Assembly: GCA_026127935.1 (NCBI GenBank)
Contig: JAJSLL010000003.1
Span: forward strand, 46,781-110,780
Origin: Thermoplasmatales archaeon
Lineage (GTDB): Archaea; Thermoplasmatota; Thermoplasmata; Thermoplasmatales; GCA-001856825
Direction of reading: 5' to 3'
DNA: 64,000 bases
Positions 1-64,000 of this stretch are shown here, piece after piece. How positions within the stretch are numbered: position 1 is the stretch's first letter; the number at the start of each line of letters is the position of its first letter. The position numbers were made by a program, and so were the translations under genes. The notes below the pieces were generated by a model. It was given only the letters and a program-made list of their open reading frames with translations. It had not been told where the DNA came from and searched no databases.

Positions 1-536
1 TCATTGACTACAACGAACTCTTTTCCAACGCTCCTGGAGAATTCGATTGCCTTCTCAACTGACTCTTTTGATGTCTTTACACCTTTTATCAACTCTATCA
101 GATTCATCAGTGGGACAGGGTTAAAGAAGTGAATACCAACGAATCTGGAAGGGTCTTTTAGGCTTGCTCCAAGGGCAGTGATGCTTATCGAGGATGTGTT
201 CGAGGCTATGATTGCATTTGGAGAGACTATCGACTCAATCTTCTTGAAAAATTCCACTTTCTCCTTGTAATTCTCAATAACCGCCTCTATGACAATATCA
301 CAGCCGGAGAAAGATTTCAGGTCGTCAGTGTAAACTATCCTCGACAGAATTTTATCTCTGTCTTGGTTGACAATTTTCTTTTCTATCAACTTGTCAAGGC
401 TCTTTCCGATCGAAACAACAGCCCTGTCGAAGAATGTCTCGTTCACATCAGTAACTACAACGTCATGACCAGAAGTTGCAGCAAGTTGTGCTATGCCCGA
501 ACCCATGATTCCCAATCCAGCTACTCCTACCTTCAT
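1..536 (-). CDS. 3-hydroxyacyl-CoA (3-hydroxybutyryl-CoA) dehydrogenase, N-terminal part, truncated by window edge
   Basis: Reverse-strand translation from ATG at 536 begins MKVGVAGLGIMGSGIAQLAATSGHDVVVTDV (Rossmann GxGxxG) and contains ASNTSSISITALG and FVGIHFFNPVPLMNLIELI, typical of the family; open to the window edge. Confidence 0.9.
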   Translation of the reverse strand, partial: MKVGVAGLGIMGSGIAQLAATSGHDVVVTDVNETFFDRAVVSIGKSLDKLIEKKIVNQDRDKILSRIVYTDDLKSFSGCDIVIEAVIENYKEKVEFFKKIESIVSPNAIIASNTSSISITALGASLKDPSRFVGIHFFNPVPLMNLIELIKGVKTSKESVEKAIEFSRSVGKEFVVVN

Positions 537-1697
537 TTAGACCGCCTCAAGTGCCATGGAATAAGCGCCACCCCCACCGTGGCAGATGGTGGCAATTCCC
601 CTCCCTAGCTTCAGATCTTCCAGTTCTCTCATAAGAGTTATAACGATTCTTGCACCAGACGCGCCCAAAGGATGACCTAACGCAATCGCACCTCCTCTGA
701 TGTTGAACTTCTTCCAGTCAATTCCGAGTCCGTCCCTAACAGCTATAGAAGCGACTGAAAACGCTTCGTTGTGCTCGACCAGGTCGAAATCGTCAACTCT
801 CATTCCGATTCTCTTCAACAGGTTTTTAACAGACGGCACGGGGACATACGGGAAATCGAATGGGTCCATTGAAGTGGTGTCGAACCCGATTATTTTTGCC
901 TTCTTTTCGAGCGAATTTTGGTTAATAAAATCTGAATTTGCTAGGACAAGAGCAGCAGCTCCGTCGGTCAGTTGTGATGAGTTTCCTGGAGTAAGTACTC
1001 CATCGGGGCTGAAAGATGGTTTCAATCCTGCCAGCATTTCTTTACTTGTTTCTCTTATCCCCTCGTCAATATCGAATCCCTTGATTGGGGCAATTTCTTT
1101 CTTGAAATAGCCGTTTCGAGTTGATTCGGAAGCTCTCTTATAACTTTCGACGGCGAAGTCATCCGCCATCTCCCTTGTAACCTGATGGTTCTTCGCCCAT
1201 TCGTCGGCTATCGCTCCCATGTGCTTATTGTATTTGAAGTCCCAGAGACCATCTTTTATCATAGAATCCATGACTGGCCTGGAAGCACTTATCCCCTTGT
1301 TTTCTCTCCTGAAACTTGAGTCTAGAAGGAAGGGTGCATTGCTCATACTTTCCATTCCGCCGACAACCATTACGTCCCGCTGTCCAGCCTTGATTTGATA
1401 ATACGCATTGGCAATCGCAAGCATTCCTGATGCGCAGACCATGTTTACAGTCGACCCGGAGACTTCGACTGGTATTCCCGCAGCAATAGCTGCCTGTCTT
1501 GCCGGATCCTGGCCGAGACCTGCCTCAATCACATTCCCCATTACGACTTCTTGTACCTTGGAAGGTTGTACGCCTGCATCTAGAAGGGCAGCTTTAATGG
1601 CTGAAGTGCCCAGTTCTATTGCGCTGTATCCTGCTAGTGCTCTCCCATATTTCCCTAAGGGAGTCCTCATTCCACCAATTATGAAAACGTCTACCAT
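537..1697 (-). CDS. Acetyl-CoA C-acetyltransferase (thiolase)
   Basis: 386 aa; thiolase motifs VNMVCASGMLAI (active Cys), VEHNEAFSVASIA, GGAIALGHPLGASGARI, CHGGGGAYSMALE. Stop abuts the dehydrogenase start. Confidence 0.95.
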   Translation of the reverse strand: MVDVFIIGGMRTPLGKYGRALAGYSAIELGTSAIKAALLDAGVQPSKVQEVVMGNVIEAGLGQDPARQAAIAAGIPVEVSGSTVNMVCASGMLAIANAYYQIKAGQRDVMVVGGMESMSNAPFLLDSSFRRENKGISASRPVMDSMIKDGLWDFKYNKHMGAIADEWAKNHQVTREMADDFAVESYKRASESTRNGYFKKEIAPIKGFDIDEGIRETSKEMLAGLKPSFSPDGVLTPGNSSQLTDGAAALVLANSDFINQNSLEKKAKIIGFDTTSMDPFDFPYVPVPSVKNLLKRIGMRVDDFDLVEHNEAFSVASIAVRDGLGIDWKKFNIRGGAIALGHPLGASGARIVITLMRELEDLKLGRGIATICHGGGGAYSMALEAV

Positions 1698-2074
1698 TTT
1701 AGGTCCCTCTTACCGAACCGGCAATATCGTTCATTTCACGAAGTGGACGATAGTTCTCGAAAATGGATATAATAAATCGCAATTGAATCAACTCGTGATT
1801 TACTATTCAAATAAAAGCATTTAGAGCTTCCCAAATCGACCTTCTTCTGAACCACTCATTTTTTTCCAAAATAGTTTTGTTTCTATTAGTATTTGCAACT
1901 TACAGGCGCCAACCTTATCCTGATGGATTCATGGAACAATTTAATTCCAACAAAAATTATTAAGTTCTTTGTAAGAAAGGCATTCATCAAAGACCTTTAC
2001 GATTGAGTTGTTCCCAATATTTCTTATCGGGATAATTTAATTGTGTACCGCAATGTAGTTAGTGATGTTTATAA

Positions 2075-3865
2075 GTGGAAAAAGTATGCAAGCTCGTGAG
2101 ATTCCTGGAACTTGCAGAAACACTTGATAAAATCGAAAGCACCACGAAACGTCTTGAAATCGTGGATCTGATTTCAGGGTTGCTCAAGAAGACGGAAGAA
2201 GAGGATATAAAGGAGACTGTTTTTCTTCTGCAAGGGAAGGTAGCTCCGGATTACGAAGGCATAGAGTTAGGTATTGCAGAGAAGATTGCGATAAGGGCTT
2301 TAGCTTCTTTAAGCGGATTGCGTGAGGGTGTCATAGATACCGAACTGATAAAGAAAGGCGATCTCGGAAAGATAGGGGAAGAGATACTTAAAAACAAGAG
2401 TCAAGCGTCTCTTTTCACCGAGAGTCTCATGGTCAGAAAGGTATATACATCCCTTCTTAGAGTTTCGAAAGAGAGTGGAGAGGGATCTCAGAATAGGAAA
2501 CTCCAGATCTTGCTAGACCTTCTGCACAACGCAGAGCCGCTGGAGGTAAGATACATTCTGAGAATAGTCACAGGTAAGATGAGGATAGGCGTTGCAGATA
2601 TGACTATAGTCGATGCAATAGCACTGGCGTATGGTTCCAAGGAGAAGAGTGACATGGTTGAACACGCTTACAATATAATGCCAAACCTTCCCGAACTTGC
2701 ATACAGGGCAATGGAAGGGGGCATAGACTCACTCTCCGCCATCAGGATCACACCTGGAATTCCCATAAGGTCAATGCTGGCAGAAAGACTGCCCTCGCTC
2801 AGGGAGATACTTGATAGAATGGAAGGAAGGTTTGCCATTGAATACAAATACGATGGACTCCGTGTTCAAGTCCACAAGACTGGCGAAAGAGTCGAGCTGT
2901 TCTCCAGGAGGATGGAAAAGATAACGTCACAATTCCCTGATATCGTACAGGAAGTGAAGGAGAACGTGAAGGCTGAGAATGCCATTCTGGATGGAGAGGC
3001 CGTTCCCTTCAATCTCCAGACGAACGAGATGCTACCGTTCCAGGAGATCTCGAGAAGGAGAGGAAGAAAAAAAGACCTTAATGAAACCATAGAAAGGATC
3101 CCGGTCGTTCTTTTCCTTTTTGATGCAATGATGCTTAATGGAAAGAGCATGATGAATATTCCATACGCAGAAAGAAGAGTCAAGCTCACTAATGTCATCC
3201 GCGAAAACGAAAAACTAAGAATTGCGAAGAGCAGGGTAGTGACGGATGTTGAGTCGGCGGACAAGTTTTTCAATGAAGCCCTTGAAACCGGCTGTGAGGG
3301 GATTATGGCAAAGAACATCGAGGACAAATCAATTTACAAACCTGGTGCGAGGGAATTCCTCTGGATAAAGTACAAGCGGGAATATCAGCTCGAGATGGAA
3401 GATACGGCAGATCTGGTGGTCGTTGGTGCTTTCGGCGGACAGGGGAGAAGGAGTGGTGGTTATGGAGCTCTCCTCATGGCAGTGTACTCAAAAGAGGATG
3501 ACAAGTTCAAGACGATATGCAAGCTAGGTTCTGGTTTCTCTGATGAGCAGCTCGATAACTTGCCCAGGATGTTGCAACCTTATCTAATCAAGAAGAAGGA
3601 TCAAAGGGTAGAGAGCAATATCAATGCAGATTTTTGGTTTTCCCCGTCACTGATGCTGGAGGTGAAGGGTGCAGAAATTACGTTATCACCAACACACACT
3701 TGTTGTCAAGATATTGTGAGAAAGGGGGCAGGGCTCGCAATCAGGTTTCCTCGGTTTACCGGAAAGTGGCGGACTGACAAGATGATAGATGAAGCGACAA
3801 ACGAACAAGAAATTCTTGAAATGTACCACTCCCAGAGAAAGAAGATTCTGGCTGACAATGCCTAA
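2075..3865 (+). CDS. lig: ATP-dependent DNA ligase (archaeal type)
   Basis: 596 aa; KYDGLR motif I (EYKYDGLRVQVHK), downstream ligase motifs GCEGIMAKN and WIKYKREY; GTG start. Confidence 0.95.
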   Translation: MEKVCKLVRFLELAETLDKIESTTKRLEIVDLISGLLKKTEEEDIKETVFLLQGKVAPDYEGIELGIAEKIAIRALASLSGLREGVIDTELIKKGDLGKIGEEILKNKSQASLFTESLMVRKVYTSLLRVSKESGEGSQNRKLQILLDLLHNAEPLEVRYILRIVTGKMRIGVADMTIVDAIALAYGSKEKSDMVEHAYNIMPNLPELAYRAMEGGIDSLSAIRITPGIPIRSMLAERLPSLREILDRMEGRFAIEYKYDGLRVQVHKTGERVELFSRRMEKITSQFPDIVQEVKENVKAENAILDGEAVPFNLQTNEMLPFQEISRRRGRKKDLNETIERIPVVLFLFDAMMLNGKSMMNIPYAERRVKLTNVIRENEKLRIAKSRVVTDVESADKFFNEALETGCEGIMAKNIEDKSIYKPGAREFLWIKYKREYQLEMEDTADLVVVGAFGGQGRRSGGYGALLMAVYSKEDDKFKTICKLGSGFSDEQLDNLPRMLQPYLIKKKDQRVESNINADFWFSPSLMLEVKGAEITLSPTHTCCQDIVRKGAGLAIRFPRFTGKWRTDKMIDEATNEQEILEMYHSQRKKILADNA

Positions 3866-3894
3866 ATTTTTATCTGTCGCCGTCATCTGCTTCG

Positions 3895-4815
3895 ATGGCT
3901 TCGATATCGACGAAGATAGGTAGCTTTTCACTTGAGAACCCCGTTATCCTGGCCAGCGGAATTCTAGATGAAACTTCCGGTTCGATACTTCGCGCTCTCA
4001 AGTCAGGTGCGGGAGCTGCAGTCACCAAATCAATAGGTACCGATGAGAGAAAGGGGTACCAGACTCCAGTCATTTCGGAAATAGGCACTGGGTTACTAAA
4101 CGCGGTTGGTCTGTCCAACCCGGGGGTAGATAATTTCGTGGAAGAGTACCGCAATTTTCCAGAAAAGAAGAAAACGATTGTGTCAATATTCGGTGGGAAG
4201 GTCGAGGAATTTGTTTCACTTGCCAAAAAAGTAGAGAGAATAGGGTTTGACAAGGTTGAATTAAACCTATCCTGCCCTCACGTGAAGGGGGTAGGATCTG
4301 AAGTTGGCCAGGATCTGGGTATGGTGGAAGAGATAATATCAGAAATCAGGGGCAAGACCAATCTTCAAATTTGGGCAAAACTGACTCCAAACGTCACAGA
4401 TCTCATCTCTCTTGCAAAGGCGTCAGAAAAGGCAGATGCATACGTTCTCATCAACACCCTAAGAGCTACAGGCGTCGAAATATATTCGAGGAAGTTCGTG
4501 CTTTCTAACACTGTCGGAGGTTACTCTGGACCTGGGATAAAACCGGTGGCCCTAAGAGCAGTATATGACGTATATAAGGAAACTGGGAAAGACATCATCG
4601 GTGTTGGAGGAATCGCTTCCTGGCAAGATGCGATTGAATTCTTCTTGCTTGGGGCAAAAGCAATACAGGTAGGTACAGCTATACTCTATGAAGATTACCC
4701 GATATTCAACAAGATTAATTCAGGAATCCGCGACTACCTTGACAAAGAAGGATTTTCAAAACTGGATGACATAGTGGGGGTGATGGTAGTTGATGCAACA
4801 TTCAAGAATCATTGA
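3895..4815 (+). CDS. pyrD: Dihydroorotate dehydrogenase catalytic subunit
   Basis: 306 aa; LNLSCPHVKGVGSEVGQD, WAKLTPNVTD, GVGGIASWQDAIEFFLLGAKAIQVGTA. Confidence 0.93.
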   Translation: MASISTKIGSFSLENPVILASGILDETSGSILRALKSGAGAAVTKSIGTDERKGYQTPVISEIGTGLLNAVGLSNPGVDNFVEEYRNFPEKKKTIVSIFGGKVEEFVSLAKKVERIGFDKVELNLSCPHVKGVGSEVGQDLGMVEEIISEIRGKTNLQIWAKLTPNVTDLISLAKASEKADAYVLINTLRATGVEIYSRKFVLSNTVGGYSGPGIKPVALRAVYDVYKETGKDIIGVGGIASWQDAIEFFLLGAKAIQVGTAILYEDYPIFNKINSGIRDYLDKEGFSKLDDIVGVMVVDATFKNH

Positions 4816-5542
4816 ATTGAACAAGGAGAATAAAGACGTTTTCACTCTTAAGTTCGATTCCTCCATGGCTGCTAGCCCTGGTCAGTTTATAATGATATGG
4901 GCACCTGGCGGTAAGGAAATACCAATGTCACTTTCTAATACTTCCTACCCTCCAACAATCACGTTCAGAACCTTTGGAGAAACCACCAAAACAATCGCCA
5001 AGCTCAAAGTGGGCGACAGGTTCTTCTACCGTGGACCATACGGCAATTCGTATCCCGTTCCAACTGGAAGAGTTGCATACGTTGCTGGTGGAACTGGTCT
5101 AGCATCTGTCAACGCTATGGTGCTGAAGTATGGAGGAGATGTCTACGTTGGCGCCAGAACGAAGGAGGATCTGTTTCTCTTGAGGAATGACTTCAAGATT
5201 GCTACTGATGACGGCTCCGCAGGATTCAAGGGAACGGTCATTGACTTGTTCCTTCCCCACGTGAATGATTACGATTACATTTTTGTCTGCGGTCCAGAAC
5301 CTATGGTAAAGACTATGCTGGACCGGATCGACAGGAAGATAAAGGCTAAAGTATACATATCCCTGGAGCGGCTCATGAAATGCGGTGTTGGAATCTGCGA
5401 CAGTTGCAGCATAAACGGAGTCCGAGTCTGCAAGGATGGAACAGTATTCAGCATGGAAGAAGTTCTGAGTTTGTCTGAGTTTGGAGTCTATAAGAGAAAT
5501 GAGGCAGGAAAAATAGAATTCTTCGTTAACGGCAAAAGGTGA
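4790..5542 (+). CDS. pyrK: Dihydroorotate dehydrogenase electron-transfer subunit (PyrK-like, FAD/2Fe-2S)
   Basis: 250 aa; overlaps pyrD end; FNR-type fold with AYVAGGTGLASVNAM and C-terminal Cys cluster KCGVGICDSCSINGVRVCKDG. Confidence 0.9.
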   Translation: MMQHSRIIELNKENKDVFTLKFDSSMAASPGQFIMIWAPGGKEIPMSLSNTSYPPTITFRTFGETTKTIAKLKVGDRFFYRGPYGNSYPVPTGRVAYVAGGTGLASVNAMVLKYGGDVYVGARTKEDLFLLRNDFKIATDDGSAGFKGTVIDLFLPHVNDYDYIFVCGPEPMVKTMLDRIDRKIKAKVYISLERLMKCGVGICDSCSINGVRVCKDGTVFSMEEVLSLSEFGVYKRNEAGKIEFFVNGKR

Positions 5543-5588
5543 TCCTCTGATTTACCTTTCGGATTATCCGTACCTGCAACTGGTCCTT

Positions 5589-6206
5589 TTGGTTTTGCTA
5601 GTTAAAGCAGGATACGAAGATTTCAAGAGGAGGAAGATAAACACCCTCCCCTTCCTCGCCATCAACATCGTGTTAATTCTGTATTATGCTTTCACAGATG
5701 CATGGATTTTGGTTTTCTTCGTACCCATTCTCGGGGAATACTTTCTCAAGAAATACTCAATCTTGCTCTATCCGCTTTTGATTGTTCCGATCTTTTTCCA
5801 TTTTTCTTTGATAACATTAACCTTGGCATATTCGCTCCTGCTGATCAAGCTGTTTGAGGTTTTGATCAGGAATTTTGGCAAAGGAGATGTGAAGGTGCTT
5901 CACGCGATAGCAGTGACCTTTCCGCTGTATCATAATATTCAGACACTCTACTCACTCTTTCCTCCGGTTCTTGCCGTAGCCATGATTGCAAGCATCTTAG
6001 GAATAGTTGCAGCTGCACACAATGGTATTAAGAGAGAAAGGGCATATTCTGTAAGAAAATTTTCTATCTCTCCGCATCCAGCTTTATCCAAGGACGACAA
6101 GTTCTGGATTGATGGAGACAAATTAGTCTATAAGATTCCATTTGTGACATTCCTGATGGTAGGGTACGCAATCGTACTTACCCTTTCATTACTCCGATTG
6201 GTCTAA
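5589..6206 (+). CDS. GxGD-type prepilin/preflagellin peptidase (A24-like) membrane protein
   Basis: ~205 aa, multi-TM; first catalytic region AGYEDFKRRKIN and GxGD motif NFGKGDVKVLHAIA. True start may lie slightly upstream. Confidence 0.7.
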   Translation: MVLLVKAGYEDFKRRKINTLPFLAINIVLILYYAFTDAWILVFFVPILGEYFLKKYSILLYPLLIVPIFFHFSLITLTLAYSLLLIKLFEVLIRNFGKGDVKVLHAIAVTFPLYHNIQTLYSLFPPVLAVAMIASILGIVAAAHNGIKRERAYSVRKFSISPHPALSKDDKFWIDGDKLVYKIPFVTFLMVGYAIVLTLSLLRLV

Positions 6207-7626
6207 GCCTTGCAACTATTCTGGAAATGCCAGCACATTCAACGGATCCAACTACCTGGTCAACGTCCTTGTAAGCCTGGGGGGCTTCTTCTTGAAGCAC
6301 ATACTTAGTTGCCGCCCTCACGTAAATGCCCTGTCTTTTCAAGTTTGAGCCTATCTCTTGACTCGTGTACTGTTTTACGGCGCGACTTCTGCTCATTACC
6401 CTCCCTGATCCATGACAACTCGATCCGAATGTCTCGTTGAGCGCTTTTGGTTCTCCAACAAGAACATAAGATGCAGTTCCCATAGTTCCCGGGATAAGCA
6501 CGGGATGTCCCGTCTCCATAAACAAGGCAGGCAACTCCTTCCTTCCAGCGGGAAATGATCTTGTTGCTCCTTTTCTGTGGACTACAACATTCTGGGATTT
6601 TCCACCGACTATGTGTTCTTCCACTTTCGCCATATTGTGAGACACATCATAGACTATATTCATTTCCATATCTTCCGGGTCTCTCTTAAATACCTTCCTG
6701 AAACTGTCCCTTATCCAGTGAGTGATAACCTGTCGGTTAGAGAAACTGAAATTAGCTGCTGCTCCCATTGCACCCATGTAATCCTGTCCCTCCTTGGAAT
6801 TAAATGGTGCTGAAGCTAGTTGCCTATCAGGGACTGAGATGTTGTATTTCTTCATCGCCTCCTGCATTATCTCAATGTAGTCTGTCGCAACCTGATGCCC
6901 GAACCCCCTGGAACCGGTATGAACCATGATAGTCACCTGTCCTTCCGAATTCAGCCCAAATTTTCTTGCAAGTTCCACATCAAATATCTTATCTACGACC
7001 TGAATTTCAAGGAAATGATTTCCCGCACCAAGGGATCCCAACTGTGGGAAACCTCTTGCCCGTGCCTTCTGTGATACCTTGCTTCTGTCAGAAAATGTGA
7101 CGGACCCGTTCTCCTCAATCCTCTCGATGTCACTAGACCAGCCATATCCTTCCTTGACTACGTATTTGACCCCCTCAGAAAGTAGGTCTTCCATCTTGCT
7201 TGGGGACAGGTTGAGTTTACCCTCCCGACCGACCCCGGAAGGCACATTCTTGAAAATTTCGTCTATCAGGTTATTTATTCTTGGACTCACTTCGTTGTAA
7301 TTAAGGTTGGAGCCTATCAGCTTCACTGAGCAATTTATGTCAAACCCAACAGCTCCTGGGCTGATAATCCCGTCATCCAGATTGAATGCTGCGACCCCCC
7401 CTATTGGAAATCCATATCCCAAATGAATATCGGGCATTGCAATTGAGGCTCCAACTATTCCCTGGAGTCTAGCCACATTGACCACCTGATCAAGCGCCTG
7501 ATCAGAACCCAAATCCTTAGCCAGATTTTCATTTGTAAATACTATGCCCGGTACCCTCATCCCCTTGCTCTTATCTAATGGAATTTCGTACTTACAAGGA
7601 CCTATTTTATTTAGAGTTACAACCAC
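6178..7626 (-). CDS. rtcB: tRNA-splicing ligase RtcB
   Basis: 482 aa; SIAMPDIHLGYGFPIGGVAAF, GVGFDINC-type segment (GAVGFDINCSVKLI), AGNHFLEIQ, MVHTGSRGFGHQ, SSCHGSGRVMSR. No intein. Confidence 0.97.
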   Translation of the reverse strand: MVVTLNKIGPCKYEIPLDKSKGMRVPGIVFTNENLAKDLGSDQALDQVVNVARLQGIVGASIAMPDIHLGYGFPIGGVAAFNLDDGIISPGAVGFDINCSVKLIGSNLNYNEVSPRINNLIDEIFKNVPSGVGREGKLNLSPSKMEDLLSEGVKYVVKEGYGWSSDIERIEENGSVTFSDRSKVSQKARARGFPQLGSLGAGNHFLEIQVVDKIFDVELARKFGLNSEGQVTIMVHTGSRGFGHQVATDYIEIMQEAMKKYNISVPDRQLASAPFNSKEGQDYMGAMGAAANFSFSNRQVITHWIRDSFRKVFKRDPEDMEMNIVYDVSHNMAKVEEHIVGGKSQNVVVHRKGATRSFPAGRKELPALFMETGHPVLIPGTMGTASYVLVGEPKALNETFGSSCHGSGRVMSRSRAVKQYTSQEIGSNLKRQGIYVRAATKYVLQEEAPQAYKDVDQVVGSVECAGISRIVARLRPIGVMKG

Positions 7627-7727
7627 GTTACATCAATGTTATACTGTGTATAATCATTATCGCCTTGCACTGAAACTACCGATGGGACACATTTTATTAA
7701 CGAAACCTACTTGTCTTAATGCTTTAA

Positions 7728-8294
7728 ATGAAAGCTGTTTTATTCGCCAAGCCGAGCAAAAGGTTGCCAGGGAAACACTTAATGGATTTCTGTGCGGAGC
7801 CAATGATAAAAAGAATTTTTAGAACATTAGAAAGTACGGGATTATTCGAGAGGGTCATTATCCTTTCCAAATATGACAATCTAGGAATAGAAGGATGCCG
7901 AGTCGAAAAGGATGAGTCAAAAGGCACCTTGATAAATTCTTTAGTCGACTCAATCAAGATTCTAGAAGAATTCATTGCCGTTGGTGGTGACATGCCACTG
8001 CTGGACGCAGATATCATAGAGAATTTAGTAGGCCACTACCACGGTAGACCAGTTGCCGCAGCGAACTCAGACGGGTTAATCGAACCATTATTTGCCATCT
8101 ACAACGCAAGTATATTTGCTGATTTGCTTGAATTTTCAAAGAAGAACAGGAAAATATCCCCATTTGTCGAAGAAAGATTTGAGCTGGTAAGAATGGACCC
8201 GGAGCAAAGTGCAAAACTCGCCAATGTAAATACTCTGGAAGAACTTAATAATGCGAGGCTACAGGCAGGATGCTTGAATTTGAATAGACAGTAA
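7728..8294 (+). CDS. mobA: Molybdenum cofactor guanylyltransferase (MobA-like nucleotidyltransferase)
   Basis: 188 aa; N-terminal MKAVLFAKPSKRLPGKHLMDFCAEPMIKRI and VGGDMPLL metal-binding motif; lies directly upstream of formate dehydrogenase. Confidence 0.8.
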   Translation: MKAVLFAKPSKRLPGKHLMDFCAEPMIKRIFRTLESTGLFERVIILSKYDNLGIEGCRVEKDESKGTLINSLVDSIKILEEFIAVGGDMPLLDADIIENLVGHYHGRPVAAANSDGLIEPLFAIYNASIFADLLEFSKKNRKISPFVEERFELVRMDPEQSAKLANVNTLEELNNARLQAGCLNLNRQ

Positions 8295-8329
8295 GATAAC
8301 TGTTTATAGCGTCCTGTAATTGTAGAAGA

Positions 8330-10342
8330 GTGTCTGTTCTAACCGTATGTCCCTACTGTGGGACAGGTTGTCAGATGGTTATTCCAACCCAAACCCCTGG
8401 AGAGAGAGTGATAGGTTATTCCAAGTCTCCAGTAAATGAAGGAAAACTATGCTTGAAGGGTTATTCCGGTCTTTCATACAATTTCTCCAAGGAAAGGCTG
8501 AAATACCCTCTCATCAAAAGGAATGGAGAATTTGTGAGGGTCAGCTGGGAAGCTGCTCTAACGGAGACATCGAATAGGCTAAAGAAAATAATCAGGGAAT
8601 ATGGACCAGATTCGGTGGCTTTTCAATCATCCGCGAAGTGCACCAATGAGGAGAATTATCTGATGCAGAAAATCGCAAGAGTGATTGGGACAAACAATAT
8701 AGACCACTGTGCTAGAAGTTGCCACAGTCCAACTGCGATGGGGTTGATCACAACTCTGGGTGCCGGGGCTGCAACAGGATCAATAAACAGTCTTGATGAC
8801 TCAAAAACTTACTTCGTTATTGGATCAAACACCACCGAACAACACCCAATAATCGGTACGAAAATCATTAAAGGTAGTAAGAAGGGAAAGAATTTGATAG
8901 TAGCGGATCCCCGGAAGACCCAGCTGGCAGAGATAGCATCAATCCACCTTCAGTTCAATCCAGGAACTGATGTCGCACTCCTCAATTCAATAATGCACGT
9001 CATTCTTGAAGGGAATCTTGAAGATACCAAATTTATAGAGGAAAGAACAGAGGGATTTAGGGCCCTGAGGCAAGAACTCGCAAAGTATTCCCCTGAAATT
9101 GTGGAGGGGATCACTGGAATCGAACCAGGAAAGCTAAGAGAAGCAGCCAAGATTATAGCTAAAGAGAAGCCAACTTCGATTCTTTATGCCATGGGTATCA
9201 CACAGCATGTTCACGGAACTGAGAATGTGATGTCCATCTCAAACCTTGCTCTGCTCACTGGAAACTTAGGCGTCAGGGGGAGTGGGATTTTTCCATTAAG
9301 AGGCCAGAACAATGTACAAGGGTCCTCTGACATGGGTGCACTTTCAGAGTGGTATCCAGGATACATTCCAGTCAATTCAGACTCTGTTAAGAGATTTGAA
9401 ATCCTGTGGAAAAGGAGTTTGCCAACAAAAACGGGTCTCACCCTTTCTGAGATGTTTGATGCAGCTGTGGACGGGAGTCTAAAGGCGATTTACATCATGG
9501 GCGAAAATCCGCTGGTAACAGAGGCTGCGATATCGGACGTAGAGAAGGGTATAGAAAACCTCGAACTCCTAATTGTGCAGGATATATTTATGACCCTGAC
9601 AGCTGGGTTAGCGGACATAGTTCTACCAGCAACCACCTCTCTCGAAAAGGAAGGTACATTCACTAACACCGAAAGAAGGATCCAAAAAGTGAATGTCATT
9701 TACGACAGTCCTGGAGAAGCGATGCCCGATTGGTGGATACTAAATGAGATTGGTAAGAGAGTGGGAGGCTTGGAGAGCTATGACACTCCGAGGAGTATAT
9801 TCGAAGAGATCCGTAAGGCGATTCCGAACTATTCCGGGGCCACTTATGAAAACATTTATCCGACCGGCAAACAATGGCCGATCAACAAGGAAAATCCTGA
9901 CGGCACAGAAATACTTCACACAAAGTCATTTCCAATCGGAAAGGGAAAACTAGTTCCAATCCCCTATAGACCGCCTGTTGAAGTGACAGATGCAAAATAC
10001 GACTTCATAATGACTACCGGCAGGAATTATTTTCATTTCCACTCCGGCACAATGAGCAGAAGGGCAGACGTTCTGGAAAGAGAGTCCCCTGAACCGTACG
10101 TTGAAATAAACACCGAGGATGCTAAGAGAATTGGCGTTAGGGATTCCCAGAAAATTACCATCGAGTCTAGGCATGGTTCAATCGAGACCAATGTGAGGAC
10201 AACTGAAAAAATACCGGCCGGAATAGTTTTCGTTCCCTTTCACTTCGACGAGTCAAGGGTAAACAGGTTGGTGGGAAAGACACTTGATCCCCTTTCAAAA
10301 ATTCCGGAGTTCAAGGTGGTAGCTGTGAGGTTAGTGGTTTGA
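8330..10342 (+). CDS. fdhA: Formate dehydrogenase alpha subunit (Mo/W-bisMGD family), cysteine form
   Basis: 670 aa; N-terminal 4Fe-4S CPYCGTGCQMV...LCLKG; catalytic segment DHCARSCHSPTAMG has Cys at the Sec/Cys position; GSNTTEQHPI; C-terminal bisMGD-binding domain. Confidence 0.9.
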   Translation: MSVLTVCPYCGTGCQMVIPTQTPGERVIGYSKSPVNEGKLCLKGYSGLSYNFSKERLKYPLIKRNGEFVRVSWEAALTETSNRLKKIIREYGPDSVAFQSSAKCTNEENYLMQKIARVIGTNNIDHCARSCHSPTAMGLITTLGAGAATGSINSLDDSKTYFVIGSNTTEQHPIIGTKIIKGSKKGKNLIVADPRKTQLAEIASIHLQFNPGTDVALLNSIMHVILEGNLEDTKFIEERTEGFRALRQELAKYSPEIVEGITGIEPGKLREAAKIIAKEKPTSILYAMGITQHVHGTENVMSISNLALLTGNLGVRGSGIFPLRGQNNVQGSSDMGALSEWYPGYIPVNSDSVKRFEILWKRSLPTKTGLTLSEMFDAAVDGSLKAIYIMGENPLVTEAAISDVEKGIENLELLIVQDIFMTLTAGLADIVLPATTSLEKEGTFTNTERRIQKVNVIYDSPGEAMPDWWILNEIGKRVGGLESYDTPRSIFEEIRKAIPNYSGATYENIYPTGKQWPINKENPDGTEILHTKSFPIGKGKLVPIPYRPPVEVTDAKYDFIMTTGRNYFHFHSGTMSRRADVLERESPEPYVEINTEDAKRIGVRDSQKITIESRHGSIETNVRTTEKIPAGIVFVPFHFDESRVNRLVGKTLDPLSKIPEFKVVAVRLVV

Positions 10343-11256
10343 ATTACATCCTGTCGAAGTCCGAGATGGAAAGTGCTTTCGTCGCTATCTCAAGCGACTT
10401 CCAGGTATATGGAGCGGTGGAGAGAGATGGAGATGTAATATTCGACCGGGTAGCGGGATTTGATCAGGTATCAGAAGAGAGATCCAGATATGCCCCCAAG
10501 GAATTTCTGATGAAGAGAAATGAAAATGTTCTCATTCTCAATGTAGAGAGCAAAAAAGCCGTTTTTGGAATCAAAAGCTGTGATTTGAAGGGCTTTTACT
10601 TGATGGATAAGCAGATATTCGGCAAGGATCCCTTCTACACTCAGAAGAGAGAAAAGACACTGTTTGCTAACTTTGTGTGCAGCGAACCTTGCAATGGAGG
10701 GTTCTGCTCATCATTTGGGGGGCCAGTGCTGGACCAATACGATCTCCAGATACTGAGGGAAGGTGAAAAGTTTCACGTTATGGTCTCCGAAAAGTACGAC
10801 AGATACTTTAGAGAATTTAAGAAAGAGACCGGAACTTTCTATGTCGACTTTTCGAACAGATTTAATTCAAAACTCGAACCGCTACCAGTCGAGGGAATCG
10901 AGAAGAGGATCAAGTGGAATTCGGAACTGTGGAAAGAGTATGCTTCAGCTTGTATCTCGTGTGGAGCATGCAACTTTGAGTGCCCCACGTGCTATTGCTT
11001 CGACCTATATGATGACGGAAATGAAAGAAAGAAAGAGTGGGATTCTTGCATTCTTTCCGGTTTTACTTCATCATCTGCGGGGAACATAAGAAAGGGTCTG
11101 GACGAAAGATTGAGACAGAGGTTCTACCACAAGTTCGTCTACTTCAAGAAATCAAAGGACACATACCTCTGTACCGGATGCAACAGATGTGTTGAGGATT
11201 GCCCGGTCGGAATAGACATAAAGGAGGTGATTACTTACGATTACAATGGAGAATGA
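10339..11256 (+). CDS. 4Fe-4S electron-transfer protein, sulfhydrogenase beta / anaerobic sulfite reductase A-like
   Basis: 305 aa; two clusters CISCGACNFECPTCYC and CTGCNRCVEDCPVGID; FGIKSCDLKGFYLMDKQIF is typical of HydB/AsrA-like proteins. 4-nt overlap with fdhA. Confidence 0.82.
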   Translation: MNYILSKSEMESAFVAISSDFQVYGAVERDGDVIFDRVAGFDQVSEERSRYAPKEFLMKRNENVLILNVESKKAVFGIKSCDLKGFYLMDKQIFGKDPFYTQKREKTLFANFVCSEPCNGGFCSSFGGPVLDQYDLQILREGEKFHVMVSEKYDRYFREFKKETGTFYVDFSNRFNSKLEPLPVEGIEKRIKWNSELWKEYASACISCGACNFECPTCYCFDLYDDGNERKKEWDSCILSGFTSSSAGNIRKGLDERLRQRFYHKFVYFKKSKDTYLCTGCNRCVEDCPVGIDIKEVITYDYNGE

Positions 11257-12022
11257 ATATCGTCCTCACACCCTGAAAATGTCCAAAATGACGGAAGAGA
11301 CTCCGGACGTCTATACAATCGAAATGGATTCGAAAAACGAAGGAAGGGCTGGACAGTTCTACATGCTTTCAGTGCCAGGGGTGGGAGAAGCTCCAATATC
11401 CGTTGCATCTGGATTCGGAAGGAATCTCATTTTCACAATTAGAGATGTAGGGTCGGTAACTTCCAAATTGAAGAACCTTCAGTTCGTTGGAATCAGGGGC
11501 CCATATGGCACAGGATGGCCTTGGAAAGAGTATGACGAAGTTATAGGAGTCGCTGGAGGAATTGGGATTCCGCCCATCAGGAGTCTTTTGGAAGAAATGA
11601 TGGACTCGGGAAGACAGCAGGACCTGGAAGTAATGTATGGCGCTAGAACTCCTTCAGATTTAGTCTACAAGAAGGATTTTGGAGACTGGACAAAATCCAT
11701 CAACCTTCAAATCACAGTTGACAGGGCAAATGCTGAATGGAATGGCAACGTTGGGTTTGTACCAGCACTCTTGAGGAAAGCGCATCTCAGCAGAATGGCA
11801 GCCGTATTCGTGATTGGACCTCCTCTGATGATGATAAACACCGTCAAAGAGGCACTCAAACTAGGCTACAGGGAAGATAGGATCTTCATATCGCTAGAGA
11901 GGAGAATGGAGTGTGGAATAGGTGTATGTGGACACTGCAATATAGGTGAACACTATGTCTGCGAGTCCGGCCCAATCATTAATTACTCTCGAGTAAGGAA
12001 CGATAAAGAGCTCTTTCTCTAG
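11246..12022 (+). CDS. FAD/NAD(P)-binding oxidoreductase, sulfhydrogenase gamma (HydG/AsrB)-like
   Basis: 258 aa; GVAGGIGIPPIRSLLEEM, YGARTPSDLVY, C-terminal 2Fe-2S CGIGVCGHCNIGEHYVCESGP; overlaps the preceding gene. Confidence 0.87.
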   Translation: MENEYRPHTLKMSKMTEETPDVYTIEMDSKNEGRAGQFYMLSVPGVGEAPISVASGFGRNLIFTIRDVGSVTSKLKNLQFVGIRGPYGTGWPWKEYDEVIGVAGGIGIPPIRSLLEEMMDSGRQQDLEVMYGARTPSDLVYKKDFGDWTKSINLQITVDRANAEWNGNVGFVPALLRKAHLSRMAAVFVIGPPLMMINTVKEALKLGYREDRIFISLERRMECGIGVCGHCNIGEHYVCESGPIINYSRVRNDKELFL

Positions 12023-13875
12023 ACCTCTATCTTCAGTTCTTTAAGCACACTTTTCGTTGGTCTGCCGTCCTTTTCGATTCCGACTTCCTCGAGGTATTCC
12101 TTTACGAGTGTATTGTAGTCTACGCTCACATCTCCCGTCGGACCCCTTCCGAGCGGAGGGTTTCCAACCATGCGTCCGTTGGGTACTACTTCCCATGGAT
12201 TGACTCCTGCCTTGTAATTGAAAAGATGCCTGGCAACCTGAATTCTCTTTCCTGCGTCCATTAGTTCTTCCGCAGTCATGTCCCATCCCATTATTGCTTT
12301 GAAGAGTCTCAGATATGGATAGCTGTTCGGCCAAACAGCCGTTGAAAATTGACACATTCCGGTCGAGTTCATAATCTGCATTCCGAAGACGGACAGTGCC
12401 TGCATCTTTCCTTTGCCGGAATACTTGTATCTCTCCACACTCTTTCCTGACCACCCGTCGAATTCAAATGGTAGAGTTAGTTTTCCACCCTCGTCGAATC
12501 CTATACCACCTGCAGTGTGTCTTCCGGGTGTTGGGTCAGCTAGATATGTTGTCGCCAAGCTAGGCATTAACTTCGGATCGTGCATAGGCAAGTCCTGTCC
12601 GTTAACGTGCATCGCAAACTCTTCACTTCCCTTTCCGATCTCTTGAGACGCCTTTGCAGCACCGTTGCCTAGCACAGATGCAATACCCTCTCCGCTTGCT
12701 ATCAGTTTTATCATCTTTATCATCGCATCAGCGTCTCCAAAACCTATATTGAATCCTATGTCCTTCTTTGTCAGAATTCCCTTTTCAAAACACTCATTTG
12801 CGTAAGCAATAACAGCGCCGGTCGAAATTATGTCCAACCCTTCCATGTTGCACAGTTCAAATGCCATTGCCATGGCATCTAGGTCTGAAATGAGGTTAAG
12901 CCCACCAAAGGAGCCGGTGCCCTCGTATTCCAACCTATGGCCCTCAAGTGGTCCGTATTTTGTGTTCCTCTTCACGTGGCCACCGCAAGCAAGTGTGCAC
13001 TGTGAGCAACCATATGATCTCACCTTGTCCTTGGCTATCTCTTTCCCACTTATCTTGGATGCCTTGTCTTCTCCATAATCAACCAGTCCAGCACCAGCCC
13101 AGTTTTTAATCGGGGTGTCTCCATTCAGGTGTGCCCCTTCCGTTATATCAGTTGTCCCATACAGCTGCCACGGTTTGGCAAGCTCAATGTTCTTAGAAAA
13201 CTGTATCTGGATGTCTCTGTTTGTAATTCTGAGCATCTCGGGATCAAACGGGTTTATCTTCCGGGTGCCTCTCGTCAATATACCTTTTAATTTTTTTGAG
13301 CCCATTACGGCTCCAAGCCCAGAACGTCCTGCTGCCCTTCCATAATCATTCATAATGGAGGCAATTAGCATCTTCCTTTCTCCCGGAACTCCTATTACCA
13401 TAGCTTGTCCCTTAGGTTCAATCTTCTTTAGATAATCCTCTGCCTCATATGCGTTCTTACCCCAAACTTCACCTGCGTCCTCAAGCGAATATACCCCATC
13501 TACTAGTTTCAGGAACACAGGTTTGCTTGAAATACCTTTAAAAAATACAGCATCGAAACCGGAATTTTTCAGTTCTGGTCCAAACTTACCTCCACAGTTT
13601 GCGTCTCCCCACGTTCCTGTGTATGGCGACTTGCCTACAACCTCAAATCTTCCGCCTAGTGGAACTGAGTGACTGTTGAAAATCCCTGTCATAACTCCAA
13701 ATATGTTTTCTGGGCCCAGTGGATCCTCAGTCCCCTTCATCTCGCGGTTTAGAATATAAGCACCTAGTCCATATCCCGTCAGGTATTTTCTGTAAATCTC
13801 TTCTGGAATTTTTTCTTCATAAAAAGTTGAATCGGTCAGATTAACCCAGAGTACTTTGCCATTAACTCCGAACAC
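12019..13875 (-). CDS. Aldehyde:ferredoxin oxidoreductase family (tungsten-pterin) protein
   Basis: 618 aa; YLTGYGLGAYILNREM, GTWGDANCGGKFGPELK, GRSGLGAVMGSKKLKGI, CSQCTLACGGHV. Convergent with the previous gene (4-nt overlap). Confidence 0.93.
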   Translation of the reverse strand: MFGVNGKVLWVNLTDSTFYEEKIPEEIYRKYLTGYGLGAYILNREMKGTEDPLGPENIFGVMTGIFNSHSVPLGGRFEVVGKSPYTGTWGDANCGGKFGPELKNSGFDAVFFKGISSKPVFLKLVDGVYSLEDAGEVWGKNAYEAEDYLKKIEPKGQAMVIGVPGERKMLIASIMNDYGRAAGRSGLGAVMGSKKLKGILTRGTRKINPFDPEMLRITNRDIQIQFSKNIELAKPWQLYGTTDITEGAHLNGDTPIKNWAGAGLVDYGEDKASKISGKEIAKDKVRSYGCSQCTLACGGHVKRNTKYGPLEGHRLEYEGTGSFGGLNLISDLDAMAMAFELCNMEGLDIISTGAVIAYANECFEKGILTKKDIGFNIGFGDADAMIKMIKLIASGEGIASVLGNGAAKASQEIGKGSEEFAMHVNGQDLPMHDPKLMPSLATTYLADPTPGRHTAGGIGFDEGGKLTLPFEFDGWSGKSVERYKYSGKGKMQALSVFGMQIMNSTGMCQFSTAVWPNSYPYLRLFKAIMGWDMTAEELMDAGKRIQVARHLFNYKAGVNPWEVVPNGRMVGNPPLGRGPTGDVSVDYNTLVKEYLEEVGIEKDGRPTKSVLKELKIEV

Positions 13876-13961
13876 ATTTTGTTATGGTTATTTCGATATA
13901 TCTAATTTACCAAGAAAGCTCGAGTCCAGTGTTGCGCTCTGAGAACCAGTTAAAATAAATA

Positions 13962-15209
13962 ATGAGTAATTATGCTCATTCGATGCATAACCGAATTATT
14001 GTTGTGATCACGGTCGTGATGTTGTTGGTAGGAATAGGAGTTGGATTTGCTGTGGGTTATTATGCTGCCCATCCGACTGCTAATGAACCTCAGACCATTT
14101 CAGTTTTCGCCGCTGGTTCGATGACTTACGCTCTGGGAACGGGGTTCTACCCTCAATTCACGAATATCACTGGCATCGGAGTGGCTTCAACATTTGGTGG
14201 TTCGGTTTCAGGTGCGAGTGAAGTTGATGCTGGTACTCCGTTTGATGTTTTCATAACCGCTGCGGCTGGAGTGATTCCACAGTACCTGTTCGCCAATAAG
14301 ACTGCTAGCTGGATGGTCATTTTCGCCACAAACGAAATGGCAATCACTTGGCTGAATAGCAGTCTAAACATCACAACGCCATACTGGTTCGAAAACCTAA
14401 CGTCTCCGGGCATCAAGGTGGGTGTTTCGAACGCCAGTCTGGATCCCAGCGGTTTTCAAGCGATCGAAATGCTGAAGCTTGCTGGTTTACTCTACACTCA
14501 GTACAACAGTACTGCCACGATTAGTAACTCGACAGAAACTGTAGGTAACTATGTAAAAGAAGCTTGGGGGAATAACTACACACTATATTCAAAATACAAC
14601 GTAGCATGGAATGACTGGTTCGGCCACAACGGAAGCCTCGTCAGGGATAATTTAGGGAATGGTTATCCAGATAATTACCCGCTTGCCTTATACTATCAGA
14701 TCTTTAATTATTCCTACAAGCACGGGAATCTCATCCTCACAACTGAAGAATATGGCCTAGATGCATACCTCAAGTCCGGTGCCGTCAAATATGCTTTGAC
14801 CTATAGGTCGCAAGCAATCAACCAAAAGCTGAATTACTACAAGACAGCAAATGGACAGAACGGTCTTTCTAAATGGATTAACCTAGGTAACATAAGCAAG
14901 GACGTGGATAATTTCTATGGAGCTGTAACCACGGGGGGGCCAGGTTATAGCAACATTGGCAATTTCCCTGGGGGCCCCATCCTGTATTCTGGAACGATTG
15001 TCAGTTCATCAAAACATATACAAAATGCACAGCAACTGATATACTACCTTGTGACCAATCTCGGCGACTCTATGCTTGCGAAATCTGATTTCAACCCGAT
15101 ACCAGTACCGTTTGTTTATGCTCCTACTTCGGCTGCCCCATCATTCCTTGACGGAGTAACCCAGTCAGTACCCGTCTACATCCCGCCTTCATCTTACGAA
15201 GAAGTATGA
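13962..15209 (+). CDS. wtpA: Tungstate/molybdate ABC transporter substrate-binding protein (WtpA/ModA-like)
   Basis: 415 aa; N-terminal TM/signal anchor, SVFAAGSMTYALG...FGGSVSGASEVDAGTPFDVFITAAAGVIPQYL, matching the ModA/WtpA anion-binding pattern; followed by permease and ATPase. Confidence 0.85.
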   Translation: MSNYAHSMHNRIIVVITVVMLLVGIGVGFAVGYYAAHPTANEPQTISVFAAGSMTYALGTGFYPQFTNITGIGVASTFGGSVSGASEVDAGTPFDVFITAAAGVIPQYLFANKTASWMVIFATNEMAITWLNSSLNITTPYWFENLTSPGIKVGVSNASLDPSGFQAIEMLKLAGLLYTQYNSTATISNSTETVGNYVKEAWGNNYTLYSKYNVAWNDWFGHNGSLVRDNLGNGYPDNYPLALYYQIFNYSYKHGNLILTTEEYGLDAYLKSGAVKYALTYRSQAINQKLNYYKTANGQNGLSKWINLGNISKDVDNFYGAVTTGGPGYSNIGNFPGGPILYSGTIVSSSKHIQNAQQLIYYLVTNLGDSMLAKSDFNPIPVPFVYAPTSAAPSFLDGVTQSVPVYIPPSSYEEV

Positions 15210-15997
15210 GGAGAGGGAATTCACTTTTTTATCTATTTCTTCCTTTTTTTGCTCTCTACCTCCTATTTATCATTACCCCGATCTTTAGAACGCTCACTTA
15301 TCAGAGCTTTTCTTACATCTTAAGTGATAAATCGTCCGGAATCATTCAGAGTCTCGAATACACCTATCTTCTAGCTCTACTAGTATCTCTGCTCTCCATA
15401 GGGTTCTCAATTCCTTACGTTTATTTTGTATCGAGAGCAAGAAATATAGTGATTAAATCTCTTGACAGTCTACTTGAACTTCCAATAATGATTCCCCATA
15501 CGGTGGTAGGAATCATGATGCTCATCACGTTTCTACCGACGATGCCTGTTGGTAGATTCCTAGCCAGAATCTTCCCTGGATATGGGTTCTTGGACACATT
15601 TCTGGCCGTGATCATAACGCTATTCTTCCTGTCCTCCACGTATGCCATAAGGGCGGTCCAGATTTCGTATTCTGGAGAGGTTATGAAGTACGAAAACATA
15701 GGGAGAACCCTAGGCATGACTCCACTTTCTAGCTATTTTGTGGTTGGAATCCCTATGATGGGCAAGACACTACTGAGGGGGCTTGTTCTAGCTTGGGCGA
15801 GGTCTGTGTCGGAAGTTGGAAGTCTTCTAATCGTTGCTTATTCGGTCCTGCCAAACGGGATTCACCTCGCAGGTGTTCTAATTTACTCGCAGTTCACATC
15901 AGGTGCACTTGAATATGCAGTTGCCTCATCCGCGATATTGATAATTACGGGCCTCATCACTCTCCTCTTGGTAAAATTTCTGGAGCGTGAAAAATGA
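15206..15997 (+). CDS. wtpB: Tungstate/molybdate ABC transporter permease
   Basis: 263 aa, multi-TM; GRTLGMTPLSSYFVVGIPMMGKTLLRGLVLAWARSVSEVGSLLIVAY (EAA-loop region); 4-nt overlap with wtpA. Confidence 0.88.
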   Translation: MRRGNSLFYLFLPFFALYLLFIITPIFRTLTYQSFSYILSDKSSGIIQSLEYTYLLALLVSLLSIGFSIPYVYFVSRARNIVIKSLDSLLELPIMIPHTVVGIMMLITFLPTMPVGRFLARIFPGYGFLDTFLAVIITLFFLSSTYAIRAVQISYSGEVMKYENIGRTLGMTPLSSYFVVGIPMMGKTLLRGLVLAWARSVSEVGSLLIVAYSVLPNGIHLAGVLIYSQFTSGALEYAVASSAILIITGLITLLLVKFLEREK

Positions 15998-16887
15998 TAC
16001 GTATAAGGAACTACAGAGTTGAAAGGGGCGGATTTCTAATAGATATCCCCGAACTGATATTAAGCGGAAAGAAGAACTTCGTCATAGGGAAGAACGGATC
16101 GGGTAAGACTACTCTGCTGCAGTCGTTTGCAGGTATCATCGAAAGCTCTGGAGTTTTTGAAGTGAACGGGGAGGTAATTAGCGAACTACCCCCTGAGAGA
16201 AGGAACATCGGTTACATCCCTCAAGACTTGCTCCTTTTCGGAAAGATGACGGTCGAGAACAATCTCTTGACTTCGGTGAGATATGGTAAAGGGGATGCGG
16301 AAATTTATAACGAACTCGTAAACAAGATGCACTTGGAATCACTTCTCGACAAGAAGGCAACCGAAATTTCCTTTGGGCAGGCTCAGAAAGTTGCAATAGC
16401 AAGAGCAATAATTTCGAAACCGAAGTTGATCTTAATGGATGAACCATTTTCATTCCAGGACGAAATATCAAGATTCAGTTTGATCAGTATGATAGATGAA
16501 CTCTCCGAAAAGTACGAGTTCGATTATTTGTATGCCACACACAATTCTAGAGATCTGGAAACTGGATTTACGAGTCTAGTTTCGATCGATGGAGGAAAAG
16601 TCATTGAAGTGGTAAATTCGATTCCAGAAATACGACACTTCAGGACACTTTCGTTGATGGATTACAGGAATCTCGCTTTCATAAACGATAGGTACTACTT
16701 GCTAAACCCTCAGTCCTTATACTTCAATGACACTGAAGGAAGCGAGTTCGATGTTATCGGCAACGGGTCGACTAATTATGTCAGATTCAAAATTGGAGAA
16801 AACTATTTCTTCTCATCAATAAACCGTGAACCAACTGGGAGATTTGTGAAGATAGATCTAAAGAATTCACAAGAAATTGAATATTAG
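15994..16887 (+). CDS. wtpC: Tungstate/molybdate ABC transporter ATP-binding protein
   Basis: 297 aa; Walker A GKNGSGKTT, Q-loop PQDLLLF, degenerate signature EISFGQAQKVAIARA, Walker B LILMDEPF. Confidence 0.9.
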   Translation: MIRIRNYRVERGGFLIDIPELILSGKKNFVIGKNGSGKTTLLQSFAGIIESSGVFEVNGEVISELPPERRNIGYIPQDLLLFGKMTVENNLLTSVRYGKGDAEIYNELVNKMHLESLLDKKATEISFGQAQKVAIARAIISKPKLILMDEPFSFQDEISRFSLISMIDELSEKYEFDYLYATHNSRDLETGFTSLVSIDGGKVIEVVNSIPEIRHFRTLSLMDYRNLAFINDRYYLLNPQSLYFNDTEGSEFDVIGNGSTNYVRFKIGENYFFSSINREPTGRFVKIDLKNSQEIEY

Positions 16888-16920
16888 CAAACGTTTTAGA
16901 ACAGAAGCTAATTTTTAGTT

Positions 16921-18114
16921 ATGGAAGTGAAATCGTTCATCAGCCTAGATGAAGCGATTCGGAAGGGAATAAAACACAAACCCAAAGTAACGACCAAGAG
17001 TGTTTCAGTTTTGGATGCAGTCGGAAAGTATTCAGCCAGAGACATTCTATCGGCCTCAGACTATCCAGCTTTCGATAGAAGCGCGGTGGATGGATATGCC
17101 GTTAGGTCTGATGAAACGATCTCATCGAGCAAGACAAATCCCTCGACTTTTATTATAGTTGGAACGGTCTACCCTTCGACTTCAGAAGTGCTCAAAGTTG
17201 GGAAGGGCGAAGCAGTCAAAATAATGACCGGCTCAAAAATTCCCAAAGGTGCTGATTCCGTTGTAATGCTAGAAGACGCCAAAGTTAACGGAGAGACTCT
17301 TGGAGTATTCGTTCCCGTCAGAAAATTTCAAAATGTTAGCAGGAGGGGTGAAGATATAAAGAGCGGTTTCCGGATCATCGAAAAGGGAAAAAGAGTGACG
17401 CCTCCACACGTGGCTGCTCTGCTAGAGTGTGGAATAATGAAGATAAAGGTTGTCTCGGTTTCGATTGGGATTCTTTCCACTGGTGACGAACTGGTCTCCG
17501 GTGATGTGAAAAATTCCACTCAACCAATGTTGCAATCGTTCCTAAGAGGCAAGGGGTTTGAAGTTTCGTCATATGGTGTTGCCAGAGACAATGAAGATGA
17601 GATAGAGAGAGCACTCAAGAAGGTCCGGGAAGGCATCGTGATAGTTACTGGTGGAACTGGCCCGGGTGAAAAAGATATCATGCCAAGCGTAATAGAGAGG
17701 AACGGAAAGGTTGAGTTTAGGGGAGTGAGGATCAGACCTGGAAGGACTACATCGTTTGGGATATTCGGAGGAAAACCCATATTCCTAGTTTCAGGTCTAC
17801 CAGTAGCGGCACTTATTTCCACCGAGAATCTCATCATAAGGCTAATCTCCAAGTGGTTCGGACTTGCAGATTTAGAGAAGGAATACAGAACAGGGATCCT
17901 TGCTAGAAGCGTTGTTAACACCCTAGGTTTCAAGAGTTTCGTCAGAGTCAAGGTAGTGGAGGAGAGGAATGGAAGGAGAATCTATCCTACCAGGGTAACT
18001 GGTTCTGGAGTGATTTATTCCATGATAGATGCAGACGGAATCCTAGTATTAGATGAAAATTCAGAAGGAATTGAAGAAGGGCATACTGTTTCTTATGAGG
18101 TTCTGAGGTGGTAA
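16921..18114 (+). CDS. moeA: Molybdopterin molybdenumtransferase MoeA
   Basis: 397 aa; DYPAFDRSAVDGYAVRS, MTGSKIPKGADSVVMLED, STGDELVSGD, VTGGTGPGEKD, RPGRTTSFG, GLPVAALI. Confidence 0.94.
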   Translation: MEVKSFISLDEAIRKGIKHKPKVTTKSVSVLDAVGKYSARDILSASDYPAFDRSAVDGYAVRSDETISSSKTNPSTFIIVGTVYPSTSEVLKVGKGEAVKIMTGSKIPKGADSVVMLEDAKVNGETLGVFVPVRKFQNVSRRGEDIKSGFRIIEKGKRVTPPHVAALLECGIMKIKVVSVSIGILSTGDELVSGDVKNSTQPMLQSFLRGKGFEVSSYGVARDNEDEIERALKKVREGIVIVTGGTGPGEKDIMPSVIERNGKVEFRGVRIRPGRTTSFGIFGGKPIFLVSGLPVAALISTENLIIRLISKWFGLADLEKEYRTGILARSVVNTLGFKSFVRVKVVEERNGRRIYPTRVTGSGVIYSMIDADGILVLDENSEGIEEGHTVSYEVLRW

Positions 18115-20009
18115 GGATGGCTAAAGTTTTTCATGTTCTGGTGAAACCGGGAAATGCACAGAAAATTTTGGCAAATGAATTTGATAGACTGAAGAAAGTT
18201 ATCATTAAATCTATTTCTGAGGCATCGGGATACGTTTCGGCTGAAGACGTCGATTCGGTCGAGGACGTTCCGCCGTTTGATAGGTCCGAAGTGGATGGTT
18301 ATGCTGTTGATCACAAGTGGGTAGAAGGATCTGAAGAGGACTCTCCCACTGAACTGGAAGTTGTCGGAGAAATCGAAATAGGAAAGTATCCGAAACTGGA
18401 GATAAAAGGAGCGAAGGCAGCTTACATCTCTACCGGATCTGCCCTACCAAGAGGAGCTGACTCCGTGGTGATGGTAGAATATACTTCCAGAGCTGGTAAC
18501 TACATCAAAATCTTCAGGTCCGTTGTTCCGGGGGAGAACATTGCCCATGCTGGTTCTGATTTCTTTGTGAGCGAGCCATTATTGAGAAAGAACGGAATCG
18601 TTTCTTCAGAAAATATAGCCTTACTTGCATCCTCAGGAATCAGTAGTGTCAGAGTGTTTGACAAGTTGAAAATTGGAATTGTATCCACGGGGAATGAACT
18701 CGTAAGCCCCGGAGGGAAGATAAAACAAGGTGAAATTTATGACAGTAACGCATACTATTTCAAATCGATGCTTGAGGGGACTGGATTGGTGGAGTGTTCA
18801 TTGCTCGGTATCCTTCCTGATGACAGAATAAAGACTGAGGATTTTATAAACGGCAACAAGGATAGGTACGACGTCCTGATTTCATCTGGTTCTACCTCTG
18901 CCGGATTCCACGATTTGTTGTACAAGGTAATAGAAGATTTGGGCGGTAAGATGCTTTTTCACGGTATTTCCATCAAACCTGGAAAACCTACTTTCGCTGC
19001 TGCCTTTGAGACGTCCATTTTTCTGGGAATGCCTGGATTTCCACTCTCAGCAGGTTCCGTAATGAGGTACATAGTAGTGCCGGCAATCCAATCTGCATTT
19101 GAATTCCCAGAAGTGAAAAGTAGACTGGTCGCTCTCCCCTTCAGGATAAACTCGGAACGAGGAAAGGATCTGGTTTTGCCTGCTATCATAAGCGGAAGCA
19201 AAAGGGCATATCCAATATTCGGGGAGTCGGGATCAATCAGTAGGCTTGCATATGCAGATGGTTTCATAGTGATTGGAAGCGGAAAGAGCTATTATGAGAC
19301 GGGAGAAAAAGTTCCCTTCTTCCCTTTGAGTCACACTAAGCGTGAAATATTATTCATTGGGTCAAACGACCCTTTAATGGAAAGAGTGATTCTTGATGCT
19401 TCTCGGTACCCTACAATCATCAATGCTGGTTCCTGGGGGGGAGTAGATGCAATTAGGGCGGGAGAGGCAGATGTCAGTGGAGTTCATTTGCTAAAAAATG
19501 GCGAATACAACACGTTTCTGCTGAGAGAAGAAGATCAAAGGAAATATCTGATGCTTAGAGGCTTTTCCAGGACACAGGGGTGGGTTTCTAGGAGCGGAGT
19601 CTCATCGTTCTCAAAGGTGCTTAGAGGGAACCTTACTTTCGTAAACAGAAACAAGGGTTCTGGAACGAGGGATCTTATCGAGACCGAAATAGAAAGAGAA
19701 CTCGGACACAGCTTTGAAAACGAGAATATCAAGGGGTACTACTGGGAGGCAAAAAGCCATGCCGCCGTGGCAAGAGCAGTCCAGCAAGGTCGGGCAGATG
19801 CGGGAATTTCAATACAGTTTTATGCAACCATCCTGGGCCTGAAATTTCACAAGATTCGGGACGAAAATTATGACATACTGATACAAAGAGATTTTTTCAA
19901 TTCTAAGCGTGGGAAGAAGTTAGTCTTAGAGTTAAAGAAAGCGAAGAAATACTCAATGGATTTTCCAGGTTACCTGTTCCCGCAAAATATTGGAGATACG
20001 ATCTCCTGA
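18108..20009 (+). CDS. MoeA paralog fused to a C-terminal periplasmic-binding-protein-like (LysR substrate-binding-like) domain
   Basis: 633 aa; MoeA motifs PPFDRSEVDGYAVD, STGSALPRGADSVVMVEY, STGNELVSPGG, SSGSTSAGFHD, KPGKPTFAA, plus C-terminal domain FVNRNKGSGTRDLIETEI...SHAAVARAVQQGRADAGISIQ. ATG at 18117 may be the true start. Confidence 0.92.
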   Translation: MVRMAKVFHVLVKPGNAQKILANEFDRLKKVIIKSISEASGYVSAEDVDSVEDVPPFDRSEVDGYAVDHKWVEGSEEDSPTELEVVGEIEIGKYPKLEIKGAKAAYISTGSALPRGADSVVMVEYTSRAGNYIKIFRSVVPGENIAHAGSDFFVSEPLLRKNGIVSSENIALLASSGISSVRVFDKLKIGIVSTGNELVSPGGKIKQGEIYDSNAYYFKSMLEGTGLVECSLLGILPDDRIKTEDFINGNKDRYDVLISSGSTSAGFHDLLYKVIEDLGGKMLFHGISIKPGKPTFAAAFETSIFLGMPGFPLSAGSVMRYIVVPAIQSAFEFPEVKSRLVALPFRINSERGKDLVLPAIISGSKRAYPIFGESGSISRLAYADGFIVIGSGKSYYETGEKVPFFPLSHTKREILFIGSNDPLMERVILDASRYPTIINAGSWGGVDAIRAGEADVSGVHLLKNGEYNTFLLREEDQRKYLMLRGFSRTQGWVSRSGVSSFSKVLRGNLTFVNRNKGSGTRDLIETEIERELGHSFENENIKGYYWEAKSHAAVARAVQQGRADAGISIQFYATILGLKFHKIRDENYDILIQRDFFNSKRGKKLVLELKKAKKYSMDFPGYLFPQNIGDTIS

Positions 20010-20023
20010 AGGGAAACAGTCTA

Positions 20024-20497
20024 TCACTCCTTGCAGAGTTCTTCGTAGAGGTGTCCCATAATGGAGTTGATTATTGAGAACGCAACTCTCGTGGCATCGG
20101 GTGAACCAGGGATGCAATAGAGCTGCTTTCTGTCCTTGATGAAAAGGGTTGAGTTTGAGACATAGGCAAATCGTTCGTGTGACTCAGACCTGAATAGCTC
20201 ACCGAATCCAACCATTTCTTTTTCGGCAATTTTACTCAGGCTATGAACAGTGACGTCCCTCCTACTTGGCCCCGTTCCGCCAACGTAGATAAATACGTCG
20301 TGATCCAGGTGGGAATAGAATGCATTTACTATCTGTTCTTCATCGTCCTTGCAAACGATCCTCTCAACAGAATGGGAATTCTTGGCGAACTCTTGTCTCA
20401 GATTCTCTCCTGAAACATCTGTTTCGTCTGTTCTAGAAGTCGAAACGGTAACTATGATAATCTTAAGCTTCCTTTCAGGTCCTTTGCTGTGAACCAT
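20024..20497 (-). CDS. moaB: Molybdenum cofactor biosynthesis protein MoaB/MogA-like
   Basis: 157 aa; IIVTVSTSRTD, IYVGGTGPSRRDVTVHSL, CIPGSPDA. Confidence 0.88.
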   Translation of the reverse strand: MVHSKGPERKLKIIIVTVSTSRTDETDVSGENLRQEFAKNSHSVERIVCKDDEEQIVNAFYSHLDHDVFIYVGGTGPSRRDVTVHSLSKIAEKEMVGFGELFRSESHERFAYVSNSTLFIKDRKQLYCIPGSPDATRVAFSIINSIMGHLYEELCKE

Positions 20498-20924
20498 CCT
20501 TATCTTTCCTCTTTTCTAGTACTCTAACACCTAAAATCTCTGTAGTGCTGTATTGGCCATCCTTGTCCTTTTCCAGATATTTTGTCATGTCCCAGATATT
20601 GAGGAGCATTGCATTCGTGCAGCTTAGGGCTTCCATCTCTACCCCCGTTTTGTAGTGGGCTTTTACCAGACACTCGACTTCGACTCCTCCATCCCTTAAA
20701 ATCACCTCCGGAGTAACCGATTCGATTGGGATGGAATGACAATGAGGAATATTTAGGTGGGTCATTTTCGCACCCATGACTCCTGCCACTCTTGAGATTT
20801 CGAGCACGTCACCCTTCTTAACATTCCTGTTCCTTATAACTTGAACCGTCTCTGGCTTGAGTTTGATAAACCCTACAGCTCGGGCTTCTCTTAACACAAC
20901 TGGTTTTTGACCAATATCTATCAT
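20475..20924 (-). CDS. moaC: Cyclic pyranopterin monophosphate synthase MoaC
   Basis: 149 aa; MIDIGQKPVVLREARAVGFI, AGVMGAKMTHLNIPHCHSIPIE, KTGVEMEALSCTNAMLLNIWDMTK. Overlaps moaB. Confidence 0.93.
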   Translation of the reverse strand: MIDIGQKPVVLREARAVGFIKLKPETVQVIRNRNVKKGDVLEISRVAGVMGAKMTHLNIPHCHSIPIESVTPEVILRDGGVEVECLVKAHYKTGVEMEALSCTNAMLLNIWDMTKYLEKDKDGQYSTTEILGVRVLEKRKDKDGSQQRT

Positions 20925-21098
20925 GTTCGAGTATCTGGTAAGAATGAAGTTGCTTATCTAAACATTTTGCTATCCAGAAGTGATCCAACCCCAGGTTTTA
21001 TCTAAAAACAATGGTTTAGTTTTGAGAAAGAATAATAGAATAAAAAAATAAAAAACTATTGGAAAGTGCGGAATACCCAACTAGTTATGAAGGGAAGA

Positions 21099-22742
21099 TT
21101 ATTCTTCCTCCTGTAAGTATTGTGTTCCCAACGTTCCTATCTCCACTATCTCTTCCGTTTTGTATCCACTGTAGAGTGACCAGAAGTAGAAGATCAGTGC
21201 TACGAATGCGACCACAATCAAGTCCAGAGGGAATGATAAGATCCCTCTACCACCGAAAGAAGCTCCGCCGATGTAAGAGAGAATTACCAACACGATTACG
21301 AAAACTGGCACCCACATTCCTGCCTTAAGACTTTTCGCGTCAAATTTCCCCGGTGCCTTGAACACGTATACCATTACAGCCCATAGGACCAGACCTATGA
21401 ATATCGCAATAGCCAGGTATGCAACCAGCGGCCATCCTGTCCAGTAGACAATTTCGGAAGCACCAATGAATGCGATTGGAGAGAGAATTGACGCACCACG
21501 TAGTTTAAACGGCCTCTTGAATTCAGACGCATGCTTTCTGAGAGTCATAAGGGCGGTCCCCCCTACGATGTAAGTGAACACTGTTGAGCTCGATATAAAT
21601 CCGACCATTTTGTACCAGCTTGGGAAAGGAATGAAGAATACGAACCCAATGAGCAGTGAAACAAGCAGTGGAAGAACTGGTATTCTGTGCTTTTCATGTA
21701 CCTTGATCATAGATTTTGGGAAATAGCCCATAGTCCCAAGACCGTACAAGGTTCTTTGAGAAGTTCCAAGATAAACGTTTAAGGTTCCTGACGGCGATAC
21801 GTATGCATCTGCAAATAGCAAATAGGTCAAAGCAACAAGTCCGGCAGAAGATGCAAGCGTTGCAAACGGAGCAGTTACAACTCCTCCAGTCAGCGCATTC
21901 CAGTGCCCTACTGTTACTCCAATTACTGCCCAATTAACTTGCCCTATAAACACTACTTGAAGCAGAGTATAAAGGGCTATGCCTATTAGAACAGAACCTA
22001 CTGTTGCCCTTGGTATTGATCTTTGAGGTGTTTTTGCTTCTCCTCCGTAATCAAGAGCCTGTCTGAATCCTAGGTAGGAGAATACGATTCCAGAAAGTGA
22101 GACTGCAGCAAATACACTTGACCACCCGTAAGGGACTGTACCTGTACTTAGGAAAAAGTTTGAGACGTTGAAATGGACCACGAACAGTGCAATAACTGTT
22201 CCAACTGGTATGATAAGTTTCCACCACGTCATTCCAGTATTCGTTTTCCCCATTATTCTGACACCAAGGTAATTCAGGAAGAAGAAGAGTATCATAAGTA
22301 GTGCAGCAAGCAAAATACCAAGTGCTGATAAAACTCCTGTCGGGGCTACAAGTCCCTTAATATATGTTCCTGCATAAGTTATTACAGCTTCTGCTTCTAT
22401 TGCTGGAACAGACACTGCCGAAAGAAAATAAGCCCAACCGAAAAGATAGCCTGCGAAAGAGCCGTGAGAGTACTGCGCATACCTCACTATTGCGCCTGAT
22501 CTAGGTATCATAGCACCGAGTTCTGAGTACACTAATGCTATTACCAGCACTATGAGTCCACCTATTATCCACGCGAAAATTGATCCAGGTCCTGCTAGTA
22601 TAGCAGCGCCTGAAGCTGCAAATAGCCAGCCAGATCCAATTATACCTCCGAGACTTAGAAAAAGTAAGTCCCAAGTGGTTAGAGCCTTCCGAAGCTTTTT
22701 GTCTGAAATGTTCGAAGCCTTTACTGTTTCAGTTTCCACCAT
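21099..22742 (-). CDS. APC-family amino acid permease
   Basis: 547 aa, ~12 TM; TWDLLFLSLGGIIGSGWLFA and GAIVRYAQYSHGSFAGYLFGW. Confidence 0.9.
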   Translation of the reverse strand: MVETETVKASNISDKKLRKALTTWDLLFLSLGGIIGSGWLFAASGAAILAGPGSIFAWIIGGLIVLVIALVYSELGAMIPRSGAIVRYAQYSHGSFAGYLFGWAYFLSAVSVPAIEAEAVITYAGTYIKGLVAPTGVLSALGILLAALLMILFFFLNYLGVRIMGKTNTGMTWWKLIIPVGTVIALFVVHFNVSNFFLSTGTVPYGWSSVFAAVSLSGIVFSYLGFRQALDYGGEAKTPQRSIPRATVGSVLIGIALYTLLQVVFIGQVNWAVIGVTVGHWNALTGGVVTAPFATLASSAGLVALTYLLFADAYVSPSGTLNVYLGTSQRTLYGLGTMGYFPKSMIKVHEKHRIPVLPLLVSLLIGFVFFIPFPSWYKMVGFISSSTVFTYIVGGTALMTLRKHASEFKRPFKLRGASILSPIAFIGASEIVYWTGWPLVAYLAIAIFIGLVLWAVMVYVFKAPGKFDAKSLKAGMWVPVFVIVLVILSYIGGASFGGRGILSFPLDLIVVAFVALIFYFWSLYSGYKTEEIVEIGTLGTQYLQEEE

Positions 22743-23221
22743 GAAAACGTTTATGGTTTATTCTCTATATTAATATTGCCTCCTTTTTGGCAGAAATTGT
22801 ATAGTAAATAGTCTTGCCCGACTCGTTTCTACTCGAGCTTACTCGTCATTCCCCGGTATCTCGTTTAAGGTGAAAAATGATGAGAAGAACAAAAAACTAT
22901 CACAGACCAGTATGCATTTTCCGCTGCTTCGATTATGATCCGTTTCCCTTGGGCATAAATTCTCGCAATGGGAGACCTAATAATATTTCAGTAGAAGGTA
23001 AAAGAATATCATGGAGGGAGCTTAACCCATCAAGATTACGGAAAAACGGTACTAAATGAAGGGCAAATAAAGAGGTTAACAGGTTTCTCTCAGACGGATA
23101 ACTGGTATATCACCTCTCTGACAAGTCCGATTGTTTTTCTACTTAATTCTTGATTAAACTTGTAAATCACTTCATGTATTGAGCAATAATTTAATTATAA
23201 CAGCTTGTCATTTCTATTAGA

Positions 23222-25195
23222 ATGGAAGCGGTCTCCAGAAATCAAAACCGATTTATTAGGAAGGTAGTTTCGTTATCTGCCGCAGGGGTTTTCTTAGACG
23301 GTTACGATCTCTTCATAATTTCTGTTGTCTTGATCTACGTCAATTCTCAGAATTGGGTTGCTACTGGAACAGGAGCAGGGGCAATTCAGACCGGTCTGAT
23401 ACAGTCGTCAGCCCTCATGGGAATGTTTGTGGGTGCTCTGCTCCTTGGAAGATTTGCCGACCGAGTTGGACGGAGAACCCTCTATATAATAGACTTGATA
23501 TTCTTCGTTTTCTTTGGATTCCTGACAGCACTCGCAACCAATGCTAATCAGTTGATAATTTTTAGATTTCTGCTGGGAATAGGCATAGGCGCCGACTATC
23601 CTATATCATCGACTTATGTTGCCGAATTCTCTCCGAAACACCTAAGAGGAAAGCTAATAACGACAACTTTCATGTTCTGGGGAATAGGTTCGATCATCGC
23701 CGCAGTGATCGGTTTCACTTTCGGCAGATTCGAGTACTTCAATATCTTCGGGATGCAAGTGGCATCCTGGAGAATAATGTTAGCGTCTGGAGTAGTTCCA
23801 GCAATAGTTGTACTATTCTTGAGGCATTCGATGCCGGAGTCTCCAAGATGGCTACTGGCCAATAATCAAAAAGAAAAGGCAAAGAACATTATTGAGGAAA
23901 TTAAACAGAAGTACGGTCTTGATTATAGCAAGGACCTATCCGCTGTCGAACCAGAGAGGAGGGGAAAGATATCGGAGCTATTTGGGAGAGCGTACAGAAA
24001 GAGGACAATGTTCTCATGGATCCCCTGGTTCTTTATGGACTATGGAGTTTATGGAGTGGGTATATCCATTCCATTGATCCTCGTTTCGGTAGGATTCAAA
24101 GGTACGACAATCTTAGACAAGGTAGATGCAATTCTTGGTACAATTATCATTGATGTATTTATACTCGTAGGCTTCATTGTCGCAATATTCATCATAGAGA
24201 AAATTGGAAGATTAAAGTTACAGGAAGTTGGTTTCCTTGGAATGGCTGTTGGGGCACTCATCTTCGCATTCAGTTATGGTTACGGCATCTACCTCGTTAT
24301 GGCCACCCTGATTTTCTACGAATTCTTCGAGAATATGGGCCCGAACGTGACCACCTGGATAGTACCAACTGAAATATTTCCCACGAGACTTAGGGCAACC
24401 GCTCAAGGAACTTCATCAGCATTCAGCAGGATAGGGGCAGTGCTGGGCACATTCACCTTCCCCCTACTGGAGCACTACTATGGGTGGAAGGTGACGTTCC
24501 TAGTCGTTTTCGCATTCATGGTGGGCGGAGGTCTTTCATCCTGGTTGTTCGGGACTGAAGCGGCTAGTCTCTCTCTTGAAGAATCATCATTAGTCTTTCT
24601 GGAATTTTCCAACTACCTGAAGAAACTTGGAACAAAGGTGCAGGAGGCTTCGGAGGAACTTTTTGCGATGGTCTCCAAGTATGACCGATTGGGAGAGAGA
24701 GCTGAATCGATAAAGAATCTGGAGCACGACGCAGACGAAATAGTCCACCAAATCTACAACAGAGTAAATCTTATGCCTAAACCGCTAGAGTCTGTAGATG
24801 TAGGAAACCTTGCAACGAAGTACGACGACATTCTGGACTTCATGGACGGAGTCGCGAAGAGATTGGCCCTTTTCAAAGTTGAAAAGACGACCGAAATGCA
24901 AGAATTTGCAAAGGTCATACTTGCTTCGGTGGCCGAGGTTACAGCAGCATTCAACATGTTCGGGAATTTCACTGAGGGAGATACTTCGGAGATAAGAAAA
25001 CAGATTGTGAAGATAAACGAGCTTGAAAACAGGGCAGATGACATCTTGGAAACTTCATACAATACACTATTTTCGAAAAACGATCCGATAACAGTGATCA
25101 AACTGAAGGAGATTTATGAGATAATGGAAACGGTGACGGACAAGTGTGAGGACGTTTCAGATATATTCATGGACCTTGTGATTAAGTACAGTTAG
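23222..25195 (+). CDS. MFS (sugar/phosphate-symporter type) transporter fused to C-terminal PhoU/DUF47-like domain
   Basis: 657 aa; N-terminal MFS with GRFADRVGRRTLY, LGIGIGADYPISSTYVAEFSPKHLRG, PESPRWLL; C-terminal ~200 aa soluble helical domain with IKNLEHDADEIVHQIYN and KINELENRADDILE repeats typical of PhoU/DUF47. Confidence 0.88.
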   Translation: MEAVSRNQNRFIRKVVSLSAAGVFLDGYDLFIISVVLIYVNSQNWVATGTGAGAIQTGLIQSSALMGMFVGALLLGRFADRVGRRTLYIIDLIFFVFFGFLTALATNANQLIIFRFLLGIGIGADYPISSTYVAEFSPKHLRGKLITTTFMFWGIGSIIAAVIGFTFGRFEYFNIFGMQVASWRIMLASGVVPAIVVLFLRHSMPESPRWLLANNQKEKAKNIIEEIKQKYGLDYSKDLSAVEPERRGKISELFGRAYRKRTMFSWIPWFFMDYGVYGVGISIPLILVSVGFKGTTILDKVDAILGTIIIDVFILVGFIVAIFIIEKIGRLKLQEVGFLGMAVGALIFAFSYGYGIYLVMATLIFYEFFENMGPNVTTWIVPTEIFPTRLRATAQGTSSAFSRIGAVLGTFTFPLLEHYYGWKVTFLVVFAFMVGGGLSSWLFGTEAASLSLEESSLVFLEFSNYLKKLGTKVQEASEELFAMVSKYDRLGERAESIKNLEHDADEIVHQIYNRVNLMPKPLESVDVGNLATKYDDILDFMDGVAKRLALFKVEKTTEMQEFAKVILASVAEVTAAFNMFGNFTEGDTSEIRKQIVKINELENRADDILETSYNTLFSKNDPITVIKLKEIYEIMETVTDKCEDVSDIFMDLVIKYS

Positions 25196-25231
25196 TTGTC
25201 AAGTTTATCTATCAAGAATATATCTGCAAAT

Positions 25232-25459
25232 ATGGTGAAATTGAGGATCACCGTTACACTCAAGAAGACGGTAGAGGATTCCGAAGGTGATTCGGTAAAG
25301 AAGGCCCTTAAGCTGCTCGGGTATGAAGGCGTGAAAGAGGTCAGGGCTGGAAAAATCTATTTCATAACTCTTGTCAAAGGGAGCAAGAAAACGGGAAAGG
25401 AATTCTGTGAGAAGCTCCTCGCAAATCCAGTCATTAATGAGTGTGTAGTGGATGATTGA
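25232..25459 (+). CDS. purS: Phosphoribosylformylglycinamidine synthase subunit PurS
   Basis: Start refined from the supplied ORF (25196) to ATG 25232: MVKLRITVTLKKTVEDSEGDSVKKALKLLGYEGVKEVRAGKIYFI...LLANPVINECVVDD; upstream of purL. Confidence 0.9.
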   Translation: MVKLRITVTLKKTVEDSEGDSVKKALKLLGYEGVKEVRAGKIYFITLVKGSKKTGKEFCEKLLANPVINECVVDD

Positions 25460-27716
25460 GGAAGAGGTATCAACCATAATTTCGGTAATTGGGAAAAGTA
25501 AGGAAGAGCTAGCAAATATATCCAAGAAGCTGCACCTCGGACTCTCGGCTGAAGAGATGTCCTTGATCTCATCTTATTTCAAAAATGAGGGAAGGGATCC
25601 AACCGATGTGGAGGTGCAAGCAATAGCGCAGGCATGGAGTGAGCACTGCAGCTACAAGAGTTCCAAGATTCATCTAAAGAAGTATATTTTCGGCATTGGA
25701 AGGGAAAAAGTAGTGGCTCTCGGAGATGCAGGTCTTGTATCACTAGATGATGACACCGCGATTGCTTTCAAGATGGAGAGTCACAACCATCCTTCAGCAA
25801 TAGAACCGTATGGTGGCGCGGCAACGGGTGTGGGAGGGATACTCAGAGACATTCTGAGCATGGGGGCACAACCCATTGCGGTGACCGACTTTCTATATTT
25901 CGGTACAAAGAAAGTCAAGGGGTTCCCGGACCCGAAATTCATTGAGGGCGGCGTTGTGGCTGGAATAAGGGACTATGGCAACCGGGTAGGGATCCCAACT
26001 GTTTCGGGAGGAATAGTTTATTCAGAGATGTTTTCACCAAACGTACTGGTCAACGTTGGCTGTGTGGGTGTTGTTGATAAGAAGAAAATTAGGTCGTCCG
26101 CAATTACGGAACCCGGTATCGTACTTATAGTGGCCGGAGGGAAGACCGGCAGAGATGGAATTCACGGAGTCAATATGGCCTCGGCAGTAATCGAGAGTGG
26201 AGAAGAAGACATAACTACTGTTCAATTGGGGAGTCCGATAACGAAAGAACCTCTTATTCACGCAGTTCTGGAAGCAAACGAAAAGAATCTCTTGTTTGCG
26301 CTCAAGGACCTCGGAGGTGGAGGTCTAAGCAGCGTAGTTGGGGAGATGCTTGAAGCAGGTGGCATGGGTGGGAAGGTGTACCTGGAAAAGGTCCCGCTGA
26401 AAGAGGCATCTATGAAACCGTGGGAGATATGGATATCGGAGAGCCAGGAGAGAATGCTCCTTGCAGTCAAGAAGGAAAATGTAAATTCAGTACTCGGAAT
26501 AATGGAAGATTGGGACATAACTTCGTCAGTCATCGGAGAGAGCGAGAACGGCAACAGGCTCAGAATTTTTTATAACGGCGCGAAGGTCCTAGATCTTGAG
26601 TCGCAATTCATGACGTCCCCAAAACTGTATGAACGCCCTTCGCTGATAGAGGAAAAGCGCATCGTACAGTACTTGCCAAGTTTCCCCAATAATTTTGCGA
26701 AATTACTCTTGGGAATGATCTCAGACAGGAACGTGAGAACAAGGGAACAGGTCGTAAGACAATATGATCACACTGTCAGAGGAAGCACGGTGATCGGTCC
26801 TCTTGCAGGAATAGTAGGAAGCGAAGGACCAACAGATGCTTCTGTAATCAGGCCCAATTGGAACAAGGTAAACGGAGTGGCAATATCGCACGGTTCAAAT
26901 CCGTTCTACTCTAAGATTGATCCATATTCTGGCGGTAAGGCAGCAGTTGATGAGACCGTCAGGAATTTAATTTCAGTCGGTGCAGAACCTCTTGGATTTT
27001 CAGACTGTCTAAATTCTGGGAATCCGGAGAAGCATAAAGTTATGGGAGAGTTCGTTGAGATGGTTAAGGGAATGCACGATTCAGCCTACAGTCTTGACAT
27101 CCCATTCGTATCAGGCAATGTCTCATTCTACAATGAAGCAGGTAGGAGAAGAATTCCCACCTTCCCGACGATTCTTGGAGTGGGTAAGGTGGAAGACATA
27201 AGAGGTGCGATTACTCCAGACTTCAAGGACCCCGCCAACGACATTTATCTTGTGGGCCTACCTACCACGGATCTGGCAGGGTCCCTCTATTTCAGGAGAT
27301 TGAAGAAGGATGGGGGGCGAGTCCCGTACTCCGATCCTAGAACTCTCAAGGGGAGAGGATGGAATCTCCTGAACGCAATGAGGTCTGGAACTGTCAACTC
27401 AGCCCACGATGTTTCGGATGGAGGGATTGCTACAACAATATCCGAAATGACCGTCGGGTCTGAGATAGGGGCAGCATTGGACGTATCTGCCCTCGGCCTT
27501 CGGACGGACTTCGCACTATTCTCAGAACCCCAATCCAGCTGGATTGTTGAAGTCAGATCAGGAAGAGAGAAGGAATTCGTGAAATACATGGGAGAAGATG
27601 CCATATTTTTGGGGCAAACACAACAGTCCGCACTTGCAATAACAAGAGGAGAGGACAAGATACTGACGGTCGACATCGACCAAATACGGAAGAAATGGAA
27701 GAGGGGATACGAGTGA
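25452..27716 (+). CDS. purL: Phosphoribosylformylglycinamidine synthase subunit PurL
   Basis: 754 aa; WSEHCSYKSSK, FKMESHNHPSAIEPYGGAATGVGGI, KDLGGGGLSSVVGEM, DVSDGGIATTISEM. Confidence 0.97.
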   Translation: MIEEEVSTIISVIGKSKEELANISKKLHLGLSAEEMSLISSYFKNEGRDPTDVEVQAIAQAWSEHCSYKSSKIHLKKYIFGIGREKVVALGDAGLVSLDDDTAIAFKMESHNHPSAIEPYGGAATGVGGILRDILSMGAQPIAVTDFLYFGTKKVKGFPDPKFIEGGVVAGIRDYGNRVGIPTVSGGIVYSEMFSPNVLVNVGCVGVVDKKKIRSSAITEPGIVLIVAGGKTGRDGIHGVNMASAVIESGEEDITTVQLGSPITKEPLIHAVLEANEKNLLFALKDLGGGGLSSVVGEMLEAGGMGGKVYLEKVPLKEASMKPWEIWISESQERMLLAVKKENVNSVLGIMEDWDITSSVIGESENGNRLRIFYNGAKVLDLESQFMTSPKLYERPSLIEEKRIVQYLPSFPNNFAKLLLGMISDRNVRTREQVVRQYDHTVRGSTVIGPLAGIVGSEGPTDASVIRPNWNKVNGVAISHGSNPFYSKIDPYSGGKAAVDETVRNLISVGAEPLGFSDCLNSGNPEKHKVMGEFVEMVKGMHDSAYSLDIPFVSGNVSFYNEAGRRRIPTFPTILGVGKVEDIRGAITPDFKDPANDIYLVGLPTTDLAGSLYFRRLKKDGGRVPYSDPRTLKGRGWNLLNAMRSGTVNSAHDVSDGGIATTISEMTVGSEIGAALDVSALGLRTDFALFSEPQSSWIVEVRSGREKEFVKYMGEDAIFLGQTQQSALAITRGEDKILTVDIDQIRKKWKRGYE

Positions 27717-28504
27717 ATAGGGAAGTCAAGGTAGCAATTATTGTGATGGAAGGAACGAACAATGAAGAGGAGGCTTACCAGTCATTCAAACATTCTGAAG
27801 CCACTCCTGAAATAATTCACCTTAAGAAGCTCGAAGACAGGAAAAAGAAATTGAGCGGTTACGACATTGTATGCTTTCCAGGCGGCTTTTCTGCCGGAGA
27901 TTACGTAAGGGCCGGTGCAGTAATGGCAGCAAGGATCAAGTCGAGCCTGATGAGAGACATGGAAGAGTTCGTGGAGAGCGGAAGGCCGGTAATAGGATCT
28001 TGCAATGGATTTCAGACGCTGGTTGAGTTGGGGCTAGTTCCAAATGTGGATGGAGATGGCCGGCTGGAGGCCGCTTTGGCCCCTAATATGTCCAACAGGT
28101 TCGAAGCAAGAACGGTGTACTTGAAGATAAACAGAGGCAACTCCCTATTCCTAAGAGAATTCAAAGAAGGCGAAGTGATCAAGCTTCCTATTGCTCACTC
28201 GGAAGGAAGGTTCATCACAAGGGACAAGGAAGTGCTCGGAAAGATAATCAAGAATCGAATGAATGTGGTTTCATATGTAGATGGAAGTGGAAAGGAAGCA
28301 GGATACCCGTGGAACCCAAATGGTTCTGAACACAACATCGCAGGAATCGCCAATAAGAACGGAAATGTACTTGGCCTGATGCCACACCCTGAAAGGGTGT
28401 TCTATAAATATACTGAGTCCGACTGGACCAGGGAAATTAATGGGACTGGGATGGGGAATAGATTTTTCACAAGTGCAGTGCAATTCGTGAGAGAAAAATT
28501 TTAA
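27695..28504 (+). CDS. purQ: Phosphoribosylformylglycinamidine synthase subunit PurQ (glutaminase)
   Basis: CFPGGFSAGDYVRAGAV, GSCNGFQTLVELGL (nucleophile Cys), LPIAHSEGRF, LGLMPHPERVF. Start may be internal (GTG ~27713). Confidence 0.96.
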   Translation: MEEGIRVNREVKVAIIVMEGTNNEEEAYQSFKHSEATPEIIHLKKLEDRKKKLSGYDIVCFPGGFSAGDYVRAGAVMAARIKSSLMRDMEEFVESGRPVIGSCNGFQTLVELGLVPNVDGDGRLEAALAPNMSNRFEARTVYLKINRGNSLFLREFKEGEVIKLPIAHSEGRFITRDKEVLGKIIKNRMNVVSYVDGSGKEAGYPWNPNGSEHNIAGIANKNGNVLGLMPHPERVFYKYTESDWTREINGTGMGNRFFTSAVQFVREKF

Positions 28505-28527
28505 TTACTTTAGTCATACCGTTTCCA

Positions 28528-29079
28528 GTGAACCGAAGACTCTTTGCAGCAATAATCATAATTCTCCTCGCGACAGTGGTGATAGCTAACGGTCAGGCCC
28601 ACGCACAGTCTACAGTCACATTCCCAACAATAAGCTACCAGACCTACCAAGGATACAACATCACCGTAACCAATGTGGAGTGGAACACCACAGTTTATTC
28701 GGTAATTTATAGCAAAAATTTCTCCACGTACAACTGGAAAGACAGCCCCCAGAAGGACTATATCCTGTTTTCCTACGGCCTAACTGGATTAAATCCGTAC
28801 GGTGCAGAATTCATCCAGGCAATGGAATCGATAGGCAATTTGACTGCTAAGAACGTCACTCTTGCCTTCCAAGAGATCGCCCCTCTGGACGCAACGGGTA
28901 CTGGGTACACCAACCAGGTGAAGCTCAATGCGGGAGCACTGCCAGGATTCTCCAACTCCACTCCATCAAGTTTCAACAATCCAAGCGTAAGGTCACTCTA
29001 TGGGTATGTGTTTGCTGGTGCAGTGATCGTTTCAATAGCAGCTCTCTACTTCATCCTCAACAGGAAGAAAGATGAATGA
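28528..29079 (+). CDS. Secreted, C-terminally membrane-anchored protein of unknown function
   Basis: 183 aa; Sec-like signal (RRLFAAIIIILLATVVIANGQAHAQ), several N-x-S/T sequons, C-terminal TM + KKDE. Confidence 0.75.
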   Translation: MNRRLFAAIIIILLATVVIANGQAHAQSTVTFPTISYQTYQGYNITVTNVEWNTTVYSVIYSKNFSTYNWKDSPQKDYILFSYGLTGLNPYGAEFIQAMESIGNLTAKNVTLAFQEIAPLDATGTGYTNQVKLNAGALPGFSNSTPSSFNNPSVRSLYGYVFAGAVIVSIAALYFILNRKKDE

Positions 29080-30115
29080 GAACTCTGCAAAGTTCGTCTT
29101 AGAGCTGTTCAAGAAATATTACGAAGTGGTAAAATCGTTTGATATAAGGAAGGTGGAAAAGAGAGAGCTAGCCTTTTCCGCTTTTGGTAAACAAGGAATG
29201 GTCAGGCACACTTCATTTCCAAACATGCCTGCTCTTGTGGACTACGTTGTAAATAATACTCCGCTCCATTTCTACTACTCCAGCGCATATTATGACAGCC
29301 CGGAAGCTACGATGGACAACAAGAAATGGAGAGGGGCCGATATGATATTCGACATCGATGGAGACCACATTGAAGGTGCCGACAAGATGAGTTACCCGGT
29401 AATGCTATCCGCGGTGAAAGAAGAGCTCAATAAACTACTAAATCTGTTGATAGATGATCTCAGTGTTGGCAAGGAAAATCTGGAAGTAGTATTCTCTGGC
29501 AGCAGAGGTTATCACGTTCACGTCTACTCAATCTTTGAGAACCTGGAATCACAGGAAAGGAGGGAGATCGTAGACTACATCTCCGGTCGCTGCATCACCT
29601 CTGACTATAGGACCACCTCCAGAACCAAGTGGAATGACAAGATTGATCTTGTCAGCACTTCACTCAAAGAGATCCTCGCTTCCGGAGACAGGAAGTGGAA
29701 GGAGAAAATTGAGGCAGAAACTGGTGAACTCGTAGGCAAACTAACAAAGATAGATCTCCGCAAATCGGGTTTCATCGAAAGAAACGCCAGAAAGATCGCT
29801 GCGAAGAAGTTCTCCTCACGTATAGATGAGCCGGTTTCAATAGACATACACAGGCTCATTCGCACTCCTGGCAGTCTACACGGGAAATCGGGACTAATGG
29901 TTGTGACAATACCCCTTGAAAAGGTTGATGCATTTGATCCTCTGGCAGACTCAATACCCCTTGTATTTCAGGGCAATTCCGAAATAAACGTCACCAAGAA
30001 AATTGCCTTGGATTTTGATGGGGCCAGTCGAGAACTACATGAGGGTTATATGGTTCTTCCAACCTATGCAGCTCTCTTCGCTATTTTGAAGGGATCTGCC
30101 GAAACAGCGAAATGA
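29072..30115 (+). CDS. priS: DNA primase small (catalytic) subunit
   Basis: 347 aa; GADMIFDIDGDH catalytic Asp motif, VVFSGSRGYHVHVYS, IDIHRLIRTPGSLHGKSGL. Confidence 0.95.
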   Translation: MNENSAKFVLELFKKYYEVVKSFDIRKVEKRELAFSAFGKQGMVRHTSFPNMPALVDYVVNNTPLHFYYSSAYYDSPEATMDNKKWRGADMIFDIDGDHIEGADKMSYPVMLSAVKEELNKLLNLLIDDLSVGKENLEVVFSGSRGYHVHVYSIFENLESQERREIVDYISGRCITSDYRTTSRTKWNDKIDLVSTSLKEILASGDRKWKEKIEAETGELVGKLTKIDLRKSGFIERNARKIAAKKFSSRIDEPVSIDIHRLIRTPGSLHGKSGLMVVTIPLEKVDAFDPLADSIPLVFQGNSEINVTKKIALDFDGASRELHEGYMVLPTYAALFAILKGSAETAK

Positions 30116-30149
30116 AATATTTAATTAGTTTGTGAATATATCGAGAGCA

Positions 30150-30383
30150 ATGGGAGCCATTAGACCTACACTAGTTAAGACTGTTGCAAGACAGGTATAC
30201 GACGAGTATGAACAACATCTGAGTAAAGACTTTGAACACAACAAAGAGATAGTGAATAAGGTCATACCTGACGCGTCCAAGAAACTTAGAAATCTAGTGA
30301 CCGGTTACGTGACCACTTACTGGAAAACAAAGAAGATGCCAAGAAAGAGAAAGGAAGCAGAAGTTGAAGATTTCTCAATCTGA
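30150..30383 (+). CDS. rps17e: 30S ribosomal protein S17e
   Basis: Start refined to ATG 30150: MGAIRPTLVKTVARQVYDEYEQHLSKDFEHNKEIVNKVIPDASKKLRNLVTGYVTTYW. Confidence 0.9.
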   Translation: MGAIRPTLVKTVARQVYDEYEQHLSKDFEHNKEIVNKVIPDASKKLRNLVTGYVTTYWKTKKMPRKRKEAEVEDFSI

Positions 30384-30385
30384 CT

Positions 30386-31150
30386 TCAATCGATTCCAAG
30401 TTTCTTTTTTAAAGTAAATATCATCAGGGCGGATTTTTCTTTTCTGATGACATCATTCATTATGTAACTCTTTTCCTCAAGCAAGGTAACGGCTTTTCTC
30501 AATGCTAAGCGCCATTTCTTCGCAAGCTCAATGTCATTGCTTCCCAAGTCAAACGGCACTTCAATTGCAACGGAGTCCCCAATGACGTCTAGACTATGCC
30601 AGGGTAGAGGGAAATCCGTTATACTCGCAGCTATTTCGTATTCTTCGAGAACCTTCTTTTTCCTATCTAGGAATTTGTGTGCTTCAATCCTGTCGGACTC
30701 CACTCCTTCGTTCTCCCTTGATCCCATAATGCCATAATAGTTGATCTTATAGTCATAAGCGTAAGCTCCGAGTTTGTGAACGTTGAAGAATGTGTTCCTA
30801 GTCTTCATAGGATCGAAGGTCCACCTAACTTCGGAATATCCCATGTTCTTTGCCTGTTCGAACTGGTGCATTTTGATTTCATATCCGACACTCTTGTTTC
30901 TGTATTCCTGAAGCACTCCAGCCATGTGTGAGTAGAGATATCTATAATTCCCACTAACACCTGGGAAGGCCAGACTGAACCCGATTATCTTACCTTCCTC
31001 GATGGCTACTTCCACTAGTCCACCATTCGAATTCAGAGCCCTGAGTAAAGGTAATGGAGTTGGTGGCTCATCAACCATCCCCCATATGACCGTCTGGATC
31101 CTTTCTACCGTTTTAAATTCTTCAATCGTCTGTGCTTTCCTTATCTCCAC
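30386..31150 (-). CDS. GNAT-superfamily acetyltransferase (COG3375-like)
   Basis: 254 aa; EFKTVERIQTVIWGM, IIGFSLAFPG, YLYSHMAGVLQEYRNKSVGYEIKMHQFEQAKNMGYSEVRWTFDPM. Confidence 0.75.
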   Translation of the reverse strand: MEIRKAQTIEEFKTVERIQTVIWGMVDEPPTPLPLLRALNSNGGLVEVAIEEGKIIGFSLAFPGVSGNYRYLYSHMAGVLQEYRNKSVGYEIKMHQFEQAKNMGYSEVRWTFDPMKTRNTFFNVHKLGAYAYDYKINYYGIMGSRENEGVESDRIEAHKFLDRKKKVLEEYEIAASITDFPLPWHSLDVIGDSVAIEVPFDLGSNDIELAKKWRLALRKAVTLLEEKSYIMNDVIRKEKSALMIFTLKKKLGID

Positions 31151-31180
31151 TCTCAGAAAAGTGCATGCAAGTTTATATCA

Positions 31181-32977
31181 TTAACTGGAATCGTCTGATT
31201 TCAACCTGTTCTTAACAGCGACTCCTCTTTGAAAACCAATCATTTCGTCCCTGTTGAGGATCGCCCTGCCATAAGCAAGTAATTCATCTTCCTTGTCGAC
31301 AATGAGAACATCGTCGTGTGGCCTGATCAAGGGATCTGCATCCTCTACAAATTTAGCGAATACGTTTCTTCCTTCCTTTATGAATTCTGCCACCTCTTGG
31401 TTAATTACTACCCTGTGACGAGGGTATTCGAAGTGTGAATGAATCAACTTTGCCCCTGCATTGTTGAGGCTAAACAGGCCATCCGAAGCCCTCAATGCAA
31501 GTATTGGCTCGTCTTCGCGAAATACATTCCTAATCTTTCCGGTGTTCTTGCTCCTCTGCACTCTTATGCTGCTTCTGTCTAAGATAGAGAGGAGCGTCTT
31601 ACTAAACTGGTACTCAAATATGCGGTCTACCTTGTCAATCAGGAATTTTTTCCATTCGTCCTTTTCGAACTTTGAGATATCCTTTGAACTTTCGTAATAT
31701 TCTCCAGGAAATAGGGACTGAGCAACTGGGTAAGTTTCATCGAGAAATAATGGGATTGTTCCAAAATGGGTTTCAACCTCTATCCCTGGAATTTCCGCAT
31801 AATAAGAGTAAGGTTTTTTATCGATCTTTACTCCTTGGCCTGATTGGGCAGTGCGAGAAATGAATCTTCTGATGTCCGGTCTCTTAAGTGTTTCTTCCCC
31901 AACGTAGAATACTGGGGTCTTTCTAGAACGTGGTTCATACTTTTCTGTGTATTCGTAGAAATCGAGGATCTTCCTGTAAGCTTCAAGCAAGAGGGGATGG
32001 GAATGCGCACGGTACTCTGCGTAGTTCCAGATGTTTTCGGAGCGTATCTGTTGTTTTATGTTCTCCAGTTCTTTCACCGATACGTACAGGTTATGTTTTC
32101 CAATTATGGTTGTTCTTTCTTCTCTAGAAAGAGATTCCAGTTCCTTTTCATAGTACTTGTCAAAATACGGGGAAGCGGGTAGTTCCTCAGCAAAATCCTT
32201 AAGGTCTACCGTGCCTGTTTCAGTCAGTATCCTATCGTCTCTTGCATACTTGATGTATGCCGAAGAGTCAATGACATCCACCCCCATGAGGAATAGAATG
32301 GGAAAGAACATTGGATGACCAGCCCCAAAAGCATGAATCACATTTGAACTCTTCATGTTTGACTTCGAATTCAATATAGCATCCACTACGTGGGAATACA
32401 TGTATCTCTCCATAAACGGTACGATCCCACCTATCGGGAAATACTCACTATCCAGCGATCCCATCATTCTTGCACTTTCCATCCGCAGATCCTGATATAC
32501 CCCCCCCTGAATTGGGAGTGCAATGTACTTGCCCGTTTCCTTGATTGCTTCTTTTCCCCTCCTGAAATTCTCTGAAATATCTTCGCTTACCTTTTCGTGT
32601 GAATGGTCCATTTCAGAGAAAATATCTCTTATAGTGATTATATCAGAATTTATGCCTTCTTGGTACTTTACCATCTCCAGATTGCCTGCGTTGAGCTCCC
32701 CATACATGTGTTCCTGGAAAGTTCCTGAATCGGTCATTACTAGACCTTGGAAATTCAGGAGTTTGTGAATGTCGTTACCTATTTGAAATCCTCCCTTCCT
32801 AAGAATGTAGGAGTTGGTTATCACTCCCTGTAATTTAAGCTCCTTAGCAACCGAGACCCAAGGTTCTGCTTTGAAAGGATGTAAAACTGGTAAAAGGACT
32901 GGAGTTTGAATTCTCTTATTGTTAATTTCCAATTCTCCAATTCTAGCTAATCCATCCCGGTGAAGAATCTGGAACAT
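31181..32977 (-). CDS. tgtA: Archaeosine tRNA-guanine transglycosylase with C-terminal PUA domain
   Basis: 598 aa; VMTDSGTFQEHMYG, LPIQGGVYQDLR, GGIVPFMERY, VIHAFGAGHPMFFPILFLMGVDVIDSSAYIKYARD; PUA-like C-terminus. Confidence 0.93.
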   Translation of the reverse strand: MFQILHRDGLARIGELEINNKRIQTPVLLPVLHPFKAEPWVSVAKELKLQGVITNSYILRKGGFQIGNDIHKLLNFQGLVMTDSGTFQEHMYGELNAGNLEMVKYQEGINSDIITIRDIFSEMDHSHEKVSEDISENFRRGKEAIKETGKYIALPIQGGVYQDLRMESARMMGSLDSEYFPIGGIVPFMERYMYSHVVDAILNSKSNMKSSNVIHAFGAGHPMFFPILFLMGVDVIDSSAYIKYARDDRILTETGTVDLKDFAEELPASPYFDKYYEKELESLSREERTTIIGKHNLYVSVKELENIKQQIRSENIWNYAEYRAHSHPLLLEAYRKILDFYEYTEKYEPRSRKTPVFYVGEETLKRPDIRRFISRTAQSGQGVKIDKKPYSYYAEIPGIEVETHFGTIPLFLDETYPVAQSLFPGEYYESSKDISKFEKDEWKKFLIDKVDRIFEYQFSKTLLSILDRSSIRVQRSKNTGKIRNVFREDEPILALRASDGLFSLNNAGAKLIHSHFEYPRHRVVINQEVAEFIKEGRNVFAKFVEDADPLIRPHDDVLIVDKEDELLAYGRAILNRDEMIGFQRGVAVKNRLKSDDSS

Positions 32978-33019
32978 CGAACAAATCTAATCAAAAAATT
33001 AGTGGTAGGTGGGATTCAC

Positions 33020-33301
33020 CTACTTCTTAAGGACTATCTCTATCGAGGACACGTTGCTTTCTCCATCCTCTCTCTGAACTTTTTCCGTCGCAATCTTCAC
33101 GTCTTGGTACGTCACTTTGACCTTCATCATTGATTCCATTCGGTTCCTCACGATTTCAGCAACGTCTACGGCCCTCTTTATTGCCATTCCTCTGGCTTTG
33201 ATTGAGACTTCGCTCGCCCCATTTGTAAAGAGCATTATTGTGCTAAAAACATAGTTTTCTGTTGGCTTTTTCCCGATGAATATAGTGTTGTTATCAGCCA
33301 T
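33020..33301 (-). CDS. albA: Chromatin protein Alba
   Basis: MADNNTIFIGKKPTENYVFSTIMLFTNGASEVSIKARGMAIKRAVDVAEIVRNR; start refined to ATG 33301. Confidence 0.95.
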   Translation of the reverse strand: MADNNTIFIGKKPTENYVFSTIMLFTNGASEVSIKARGMAIKRAVDVAEIVRNRMESMMKVKVTYQDVKIATEKVQREDGESNVSSIEIVLKK

Positions 33302-33665
33302 TGGTATCACCAGAATTGTCTCAACGACAAATCATATTTAATTTTTTCCTCAGGTCGAGCGTGTTGGAGTTTCTAGGACACTTACAAGTAACTGAGCATT
33401 GTTCTATCGTCGAACTTCAGTGTCAAAGATTTCTGTTATGACTTAAGGTAAGAGTCGTATCTGGAGGTACCACTGCTTATGTGCTGCCAATACAATTGAC
33501 TTTGGGAAGAGAAGGAAACTTCAATAAGGATTTACATGAAGATACTCCGAATTAAGTGTAATTAAGTGCAAAACTGACTTTTTTCCTGAATTATTCACCA
33601 CCTATTGAAGCATTCATTAGGTTTAATTAGGGTAAATTATATGTACAAAATTTACCTCGTACCTT

Positions 33666-33884
33666 ATGGTCACGGATAAGAAATATACAACCGTTTCTCT
33701 TCCAACTCCGCTGTTCGAGAAGATCCAAGAGAAAATAAAGGGAACTGGGTTCACTTCTGTTAGTGATTATGTAACATTTGTCCTCCGGGAAATACTCACT
33801 CATGGTACGGACCAGGAAGCATTCAACGCAGAGGACGAAAAGAAAGTGAAGGACAGACTGCGATCACTGGGATATCTAGACTGA
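33666..33884 (+). CDS. CopG/Arc-type ribbon-helix-helix small protein
   Basis: 72 aa; YTTVSLPTPLFEKIQEKIKGTGFTSVSDYVTFVLREIL (beta-strand + two helices), C-terminal RLRSLGYLD; immediately upstream of the phosphodiesterase gene. Confidence 0.75.
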   Translation: MVTDKKYTTVSLPTPLFEKIQEKIKGTGFTSVSDYVTFVLREILTHGTDQEAFNAEDEKKVKDRLRSLGYLD

Positions 33885-33893
33885 GTGAACTGA

Positions 33894-35282
33894 ATGAGAG
33901 TAGCTGTTATAGGACTCGACTGTGCAGCACCAGAATTAATATTTCATAAATTGAAGGACTACCTTCCCAATCTCTCGAAGATGACGGAAGCGGGCATTTC
34001 TGGAAAACTCAGAAGCTGCGATCCACCCATTACTGTCCCTGCGTGGATGGTAATGTCTACTGGAAGATCTCCGGGAGAACTTGGACTGTATGGATTTCGA
34101 TCCAGAGTTCCAAATTCGTACAATGACATCAAGATTCCAACTTCTCAAGACATAAAGTATGACACGGTCTGGGATATTCTTGGAAAGAGAAACAAGCGGA
34201 GCATTATCATAGCCGTTCCTCCATCCTATCCCCCCAAACCTGTCCCAGGGCTATTGGTAACGGATTTTCTCACTCCAGATACCAATAAGGAATTCACCTA
34301 TCCTCCGGGTCTCAAAAACGATATTCTCAGAGACTTCCCGGACTACAAGTTTGATGTCAAGTTTAGAAAACCTGAGAAAAAACAGATCCTGGATGAGATC
34401 TACAGGATGACCGACACTAGGTTCCGAATGGCTGAGAAGATGCTAAAGGAGAAGCAGTGGGATTTCTTCTTCATGGTTGAGATTGGCATAGATAGGATTC
34501 ATCATTCATTCTGGAGATACATTGACGAAGAGAGCCACCTGTACGAGAACGACCCTGAAATGAAGGAAAAATTCGTTTCTTACTTCAAAATGGTAGACTC
34601 TCACATAGGAGAGATGCTAGAACAGTTCGACGAAGATACTGTAGTCCTTATAGTATCTGACCACGGAGCAAAGGCGATGAAGGGTGCATTTGCATTTAAC
34701 CAATGGCTCATTAAGGAAGGATACCTAAAGCTCAATGGCCACATACCAAAACAAGGTGCTTCCCTTGATGAATTGAATATTGACTGGTCCCACTCAAAGG
34801 CCTGGGCATGGGGAGGCTATTATGCCAGAGTATTTCTGAACATAAAGGGAAGGGAGCCAGAGGGCATTATCGATGTGGGAGACGTGAAAAAAGAGTTGGA
34901 GATCCTGAAAGAGAAAATTAAGTCCATTAAGGGGCCAAACGGTGAAGAGTGGAAAACCAGGGTTTTCGAACCCGAGGAAGTGTATCCAGTAGTAAACGGA
35001 GATAGATCTGACTTGTTCGTCTACTTGGACGACTTGAGCTGGCGAACAGCTGGAACTGTCGGATACGACACCGATTATCTTCTCGAAAATGACACAGGAC
35101 CCGACGATGCGGTTCATGATTACGACGGAATTTATATCATGTACAGAAAGAACAAGAAGATTGGAAAGGTGATAGATTCCACAATATTCAGGATAGCACC
35201 TACAATACTGGAATTATATAGAGTCAGAAAGATGTATGGAATGCAAGGTAAGCCACTAGAAGGAGTTGATTATTTTGAGTGA
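33894..35282 (+). CDS. Type I phosphodiesterase/nucleotide pyrophosphatase superfamily protein (alkaline phosphatase fold, COG3379-like)
   Basis: 462 aa; MRVAVIGLDCAAPELIF, DPPITVPAWMVMSTGRSPGELGLYGFR, VEIGIDRIHHSFW, VSDHGAKAMKGAFAFNQWL. Confidence 0.88.
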   Translation: MRVAVIGLDCAAPELIFHKLKDYLPNLSKMTEAGISGKLRSCDPPITVPAWMVMSTGRSPGELGLYGFRSRVPNSYNDIKIPTSQDIKYDTVWDILGKRNKRSIIIAVPPSYPPKPVPGLLVTDFLTPDTNKEFTYPPGLKNDILRDFPDYKFDVKFRKPEKKQILDEIYRMTDTRFRMAEKMLKEKQWDFFFMVEIGIDRIHHSFWRYIDEESHLYENDPEMKEKFVSYFKMVDSHIGEMLEQFDEDTVVLIVSDHGAKAMKGAFAFNQWLIKEGYLKLNGHIPKQGASLDELNIDWSHSKAWAWGGYYARVFLNIKGREPEGIIDVGDVKKELEILKEKIKSIKGPNGEEWKTRVFEPEEVYPVVNGDRSDLFVYLDDLSWRTAGTVGYDTDYLLENDTGPDDAVHDYDGIYIMYRKNKKIGKVIDSTIFRIAPTILELYRVRKMYGMQGKPLEGVDYFE

Positions 35283-35820
35283 AAATGGATATGTACTATG
35301 GTTCACCGGACCCCCAGGCGCTGGAAAGACTACTCTAGCAGAAAGACTAAAGACCATTCTGAACAATAATGGAACAGGAGTGGAAATTCTAGATGGAGAT
35401 GAGATAAGGAAGGGCTTGTCCAAGGATCTCGGGTTCTCCAAGGAAGATAGAGAAAAACACAACGAAAGAGTGATGTTTGTTGCGAAACTGCTTTCAAGAA
35501 ACGGGATCGTCACTCTGGTGCCTTTGATCTCGCCATACAGAGCAGTGCGTGAGAAGGCCAGGAAGGAGATACCAAACTTCATTGAAATCTATATAAAATG
35601 TCCCCTTGATGTGCTGATAAAACGTGATCCGAAGGGTCTTTACAAGAGAGCCCTAGCTGGAGAAATCACTAATCTGACAGGACTCCAAGATACATACGAA
35701 GAACCTCTCTCACCAGAAATAGTCATAGACACCAATGCAAAGACAATAGAAGAGAGCGTTAACACAATACTGGGATTTCTGAGAGCCAGAGGAGAAAAAG
35801 TACCATCAGAAGTCAATTAG
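35266..35820 (+). CDS. cysC: Adenylylsulfate (APS) kinase
   Basis: 184 aa; Walker A FTGPPGAGKTTLAERL, ILDGDEIRKGLSKDLGFSKEDREKHNERV, LISPYRAVREKARKEI, DPKGLYKRA. Confidence 0.92.
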   Translation: MIILSENGYVLWFTGPPGAGKTTLAERLKTILNNNGTGVEILDGDEIRKGLSKDLGFSKEDREKHNERVMFVAKLLSRNGIVTLVPLISPYRAVREKARKEIPNFIEIYIKCPLDVLIKRDPKGLYKRALAGEITNLTGLQDTYEEPLSPEIVIDTNAKTIEESVNTILGFLRARGEKVPSEVN

Positions 35821-36056
35821 TTTGATTTACGAAATTCTTCTTTTGAACGAGTTGCAAATAATTCAGTAGCTCATTAGTTAGCGATACTAGAAATATCGTG
35901 TCATATCTGAAATCTGCTCCCGTGCCAAAAGTCATTGAAGCGATGCAACATCCGGTGAACAGATATCCCAAACTCAATGTTTCCAGGTAGTTCTCAGTCC
36001 CACGTCTGTAGTTTGATTCATTTCATACTCAATTCATTCTGGTAATATTTAGTGCT

Positions 36057-37049
36057 CTAAGCTTCTCTTCCAGAAGTTGCTTTAACAATCCTGTTCATTA
36101 TTGCTAAACCGATACCCTTCTCTTCGAACCCCTCTATGACTCCCATGGGATAGGGACTTTTGTCCAGCTTTCTAAAGGAAGGGAAGAGATTTCTCGCGAC
36201 TTCAAAAAGGTCATCCCTGGATCCAAGAACAATGGAGTCAGAATTTACTTTACGTGCCATTTCAGAACTTCCTATGAATAAGACATTACCTTTTTTGCAG
36301 GCCTCAAGTATCTTTTCCTCCGTCCTTGCAAGAACTAGTTCCTTTTCTGGAGCATAGTGCCTGTACTTCATACCTGGTGAGATAGGAACTCCAGAAGTTT
36401 GCCCAGAGAACTTCACTTTGACTCCAAATATTCTTTTCAAATCTTCCGCTGAAAATGCCCCAGGTCTCAACATTATGATCTCTTCTCCCTTGAACATGAT
36501 TACGGTGGACTCCACTCCGAAATATGATGGACCGCCATCGAGTATCAGATCCACCTTATCGCCTAGATCTTCAATGACTTCTTGAGCATACACGGGGCTT
36601 GGGCTCCCTGATTTATTGGCACTGGGCGCTGCAATTGGAACACCGCTCTTTCTGATAAGTTCCAATGGTATTCTGTGAGCAGGCATCCTAATTGCGACTG
36701 TATTTAGACCTGCTGTTGGCACCTCGCCTATGTTCTTTTTTTTCAAGACTACCGTAAGTGGTCCGGGCCAAATTCTCTCAAAAACTTCCTTGGTGTTCTC
36801 TGGCAGACCACACGTTACATTTTCAATTTGTTCGAAATCACTGACGTGGACGATGATTGGGTTGTCCTGCTGCCTTCCTTTGGCCACGAATATTTCCTTG
36901 CAGGCTTGATCATCCAGCGCATTTGCACCCAGGCCATACACTGTTTCAGTTGGAAAAGCAACAGTTCCCCCTCTCTTGATAATCCTTGCCGCTTTTGCGA
37001 TAATTTCAGCGTCAGGAGCCACTGGATCCAACTTGCAGACATTGTCCAT
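36057..37049 (-). CDS. sua5: L-threonylcarbamoyladenylate synthase (Sua5/YrdC)
   Basis: 330 aa; GGTVAFPTETVYGLGANALD, KGRQQDNPIIVHVSD, PSANKSGSPSP, plus C-terminal Sua5 domain (SPGMKYRHYAPEKELVL). Confidence 0.95.
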   Translation of the reverse strand: MDNVCKLDPVAPDAEIIAKAARIIKRGGTVAFPTETVYGLGANALDDQACKEIFVAKGRQQDNPIIVHVSDFEQIENVTCGLPENTKEVFERIWPGPLTVVLKKKNIGEVPTAGLNTVAIRMPAHRIPLELIRKSGVPIAAPSANKSGSPSPVYAQEVIEDLGDKVDLILDGGPSYFGVESTVIMFKGEEIIMLRPGAFSAEDLKRIFGVKVKFSGQTSGVPISPGMKYRHYAPEKELVLARTEEKILEACKKGNVLFIGSSEMARKVNSDSIVLGSRDDLFEVARNLFPSFRKLDKSPYPMGVIEGFEEKGIGLAIMNRIVKATSGREA

Positions 37050-37085
37050 TAAACTGGTATAACCCCTGATAGTATAAGAGCAGAA

Positions 37086-38648
37086 CTAAAAGTGATCTCC
37101 TCTCTTGATGAATAGTCTAAGGAATAGATAGGATACCATGGTGTCTAGGATTATGGTTAAAGTATACCCTTTGAAATAGTATGAAATATTGGAACTTGTG
37201 ATATATTTCGCAGCTGCAAAAAGGAGAGCATTGAGTATAATTATGGGAAGACCAATTGTGAACGTCTTGAGGAATATCCATCTTCCTCCTATCCCCTCCT
37301 GTGAAAGAGAGTAAACTTCGTTTGGAATTGCTTTCACCAGGTAAGTTCCACCGGCAAAAAGCACCGCAATGAGCATGATGGCGAAGAACGGATAGTTCAG
37401 GAGGAGATACGGAACAAGATTCCTTTTCGCGAATCCTATTATCGCTATCAGAACTCCATAGTAGATAATCCCAATGCTGAAAATGCTGAACAATTTTGAA
37501 TAGAAGAATTGGCGTCTCGTTATAGGAAGTGCGGACAGATGCCACGCAGATTTTCCTTCAAGCCCGATCAACAATATGAAATCTATGAGGAATATGGAAG
37601 AGATGTATGGTATGTAGAAGCGTGATTGGAGAGAACTTGTGGAAGTTGAAAGTATTTCGGGGACTATTGGAATAATGAAAGTGATAGGTATAGCCATTAT
37701 CATTATCGCACCCCTCTTTCTCAACATAATCTTGAAATCCTTGTCAACGAGGGACCTTATGGGACTCTTCATTTTTAGTCCAAGTCCCTTCCTTCCCTGC
37801 GCGCCAATATCAACAAAAGTCTCCGTCCTTTCGGAAAAGCTTCTCTTTTGAATATGCAGATAAGCGGGATAAACGATTGAAATTGCGAAGCCAAATGCAG
37901 CAAATGGATAAATGGATAAACTTGAAATGTACTGCGAAGTTACTGGTATGAAATAATAGAGGTACTGCGGTATCCGAATGAAGCCCTGAAAAGATGGATT
38001 GGTTACGACTTCTATTGCCATTATAAAAACGACGAATATTACGACCTGAAATAGCTGTCCAAGATACAGTCTCTTTGTCTTCCTGTTTGTGTTTGTCTTC
38101 ACGAATGAAACTCCCAGCAAGAGTGAAACCAATCTTGCGAGGTAAAAAAACAAGACAGTAAACATTGAGAAGACAACTAGCGGAAGTGGATTTTTCAGCC
38201 CAATAGAGATAATGACACCTGCAGGTATAGTCACGAATGGTAGGTAGAATTCGTTGTATAGAAAGAGCGACAAAGGTATTACCCTCCTCTCTACCTTTAA
38301 AGGTAACTGGGACAGTGGCGTAAGCAGTTTCATGTCCCATATCCCTCTGTAAAACTGGGTATCGCTCATTATTGCTAGAATCAACAGGAGCATGAATAAT
38401 ATGAAGCTATCTCCAGAAATAACATTCTTTGAGTTCAATGTTTCCGCACCGAATATCACCGACACCGTTCCGTAGATTACGGTGTTGAGATATAGCGAAG
38501 ATCTTGTGTTCGTTGCCAGATACCGCTTGGCTGTCTCAATCGATCCTCTGTCCTTCTTCTGGAATCTTGGAGTATTTTTCAGGTATTGGTACTTCAATTC
38601 TGTGTTCAGGACTTTTGCAAGGAACAAGTCATTTCGCAGAGTCATCAA
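37086..38648 (-). CDS. Polytopic membrane protein, possible ABC-2-type permease-like (no adjacent ATPase)
   Basis: 520 aa; ~12 hydrophobic segments separated by short basic loops; no Walker motifs; no ATP-binding subunit beside it. Confidence 0.55.
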   Translation of the reverse strand: MMTLRNDLFLAKVLNTELKYQYLKNTPRFQKKDRGSIETAKRYLATNTRSSLYLNTVIYGTVSVIFGAETLNSKNVISGDSFILFMLLLILAIMSDTQFYRGIWDMKLLTPLSQLPLKVERRVIPLSLFLYNEFYLPFVTIPAGVIISIGLKNPLPLVVFSMFTVLFFYLARLVSLLLGVSFVKTNTNRKTKRLYLGQLFQVVIFVVFIMAIEVVTNPSFQGFIRIPQYLYYFIPVTSQYISSLSIYPFAAFGFAISIVYPAYLHIQKRSFSERTETFVDIGAQGRKGLGLKMKSPIRSLVDKDFKIMLRKRGAIMIMAIPITFIIPIVPEILSTSTSSLQSRFYIPYISSIFLIDFILLIGLEGKSAWHLSALPITRRQFFYSKLFSIFSIGIIYYGVLIAIIGFAKRNLVPYLLLNYPFFAIMLIAVLFAGGTYLVKAIPNEVYSLSQEGIGGRWIFLKTFTIGLPIIILNALLFAAAKYITSSNISYYFKGYTLTIILDTMVSYLFLRLFIKRGDHF

Positions 38649-39378
38649 GAACCTCGCTCAGTACCCTTCTTTTCGTTCTGCTGGTCTCCAGGATGGATGA
38701 CTCTATGTTAGCACTACCAGAATATTCTACGTACTTTTCAAACTCTAGCACCTGCTTCCCATCAGAATCTATTATCCTGCTTCCTCCCCAGAAGACTTGA
38801 TTACGTTGAAGTCCCGCACTATTTACATATACAACATATGCCTGGTAACCTATTGCTCTAGCTGGGAATACTTGCTCGAACAGCCGATATGAGGTGAAGG
38901 GGGAAGCAGAAATATTTATCAGTACGTCCACACCCTTTTCGATCGAATCGTCAAAGAACAGATCATAACATATCTCTATTCCCAACTTGAATCCTTTAAA
39001 ATTCAGTGTTAGAGGGCTATCTCCCCTTTTGAAATACCTCATTTCTTCAAACGGACCGAAATTCGGTAGATGTCTCTTCTTGTACACTTCTACTGATTTC
39101 TCTGTGACCGCAACCGCTGAATTATAGAGAAATTTGTCCCTGTATGGTGCGCCGAAAATTACCATTCTATCCCCGACACCTTCCTGTATCTGTCGAACGA
39201 AATCGTCCCTCAGTGAAAACAGGCTGACGTTATCCCTCACCATATAGCCGGAATAGAACATCTCGGGAAATATCGCCAGGTCGAAGTCTTCATTTAAAGT
39301 TGCGCGTATAAGTTTCTCATTAGCCAATACCCCCTTTACCGGATTGAGCTGCTTGAGAAGGACGTTCAAAGATGACAT
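38629..39378 (-). CDS. Carbon-nitrogen hydrolase (nitrilase superfamily)
   Basis: 249 aa; Glu-Lys-Cys triad context: LAIFPEMFYSGY, YKKRHLPNFGPFEEMRYF, LGIEICYDLFF. Confidence 0.87.
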   Translation of the reverse strand: MSSLNVLLKQLNPVKGVLANEKLIRATLNEDFDLAIFPEMFYSGYMVRDNVSLFSLRDDFVRQIQEGVGDRMVIFGAPYRDKFLYNSAVAVTEKSVEVYKKRHLPNFGPFEEMRYFKRGDSPLTLNFKGFKLGIEICYDLFFDDSIEKGVDVLINISASPFTSYRLFEQVFPARAIGYQAYVVYVNSAGLQRNQVFWGGSRIIDSDGKQVLEFEKYVEYSGSANIESSILETSRTKRRVLSEVLDDSAK

Positions 39379-39477
39379 CAGGATGTGTAATGTTAATTCT
39401 CGATATTTATTTTCCTTTAGGGGAAGAAAATCTGTGGCAAAACAACTTCAAAATGTTAGGAAAAATAAAAAATAGAA

Positions 39478-40254
39478 TTATAGAAGTCTTGAAACTTCTG
39501 TTTCAAGCGGATCTACTTCAATGTCCACGCTTAATACCTGTTCGTGTTCGCTGAGTACCTCATCGATCGTATCTTCTATGATCTTGCTGAAGGAATCGCT
39601 GTATTTGCCGTAAAGTGTTTCGTACAGTTTCAATTGGCTTTCTATGGTTGCTTCAATGTCTTCCTTTATCCTTGCGTTTATCTCTCTGAGTGATTCGAAT
39701 TCGTTGTTGTCGTAAACTTCCATGCTGTCCGTCTCTTTCCTGAGCTGCACAAGAGTTCTATCGGCGACTTCTTTCCTGTTGTCTTCGAACTCGAAAGGTC
39801 TCACTGCAAATATTTTGAATGGTACTTTTTCCCCTTTCATCAATTTAACCATCTCAACAGTTCCTCCTGATCCCGTTCCTCCACCCAGTGCCGTTACTAC
39901 GAGCACCAGATCTGCACGTTTCAGTAGCTGTATATCGATCAGTTTGGAGTCTTCTCTGAAAGCTTTCTTTGCAACTTCGACATGTCCACCAGAGTCCCCG
40001 TTGCCGAGAATATATTCCCTTCCGATGTTCACCGTGGTGACATCGCTTCGTTTGGCATTCGAAAGGGCATCTGTGTTGAGGCAGTACTGATCGACTTCTC
40101 TTCTCTTCTTGTTGAGTTCCGACACAATATTGCAACCTCCGCCGCCTATACCAACGCACACTATGGTAGGTTCCAGAATTTTTCTTTCTTTCTTTAGACC
40201 TTTAGTCAGTTTGTACAATATTTGAGTACTTATGTCATCTATCACTTTTTTCAC
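39478..40254 (-). CDS. Short FtsZ/tubulin-superfamily GTPase-like protein lacking a recognisable T7 loop and canonical C-terminal domain
   Basis: 258 aa; T1-like VCVGIGGGGCNIVSEL, NTDA, tubulin signature VTALGGGTGSGGTVEMVKLM, AVRPFEFEDNRKEVADR; the remaining ~80 aa are helical/acidic and lack an NxDFxD motif. Confidence 0.8.
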   Translation of the reverse strand: MKKVIDDISTQILYKLTKGLKKERKILEPTIVCVGIGGGGCNIVSELNKKRREVDQYCLNTDALSNAKRSDVTTVNIGREYILGNGDSGGHVEVAKKAFREDSKLIDIQLLKRADLVLVVTALGGGTGSGGTVEMVKLMKGEKVPFKIFAVRPFEFEDNRKEVADRTLVQLRKETDSMEVYDNNEFESLREINARIKEDIEATIESQLKLYETLYGKYSDSFSKIIEDTIDEVLSEHEQVLSVDIEVDPLETEVSRLL

Positions 40255-40657
40255 CCCTCTGTTTTTCCTCGCCCCTCTCTTCGAAAGGAAGATCCTCGAA
40301 ATTCAAAAGGTTCCTATCGTCAAGATAGCCCCTGACGAGCTTGTTGAGCCACATCGGCAGGAAGTGTTCTTCATTGACTTTCCGTATTATAAACTCTATT
40401 GCATCATATCTGTCCTTGAAGAGACCCTTCGACACCATCTGATCCAAAGTGTTTAGAGTTGCTTTCGAAAGTTTTACTTCACTGTCTTCCACCGAGGGTT
40501 GTCGTGTCTGAGGGTGCTGTATGTACTCATAGACGGCCGCCCTTATCAGTTCCGATTTTGACTTATACTTGAGCGAAGTGCTAAGAAAGTCGTTTATTTC
40601 GTCATCTTCCTGCGGTGTAAGACGAAGTGCTATTCTCCTGGTACTATTAGAATCCAC
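40235..40657 (-). CDS. Ribbon-helix-helix transcriptional regulator (possibly two RHH-like segments), CdrS-like by context
   Basis: Start refined from 40762 to GTG 40657: VDSNSTRRIALRLTPQEDDEINDFLSTSLKYKSKSELIRAAVYEYIQ (RHH) followed by EVKLSKATLNTLDQMVSKGLFKDRYDAIEFIIRKVNEE. Overlaps the FtsZ-like gene by 20 nt. Confidence 0.75.
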   Translation of the reverse strand: MDSNSTRRIALRLTPQEDDEINDFLSTSLKYKSKSELIRAAVYEYIQHPQTRQPSVEDSEVKLSKATLNTLDQMVSKGLFKDRYDAIEFIIRKVNEEHFLPMWLNKLVRGYLDDRNLLNFEDLPFEERGEEKQRGEKSDR

Positions 40658-40852
40658 TTGGAACCAATCCTCTCTATAAAGACATAAATGTATCTGTATA
40701 TAAATATTTCTAATCAAGGCACACAAATAATTTAGTAGTTTCCTAAAATAATAATAAATCAAAAATAATGTAAATTAGCTGTAGTACGCCTTATTTGCGT
40801 TAATATGCCAATTTTCAAATTACCTATTTGTTTGACAAGTTCTTTCGCAGTT

Positions 40853-40880
40853 GTCATACAATGTAATTACATTGAATGAC
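40853..40880. promoter_or_regulatory. 28-bp near-perfect palindrome, candidate operator
   Basis: GTCATACAATGTAATTACATTGAATGAC; central CAATGTAATTACATTG (40859-40874) is a perfect 16-bp palindrome and the full 28 bp has one mismatched pair; intergenic between divergent RHH and aIF2beta genes. Confidence 0.65.
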
Positions 40881-40890
40881 GCTGTTTGCC

Positions 40891-40901
40891 ATTTGTCAAA
40901 T
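40891..40901. promoter_or_regulatory. Candidate operator 11-mer ATTTGTCAAAT (copy 1)
   Basis: ATTTG-T-CAAAT inverted repeat; identical 11-mer found at 45001-45011 upstream of ftsZ. Confidence 0.5.
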
Positions 40902-40971
40902 ATTGTCATTCATTTGGCTAAAAGTTGTCAAATTTTGTAAAAATTATTTAATCAGATTCCTATTTCACTCC

Positions 40972-41589
40972 GTGGATGAACAGAATTATACGGACCTTCT
41001 GAAGAAGGTAAAATCTTCTGTGCAGAAGAGAGAAGAAATGAAGAGATTTCAAATTCCTAAACCTGAAACAATCACAGAAGGAAAGCTCACAATAATAAAA
41101 AACTTCAGAGACATAGTTGGCGTCATAAATAGGGACGAGTCACATATTTACAAGTATCTCATCAAACAGTTTGGACTTTCTGGAGATGTTGCGGACGGTA
41201 GACTGATATTCAAGGGAAAGCCGCCAGAAGGCAGTATTGAAAAAGCGTTCCAGGAGTACCTTAGAATCTACGTCCAATGTTATGAGTGCGGAAATTTCGA
41301 CACAGAAATGATCAGGGAGAACAGGAATGAACTGATAAGGTGTAAGGCCTGCGGGGCTGAGAGACCGCTCTTTGCACATAAAGAGATCAAGTATTCAGAA
41401 GGAAAGATAGAGGAAGGCAAGACATACGATCTCGAGATCACTGACCTCAACAGGGACGGAGATGGAATTTCGATAAAAGGAGACACAACGGTCATAATCC
41501 CGGGAGCAAAGAAAGGGCAGAAAGTGACTGTCAGGATCGATAGGATCAGAAAGAATTATGCGCTTGGCATTTTGGTGAAGAAGGCTTGA
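40972..41589 (+). CDS. Translation initiation factor aIF2 beta with C-terminal TRAM domain
   Basis: Start refined from 40876 to GTG 40972. KPETITEGKLTIIKNFRDI, zinc ribbon CYECGNFDT...IRCKACGAERP, then TRAM-like YDLEITDLNRDGDGISIKGDTTVIIPGAKKGQKVTVRIDRIRKNYALGILV. Confidence 0.92.
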   Translation: MDEQNYTDLLKKVKSSVQKREEMKRFQIPKPETITEGKLTIIKNFRDIVGVINRDESHIYKYLIKQFGLSGDVADGRLIFKGKPPEGSIEKAFQEYLRIYVQCYECGNFDTEMIRENRNELIRCKACGAERPLFAHKEIKYSEGKIEEGKTYDLEITDLNRDGDGISIKGDTTVIIPGAKKGQKVTVRIDRIRKNYALGILVKKA

Positions 41590-41918
41590 TCATACTGGAT
41601 ACCAATGCACTGATATATTCAGTCAAGCAGGGGGTAAATCTAGAAAATTTCATAGACGAAGAAATTGCAGTACCTACCTCCGCGTTAAGAGAACTGAAAA
41701 GTTTGTCAAGGACCGATAATGATGCCAGGTTGGCACTTAAGGTGGCAGAGAGATATAAGGTACTTGAGGTTGCATCCCAAGGAGACGATGGCATTATTGA
41801 GGCAGCAACGAGATACAAAGGAAAAGTTGTTACAAACGACCGGGTATTGCAGCAGCAACTAAAGGAGAAAGGCATTCGGGTGACGTCTGTTACAGGAAAA
41901 ATGGTGAGGAGACTTTGA
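41586..41918 (+). CDS. PIN-domain nuclease-like protein (COG1412-like)
   Basis: 110 aa; IILDTNALIYSVKQGV, VPTSALRELKSL, ASQGDDGIIEAATRYKGKVVTNDRVLQQQLKEKGI (acidic PIN residues). TTG start overlaps the aIF2beta stop. Confidence 0.82.
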   Translation: MIILDTNALIYSVKQGVNLENFIDEEIAVPTSALRELKSLSRTDNDARLALKVAERYKVLEVASQGDDGIIEAATRYKGKVVTNDRVLQQQLKEKGIRVTSVTGKMVRRL

Positions 41919-42574
41919 AACCAATTCTCTTGGATTTTCTTAAGAATGTGTCGTTGGACCATAAAGGAGGAAAGATAGAAATAAATACCTCCGAGCTCGC
42001 GTTGCGTCTGAAGATATCTCAACAGTCTGTCTCCAGGTATTTGATCACGCTGGAAAGGGACGGGTACATTGTGAGAAGACGAATTGCACGTGGAGAAGAG
42101 GTTACGATGACAGAAAAGACGTTCGACGAACTGAGGGACCAGATGAACACGATACATTACATACTGAGCTCCTCAAAAGAGGTGACAGTAGAGGGGACTC
42201 TATTCACTGGGCTTGGTGAGGGTTCATACTATATTTCAAGGGATGGTTATGTTACCAAGATCAAGGAATACCTGAATTTTGATCCATTCCCGGGCACGAT
42301 GAACCTGAGATTCACGGATGATTACTCAAGCTTCAGCGGTATCATCAGCAAGGTTCCTGGATTTGAGGTAGAACCGTTTGAACAGGATGGGAGGAAGTTT
42401 GGCGCTATCAAGCTCTTGAAGGCCACAATGTTCGACACCAAGGTGGGAATTGTACTGCCAGAGAGAACACACTACGACAAAGTTCTGGAGATAATCTCCC
42501 CAGATAACCTCCGGAAGAAGCATGGACTGAAGGATGGAGATAAAATAAAAATCACCATCCTAAAAGAAGCTTGA
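41915..42574 (+). CDS. ribK: CTP-dependent riboflavin kinase with N-terminal winged HTH (RbkR-type)
   Basis: 219 aa; N-terminal wHTH (LALRLKISQQSVSRYLITLERDGYIVRR) + kinase part TVEGTLFTGLGEGSYYIS, YLNFDPFPGTMNLRF, LPERTHYDKVLEIISP. Confidence 0.92.
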   Translation: MKPILLDFLKNVSLDHKGGKIEINTSELALRLKISQQSVSRYLITLERDGYIVRRRIARGEEVTMTEKTFDELRDQMNTIHYILSSSKEVTVEGTLFTGLGEGSYYISRDGYVTKIKEYLNFDPFPGTMNLRFTDDYSSFSGIISKVPGFEVEPFEQDGRKFGAIKLLKATMFDTKVGIVLPERTHYDKVLEIISPDNLRKKHGLKDGDKIKITILKEA

Positions 42575-42580
42575 CTGGTG

Positions 42581-43060
42581 CTAGAGGATGCTGTCCATAA
42601 TTTCGTCAGTTTCCATTTCCCTTTCACAATAATGACACTTTATTGATAGAGGATTCTTGGACAGTAGAGTGAATGAAGGTTTGATCACACTTTCCGTGTT
42701 CGACACACACCTCGCATTGCTGCACTTTAAAATTCCAGTTATTATGTCTGGAAGTTTGACGACGAATTTCTTGATCACCGAGTAATCTTCCACTATCGTT
42801 ATAGTCCCCCCCTCAGCGATCAATGCAATCTTGTTCAGTTCCGATGAATCCAAGATCCTGTCTTCAATTTTCACAACGTCTTTGAGTCCCATCTTTTTGC
42901 TCTTCACGTGAATAGCTATGCTTACCGTCACACCAGGATCTGTTGAAATCTTTAGGATCTTGAGTACCTTGAAGGCTCTTCCAACCGGAATGTGATCTAT
43001 GACAGTTCCCCTTCTGATCTTTTCGACCTTCAGCATCTTCTCTTCGGTCATATCACTCAC
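42581..43060 (-). CDS. pyrI: Aspartate carbamoyltransferase regulatory subunit
   Basis: 159 aa; VEKIRRGTVIDHIPVGRAFKVLKIL, zinc motif CSNARCVSN...IKCHYCERE. Confidence 0.95.
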   Translation of the reverse strand: MSDMTEEKMLKVEKIRRGTVIDHIPVGRAFKVLKILKISTDPGVTVSIAIHVKSKKMGLKDVVKIEDRILDSSELNKIALIAEGGTITIVEDYSVIKKFVVKLPDIITGILKCSNARCVSNTESVIKPSFTLLSKNPLSIKCHYCEREMETDEIMDSIL

Positions 43061-43976
43061 TCCCCAGTATCATGTCGAGGATAGCCATCCTCACTGGAAT
43101 CCCATTAGAGGCCTGTTTGAAATATTTAGCCTGTGGCAGATTGTCAATCTCAGCAGGAATCTCGTCGACCCTTGGAAGTGGATGCATTACTATCAGGTTC
43201 TTTCTTCCCCTCGATAATAGGGAGGGCCTGATCACGTAGACTCCAGCGACCTTTTTGTATTCCTCAATGTCAGGGAACCTTTCCTTCTGGATTCTTGTCA
43301 CATACAGCACGTCGAGTGACTCTATGATCTCATCGAGGTTCTTTGTTTCTTTCACTGGTATTCTCTTCTCTATGTCTCTCTTTATGTGCTTGGGTATCTT
43401 CAGTTCTTCTGGCGATATGAAATACAGCGACACGTCAAACAGGGAAAGGGCTTTGCTTAGAGAGTGGACCGTTCTGCCATACTTCAAGTCCCCAACGAAA
43501 CCTATACTCTTCCCATTTATCTGACCGAGTTCCTTCCATATGGTGAACATGTCCAGAAGCGTTTGAGTGGGATGCTGTCCAGCTCCATCACCCGCGTTTA
43601 TCACAGGAACGTCTGCGTATTCTGATGCGAGTCTTGCAGCTCCTTCAGAAGGATGTCTGAGCACAATAGCATCTGAGTAACTGTTGATTATTCGAATTGT
43701 GTCTGAGAGAGTTTCTCCCTTTGCGACAGAGCTTTCTTCCAATGAGCCAAGGCTCAGAACTCTAGCCCCCAATCTCATGGCAGCAGACTCAAAACTGAGT
43801 CTTGTCCTAGTGCTCGGTTCGTAAAATAACGTAGCAACTATTTTGTCTGCAAGCGGTTTTCTTGGATGACCTGTACTTGCATATGGCAACATTTTATTTG
43901 CCCTATCCAGAACTTCCATTATCTCTTCAACACTTAAATCCCCAATAGAAACGATGTCCCTGTTGAGCCACATCAA
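43053..43976 (-). CDS. pyrB: Aspartate carbamoyltransferase catalytic subunit
   Basis: 307 aa; FYEPSTRTRLSFESAAMRLGA, NAGDGAGQHPTQTLLDMFTI, MHPLPRVDEI. Confidence 0.96.
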   Translation of the reverse strand: MMWLNRDIVSIGDLSVEEIMEVLDRANKMLPYASTGHPRKPLADKIVATLFYEPSTRTRLSFESAAMRLGARVLSLGSLEESSVAKGETLSDTIRIINSYSDAIVLRHPSEGAARLASEYADVPVINAGDGAGQHPTQTLLDMFTIWKELGQINGKSIGFVGDLKYGRTVHSLSKALSLFDVSLYFISPEELKIPKHIKRDIEKRIPVKETKNLDEIIESLDVLYVTRIQKERFPDIEEYKKVAGVYVIRPSLLSRGRKNLIVMHPLPRVDEIPAEIDNLPQAKYFKQASNGIPVRMAILDMILGSE

Positions 43977-44026
43977 TAATTGAACAACGCGAGTAATAAA
44001 TATTTATCTTTGACGTATTTAGCCCC

Positions 44027-44830
44027 ATGAGACAAATTATACTTCACGGAGGCGTCGGCAGCAGTGAAGAACTGAGCGGACTCCTAGATAAGTATGCTTC
44101 TTATTCAATTAATTATGAAACTCCTTTGGATGCGGTTGTCGCTGCTGTCAAGTACATGGAGGACGACCTTAACTTCAATGCTGGTACAGGATCAGTAATG
44201 AGACTAGATGGAAGCATACAGATGGATGCCGCTGTCATGGTAGACAGCAACTTTGGTTCAGTGATCAACATTGAATTCGTAAAGAACCCGGTGCAGGTTG
44301 CAAGAGAGGTTATGGAAACGAGCCCTCACGTCATACTGAGCGGTGATGGGGCCACTAAATTTGCCATGGAGAAGGGACATCCACACTACGATCCTTCAAC
44401 CGATAGGGCAAGGAAGAGGCTGGAAGAGTCAAAAATAATTGCAACAAAGGATTCGAGGTTTCTCTTTCCAGGTTCGATATCAGTAGATACAGTTGGCGCA
44501 GTTGCGAACTTCGATGGAAAAATTGCAGCAGCAATATCCACAGGCGGATCTAGTCCGATGATGAGAGGAAGAGTTGGAGACACCCCAATTCCAGGATCCG
44601 GAATCCTGGTCAAGAATGGATTCGGAATTGCAGCCACAGGAGTGGGAGAAGAAATAATAAGAAAACAGCTTTCCTATGACTTATATTGCGCCAGAGATAG
44701 TTTGGAAGAAGAGTGGAAAGAGATTGGAGAGAAATCACAGTTTGCCTTAGGGGCAGTAGGTTTCAATAAGGATAGACCGTTTGTCCTTTCAAACAAATCG
44801 ATGGCAAGGGGATTTTCAAAGTCGCAATAA
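44027..44830 (+). CDS. Isoaspartyl peptidase / plant-type L-asparaginase (Ntn hydrolase)
   Basis: 267 aa; HGGVGSSEE, NAGTGSVMRLDGSIQMDAAVM, autocleavage Thr context SVDTVGAVANFDGKIAAAISTGGSSPMMRGRVGDTPIPGSG. Confidence 0.92.
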   Translation: MRQIILHGGVGSSEELSGLLDKYASYSINYETPLDAVVAAVKYMEDDLNFNAGTGSVMRLDGSIQMDAAVMVDSNFGSVINIEFVKNPVQVAREVMETSPHVILSGDGATKFAMEKGHPHYDPSTDRARKRLEESKIIATKDSRFLFPGSISVDTVGAVANFDGKIAAAISTGGSSPMMRGRVGDTPIPGSGILVKNGFGIAATGVGEEIIRKQLSYDLYCARDSLEEEWKEIGEKSQFALGAVGFNKDRPFVLSNKSMARGFSKSQ

Positions 44831-44857
44831 CATTCCAAATGAAAATCACTTGGAATG
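44831..44857 (+). terminator. Candidate hairpin (8-bp perfect stem) directly after the asparaginase stop codon
   Basis: CATTCCAA-ATGAAAATCAC-TTGGAATG; begins at the base after the TAA at 44828-44830. Terminator function is inferred. Confidence 0.35.
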
Positions 44858-44983
44858 AGTTGTCTTCCCCTTCCGTCTTTCGATTCTACATTCTGTGCTG
44901 GACTCCATTACATTCTTTACAATCGTCTGAGGAAGAAAGCCACTGAGCTTGCTATAGAGAGGATGTCAGTCCCTCCAACAAAC

Positions 44984-45011
44984 ATATAAATAACAAAATA
45001 ATTTGTCAAAT
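44984..45011 (+). promoter_or_regulatory. ftsZ promoter: TATA-like box and overlapping ATTTGTCAAAT operator candidate (copy 2)
   Basis: ATATAAATA at 44984-44992, ATTTGTCAAAT at 45001-45011, ATG of ftsZ at 45023. Confidence 0.5.
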
Positions 45012-45022
45012 CGGTAGTAATC

Positions 45023-46015
45023 ATGCCTGATAACGAAACTTTTCAAGATAACGATGCTGAGTTGATTGAGTTATTAAAAGGCCTGAAAACAAGCATCAAA
45101 ATTTTTGGGTGTGGGGGTTCAGGGTCAAATACTATTACTAGGATAATGGAGGAAGGAATACAGGGTGCTGATATTATTGCTGCCAATACTGATGCCCAGC
45201 ACCTTCTTCTCACTCAAGCATCCAGGAAGATTCTCCTTGGGAGAAGAACTACCAGAGGACTCGGGGCCGGTGCCATTCCTCAGATCGGCGAAATGTCGGC
45301 CAGAGAGGCGGAGATTGACATTAACGCTGCGGTAGAAGGAGCCGATATCGTATTCGTCACTGCAGGAATGGGAGGAGGAACAGGAACTGGATCTGCTCCG
45401 GTCGTAGCAGACGTTGCGAAGAAAGCTGGTGCACTGGTTATCTCGGTGGTGACAACACCTTTCAAGTCCGAAGGCGCAATGAGAAAAGAGAATGCCCTGT
45501 GGGGATTGGAGAAATTGAAGGAGAAATCAGACACAATCGTCATTATTCCTAACGAGAAGCTTTTGGAAATTGTTCCGAGGTTGCCTCTAAATGAGGCATT
45601 CAGGTACGCCGATGAGACGCTTATGAAATCTATAAAAGGTTTGACGGAACTAGTGACTAAACCGGGACTTGTCAACCTTGATTTCAATGACCTGAAAACT
45701 GTGATGAAAGACGGTGGAACTGCAATGATAGGAATGGGTCAGTCTGGTTCTCAAGACAGAGCTCTGGAAGCTGCAAAGAAAGCATTAAGTTCGCCACTAC
45801 TCGATCTCGAAGTCTCCACAGCAACATCCGCTATCGTTTCGGTGACAGGAAGCTCGAATATGTCTGTTGAAGAGGCTCATGCTGTTCTCGAAGAAGTAAA
45901 GAAGAGGATCAACCCAAATGCAAGGATAATATGGGGAGCAAGAATAGACGAATCTATGAAAAATGATATAAAGGTATTAGCCATACTGGTGGGAGCCAAA
46001 AACAAGTACGTTTAG
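45023..46015 (+). CDS. ftsZ: Cell division protein FtsZ
   Basis: 330 aa; IKIFGCGGSGSNTITRI, NTDAQHL, VTAGMGGGTGTGSAPVVADVAKK, T7-like VNLDFNDLKTVM. Confidence 0.96.
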   Translation: MPDNETFQDNDAELIELLKGLKTSIKIFGCGGSGSNTITRIMEEGIQGADIIAANTDAQHLLLTQASRKILLGRRTTRGLGAGAIPQIGEMSAREAEIDINAAVEGADIVFVTAGMGGGTGTGSAPVVADVAKKAGALVISVVTTPFKSEGAMRKENALWGLEKLKEKSDTIVIIPNEKLLEIVPRLPLNEAFRYADETLMKSIKGLTELVTKPGLVNLDFNDLKTVMKDGGTAMIGMGQSGSQDRALEAAKKALSSPLLDLEVSTATSAIVSVTGSSNMSVEEAHAVLEEVKKRINPNARIIWGARIDESMKNDIKVLAILVGAKNKYV

Positions 46016-46027
46016 AGGTAACCCTAC

Positions 46028-46252
46028 ATGGTTGATATGGATGATAGGATTGAGGATATAGAGGACTCTATTACTGAGAGAGTCAGGAGAATCGGTAGAG
46101 GAAAGTATTCAAGAATTCTCAAGATGGCTAAGAAGCCAACTAGAGATGAATTTGGTAAATCCTCTCTGATAACTGGAATTGGAATTATCATCATAGGGGG
46201 ACTTGGCTTCATTATCTACCTTTTGATGAATGTGCTATTCAAGGTGCCGTGA
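46028..46252 (+). CDS. secE: Preprotein translocase subunit SecE/Sec61 gamma
   Basis: 74 aa; ILKMAKKPTRDEFGKSSLITGIGIIIIGGLGFIIYLLMN (amphipathic + single TM); between ftsZ and spt5. Confidence 0.88.
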   Translation: MVDMDDRIEDIEDSITERVRRIGRGKYSRILKMAKKPTRDEFGKSSLITGIGIIIIGGLGFIIYLLMNVLFKVP

Positions 46253-46253
46253 T

Positions 46254-47069
46254 ATGGTAAAGTGGACTTGTGACGGCAAAGAATCTGATGTTGGTACTAA
46301 CAAGAAGGTTGGCTTCAACTTCATGATTGAAAACGACGAAACGGTTGACAAGGAAGGATTCTTCGAACTGACTCTGGATATTCACGAACAGAAGGAAGAG
46401 ATAGAGTGGTTCCTCATAGAGGAAGTAAAGAGGGGGAAACAGGTCGCAATATCCCCGAAAAATCAAGAAATTCTCAAGCTGCAGTACAAATTGAAGCCCA
46501 GAGCATCGGTTGTTCACGCACTTTCGGTGGAATCCCCCAAGGGTGGAGAGATCGGAGATTACGCAAGTGTCGTTCTGAAATCGGAAGGTTCATCAACCAA
46601 CCTGTTTTCCATCAAAGTCAAACAGACCCTCATCGTCGTTAAAACGACCATCGGTCAGGAAGTGAAGATCGCTAGAGACATAGGGCTCAAGGCAAAAATA
46701 GAAAAACAAGACTACCTGTTCTCGATCCTCGTGCCTCCTGAAGTGAAGGGGTACATTTTCATCGAAACGCTCTACCCGGATAGGACTATGGGGCTATTGA
46801 GGACAGTCAGAGGAGCTAGAAACATGATCGCGGGAGAAGTCCAACTGCAAGAGATAGAGAACTACCTGGTTTCGAAACCAGCTGTTGAGTCCCTTGGAGT
46901 TGGCAATTTCGTAGAAGTCACAGAGGGACCTTTCAAGGGAGAGAAGGCTAGGATCACGCACGTTAATAGTCAGAAGGATGAAATAACCCTTGAACTGCAA
47001 AACGCAATAGTCCCAATTCCGCTTACCGTCAAAGCAGACTCGGTTAAGCTGCTAGAAAAAGAGGTTTAA
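46254..47069 (+). CDS. spt5: Transcription elongation factor Spt5/NusG (NGN + KOW) with ~120-aa N-terminal extension
   Basis: 271 aa from ATG 46254. NGN/KOW portion: TLIVVKTTIGQEVKIARDI...KGYIFIETLYPDRTMGLLRTVRGARNMIAGEV...GNFVEVTEGPFKGEKARITHVNSQKDEITLEL. Extension 46254-46625. Confidence 0.9.
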   Translation: MVKWTCDGKESDVGTNKKVGFNFMIENDETVDKEGFFELTLDIHEQKEEIEWFLIEEVKRGKQVAISPKNQEILKLQYKLKPRASVVHALSVESPKGGEIGDYASVVLKSEGSSTNLFSIKVKQTLIVVKTTIGQEVKIARDIGLKAKIEKQDYLFSILVPPEVKGYIFIETLYPDRTMGLLRTVRGARNMIAGEVQLQEIENYLVSKPAVESLGVGNFVEVTEGPFKGEKARITHVNSQKDEITLELQNAIVPIPLTVKADSVKLLEKEV

Positions 47070-47072
47070 AGT

Positions 47073-47540
47073 ATGCCGCAAGAAATATCTGTTATGGTTG
47101 AGGGAGGGAAGGCAACAGCAGGACCTCCCCTAGGACCAGCACTCGGGCCGATGGGCATAAACATTGGACTCGTGCTGAAGGAAATAAATGACAAGACCAA
47201 ATTGTTCGCTGGAATGCAAGTTCCAGTGAAAGTATCGGTGGATCCCGAAACAAAGAAGTTCGAGGTTTCCGTCGGTAAACCACCAGTATCCGCACTTCTG
47301 AAAAAGGAACTGGGAATAGAGACTGCAACCGGAGCGTCCAAACAAAAACTCTCTGGAGACCTGAAGATTAAGCAGATCAAAAAGGTCGCAGAGATGAAGA
47401 TAGACAACATGAATGCAGCATCGGTAAAGTCTGCCGTATTAGAAGTACTGGGAACCTGTGTGTCGATGGGAATAACCGTTGACGGCAAGGATCCAAGGGA
47501 GACACAAAAACTTATTAAAGACGGGTCAATCGCGATTTAG
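47073..47540 (+). CDS. rpl11: 50S ribosomal protein L11
   Basis: 155 aa; VEGGKATAGPPLGPALGPMGINIGLVLKEINDKT. Confidence 0.97.
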   Translation: MPQEISVMVEGGKATAGPPLGPALGPMGINIGLVLKEINDKTKLFAGMQVPVKVSVDPETKKFEVSVGKPPVSALLKKELGIETATGASKQKLSGDLKIKQIKKVAEMKIDNMNAASVKSAVLEVLGTCVSMGITVDGKDPRETQKLIKDGSIAI

Positions 47541-47572
47541 AGTAGAAGAGCGTTTTGCTCGCATAACTACTC
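47540..47572 (+). promoter_or_regulatory. Candidate mRNA stem-loop in the rpl11-rpl1 spacer (possible L1 autoregulatory site)
   Basis: GAGTAG-AA-GAGC-GTTTT-GCTC-GCATAA-CTACTC: 6-bp outer and 4-bp inner helix with asymmetric internal loop, ending 12 nt before the rpl1 ATG (47585). Confidence 0.4.
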
Positions 47573-47584
47573 TGGTGAATACCA

Positions 47585-48229
47585 ATGGATGGAGAAGCCC
47601 TAAAAAAGAGTCTAGAGGAGGCAATCAACAAGTCTCCGAAAAGGAATTTTGGTGAGTCCGTAGACCTAGCAGTAAACCTGAAGGACGTAGACTTATCAAA
47701 TCCAAAGAACAGGATCAACGAGGAAATCCTCCTGCCGAATGGAAGGGGAAGAAAGATCAAGGTTGGCTTGATTTCCGGAAACGAGATGGCTACGAAGGCA
47801 AAGGGAAACGCAGACAAGTTCATCTCTGCGGAAGAGCTCGACAAAATGACCGATCACAAGAGAGAGACAAAGAAAATGGTGAATGACATTGACTTCTTCA
47901 TTGCAGAAGTTGCCCTAATGCCGAGGGTAGGTAAAATACTTGGAGGCATCATGGGTCCGAGAGGGAAGATGCCAAGACCTGTACCAGCAAGCGTAGATCC
48001 GACCCCAATAATCAACAACCTGAGAAGGACTGTCAAGGCTAGGAGCAAAGAAAAACCAGTAATTCACGTGGCCATTGGGACTAAGGATATGGAAGTCGAA
48101 AAAATAGCCGAGAATGGTCTGGAAGTACTCAAACGAATAGAGGCAAAACTGGAGAAGGGAGAAGAAAACATCAGGACTATATACGTTAAGACCACAATGG
48201 GTCCTGCTGTCAAGGTGGAGGTGAAATAG
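47585..48229 (+). CDS. rpl1: 50S ribosomal protein L1
   Basis: 214 aa; DVDLSNPKNRINEEILLPNGRGRKIKVGLI, GKILGGIMGPRGKMPRPVPASVDP. Confidence 0.96.
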   Translation: MDGEALKKSLEEAINKSPKRNFGESVDLAVNLKDVDLSNPKNRINEEILLPNGRGRKIKVGLISGNEMATKAKGNADKFISAEELDKMTDHKRETKKMVNDIDFFIAEVALMPRVGKILGGIMGPRGKMPRPVPASVDPTPIINNLRRTVKARSKEKPVIHVAIGTKDMEVEKIAENGLEVLKRIEAKLEKGEENIRTIYVKTTMGPAVKVEVK

Positions 48230-49084
48230 ATGAAGGAAAACAGGTTCTCTCAATCGAAGGACGCTACCATCAAGAAGCTAACAGAGGACATAAAGAATTC
48301 AAAATCAATCGCTCTGGTTGGAATTGACCGGGTTCCCGGAAAGCAGTTTCAACAAATGAGAAAATCCCTGAGGGGAACGGCAAAGATCAAAGTTGTCAAG
48401 AAGACCCTTTTAAAGCGAGCTTTTGACGGCACGGGTAACGAAGCCATAAAAGCTATGGACAATTTCATGGATGGACCGGTCGCCGCAATATTCTCGCAAG
48501 AAAATCCATTCAAACTATACAAACACATAGAAGCAAGCAGGACAAAGGCACCTGCAAGGGGAGGAGAAATTGCTCCGGAAGACATTGTCCTTGAAGCAAG
48601 GGCTACTAATCTCAAACCTGGTCCAGTAGTTGGAGAACTACAGAAGGCCGGTATACCTGCATCCATAGATCAGGGAAAGGTTATGATAAGAAAGGAAACA
48701 GTTCTAGTTAAGAAGGGAGACAAGATTTCCAAGGAAAAGGCAATTGCCCTAGCAAAGCTAGAGATATTACCGCTCGAGATTGGTCTTGATTTCAGGGCCG
48801 CTTACGAGGATGGGATAATTTTTGATAAGAGCGTACTTGGATCTTCCACACAGGACTTCCTGAACAGGTTGGTTATGGGACATTCCATGGCCATAGCTCT
48901 ATCCTTACACATCAACTACTACAACAGGGAAAGCACGCCAATATTCATATCGAATGGCTACAGGAATGCACTGGCCCTAAGTCTGGCTGCATCGTATCCA
49001 ACTAAGGCAAATATCGAGCTCCTGCTCTCTAAGGGAAACGCGGTCGCAAAGTCCCTGGAAAGCAAGCTACCCAAAGGTGCATAA
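48230..49084 (+). CDS. rpl10: 50S ribosomal protein L10 (P0 homolog)
   Basis: 284 aa; DIKNSKSIALVGIDRVPGKQFQQMRKSLRGTAKIKVVKKTLLKRAFD. Confidence 0.95.
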   Translation: MKENRFSQSKDATIKKLTEDIKNSKSIALVGIDRVPGKQFQQMRKSLRGTAKIKVVKKTLLKRAFDGTGNEAIKAMDNFMDGPVAAIFSQENPFKLYKHIEASRTKAPARGGEIAPEDIVLEARATNLKPGPVVGELQKAGIPASIDQGKVMIRKETVLVKKGDKISKEKAIALAKLEILPLEIGLDFRAAYEDGIIFDKSVLGSSTQDFLNRLVMGHSMAIALSLHINYYNRESTPIFISNGYRNALALSLAASYPTKANIELLLSKGNAVAKSLESKLPKGA

Positions 49085-49136
49085 AAATGTTTAAGACGTT
49101 TAGTTTATTATCCGGAAGTAATTAGGGGTGAAAGAA

Positions 49137-49445
49137 ATGGAATACATATACAGCGCACTGATACTGAACTCCGTTGGAAAACCAGTCACAGAAGAAGGCG
49201 TTTCGGAGATCCTCAAAGCGGCAGGAGTAACACCTGATCCAGCAAGAGTGAAGAGCCTCATTGCCTCACTTGAAGGGGTAAACATCGAAGAAGCAATAAA
49301 GTCTTCAATGGTAGCTGCCCCGCCTGTAGCAGCATCAGCGGAATCTCAGAAAAAGGAAGAAAAGAAGGAAGAGAAGAAAGAGGAAAAGAAAGAGGATAAG
49401 AGCGAAGAAGAAGCAGTCGCTGGACTCGGTGCCTTGTTCGGGTAG
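49137..49445 (+). CDS. rpl12: 50S ribosomal protein L12 (P1/P2-type)
   Basis: [54 protein letters not shown]...acidic/Lys hinge...AGLGALFG; start refined to ATG 49137. Confidence 0.95.
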
Positions 49446-49453
49446 ATTACTGA

Positions 49454-49606
49454 ATGAGCCTGAGAACTATTCTTTTATTTCTTCTATTTTACATCGTACC
49501 CATAGCTATTTTTGGGTACGGAATATATTCTAAAATTTTATTGCTAGACCTGATAGGATTGATCTGGCTAATTTCGGCTTTCTTTCTGAACTTGATGAAA
49601 GAATAG
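49454..49606 (+). CDS. Small (50 aa) two-TM hydrophobic protein, absent from the ORF track
   Basis: ATG...TAG: MSLRTILLFLLFYIVPIAIFGYGIYSKILLLDLIGLIWLISAFFLNLMKE; starts 8 nt after the rpl12 stop. Confidence 0.5.
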   Translation: MSLRTILLFLLFYIVPIAIFGYGIYSKILLLDLIGLIWLISAFFLNLMKE

Positions 49607-49623
49607 AGATAGCTTTACCCACA

Positions 49624-50808
49624 TCATCCATCTGTTTTGATTGGAACTTCACTACTGTTCTTCTGTTTCTGTGTTAGGAACGAAAAGATTGCAACACCTG
49701 CTGGCAATACAGCGAGTCCCCAAATCTCGATCGGTACGTTAAGGTAAGAGAGCAGGAAAGTGCCATAGCTCGGCCCCATTCCCCTCCCTATTGACAGGAA
49801 GAAATTATAGACCCCCATGTGTGTACCAACGGATCTACCTGCAGCAATTTTTGAAACCATAGCATTGCCAGTGGGAGTTACGGCATTCTCTCCCATTGTC
49901 ACCACGAGCATCGAGAACATGAACTGATACAGAGTATGATCAAAGGCCATTGAGAAGTATCCAATTATGTAGAAAATCGAACCTAGTATCATTCCGTTCC
50001 ATAATCCTATCTTATTGACAAGACGGTAGATGGGTATCTGGAATGCGGCTACTGCTGTTCCATTTACGAAATATATGAGTCCTATTGCCGTTGTGCCTAG
50101 ACCTACAAAGTGGTTCGCGTATATTGAAAGAGTAACAGAAAATTGTGAAACCACGACAAAAAGGAAGGTAATGGCTATCCCGAAGAGATACAATCTTTTG
50201 TCGACCTTTCTAAACGAGAACTTCTCCAGTGTTTTCGACTCGTTCTTCTTATCCTTGAGCAAAAGCAGAAGTGGGAATGCGACGATAGTGCTAAGTGCGG
50301 CTATCAAGTATATGTAAGGATAACCTAGCGAAGTTGCTACAATTCCTGCCATAGCCGGCCCAAATGCCCAACCGAGATTTGCGGCTACACGGAAATAAGA
50401 AAAACCTGCAAGGGGTACGTCACTGCTCAAAGATAGCAACGCATTCAGCGATGGCATCATCATAGAGCCAACTGCCTGATTCAGAACGAACAATCCTATG
50501 AATAAAAGAGGTATTGGAAATGCTATTGCTGAAATAAAGAGGGAAAAAAGAGTCAGAAAATATAACAACATGAACGTCAGAATTATTTTCTTAAACCCGT
50601 ACTTGTCGCCGAGGTGCCCTGCAACGATCTGGATGAGGCCCCCTAGGACCGCGTTGAAGGCAAAAATTAGGCCGATGAGAAGGAGTGGAACCTTAAGTAT
50701 ATCGTTCAAAAATAAAGGGGTGAAACTCCATACTCCACCAGTCCCGAAAGTCCTTACCGCTTGTCCTATCGATATGATAAAAACGTTCCGTCTGTCCGTG
50801 CCACTGAT
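49624..50808 (-). CDS. MFS transporter; N-terminus extends upstream of the called ORF without a canonical start codon
   Basis: ORF 49624-50709 covers most of an MFS (IQIVAGHLGDKYGFKKI etc.). The same frame continues to 50808 as ISGTDRRNVFIISIGQAVRTFGTGGVWSFTPLFL, resembling the missing first TM. Confidence 0.8.
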   Translation of the reverse strand: MSGTDRRNVFIISIGQAVRTFGTGGVWSFTPLFLNDILKVPLLLIGLIFAFNAVLGGLIQIVAGHLGDKYGFKKIILTFMLLYFLTLFSLFISAIAFPIPLLFIGLFVLNQAVGSMMMPSLNALLSLSSDVPLAGFSYFRVAANLGWAFGPAMAGIVATSLGYPYIYLIAALSTIVAFPLLLLLKDKKNESKTLEKFSFRKVDKRLYLFGIAITFLFVVVSQFSVTLSIYANHFVGLGTTAIGLIYFVNGTAVAAFQIPIYRLVNKIGLWNGMILGSIFYIIGYFSMAFDHTLYQFMFSMLVVTMGENAVTPTGNAMVSKIAAGRSVGTHMGVYNFFLSIGRGMGPSYGTFLLSYLNVPIEIWGLAVLPAGVAIFSFLTQKQKNSSEVPIKTDG

Positions 50809-50815
50809 TCATCTG

Positions 50816-52228
50816 TCAGATTAATGACTTTCCATCCATATCTGAGGGGATATCACATCCGAATGCTTTGAGTATTGTAGGAGCCAGGTCATATATGCTT
50901 GGGTTGACCTCGCCTGGAACTATACCTGGTCCAACCATTCCAAATATTCCCTTGATCCTGTGGTGACCAACCTGTGGGTACCGGTACCCCCATATCTTGT
51001 CAGGAATTTCAGAGGCCCACTGATATCCAGAGAGAGGATATCTCTGATGGTATATCTCGTGGGAAATCGCTACCAAATCGGGACCGTCTGCGACGTAAGG
51101 TCCCCAGTATACATCGTTGCCCCTAAGTATATTCTTTATCACGGGTTTTCCTGTCTTTGACTTAAGGGATATCAGTTTCTTTGTCAGCTCTTCCAGAATT
51201 GACTCCTTCTCGTCTTCATAGAGTGGGTTGACATACAACATTCCCTCGTCAAGGGCAATTACTTTTGAATCCTTCCAATTTATTCTCTTCTCCGGGGCCG
51301 ATTCCATCACGCTGTCCATCTTCTTAATTCTCTTAACGATTTTGTTCTGCATTTTATTCGGTAGTTTGCCGACGACTCTGTCCAGTTTCAACTTCGTACC
51401 TAGGTTCACCACCGACTCTCTCGACAGACCCTTTGAGTCGCCCTCCTTCAGGATTAGAAATCCCTCCCTCGCAAGAAATTCGTTAGTGTAGAATTCGTCC
51501 TCGATCGGTCCATTCCCGTGGTCGCTCATCAGGATTGTATAACCATCCTTATTCTTATTCAGGATCCTCTGGAGCCCTTCGTCATTCGCCTTGAAATTTC
51601 TGTACATAATGTGTTCGTTGTTCCACATGAAATGGGAAACGTGATCATTCATTTCGACAGAAAGGTGAACCAGATCTGCATCCCACAGCATTTCAGCCAT
51701 GTCAAAACGGGACTTTATTTCTGCCTCCACACCATCCATCGTGACCTCTGGGTCTTGATTTCTTCTGAAAAGGTGAAGGCCGTCCTTTGGAAACCACGAA
51801 GGCATGGCCCTTTCGAACTCTGGTGGATAAGTCCACGGACCGTCTCCGTGATTCATTCCGGAGATCATGACACCGTTTACCTTATCCGGCGGATACGTAG
51901 ACGGCATATCAATTATCGAGACTTTGTAGCCTCTTTCTGAAAGTATGTCCCAGTAATCGTCTCCATGAAAATTGGTTGAATTTAGATGCCGGAACCTGAA
52001 TTCTGACCAGTCGATTTTGGACCAGTGAAAAACTCCTGTTTTTCCGGGGTTCTTACCAATTGAATACGACTTCCATGCTGGTTGAGTGAGGTATGGAATG
52101 GTTGAAAACAATGGACCGTGCATCCCCTTCTTCCAAAACTGTGCATACCCTGGTAACTCCCCCTTGTTTATGTATGGCAGAAGTGGATCCCAAATGGCAC
52201 CGTCCAATCCAACAACAACTACTTTCAT
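50816..52228 (-). CDS. Type I phosphodiesterase/nucleotide pyrophosphatase superfamily protein (second COG3379-like paralog)
   Basis: 470 aa; MKVVVVGLDGAIWDPLLPYI, TQPAWKSYSIGKNPGKTGVFHW, VEMNDHVSHFMW, LMSDHGNGPIEDEFYTNEFL. Confidence 0.88.
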   Translation of the reverse strand: MKVVVVGLDGAIWDPLLPYINKGELPGYAQFWKKGMHGPLFSTIPYLTQPAWKSYSIGKNPGKTGVFHWSKIDWSEFRFRHLNSTNFHGDDYWDILSERGYKVSIIDMPSTYPPDKVNGVMISGMNHGDGPWTYPPEFERAMPSWFPKDGLHLFRRNQDPEVTMDGVEAEIKSRFDMAEMLWDADLVHLSVEMNDHVSHFMWNNEHIMYRNFKANDEGLQRILNKNKDGYTILMSDHGNGPIEDEFYTNEFLAREGFLILKEGDSKGLSRESVVNLGTKLKLDRVVGKLPNKMQNKIVKRIKKMDSVMESAPEKRINWKDSKVIALDEGMLYVNPLYEDEKESILEELTKKLISLKSKTGKPVIKNILRGNDVYWGPYVADGPDLVAISHEIYHQRYPLSGYQWASEIPDKIWGYRYPQVGHHRIKGIFGMVGPGIVPGEVNPSIYDLAPTILKAFGCDIPSDMDGKSLI

Positions 52229-52260
52229 TCGAAGATAATCCTTGCATATTTATTAAATAT

Positions 52261-53061
52261 TTAACCCCGAATATAGGCGTCAATTAGTGCAATCGGCTTC
52301 ATCAACGTCTCTATTATGTGAAAAGGATGTTTCACTGTACCACCCGTCTTAGACTTCATTCTCATCGACAGTGCCTTGTTCTTGATGAAGACACTAGCGG
52401 CAGAACGGAGGTAAGCATACCTTTTCCTTATCAGTTTGAAATATGAGTCGAACTCAGAGTGGTCGTGGTAAATAGGAGCTTCTTTTATGTAAATTCCCTT
52501 GAACCCTGCCTTCAACGCCCTGATATTTAGATCATAGTCCTCGCTGTACGGGATCGAGTCGTCGAAGCCTCCAAGTTTCTGAAATATTGAAGCTCTCCAC
52601 ATTGAGTTGCCTAGGGGGAGGAATGCGATATTGAAAGGAACCTGATACTCATAGATATAGTCCTCTACCTGATTCACGTACTCTTCAGGCCCATATTTAG
52701 GTGCGTTGTGTAACATAGGACCTCCAGAAAAATCTGCTCTTCCGTCGAGGATCGGATCAGATAGTTTTTCGAGCCAGGTGGGCACTGCAGTTTCGTCTGT
52801 ATCGATAAATGCTATCAGTTCCCCCCGTACAAGAGAGAGCGCCTTATTTCTTGATTCGACAACATTGCCTGGCAAATGCTCAAGTCTAGCTCCATACTTG
52901 AGACATAATTCGGTAATATTCCAGTTGGTTCCACCGTCGGCAACCACAATCTCAAAAGGTTTAAGAGACTGTTTTGTAAGCGATTCGAGTGTCTTCTCAA
53001 TTCTTCTGTCATTGAGAGATGCAATGATTACTGAAATCCGTCCCGATCGTTCCCCTTGCAC
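52261..53061 (-). CDS. Family 2 glycosyltransferase
   Basis: 266 aa; ISVIIASLNDRRIEKTLESLTKQSLKPFEIVVADGGT, ELIAFIDTDETAVPTWLEKL, GGFDDSIPYSEDYDLNIRALKAG. Confidence 0.9.
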   Translation of the reverse strand: MQGERSGRISVIIASLNDRRIEKTLESLTKQSLKPFEIVVADGGTNWNITELCLKYGARLEHLPGNVVESRNKALSLVRGELIAFIDTDETAVPTWLEKLSDPILDGRADFSGGPMLHNAPKYGPEEYVNQVEDYIYEYQVPFNIAFLPLGNSMWRASIFQKLGGFDDSIPYSEDYDLNIRALKAGFKGIYIKEAPIYHDHSEFDSYFKLIRKRYAYLRSAASVFIKNKALSMRMKSKTGGTVKHPFHIIETLMKPIALIDAYIRG

Positions 53062-53318
53062 GTCTTCCTATGAAAGTGTGTTATAAAACCTTTTGAATCG
53101 CTGTGATTGTAAAGAGGTCGTGAATAAGTTTGAGCATCCCATTTTTGCTCATTTGCGATCCATTAAAGTTGTCTCCTCCTTTCTGGTCCGAATGCGCTAA
53201 ATCGTCAAAGTTTGAAAATCGCCTAAATTCAATCTGCGTAAGATTCATAGATTATGTTTTGGAGTCACCACTAAGGAAACTTTAAACAAAATTAATATAC
53301 AGAAAATTTGTTGGTTTA

Positions 53319-54212
53319 TTGTTATTTATGCAAAAACGGAAGATTTTAAAAGGGTCCAAGCCTATTATTCTTGGTCTTCTAGCGATCACCATTGTCCTTT
53401 TAATTTCCTCATTTTCTGCCTTGCCAGTCAGCAAAGGAGCCACGCAGGTTCAGGTCGAGAGCGCTGCAATCAATCCACAACAATCCTTTATGAATTTACC
53501 CCCTGGTGCACAGATATACTTGTATGGCTATAACGTGGGAGCATCTCTCCAATCTGGACTTTTCGTAAACGGACAGTACTTCTTTATCGACAACGCGAAC
53601 GGTAATATTGTCGATTCTCTCGCCGTAACAGCCAACAACTCCAATGGTTTTGAGACCCCGTGTGGAGCACTAACCATCACAGGTATTGGAATTTCGGGGT
53701 TCAGTTCCTACACATTCACGTACGGAATGAACGCAACTTCAGGAGCGGGGTCTGCATCTGACACTTTCAACGTGACTTCAACTGGTCAGCTTGCTGTGAT
53801 AATTGCTTTCGGGGGAAGCCAGTCTATGGTTCGAGTCTCTGGAATTTCGGGAATGCATGTTGATGCGTCCAACGTCAATTCATCTGGGTGGGTGACTTCT
53901 GGACTCATGCCTATGATAGTGGGACATTCGTACCTCAATAAAGGACAATACACTGTTTCCGAGGTCTCCGAGGGAAACGTCACTCAGAATACGACGGCGA
54001 ACAAGACCCACATGGCAGACCTGATTGGAGTGTTTCTGTTCACTCCGGGGACTCCGTCCAAAACGGTCACTCCTACGCCCACGCTAGGAATCAGCATATT
54101 CCAGATAATCGATGTTATGGTGGTGGTAGCAGTCATAGCGGTTGTATCTCTGGTCGTTGGAATTGTCATAGGAACGTTTATCGGTAGAAGGACCAAGGGA
54201 AACTCAGACTGA
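53319..54212 (+). CDS. Secreted/cell-surface protein with N-terminal signal and C-terminal TM anchor, unknown function
   Basis: 297 aa; N-terminal hydrophobic segment, many N-x-S/T sequons, Thr/Pro stretch TPGTPSKTVTPTPT, C-terminal TM then RRTKGNSD. Confidence 0.75.
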   Translation: MLFMQKRKILKGSKPIILGLLAITIVLLISSFSALPVSKGATQVQVESAAINPQQSFMNLPPGAQIYLYGYNVGASLQSGLFVNGQYFFIDNANGNIVDSLAVTANNSNGFETPCGALTITGIGISGFSSYTFTYGMNATSGAGSASDTFNVTSTGQLAVIIAFGGSQSMVRVSGISGMHVDASNVNSSGWVTSGLMPMIVGHSYLNKGQYTVSEVSEGNVTQNTTANKTHMADLIGVFLFTPGTPSKTVTPTPTLGISIFQIIDVMVVVAVIAVVSLVVGIVIGTFIGRRTKGNSD

Positions 54213-54353
54213 CTCTGGACTGCTTCAATTCGGACTAAATCAGTACTGCGGAAAACTACCTTTGCGCTGCTGGAGGGTGACTAAGCAGAATTATCTGCAT
54301 TTGAACTTTTGCGCAAATCGCCATACCTTCTGTTCGAGCGGTCTAATTTTCCT

Positions 54354-55364
54354 TTATCCTTTAATGTTTTTTGAAAGCACTTCGCTGATCTTGTTATCAA
54401 AGTAGACCATGTTGGCCACTTCCCTCAGATTCCTGGCTCCCCAGTAGTTACCAATGGAGCTTCCTATCAAATCCCCAATCTCATAATCGATGAAGTCATA
54501 GCTCCTTCTATTGCTGCAGATTCTGAGGGAGAGCTCCCAGTCTTCCACACCGTTTATGTATGCCTCATCAAACACATCACCATCAACTGATTTCGCCCAT
54601 CTTCCACTGAATATCGAGAAGTCGCTGGTCAGAATGTAGCACCTCGTTTCCCTGTAAAAGAGCTTCTTGAAGATTTCCATTCGAGATGCGTAGACCCATC
54701 TCGCACCGAACTTCCTGGAGACTTTCCTAGTCTTTAGAAATATACTGGTGTTCATGTTTCTTCTTGATAGGAGATAGAAATACTCGGCAGTTCTTCCAAC
54801 GATGGACCTTGGAACACCGATACAGATCGGGAAATCATGGTATCTCGTCGGTCTGGTGAACAGTGAGTTCAGTCTCTCAGGGTCCATCTTTCTGAGTTCT
54901 TCGACCAAAACATCCGGTTCATCTATCTTTATCATGTCGTCGTTAGACAGCACTATCCACTTCGGGTTGTATTTCAGCGCTGCCTTGATCCCGACGTTGC
55001 AACTGTGAGAGTAGTTGAAGTAAGGGTCCTTGGGACTCCCACTCTCCACAAAAATGATGTGAATACCCTTGAAAATGTTCTCCCTGCATTCACGAGAAAA
55101 CCTGCCTTCGTAGTCTGATGTCGGGATGACAACTATCTCCTCCTTGTCCCCCTCTACTTCTATTATCTCAGTCCTCCCTCTTGGTCTTTCTCTCATCCAT
55201 TCGATTATGTCTTCCCTGCCACGGAAACTGTCGTAAAATCGAAGAATACTACTGTGATCCTCTGAGTTGAAGAGTCTGTCCCTACACCATGTAGTACTCA
55301 GAAAGGGTTCGATTTTCTCATTTCTAAGAAATTTGGTGAAGAGTGTACATTTCTGCTCCGTCAC
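54354..55364 (-). CDS. Putative glycosyltransferase (GT-A-like)
   Basis: 336 aa; YSHSCNVGIKAALKYNPKWIVLSNDDMIKID (DxD-like), FDEAYINGVEDWELSLRI. Confidence 0.6.
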   Translation of the reverse strand: MTEQKCTLFTKFLRNEKIEPFLSTTWCRDRLFNSEDHSSILRFYDSFRGREDIIEWMRERPRGRTEIIEVEGDKEEIVVIPTSDYEGRFSRECRENIFKGIHIIFVESGSPKDPYFNYSHSCNVGIKAALKYNPKWIVLSNDDMIKIDEPDVLVEELRKMDPERLNSLFTRPTRYHDFPICIGVPRSIVGRTAEYFYLLSRRNMNTSIFLKTRKVSRKFGARWVYASRMEIFKKLFYRETRCYILTSDFSIFSGRWAKSVDGDVFDEAYINGVEDWELSLRICSNRRSYDFIDYEIGDLIGSSIGNYWGARNLREVANMVYFDNKISEVLSKNIKG

Positions 55365-55507
55365 TAAATCTTCAAGTAACTCTAACTAATTAATTTATTT
55401 GGAAATTGCAGATTTTCATGACCAAGTCTTTCCATATTTTAGTCGATTTCGATCGATGCTTGACAAAGTCACGGTCAACTTTATTAGAATGGTATCTATG
55501 ATAAGGC

Positions 55508-56566
55508 GTGAAAGGGGTTATACTACACGGAGGTGCTGGTACGCGTCTGAGACCCCTGACATACACGGACGTGAAACAGCTCTTACCGCTGGCTGGAAAA
55601 CCGGTCAGTGAGTACATACTTTCCAATCTGATCGATCTCGGGATAGATGAAGTAAACATAGTCCTCGGAGAGGTCGGACACAACGAGGTCCAAGGCTACT
55701 ATGGCGATGGATCTAAGTGGGGAATACACGTATCCTATACATATCAGGGAAAGCCACTGGGAATCGCTCATGCCATAGGAATGGTGAGAAATTTCGTGAA
55801 GGATGACGATTTTGTAGTGGCGCTTGGAGACAATTATTTTCATAATGGATTTGGGGAGTTGTCGAGAGATTTCGAAGAGCAAGGGAAGGAAGCCTACATC
55901 GCGATTACCGAAGTTCCTAATCCCAGACAATTTGGAGTGGCAGAACTGTCTGGAGAGAAGATCACTAGGCTCGTTGAAAAACCCAAGAATCCGAGGTCCA
56001 AATTCGCAATCACAGGCGTTTATTTCCTAAGAAAGAGCGTCTTTCCATTCATCGATTCACTAAAGCCATCGTGGAGAGGGGAACTCGAAATCACGGAAGT
56101 GTTCCAGAAGATGATTGACGCCGGGATGGAGATAGGATACAGCGTTATCTCAGGCTGGTGGAAAGATACTGGTACTCCGGAAGAGTTTCTGAGCTGCAAT
56201 CGGATGGCCCTGGAAGCCCTGGTCTCCAAAGGTGTAGGGAAGCAGGGAACCTATAGTAAGGCGTATATAGGTGAAAATGTAAATATAGACAGTCGTTCTA
56301 AAATATCCGGACCCTGCTACATAGGAAGCGGGTCGAGAATTGTGAACAGCTCGATAGGACCATACTCTAGCATCGGAAGAAACTGCAGACTGGAGGATTG
56401 CAATGTAGAGAACTCCGTCATTATGGATGACGTATCTATCCTTATAGACCAATCACTGAAGGTGAGGGACAGCATAGTCGGACCAGCAAGCGTGATTAAA
56501 TCAAACGGAGTAGCCGAAAAGTCACTCCGTGTCATCATAGGAAGAGACTCAAAGATCGAGGTGTGA
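55508..56566 (+). CDS. rmlA: Glucose-1-phosphate thymidylyltransferase (RmlA, long form)
   Basis: 352 aa; GVILHGGAGTRLRPLTYTDVKQLLPLAGKPVSEYIL, ALGDNYFHNG, GWWKDTGTPEEFL; left-handed beta-helix-like C-terminus. Confidence 0.92.
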   Translation: MKGVILHGGAGTRLRPLTYTDVKQLLPLAGKPVSEYILSNLIDLGIDEVNIVLGEVGHNEVQGYYGDGSKWGIHVSYTYQGKPLGIAHAIGMVRNFVKDDDFVVALGDNYFHNGFGELSRDFEEQGKEAYIAITEVPNPRQFGVAELSGEKITRLVEKPKNPRSKFAITGVYFLRKSVFPFIDSLKPSWRGELEITEVFQKMIDAGMEIGYSVISGWWKDTGTPEEFLSCNRMALEALVSKGVGKQGTYSKAYIGENVNIDSRSKISGPCYIGSGSRIVNSSIGPYSSIGRNCRLEDCNVENSVIMDDVSILIDQSLKVRDSIVGPASVIKSNGVAEKSLRVIIGRDSKIEV

Positions 56567-56573
56567 TCCTCCT

Positions 56574-57404
56574 TTGAAGGTTCTTATACTGGGAGGATCT
56601 GGTCAACTCGCAAAATCAATATGGCCGCTGGTCGAGGGGGCAGTACTTGCTTCCAGGACAAGTGACTCGAAACTTGACCTGACGCATACCGAAATAATCT
56701 ACGATAGGATATCAAGGATTGACCCCGATCTCATAATGAATGCGAGCGGAATGACTGGGGTCGATTTGTGCGAAACGAATGTCAGGGAAGCATACCTGGT
56801 AAACGCACTGTCAGTAAAGGAGATTGTAAGATTTTGCAGGAATCACAAGATCAGGCTGATCCACTTTTCAACAGACTACGTGTTCGATGGAAGGGAGGGA
56901 CGTTATAGGGAGGATTCGATCCCAAATCCGATCAACTACTACGGCATGAGCAAGCTTATAGGGGATACCTATGCCTTATCCTACGATCGATCTGTCGTTA
57001 TACGCACGTCTGGAGTCTTTGGTCTTTCGCGGAACTTTCCAATTCTTGCTCTTGAGAAGCTCAAAAGAAACGAACAGGTAAATGCGATGAAGGGTTACTA
57101 TTCACCTATTTTTGCTGGCCTTCTGGCCCGTTCCTCAGTTGAACTCATGCATTCTGAATGGTCCGGACTGCTGAACATCGCTGGTGAAAGGATCACAAGG
57201 AGAGAACTGGCTGTGAGGATAGCCGAGAGATTCGGTCTCGACAAGAATCTGGTAAAGGAGGAGACTGAGGGATTAGGTTTCGTCGCAAAACGACCCTTTG
57301 ATTCGTCCCTCGATACGTCCTTGGCCCGTAAACTGTTATCGATTGACTTCTACAACTCTGTAGCGAACATAGACGAATTCTATTCGTATGTCAACAGAAA
57401 ATGA
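56574..57404 (+). CDS. rmlD: dTDP-4-dehydrorhamnose reductase (RmlD)-like
   Basis: 276 aa; MKVLILGGSGQLAKSIWPL, MNASGMTGVDLCE, HFSTDYVFDGREGRYREDSIPNPINYYGMSKLIGD. Confidence 0.88.
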   Translation: MKVLILGGSGQLAKSIWPLVEGAVLASRTSDSKLDLTHTEIIYDRISRIDPDLIMNASGMTGVDLCETNVREAYLVNALSVKEIVRFCRNHKIRLIHFSTDYVFDGREGRYREDSIPNPINYYGMSKLIGDTYALSYDRSVVIRTSGVFGLSRNFPILALEKLKRNEQVNAMKGYYSPIFAGLLARSSVELMHSEWSGLLNIAGERITRRELAVRIAERFGLDKNLVKEETEGLGFVAKRPFDSSLDTSLARKLLSIDFYNSVANIDEFYSYVNRK

Positions 57405-57985
57405 TTTTAAATCAACTAACATTCGATGTCACGATGCCAGAATTTCTGAGGACGGACATCAAGGAAGTCGTCTTGGTGAGGGCCAAACAGCACGGAGATG
57501 AAAGAGGGTTCTTTGAAGAACTATACAAGAGGACAGATTTTAGGGAAAGCGGGGTAAGCGATGAGTATGCTCAACTAAATCATTCGTTCTCAAGGAAGGG
57601 AGTGATCAGAGGACTACACTTTCAGAGGAGTCCTGAGGAACAGGGAAAATTCATAATGACTGTCTCTGGTGCTATACTGGATGTAGCCGTCGACATTAGG
57701 CCCTGGTCATCAACCTTCAAGAAATGGATATCCGTTGTACTCTCAAGAGAGAATGGCACCTCTCTATGGATTCCGCAGGGCTTTGCCCATGGTTTTCTCG
57801 CACTGGAGGATTCAGACATCATTTATCTTGCGACAAAGGAGTACTCTCCGGAGCTAGACTGTGGGATTAGGTGGGACGATCCCGACATAGGTGTAAAATG
57901 GCCAATAGTTTCTCCCATAATTTCGTCAAAGGACAGGAAGCTGAAATCTCTCAAAGAACTCATTGAAAGTGGGGAGGTGAAATAG
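57401..57985 (+). CDS. rmlC: dTDP-4-dehydrorhamnose 3,5-epimerase
   Basis: 194 aa; HGDERGFFEELYKRTDF, NHSFSRKGVIRGLHFQRSPEEQGKFI, GFAHGFLALEDSDIIYL. Confidence 0.94.
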   Translation: MILNQLTFDVTMPEFLRTDIKEVVLVRAKQHGDERGFFEELYKRTDFRESGVSDEYAQLNHSFSRKGVIRGLHFQRSPEEQGKFIMTVSGAILDVAVDIRPWSSTFKKWISVVLSRENGTSLWIPQGFAHGFLALEDSDIIYLATKEYSPELDCGIRWDDPDIGVKWPIVSPIISSKDRKLKSLKELIESGEVK

Positions 57986-58965
57986 TGGCGAAGTTGCTGG
58001 TTACGGGAGGTTACGGTTTTATCGGCTCGAATTTTGTTAACCACTGGCTAAGGAACCATCCAGATGATTCATTGTTGAATCTGGACAAGATGACCTACGC
58101 CGCAGATGAAAACTACGTAGATGAGTCTTTGAAGAGCAAGAACTACAGCTTTGTCAGAGGGGACATAGCTGATAAGGAGTTCGTGATGTCGATCACTGCA
58201 GATATTGATACAGTGATCAATTTCGCTGCGGAATCTCATGTCGATAATGCAATAAATGAACCCTCAGCGTTCGTAAGGTCAAACTACCTAGGCGTGTTCA
58301 ATCTCCTGGAGGCAGCTAGGAAGAGGGATCTAAGGTTTCATCAGGTATCCACGGATGAGGTTTACGGTTCTCTCTCTCTGGACTCGAGCGAAAAGTTTGG
58401 CGATGGCTCCTGCTACAGCCCAAGGAATCCTTATTCCGCTACCAAGGCCGCCGCGGACTTGCTTGTCAAAGCGTACTTTAACACGTATGGAGTCAAATCT
58501 ACCATCTCAAACTGCAGCAACAATTTTGGACCTCACCAACATCCGGAAAAATTGATACCCAAAACCATACTAAATGCTGTGCAGAACCGGAAGGTTCCAC
58601 TCTATGGGGACGGCAAACAGGTCAGGGACTGGATCTATGTGGAGGATCATGTACGGGGCATCGAGCTCGTTCTCGAAAGGGGGAAGATCGGCGAGAGCTA
58701 TCTGATAAGCGCGGAAAGTGAGAGAAGGAATGTTGAAGTTGTGAGTGAAATCCTAAGACTACTCAAGAAAGAAAGGAGTCTCATCGAATTTGTATCGGAC
58801 AGACCTGGTCACGACGTCAGGTACGCACTGGACTCGAGCAAGATGAAGTCGATAGGATGGGCCCCACGATACGAATTCCAAAATGCTCTTAAAGAAACGG
58901 TGAGACACTACCTGGAGGAGTTTAATCTATACTCAAAGAAGGCGTCAAGACTAGAAAGTAACTAG
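57985..58965 (+). CDS. rmlB: dTDP-glucose 4,6-dehydratase
   Basis: 326 aa; LLVTGGYGFIGSNFVNHWL, FAAESHVDNAINEPSAFVRSN, VSTDEVYGSL, SNNFGPHQHPEKLIP. Confidence 0.95.
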   Translation: MAKLLVTGGYGFIGSNFVNHWLRNHPDDSLLNLDKMTYAADENYVDESLKSKNYSFVRGDIADKEFVMSITADIDTVINFAAESHVDNAINEPSAFVRSNYLGVFNLLEAARKRDLRFHQVSTDEVYGSLSLDSSEKFGDGSCYSPRNPYSATKAAADLLVKAYFNTYGVKSTISNCSNNFGPHQHPEKLIPKTILNAVQNRKVPLYGDGKQVRDWIYVEDHVRGIELVLERGKIGESYLISAESERRNVEVVSEILRLLKKERSLIEFVSDRPGHDVRYALDSSKMKSIGWAPRYEFQNALKETVRHYLEEFNLYSKKASRLESN

Positions 58966-59044
58966 GATCGATTCCTCGAGAACGCGTTAAGGACAGAGAT
59001 CTGTAACCCTCTATAACCGACCCAAATCCTAACCCAAGCCAGAA

Positions 59045-59601
59045 TCAAGAAATTCTACTTCCTCGGTCGTTTATTCTCTTTCCAATGACTATTTCAACTA
59101 CCGGCGAAACAGTTGCAACTGCCGCGACCATCATGGAATTCACGACTACTGTGAGTAGACCTCCGAGAAAAAAAGCATCTGATTGAGAATTCCATGTGGG
59201 CGTTCCCGGAATGATTTGATGCACCCTCAGTCCAAGCGGGAGAAGTCCGAACATACCGTTTGCGAGACTACGCGCGTCCTGTAGGAGCTCGTGAGCAATT
59301 TCCAAACCCACCTTCTTCTCCAAGAACAAACATGCCCACAGGTCCTTCACTCCTTCCCTTTGTTATCAGGGATGTCACAGCTACTGAGACGTGATCCTCC
59401 ATTTCATACACTGCAAGAGACGATGGCATCAAGCATTCCCTCCGATGCAATTTCAGTGCATGGATTTTCATAAAGACAGTAGACACTTACTTCTTCAACC
59501 TCTTGAAGTCGGACAAGTATGAATACAGTAGAGGTTCCGCTAGTGAAAAAGATATCACCATGATTTATGAAGCCCCCTATATAGGCAATCCTCGCGTCCA
59601 A
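59045..59601 (-). pseudogene. Frameshifted remnant, possibly of a glycosyltransferase or membrane protein
   Basis: Three successive minus-strand ORFs in different frames read as one protein in order: MDARIAYIGGFINHGDIFFTSGTSTVFILVRLQEVEEVSVYCLYENP (59404-59601), YEMEDHVSVAVTSLITKGR (59268-59486), MKDLWACLFLEKKVGLEIAHELL...TM (59045-59350). Confidence 0.45.
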
Positions 59602-59705
59602 AGATTACATTGTTCACTCAAGTATTGCGCAGAATGTCTAACATTTTGAGTATTTTGTGGATATCTACAAATAAAGAGACGTCATCTGAAGGTTGCTGTA
59701 GTGAA

Positions 59706-60641
59706 ATGACTGTAGGTGCTTTGTTTACCGGAGGGTACGGGAAGAGGTTGCAGTCCATCGCAGGAGAGATTCCAAAAACACTCTTGCCCCTTAAAGATGA
59801 TTATCTGGTGTTGGACAGGCAGCTGCTGGACTTTAAATGTGCGGGGATAACCGAGGTCTACCTTCTGTCGGGTTATAAGGGAGAACTGATAGAGAGGAGG
59901 TATGGTCAAGAATGGAAAGGGATAAGAATCACTCACCTAAGGGAGGAGCAACCGATGGGAACTCTTTGGGCATTGAGAAATCTCTATTCAAATTTGGACT
60001 CGGACATCATATTGAAGAATGGAGACACGATTTGTGATCTGGATTTGCGCAGTTTTCTCTCCTACTCGGCATCGAAGAAGAGCCTTGTGACCTTAGTTGT
60101 TGCCAAAATGGTAAGTCCATTTGGAATTGTATCTATTCATAATGGATATGTGTCCGAATTTGTTGAGAAACCAATTTTAAACCACTATGTAAACGTAGGT
60201 TGTTACCATTTGAAACCCGCGGTAAAAACATACCTTAAGAGACAATATTCAAACACAGAAATCGAAAAGACGCTTTTTGATTCTCTCTCATCAGACGGTA
60301 AAATCAAAGCATTCAAGTTCGGAGGATACTGGAAGGCAGTAGACAGCGTAAAAGATTATGAAGAGATCAAGAAGGAATATGAAACGCGTGAAGATTACGA
60401 CTTCGGGCACGTCTCCCTGAAGTCGGGAATCAAGGAATGCACCACTTACAAAGACCGAGCTATAATGATAAAGGGAAAGGGAAAAATAAAAGTTGTTGAC
60501 GGTAAAGTTGACGTGAATGGAACCATTATTTCAAAGGGGAAGAGTAAGTCTGTCGGTGAAGCTAGTCAAATAAGATCCATAGAGGAGTCCAAATTCTCTC
60601 TGACTGGAAACTTAAGAATAACGAACCCCAAGGGAGTTTAG
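59706..60641 (+). CDS. Sugar-1-phosphate nucleotidyltransferase (HddC-like by context)
   Basis: Start refined to ATG 59706: MTVGALFTGGYGKRLQSIAGEIPKTLLPLKDDYLVL; NGDTICDLDLRSFLSY; VEKP. Adjacent to gmhA and hddA. Confidence 0.82.
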   Translation: MTVGALFTGGYGKRLQSIAGEIPKTLLPLKDDYLVLDRQLLDFKCAGITEVYLLSGYKGELIERRYGQEWKGIRITHLREEQPMGTLWALRNLYSNLDSDIILKNGDTICDLDLRSFLSYSASKKSLVTLVVAKMVSPFGIVSIHNGYVSEFVEKPILNHYVNVGCYHLKPAVKTYLKRQYSNTEIEKTLFDSLSSDGKIKAFKFGGYWKAVDSVKDYEEIKKEYETREDYDFGHVSLKSGIKECTTYKDRAIMIKGKGKIKVVDGKVDVNGTIISKGKSKSVGEASQIRSIEESKFSLTGNLRITNPKGV

Positions 60642-60685
60642 TTATTTGGTCAGTCAGCAATGCCTCGTTTCCTTGCTTAACTACA

Positions 60686-61255
60686 TTAGACGGGCAGCTT
60701 ATCCAACTCGTAACATATCATATGAATGATAGCTATGTGTATTTCCTGAATTATGGGAGTCTTATCTGAATCTGCTTTGATACACTTATCTGCCACCATT
60801 TTTGCTTTCCCACCACTCTTACCAGTCAAGGCAAGTGTGAAAGCTCCTTTCTCCTTTGCTCTCTTCAGACCCTCTACCACGTTGTTGGAATTGCCAGAAG
60901 TGCTGATGCCGACGACAACATCTCTTGAATCGCACAACCCATCTACCTGTCTTGAGAATACGGATGAATAATCGTAGTCATTTCCAATTGCAGTTAAAGA
61001 AGATGTATTGGTTGTAAGTGCTATTGCCGGCAGAGATCTTCTTTCCACCAAGAATCTTCCTGATAGCTCTGCTGCAAAATGCTGTGCATCCGCTGCAGAT
61101 CCTCCGTTTCCGAATGTTATCAGTTTCCCGCCAGAGCTGAGTCTCGCGTGGAGTAGTTTGGCAAATTCTATTATATCCGTCAGTACAATTGACTTCCTAG
61201 CTTCTATCCCCTCATCTATATACTTTCTAAGATCTGATTTACTTCTCTCCAACAA
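60686..61255 (-). CDS. gmhA: Phosphoheptose isomerase (SIS domain)
   Basis: 189 aa; LITFGNGGSAADAQHFAAELSGRF, AIALTTNTSSLTAIGNDY, GISTSGNSNNVVEGLKRAKEKGAFTLALTGKSGGK. Confidence 0.92.
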   Translation of the reverse strand: MLERSKSDLRKYIDEGIEARKSIVLTDIIEFAKLLHARLSSGGKLITFGNGGSAADAQHFAAELSGRFLVERRSLPAIALTTNTSSLTAIGNDYDYSSVFSRQVDGLCDSRDVVVGISTSGNSNNVVEGLKRAKEKGAFTLALTGKSGGKAKMVADKCIKADSDKTPIIQEIHIAIIHMICYELDKLPV

Positions 61256-62234
61256 ATATCACCCTGCTCCCTGATTGAGTAAACTTGAATCCTGTCATCT
61301 CTAGCCCTAACCCTTTTAAAAGGAGTTCGTGTTTGCCTGGATCAGCAATTATGAGTATGAACCCACCTCCCCCTGCTCCCACAATCTTGCCTCCGATTGC
61401 TCCGAGTTCCAATGCCCTTTGATATACCCTGTCTATCCAGTCATCACTAATCTTCTTAGACAGCTTCTTTTTCAGGATCCAGTTATCATGCACCAACCTG
61501 CCAAGAGATTCAACATCGCCGTTGTTTATCGCCCTAAAAGTTGGTTCTGTGAGCGCTTTCATCTCATCGTATGCGTCCATGTTCACTTCGGAATTGATTA
61601 TTTGGTCACTATGAATCCCCGCCGAGCTTCTGCCTTTGCCAGTGTAGAATAACATTAACGATTCCTCAATCCTATTGATTTTCTCGGCCTGGGGTGTCAC
61701 AGGTATCAAATTGACATTACCATTCCCGTAGAATTTCATCAGATTCAGATTTCCGTAAGCAGCGGAATATTGGTCCTGCTTTCCACCAGGTTCCTTAAGA
61801 ATTTCTCGTTCTATCGATACTGCTTCCCTTGCGAGCGTTTCGGAATCTACCAACTCACCTTTGTAACTGTGAAGTGCGTGAAGTAGACTCACGAGAAATG
61901 TGCTGCTCGATCCGAGACCAGTCCCATTGGACGGTATGTCGGAAATGCTCACTACCTCTATTCCTTTGGTTATGTTGAGGAGCCTCAGCGCTTCTCGGAC
62001 TGTGGGATGTTGTATCTGATCGATTTCATCAACGATTTCTGTCTTAGAATAGCTTACTCTTATCTTGTCATCAAATTTCTTGTTGACAGTCACGTATATG
62101 TATTTATTAATGGCGGCCGAGACAACGGCCCCGAAGTCTCTATTTTCGTAGTAAAACGGTAGGTCGGTTCCACCACCGACAAATGTGATTCTCAGTGGAG
62201 CTTTTGTCATTACCATTCGGTCGAGCATTATCAA
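61239..62234 (-). CDS. hddA: D-glycero-D-manno-heptose 7-phosphate kinase-like GHMP kinase
   Basis: 331 aa; TKAPLRITFVGGGTDLPFYYENRDFGAVVSAAINKYIYV, GTGLGSSSTFLVSLLHAL, GGKIVGAGGGGFILI. Overlaps gmhA. Confidence 0.88.
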   Translation of the reverse strand: MIMLDRMVMTKAPLRITFVGGGTDLPFYYENRDFGAVVSAAINKYIYVTVNKKFDDKIRVSYSKTEIVDEIDQIQHPTVREALRLLNITKGIEVVSISDIPSNGTGLGSSSTFLVSLLHALHSYKGELVDSETLAREAVSIEREILKEPGGKQDQYSAAYGNLNLMKFYGNGNVNLIPVTPQAEKINRIEESLMLFYTGKGRSSAGIHSDQIINSEVNMDAYDEMKALTEPTFRAINNGDVESLGRLVHDNWILKKKLSKKISDDWIDRVYQRALELGAIGGKIVGAGGGGFILIIADPGKHELLLKGLGLEMTGFKFTQSGSRVIFVGEK

Positions 62235-62622
62235 TTTATGATTTCTGGTTAGTTAATAACAGTTTCCAATTGATGTATTTGTTCGCACTATACGAGGCAA
62301 ACCAATTCTTCTGAGCCCTCCCAAACGCGGTACGTTCGTTGGTGCGAACATCTCAAAATCCCATAATATGGAGAGGATAGTGTTGTCTGACACAAAATTC
62401 TCATTTTTTCATCTCTGAGAGCTGTTAAACAGATTAACTGACTCCATGTCTTAAGAACGGTGAAGAGAATACCACAATCTAAAAGGTAAAAAAAAATAGA
62501 ATCAGTCCAGAAGGCCCTAAAATTAACATTCGCGATTATCGTAGGGTAAAAATGTTTTTTGAACTGTCCATTAATTCTGCCAATAGGAAAACCTTTTATT
62601 CTTATTATATATTGTCTGACTA

Positions 62623-63240
62623 ATGTCACACATACTACTGAAAGGGTGGCACAGATACAAGGAAAAGGGAAAATATTCCTGGAAATCCTCACTCGTGATC
62701 GCATTTGTAGCAACAATGCTACTCTGGTGGTTACCAATTTTCGGTCCAATGCTTTCGGGATATGTCTCGGGCAGGACTTCGGGGTCTAAATATAAAGGCA
62801 TAATCATAACGGCAATGGTTGCAGCTATAATCGGTCTGGTCTCTTTTGTATTGTCTTACATTCAGTCCGTGCCCAGTTACATCAGCTACTACTTTGGCTC
62901 TATCATTGTATATCACCTTCAGACAATTTCCCCATACGGAGCTTGGTTCCTTTCTTCACTAGGACAAATGTTCACGAGCTTCCCTTATTATCTCTCGTAC
63001 TTCCCTCCAAACTGGGCGATCCTCGTCGCGTTTGGATTTGTTGGCGGAGCAATGTCGGAGCTACTTGTAAGGGACACCGACAGAAAGAGCGTGCTTTCTG
63101 CAAGACATCCAGTCCACAACGATGCCAAGGCACTGACCCCGAAACAAGTCGAATACGCACCCCCTGCGGATCCTCATCCACTTCTCAAGAAAATCATAAG
63201 GGACAAAGATGCACAGGATTCTTCAGAGGACTATATCTAA
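62623..63240 (+). CDS. Integral membrane protein of unknown function (~4 TM with soluble C-terminal tail)
   Basis: 205 aa; GPMLSGYVSGRTSGSKYKGIIITAMVAAIIGLVSFVL; hydrophilic tail. Confidence 0.7.
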   Translation: MSHILLKGWHRYKEKGKYSWKSSLVIAFVATMLLWWLPIFGPMLSGYVSGRTSGSKYKGIIITAMVAAIIGLVSFVLSYIQSVPSYISYYFGSIIVYHLQTISPYGAWFLSSLGQMFTSFPYYLSYFPPNWAILVAFGFVGGAMSELLVRDTDRKSVLSARHPVHNDAKALTPKQVEYAPPADPHPLLKKIIRDKDAQDSSEDYI

Positions 63241-63279
63241 AGCCGCCCTAAATGGACCACAACCCTAAGAAAATTTTTT

Positions 63280-63426
63280 CTAATCTTTTAATTTCTTTTT
63301 AAATTCTGCAACCTCTTCTTGTAGAGCTTTGTTCAGCGGATTCTTCCTAGCTTTTTCTTCAAGTTCCTTTAATTTGTTCTCAAGAGCTTTTTTCTTCCGG
63401 TCAAGGTCTCTCTTTCCGAGTCCCAT
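63280..63426 (-). CDS. Small (48 aa) charged coiled-coil-like protein, absent from the ORF track
   Basis: MGLGKRDLDRKKKALENKLKELEEKARKNPLNKALQEEVAEFKKKLKD, ATG start at 63426. Confidence 0.5.
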   Translation of the reverse strand: MGLGKRDLDRKKKALENKLKELEEKARKNPLNKALQEEVAEFKKKLKD

Positions 63427-63617
63427 AATCTGTCAAAAAATACTACATTATCTATTTTATCATTGCAAGGAGATTAATAATTAATGGACAAAGGACCCAA
63501 GTAATACGATTCTCTCGATTTGATATTGGGCCGAAGGGCTCGTCGCTACAAATTGTGGGTCAAGATGCTGGGTCATCAGAGACTGATCTACGATTCGTAA
63601 AGAGGAAGTTGTTTGGC

Positions 63618-63923
63618 CTAGTAGGAATATGTTATTCCGGTTATCCTAAATGACTTGCCAAGCTTTGACTTCGAGACTGTGATGTTATCTCTGTGTTTCA
63701 AAATGGAGTTGGCTATGGGGATGCTGGCAAATATTTTCAACTCCGGTTCTTCGAGAATGATTGTTGTAGGGTTTCGGGGTTTGACTAATGAGACTTCCAC
63801 GTGGGGTATCATTTTGCACAGATTGTCATTGCATGGCCCCTTGGTGTATCTAAGGTCTAGATAGATCTCCTTGATATCTTTGGAAACGATATATTCTCTC
63901 GCTTCTCTTGTCAACTTTATCAT
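63618..63923 (-). CDS. Small conserved-type protein with CxxxxC motif, possibly HesB-like/CC-motif family; coupled to P-type ATPase
   Basis: 101 aa; MIKLTREAREYIVSKDIKEIYLDLRYTKGPCNDNLCKMIPHVEVSLVKP; ATGA overlap with the upstream ATPase stop. Confidence 0.6.
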   Translation of the reverse strand: MIKLTREAREYIVSKDIKEIYLDLRYTKGPCNDNLCKMIPHVEVSLVKPRNPTTIILEEPELKIFASIPIANSILKHRDNITVSKSKLGKSFRITGITYSY

Positions 63924-64000
63924 GGTTTAAATCTCTTGAGTAGAAGGGAGTTTAGGACAACTGTGGTTGAACTGAAAGCCATGGCGAATGCAGCCAGGAA
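63920..64000 (-). CDS. C-terminus of a heavy-metal (P1B-type) P-type ATPase, truncated by window edge
   Basis: Reverse translation FLAAFAMAFSSTTVVLNSLLLKRFKP* matches the conserved C-terminal SSxxVxxNSLxL segment of Cu/heavy-metal ATPases. Confidence 0.7.
   Translation of the reverse strand, partial: FLAAFAMAFSSTTVVLNSLLLKRFKP

Follow-up and report, generated by a model that had tools for sequence, protein, structure and literature searches.

The window, the whole 64,000-nucleotide stretch of Thermoplasmatales archaeon DNA analyzed here, encodes a ribbon-helix-helix (RHH) regulator and, directly downstream of it, a short FtsZ-like protein (Table 1). An earlier sequence-only reading of this DNA had noted that the two coding frames overlap by 20 nt, and the ORF coordinates give exactly that figure. 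The open frame of the short FtsZ extends 16 codons upstream without a start codon, and most congeners begin the protein approximately 13 codons earlier, resulting in a 65-nt overlap with the RHH gene.

Table 1. Features of the RHH-FtsZ locus and of the neighboring ftsZ gene (window positions).
Feature	Position	Strand	Basis
RHH (CdrS-like) regulator, 140 aa	40235..40657	-	N-terminal ribbon-helix-helix and helical C-terminal extension
NTD-only FtsZ2-type GTPase, 258 aa	39478..40254	-	ORF, Pfam, motifs, model, trees
Overlap of RHH and FtsZ coding frames, 20 nt	40235..40254	-	ORF coordinates
T1 loop GIGGGGCN, aa 35-42 of short FtsZ	40129..40152	-	sequence
T4 signature loop GGGTGSG, aa 124-130 of short FtsZ	39865..39885	-	sequence
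Long C-terminal helix, aa 189-240 of short FtsZ	39535..39690	-	AlphaFold2 model; motif audit, no NxDxxD
Conserved 22-bp element upstream of RHH gene, candidate operator/promoter element	40729..40750	-	genus conservation
TATA-like element AAATATTTATATAC, conserved in genus	40696..40709	-	read from sequence
Full-length FtsZ1-type gene, context, outside module	45023..46015	+	Pfam, trees

Domain structure of the short FtsZ and its RHH neighbor

Pfam assigned the tubulin GTPase domain (PF00091) to the short FtsZ at 70.5 bits, while FtsZ_C (PF12327) was found neither by Pfam nor by a local C-terminal HMM. The FtsZ at 45023-46015, used as a control, matched both domains (151.6 bits for the GTPase domain and 101.5 bits for FtsZ_C), confirming that a complete ftsZ lies nearby. 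Alignment of the NCBIfam FtsZ equivalog to the short protein was limited to residues 27-187. The segment PFEFEDNR corresponds to T5 (residues 153-160), the T6 asparagine is also intact, and a motif audit detected no T7 motif (NxDxxD). The protein continues for 98 aa after PFEFEDNR, not the approximately 80 aa first reported. The AlphaFold2 model (mean pLDDT 80.3) shows the N-terminal fold of FtsZ and then a single 52-residue helix, residues 189-240, the final part of which is of low confidence. This helix occupies the place taken in FtsZ by H7, T7, and the C-terminal domain, and the monomer model contains neither of the latter two. The top solved-structure match of the model in Foldseek was KpFtsZ (E 5e-13). 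The sequence-only description of a 258-aa protein lacking T7 and the C-terminal domain thus stands, and the window FtsZ is predicted to have an intact GTP-binding domain and to have lost its catalytic and polymerization half.

Of 11 genus genomes sampled, counting that of the window, 10 carry the same short frame, the one lacking it being just 52% complete. Each of the 4 further genomes of the window's family has it too, with identities across genus and family of 29-98%. The dN/dS ratio of the short FtsZ was approximately 0.06 for the closest pair, versus 0.02 for FtsZ1, and purifying selection was seen on both the RHH and the short FtsZ genes. The shared frame and the low ratio rule out a sequencing frameshift.

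The window RHH matched the NCBIfam CdrS model (NF058555) at 29.3 bits (E 6e-7) against a cut-off of 100, and from this comparison is classed as a relative of haloarchaeal CdrS, not an equivalog. Its low-confidence model (pLDDT 64) places helices at residues 15-27 and 34-47, then at 65-76, 83-94, and 99-112. By eye, a second RHH domain seemed likely in the C-terminal extension, but Pfam returned only RHH_8 (E 0.13) in one of four segments, and this candidate was rejected. Upstream of the gene, the conserved 22-bp element has no second copy elsewhere in the genome when up to 3 mismatches are allowed. Several TTGTCA/ATGAC-like repeats occur at approximately 40790-40920, between the RHH gene and a divergent gene (40876-41589, +) for translation factor aIF2-beta, which carries a TRAM domain at its C-terminus; one TGTATGACA copy among the repeats is conserved across most of the genus.

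A paralogous cdrS-ftsZ2 locus in class Thermoplasmata

Across 295 Thermoplasmatota genomes, from which approximately 150 regions were fetched, we identified RHH and NTD-only FtsZ pairs at 105 sampled loci, every one in class Thermoplasmata. They occur in the window's family (f1), in f3, f4, f6, f7, the Methanomassiliicoccales-type family (f8), and most of f9-f22. We take f4 to be Aciduliprofundaceae, and genomes G017, G033, and G102 to be A. boonei, Thermoplasma volcanium, and Methanoplasma termitum, respectively. Counted from the first start codon, FtsZ ORFs of the pairs span 226-351 aa and RHH ORFs 118-183 aa. The two genes overlap or abut at 35 loci, lie within 150 nt of each other at 66, and are farther apart at 4. 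The RHH gene is upstream at all 105 loci; this adjacency is partly due to selection, since most loci were fetched via an RHH match, but approximately 22 (f1/f3/f4) were fetched via FtsZ, and all of these have the RHH.

The T7 motif was present in none of the 105 short FtsZs compared to 25 of 27 RHH-linked full-length FtsZs, while T4 was retained in 84 of the 105. With the C-terminal domain also missing, these counts fit the sequence-only suggestion of lost self-activated hydrolysis or polymerization, the half needed for both being gone. The FtsZ2-type C-terminal peptide was not found in the short FtsZs. A shared tail motif, VxLxLEV, was discarded because it occurs in f1 and f7 but is absent from other families. 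Three Methanomassiliicoccales-group loci (L130, L074, and L120) cluster with f8 loci in the tree. One f8 genome (G264, 96% complete) matched neither the short-FtsZ nor the RHH profile, unlike its relatives.

In other Thermoplasmatota, an RHH of mostly 75-102 aa precedes a full-length FtsZ with its C-terminal domain. In nearly all of 119 Halobacteriota genomes, the short-FtsZ profile matched best to a long frame of approximately 350-470 aa, the shorter matches including one at a contig end. Three Aciduliprofundaceae genomes (G017, G021, and G024) carry both an RHH-full and an RHH-short locus, and RHH-full loci are present also in f7, f9, f13, and f16. A long RHH accompanies some full-length FtsZ2 proteins too, so the extension is not an exact tracker of truncation. 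These data show that class Thermoplasmata carries a paralogous counterpart of the archaeal cdrS-ftsZ2 locus. In it, the RHH gene lies directly upstream of a gene for an FtsZ2-type protein reduced to the GTP-binding domain and a helical tail, and the orthologues are short across the class.

In AU tests, grouping of the short FtsZ with FtsZ1 was rejected (p 0.011), and with it an FtsZ1 origin, while placement with Thermoplasmatota FtsZ2 (p 0.16) and a single clade of all short FtsZs (p 0.158) were not rejected. The short FtsZ was nested with the class FtsZ2 in an LG+G4 NTD tree (support 93). A mixture-model NTD tree left the backbone unresolved and placed 25 of 27 short rows in one starred clade (97/97); the short FtsZs of L236 and L240 (family f22) lie outside the main short clade, and their RHHs join the short-linked RHHs. 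The RHH tree splits exactly by partner, with 42 short-linked or Thermoplasmataceae sequences on one side and 16 full-linked sequences on the other (84/89, not starred). Because this holds even within G024, whose two RHH copies (L054 and L295) fall on opposite sides, RHH and FtsZ appear to travel as a pair. The RHH linkage, the trees, and the AU test all support the earlier identification of the locus as a counterpart of cdrS-ftsZ2 and point to descent from FtsZ2, not FtsZ1. The two genes seem to form a single ancient paralogous module, for which one duplication of the cdrS-ftsZ2 locus followed by truncation would be the simplest account. A T5 loop one residue shorter was considered as an FtsZ2 signature and dropped, as the counting was unreliable on FtsZ1.

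In the Thermoplasmataceae (G033 and others), the protein following the RHH is 244-281 aa long and has lost GGGTG (SGFGGSFAQ and similar), but is homologous (hhalign E 1.9e-16), and the pairing with the RHH is retained despite this decay. Genera g11, g25, and g9 gave no FtsZ match but retain an RHH of the same lineage as the short-linked RHHs, overlapped by an ORF of 157-179 aa. Its position and the RHH lineage fit the series, although hhalign against the short FtsZ gave P 0.01 and a probability of 3-4%. A published report that Picrophilus, Acidiplasma, and Ferroplasma lack FtsZ also fits (PMC11188069). Such stepwise motif loss could be read as a decaying FtsZ2 pseudogene kept by chance beside the RHH, but the dN/dS ratio and uninterrupted frames at the 105 sampled loci largely refute this, and we give it almost no credence.

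Genomes with a single FtsZ and the role of the pair

We detected FtsZ_C in none of 19 Methanomassiliicoccales-type genomes tested, and in 14 of the 19 the RHH-linked NTD-only FtsZ was the sole PF00091 match. Four of these 14 are single-contig genomes: G115, which had one additional match with the short-FtsZ profile, and G140, G183, and G188, in which the short FtsZ was the only FtsZ detected and both FtsZ_C and SepF were absent. The SepF profile was tested in 12 of the 14 and had no match in 10 (G073, G115, G140, G168, G183, G188, G206, G210, G253, and G287); G303 had a sub-threshold match, and a SepF was present in G317 (88% complete). SepF was found in all tested genomes of f1, f4, f9-f11, and f19 and in G033, and in the window family, Aciduliprofundaceae, and Thermoplasma the short FtsZ is accompanied by both full-length FtsZ and SepF.

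Some Methanomassiliicoccales-type genomes (L342-L346, L356) and Aciduliprofundaceae (L348, L349) contain another divergent FtsZ paralogue. It is mostly 260-300 aa long, its C-terminal region scores under the Pfam FtsZ_C threshold, and among f8 genomes it is distributed roughly as SepF is. G017 and G021 each carry seven FtsZ-superfamily genes, five with FtsZ_C, in genomes of 1.4-1.5 Mb.

The sequence-only reading had proposed that the short FtsZ may modulate or cap FtsZ1, or sense GTP for it. Presenting a GTP-bearing face only, it would dock against the T7-bearing face of FtsZ1, capping or poisoning filaments without hydrolyzing GTP. The lost half is indeed the T7-bearing one, the GTP-binding half is retained, and full-length FtsZ co-occurs with SepF in the three groups named above. 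However, G140, G183, and G188 have no FtsZ1, so there is nothing to modulate there, and the proposal fails as a general function. It is possible only where FtsZ1 exists, as in the window species with its three full-length FtsZ1-type proteins (so placed in the NTD trees), and overall we consider it unlikely. MciZ and SulA would offer a parallel, in that one filament face would be blocked if the capping model holds, but these FtsZ inhibitors are not FtsZ homologues.

The same single-contig genomes raise the possibility of a minimal structural FtsZ, in which the NTD-only protein would support division through non-canonical contacts, for example via the long helix, or with a replacement partner, and the RHH would do no more than regulate its expression, in the way CdrS regulates ftsZ2. 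In complete Methanomassiliicoccales-type genomes no FtsZ other than the short one was found, its GTP-binding residues are retained in most families, purifying selection is strong, and the Snf7/ESCRT-III profile had no match in f8. That profile is insensitive, its only control match (Sulfolobus) being below the cut-off, so another division system may be present. Given also that the T7 loop, C-terminal domain, and FtsZ2-type C-terminal peptide are all absent, that SepF is missing from the same genomes, and that Thermoplasmataceae versions have lost the GTP motif, we regard a structural role as rather doubtful.

The gene order and overlap, together with the RHH C-terminal extension, resemble a toxin-antitoxin-like pair, with the RHH as antitoxin and the truncated FtsZ as a division-blocking toxin; weak Pfam matches of the RHH include an antitoxin family. 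Since the loci and trees fit class-wide vertical inheritance, selection is strongly purifying, and the target FtsZ is missing in some hosts, this analogy seems very improbable.

We favor, tentatively, an account in which the short FtsZ binds GTP and acts as a partner to the RHH regulator. FtsZ2 would have been duplicated and truncated once, giving a protein that no longer forms a Z-ring and binds GTP without hydrolyzing it. FtsZ GTP hydrolysis requires the T7 loop supplied by a neighboring subunit, so the short FtsZ alone should bind GTP but not turn it over; likewise, an ordinary Z-ring is unlikely because the C-terminal domain, T7 face, and FtsZ2-type terminal peptide are lacking. Its nucleotide state, its long helix, and contact with the C-terminal extension of the RHH would together tune how the RHH binds DNA, with its own promoter and possibly division genes as targets. 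In Thermoplasmataceae, where the GTP site has decayed, only a protein-partner role would remain.

The constant RHH neighbor, including at the loci picked by FtsZ, argues for the partner account without demonstrating it. Loss of T7 with T4 mostly kept, the RHH tree split by partner type, purifying selection on both genes, and persistence of the pair in genomes without FtsZ1 and SepF are all consistent with it. So are the Thermoplasmataceae proteins that lack GGGTG but still adjoin the RHH, and the overlapping ORF at the same position in FtsZ-less genomes. On the other hand, RHH-ftsZ2 linkage is ancestral (PMC7439475, PMC8178401), and inherited co-expression alone could suffice. Haloarchaeal CdrS, which regulates transcription of ftsZ2 and other division genes, acts at DNA, and our literature search found no report of it binding FtsZ2. 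The long RHHs beside some full-length FtsZ2 proteins and the poor hhalign score of the 157-179 aa ORF also weigh against a partner. A more specific version, in which an FtsZ2 relic would be the GTP-sensing, ligand-binding partner of an RHH transcription factor, kept in some archaea after loss of every filament-forming FtsZ, is possible but should be interpreted with more caution.

Relation to described FtsZ systems

The cdrS-ftsZ2 operon is known from Halobacterium and Haloferax (PMC7439475, PMC8406309). The window locus resembles it in that an RHH gene whose product matches the CdrS model immediately precedes, in the same orientation, a gene of the FtsZ2 lineage, but differs in its short FtsZ without T7 loop, C-terminal domain, or C-terminal peptide, and canonical loci of the phylum mostly have an RHH of 75-102 aa versus 118-183 aa (first-start ORFs) in the short-FtsZ pairs. 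Full-length archaeal FtsZ2 proteins, including those of the second RHH-FtsZ locus of G017, G021, and G024, are nearest in the tree and share the T6 motif (xDNN/xEND) and the upstream RHH; at 343-395 aa they have T7 and the C-terminal domain, while the short FtsZs (226-351 aa) do not.

FtsZl1, with a long coiled coil and an extra domain, and FtsZl2, with a C-terminal region of approximately 300 aa and T7 kept (Makarova and Koonin, PMC2875224), are also FtsZ-superfamily proteins with an altered C-terminal half. Compared by description, neither is reported as NTD-only with an RHH partner, and identity with either was rejected on architecture, as the window protein ends after one helix. The same authors noted archaeal FtsZ paralogues lacking functional motifs (PMC2875224), and published work already covers cdrS-ftsZ2, CetZ, the FtsZl families, and the loss of FtsZ within Thermoplasmata. 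We found no description of an RHH and NTD-only FtsZ family in the open-access articles searched.

In several Thermoplasmata, FtsZ was reported without SepF or PRC-barrel proteins (PMC11188069). Genomes with only the short FtsZ could easily be scored as FtsZ-positive, which may explain these FtsZ-positive, SepF-negative cases. How Methanomassiliicoccales-type archaea divide becomes a direct question if the one FtsZ detected in them is without its catalytic and polymerizing half and SepF is missing, and it can be addressed in cultivated Methanomassiliicoccales and Aciduliprofundum. If our reading is correct, FtsZ can drop its filament chemistry and survive class-wide as something else, which suggests either a division-ring protein turned regulator's partner or a minimal new machine.

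The window genome encodes further FtsZ-like proteins. The FtsZ1 at 45023-46015, followed by secE-, spt5/nusG-, L11-, and L1-like ORFs (named from translations), terminates directly after its C-terminal domain (KNKYV) and has neither linker nor terminal peptide, whereas VDSV/IDSV-like peptides close the two remaining FtsZ1-type proteins of the genome (L001, L002). Outside the window, on contig C9 (G000, L005:1390-1917, +), a second reduced FtsZ-like ORF of 175 aa follows a Cdc6/AAA-like ORF. It has kept T1 and lost T4, is distinct from the RHH-linked short FtsZ, and has relatives of approximately 250 aa in the family (L357, L358).

What the first reader, a model, noticed from the sequence alone, without database searches (positions are those of the whole stretch)
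40831..40933. Cluster of helically phased TTGTCA elements beside the RHH gene, with an identical 11-mer at the ftsZ promoter
Seen: TTGTCA starts at 40851, 40893, 40903 and 40925 (spacings 42, 10 and 22 bp, about 4, 1 and 2 helical turns), plus one inverted copy (TGACAA, 40833-40838). The 11-mer ATTTGTCAAAT at 40891-40901 recurs exactly at 45001-45011, between a TATA-like box (44984) and the ftsZ ATG (45023). Inference: a shared operator, plausibly bound by the adjacent RHH protein, links the aIF2beta/RHH intergenic region to ftsZ. Caveat: the cluster sits closer to the aIF2beta promoter than to the RHH promoter (TATA ~40697-40704). I saw only these two copies of the 11-mer but did not search exhaustively.
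Basis: partly seen in the sequence, partly recalled or inferred. Interest (0 to 1): 0.72.

Follow-up and report, generated by a model that had tools for sequence, protein, structure and literature searches.

The report
Conserved regulator-binding array near division genes
In an archaeon probably related to Thermoplasma, a cluster of short DNA repeats beside a small DNA-binding-protein gene is kept at fixed spacing in its relatives, and related repeats sit at the start of its cell-division (FtsZ) genes, which points to a local version of the known CdrS division-control system.

Summary
In detail: all TTGTCA positions and both 11-mers are where stated. TTGTCA is the only hexamer of 2,079 with five copies within about 104 bp of the window. 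Four of the five cluster elements are conserved in nine congeneric species with fixed geometry (19, 42-43 and 10 bp); the fifth (40925) is not.

The RHH gene heads an overlapping operon with a short FtsZ-like GTPase gene, as CdrS-FtsZ2 does in haloarchaea. The elements follow the RHH gene, not aIF2beta: in family f3, where the neighbour differs, GTCATAC is in 13/13 RHH promoters. I conclude an RHH operator array, most likely autoregulatory.

The link to ftsZ1 through the 11-mer is weaker. In relatives the site is TTTGTCAAA or TTTATCAAA, and the 9-mer core is not enriched genome-wide (33 versus 27 control). Better-conserved related elements (GTCATAC, TGTCWGACA) lie between TATA box and start codon of the other two ftsZ genes, of a second RHH/FtsZ-like operon (the likelier CdrS-FtsZ2 orthologue, with a degenerate FtsZ), and of a membrane-protein gene in the window. 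Which RHH protein binds which site is inferred; I found no binding data. New variant of a known kind.

The parts
40235..40657 (-). RHH-A: CdrS-like ribbon-helix-helix protein (140 aa, GTG start); recognition strand RIALR, second half looks like a degenerate RHH repeat
   Evidence: NCBIfam NF058555 CdrS E 2.7e-7, 30.5 bits, below cut-off 100; aligned with the tandem-RHH protein
39478..40254 (-). short FtsZ-like protein (258 aa), tubulin/FtsZ GTPase domain only, overlaps the RHH gene by 20 bp
   Evidence: Pfam PF00091 E 2.9e-19, no FtsZ_C; same pairing in the genomes inspected across the order
40697..40706 (-). TATA box of the RHH-A operon
   Evidence: 94% mean column identity in 9 species
40831..40838 (-). 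element E1, inverted TTGTCAAA (TTYGAC in relatives)
   Evidence: conserved in 9/9 congeners, 19 bp from E2
40851..40859 (+). element E2, TTGTCATAC
   Evidence: 96% mean column identity in 9 species; GTCATAC is the top heptamer at RHH-A promoters of family f3, 13/13 sequences
   Evidence: TGTCRAA in 9/9 congeners
40903..40910 (+). element E4, TTGTCATT, 10 bp after E3
   Evidence: 10-bp spacing fixed in 9/9; 89% mean column identity
40925..40933 (+). fifth copy, TTGTCAAAT; probably not part of the conserved array
   Evidence: 53% mean column identity, absent outside near-identical genomes
40978..41589 (+). aIF2beta, divergent neighbour, TATA about 40943-40952
   Evidence: Pfam PF01873 and NF008993
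45001..45011 (+). ATTTGTCAAAT between TATA box (44984-44993) and ATG of ftsZ1
   Evidence: element columns 0.92 versus 0.40 in the 60 columns upstream over 14 species, but TTTRTCAAA and lost in two species
45023..46015 (+). ftsZ1, followed by secE and translation genes
   Evidence: TIGR00065 399 bits; SecE next
62612..62620 (+). TTGTCTGAC, CdrS-type element ending 2 bp before a start codon
   Evidence: TATTGTCWGAC invariant in 9/9 species
62623..63240 (+). 205-aa predicted membrane protein, candidate regulon member
   Evidence: found in 9 of 11 genomes of the genus; membrane nature judged from the sequence only

Best explanation
The cluster at 40831-40910 is a four-site operator array of an RHH regulator of the CdrS kind. 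RHH-A dimers most likely bind the TTGTCA-type half-sites side by side on one face of the DNA and control their own operon (RHH-A plus the short FtsZ-like protein). Related operators, placed between TATA box and start codon, probably repress or tune the ftsZ genes, so the cell ties the amount of its FtsZ proteins to the RHH regulators. Shown: the array, its conservation and geometry, the RHH/FtsZ-like operon, the related elements at the other ftsZ and RHH promoters. Inferred: that RHH proteins bind, which of the two RHH proteins binds which site, and the sign of the regulation.
For: Element columns 0.90 identical versus 0.66 for the rest of the spacer; only 2 of 175 circular shifts reach the observed value, the true position included. 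De-novo k-mer counts at RHH-A promoters: TTGTCA is the top hexamer in family f1 (27 vs 4.3), GTCATAC the top heptamer in f3 (21 vs 0.8, 13/13), TGTACAT the top heptamer in f6 (49 vs 4.0). In f3 genome G007 the upstream neighbour is not aIF2beta, yet the elements remain, so they belong to the RHH gene. The recognition strand differs with the motif: RIALR in f1 (14/14), R-x-T-x-R in f3 (4/4), K-x-T-x-R in f6 (10/10). The other ftsZ/RHH promoters of the genome carry related elements: CGTCATACATATAGATGACA (13 species, 0.98), CGTCAGACATACGTATG (14, 0.94), TGTCWGACA (13, 0.96). TATA-N2-16-GTCWKACA has only four distinct sites in the whole genome, two of them ftsZ promoters. A second family (f6) has TGTCAGACATATG or TTATCAGACATATG ending at the ATG of one ftsZ. 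Precedent: CdrS ChIP-seq site upstream of ftsZ1 in Haloferax (PMC8406309).
Against: No binding or expression data. The 9-mer core (33 vs 27 control) and TGTCAGACA (7 vs 7) are not enriched genome-wide, and the TATA-plus-operator pattern is not more frequent than its reversed control. The ftsZ1 site is degenerate in relatives. In f6 the RHH-A motif (TGTACAT) is absent from the ftsZ promoters sampled, so a direct RHH-A to ftsZ link does not hold there. The motif/strand correlation rests on three clades.
Confidence: 0.64

Rival explanations
1. The tandem-RHH protein on contig C29 (the probable CdrS orthologue), not the adjacent RHH-A, binds both the cluster and the ftsZ promoters; RHH-A is only one of its targets.
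For: It has the stronger CdrS match (52.7 bits); tandem-RHH matches occur in 51/51 good genomes of the order; it is followed by a canonical FtsZ in f2/f3; its own promoter has TGTCWGACA, and FtsZ-C9 and the f6 ftsZ promoters have GTCWGACAT. One haloarchaeal ftsZ1 promoter has CGTCAGACAGTCGTCTGACG.
Against: In f6 the protein is still present and its motif at ftsZ is unchanged, while the RHH-A promoter motif switched to TGTACAT, which suggests that a different protein reads the RHH-A promoter.
Confidence: 0.22
2. The cluster regulates aIF2beta (translation), lying just upstream of its TATA box; the RHH gene is a bystander.
For: It sits directly upstream of the aIF2beta TATA box and about 125-210 bp from the RHH TATA box.
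Against: In f3, where the genome inspected (G007) has a different upstream gene, RHH-A promoters keep GTCATAC in 13/13 sequences.
Confidence: 0.12
3. The ftsZ1 11-mer is core-promoter or initiator sequence, or chance; its identity with E3 is a coincidence in AT-rich DNA.
For: It lies in the initiator region; the core G is A in 5 of 12 relatives; about 2.2 copies of the 11-mer are expected per genome against 5 seen; no genome-wide enrichment of the 9-mer.
Against: Element columns 0.92 versus 0.40 upstream in 14 species; the other ftsZ promoters have related elements at the same place.
Confidence: 0.4

Closest known systems
CdrS-FtsZ2 system of haloarchaea (Darnell 2020, PMC7439475; Liao 2021, PMC8406309)
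   Same: RHH protein encoded directly before an FtsZ-family gene; candidate operators at ftsZ promoters
   Different: Here there are two such pairs; RHH-A is 140 aa rather than 61 aa and its partner is a GTPase-domain-only FtsZ; sites lie between TATA box and start codon, whereas Haloferax CdrS sites lie mostly 41-110 nt upstream of the transcription start; possible autoregulation, which those two papers' texts do not mention by that word
aCcr1 RHH cell-cycle regulator of Saccharolobus
   Same: RHH factor controlling a division gene (cdvA), as summarised in PMC7617429
   Different: Different division machinery (CdvA/ESCRT-III); only a trace profile match here (E 0.005 for the tandem RHH, 0.09 for RHH-A, far below cut-off)
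Multi-site RHH operators of CopG/NikR/Arc type
   Same: Short half-sites repeated near the regulator gene (from general knowledge)
   Different: No binding data here; half-sites TTGTCA/GTCATAC derived only from conservation

Membership tests
CdrS (for RHH-A, window 40235-40657) | match to NCBIfam NF058555 at its curated cut-off | tested here: not met
   30.5 bits against a cut-off of 100; the model is named for the haloarchaeal protein
CdrS (for RHH-A, window 40235-40657) | encoded directly upstream of ftsZ2 | tested here: inconclusive
   followed by an FtsZ-family gene with a 20-bp overlap, but that gene lacks FtsZ_C and is not shown to be FtsZ2
CdrS (for the tandem-RHH protein, L071 3501-3842) | match to NCBIfam NF058555 at its curated cut-off | tested here: not met
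   52.7 bits against a cut-off of 100
CdrS (for the tandem-RHH protein, L071 3501-3842) | encoded directly upstream of an FtsZ gene | tested here: met
   canonical FtsZ downstream in f2/f3; in f1 a degenerate FtsZ (hhalign 93.7%, E 1.8e-7; Foldseek E 1e-15 to FtsZ)
CdrS | binds upstream of ftsZ1 in vivo | not testable with these tools
   only a conserved element at the place
CdrS | recognises the Haloferax ChIP-seq motif | tested here: inconclusive
   motif letters are only in a figure that is not held; one haloarchaeal ftsZ1 promoter has a GTCAGAC palindrome at about the reported distance
RHH (PF01402) superfamily | RHH domain | tested here: met
   tandem protein PF01402 E 2.3e-11; RHH-A only E 0.011 in Pfam, but NF058555 E 2.7e-7

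The most novel reading that the evidence does not exclude
This archaeal order runs two parallel RHH/FtsZ-family operons in which a degenerate or GTPase-only FtsZ, encoded in overlap with the RHH regulator, acts as a sensor or co-regulator that feeds the state of the division ring back onto transcription of the ftsZ genes.
Probability: 0.12. Interest if true: 0.82.

Novelty: new variant of a known kind. Interest (0 to 1): 0.52.

Why it matters
Control of archaeal division genes has been studied mainly in haloarchaea and, for a different machinery, in Sulfolobales. A conserved operator code at ftsZ promoters in another archaeal lineage gives specific DNA sites and two specific proteins to test. 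The pairing of an RHH factor with a degenerate FtsZ is a puzzle that such tests would address.

Tried and rejected
Genome-wide enrichment as proof: rejected, since neither TTTGTCAAA nor TGTCAGACA exceeds the reversed control. The fifth TTGTCA (40925) was dropped from the array. TGTACAT at f6 ftsZ promoters was sought and not found. The aCcr1 paper is not held. No paper held joins CdrS, FtsZ2 and Thermoplasmatales.

Full report
Check of the observation. All stated positions are correct. The 11-mer is found twice in the window (0.09 expected) and five times in the 1.58-Mb genome. The other three copies are in a glycosyltransferase-like gene, in a second coding region and in one intergenic region. 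The cluster itself is unusual: five TTGTCA in 315 bp against 0.33 in shuffles, and the only hexamer with five copies inside about 104 bp of the window.

Surroundings. The RHH gene (40235-40657, minus strand; RHH-A below) overlaps by 20 bp a gene for a 258-aa protein with a tubulin/FtsZ GTPase domain and no FtsZ_C domain. NCBIfam's CdrS model finds RHH-A at E 2.7e-7, below its cut-off. The canonical FtsZ at 45023-46015 is followed by SecE, in line with the protein-synthesis context that PMC9871819 reports for archaeal ftsZ1. The genome has two more canonical FtsZ genes, C1:19676 (divergent from a Cdc48-like ATPase gene) and C9:47613. It also has a second RHH/FtsZ-like pair on C29: a 113-aa tandem-RHH protein (CdrS model 52.7 bits) overlapping a 289-aa protein without recognisable Pfam domain. 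In families f2 and f3 of the same order the tandem-RHH gene is followed by a canonical FtsZ with GGGTGTG. The 289-aa protein is related to these by profile comparison (93.7%, E 1.8e-7) and its model (pLDDT 87) matches FtsZ structures at E 1e-15. So the C29 pair is the better candidate for CdrS-FtsZ2, with FtsZ2 degenerate in this family; the window's pair is a second, paralogous one. Matches to the tandem-RHH protein are found in 51 of 51 good genomes of the order.

Footprinting of the cluster. In nine congeneric species E1 to E4 keep their spacing (19, 42-43, 10 bp) and have 0.90 mean column identity against 0.66 elsewhere in the spacer; the fifth copy has 0.53. Without any motif given, the most enriched hexamer at RHH-A promoters of family f1 is TTGTCA, in f3 the most enriched heptamer is GTCATAC (13/13 promoters), in f6 it is TGTACAT. 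Near-identical genomes inflate the f1 counts, but f3 and f6 are separate families. In the f3 genome inspected (G007) a co-directional gene, not aIF2beta, lies upstream, so the elements go with the RHH gene. The first strand of RHH-A, the part that contacts DNA in RHH proteins (general knowledge), reads RIALR in f1, R-x-T-x-R in f3 and K-x-T-x-R in f6, in step with the motif. This fits autoregulation by RHH-A but rests on three clades.

Footprinting of ftsZ promoters. The ftsZ1 element is TTTGTCAAA in seven species, TTTATCAAA in five and absent in two, so the exact 11-mer is not the conserved unit. The FtsZ-C1 promoter has CGTCATACATATAGATGACA (0.98 over 13 species) and FtsZ-C9 has CGTCAGACATACGTATG (0.94 over 14), both between TATA box and start codon; the tandem-RHH promoter has TGTCWGACA (0.96 over 13), also in f2 and f3. 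The pattern TATA-N2-16-GTCWKACA has four distinct sites in the genome, two being ftsZ promoters, although the pattern as a whole is not more frequent than its reversed control. In f6 several genomes have TGTCAGACATATG or TTATCAGACATATG ending at the ATG of one ftsZ. In the window, the gene at 62623 has TTGTCTGAC before its ATG, conserved as TATTGTCWGAC in nine species.

Interpretation. The best reading is an RHH operator array that controls its own RHH/FtsZ-like operon, in a genome where RHH-type operators also mark the ftsZ promoters. Sites between TATA and start suggest repression by blocking the transcription machinery; this differs from Haloferax, where most CdrS sites lie 41-110 nt upstream of the start site and ftsZ1 transcript falls when cdrS is silenced (PMC8406309). 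Whether RHH-A or the tandem-RHH protein occupies the ftsZ sites is open; f6 argues that RHH-A does not do so there. One haloarchaeal ftsZ1 promoter (Natronorubrum bangense) has the perfect palindrome CGTCAGACAGTCGTCTGACG, the same half-site as the tandem-RHH operator; this is a single case and not a test.

Limits. FtsZ1/FtsZ2 names here rest on gene neighbourhood, not on a tree.

Noticed in passing
L071 2639-3842 (G000:C29): Second RHH/FtsZ pair: tandem-RHH protein overlapping a degenerate 289-aa FtsZ that lacks the GGGTGTG loop but keeps the FtsZ fold.
   Followed up: yes
window 62612-63240: Membrane-protein gene with TTGTCTGAC just before its start codon, conserved as TTGTCWGAC in nine species; candidate regulon member.
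   Followed up: partly
L208 1400-1955 (G000:C9:22227): A further mini FtsZ-like protein (175 aa) downstream of a Cdc6-like gene, with TTGTCATATCAATGTCAT between TATA box and start.
   Followed up: partly
L200 1634-1790 (G000:C22:18434): TGTCAGACAATTATCATACAGATGTCA after a TATA-like box, before a possible 40-aa protein; near-identical stretch also in G026 and G033.
   Followed up: partly
L069 4283-4575: ftsZ (C1) is divergent from a Cdc48-like ATPase gene with a conserved GACAATTGTCTGACA-like stretch in between; Haloferax CdrS also binds upstream of a cdc48 gene.
   Followed up: partly
RHH-A promoters of family f6: The enriched element switches from TTGTCA/GTCATAC to TGTACAT(AC), together with K in place of R at the start of the recognition strand.
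   Followed up: partly
L129 about 2298-2317 (Natronorubrum bangense): ftsZ1 on an 828-kb replicon annotated as plasmid, with a perfect 20-bp palindrome CGTCAGACAGTCGTCTGACG upstream.
   Followed up: partly
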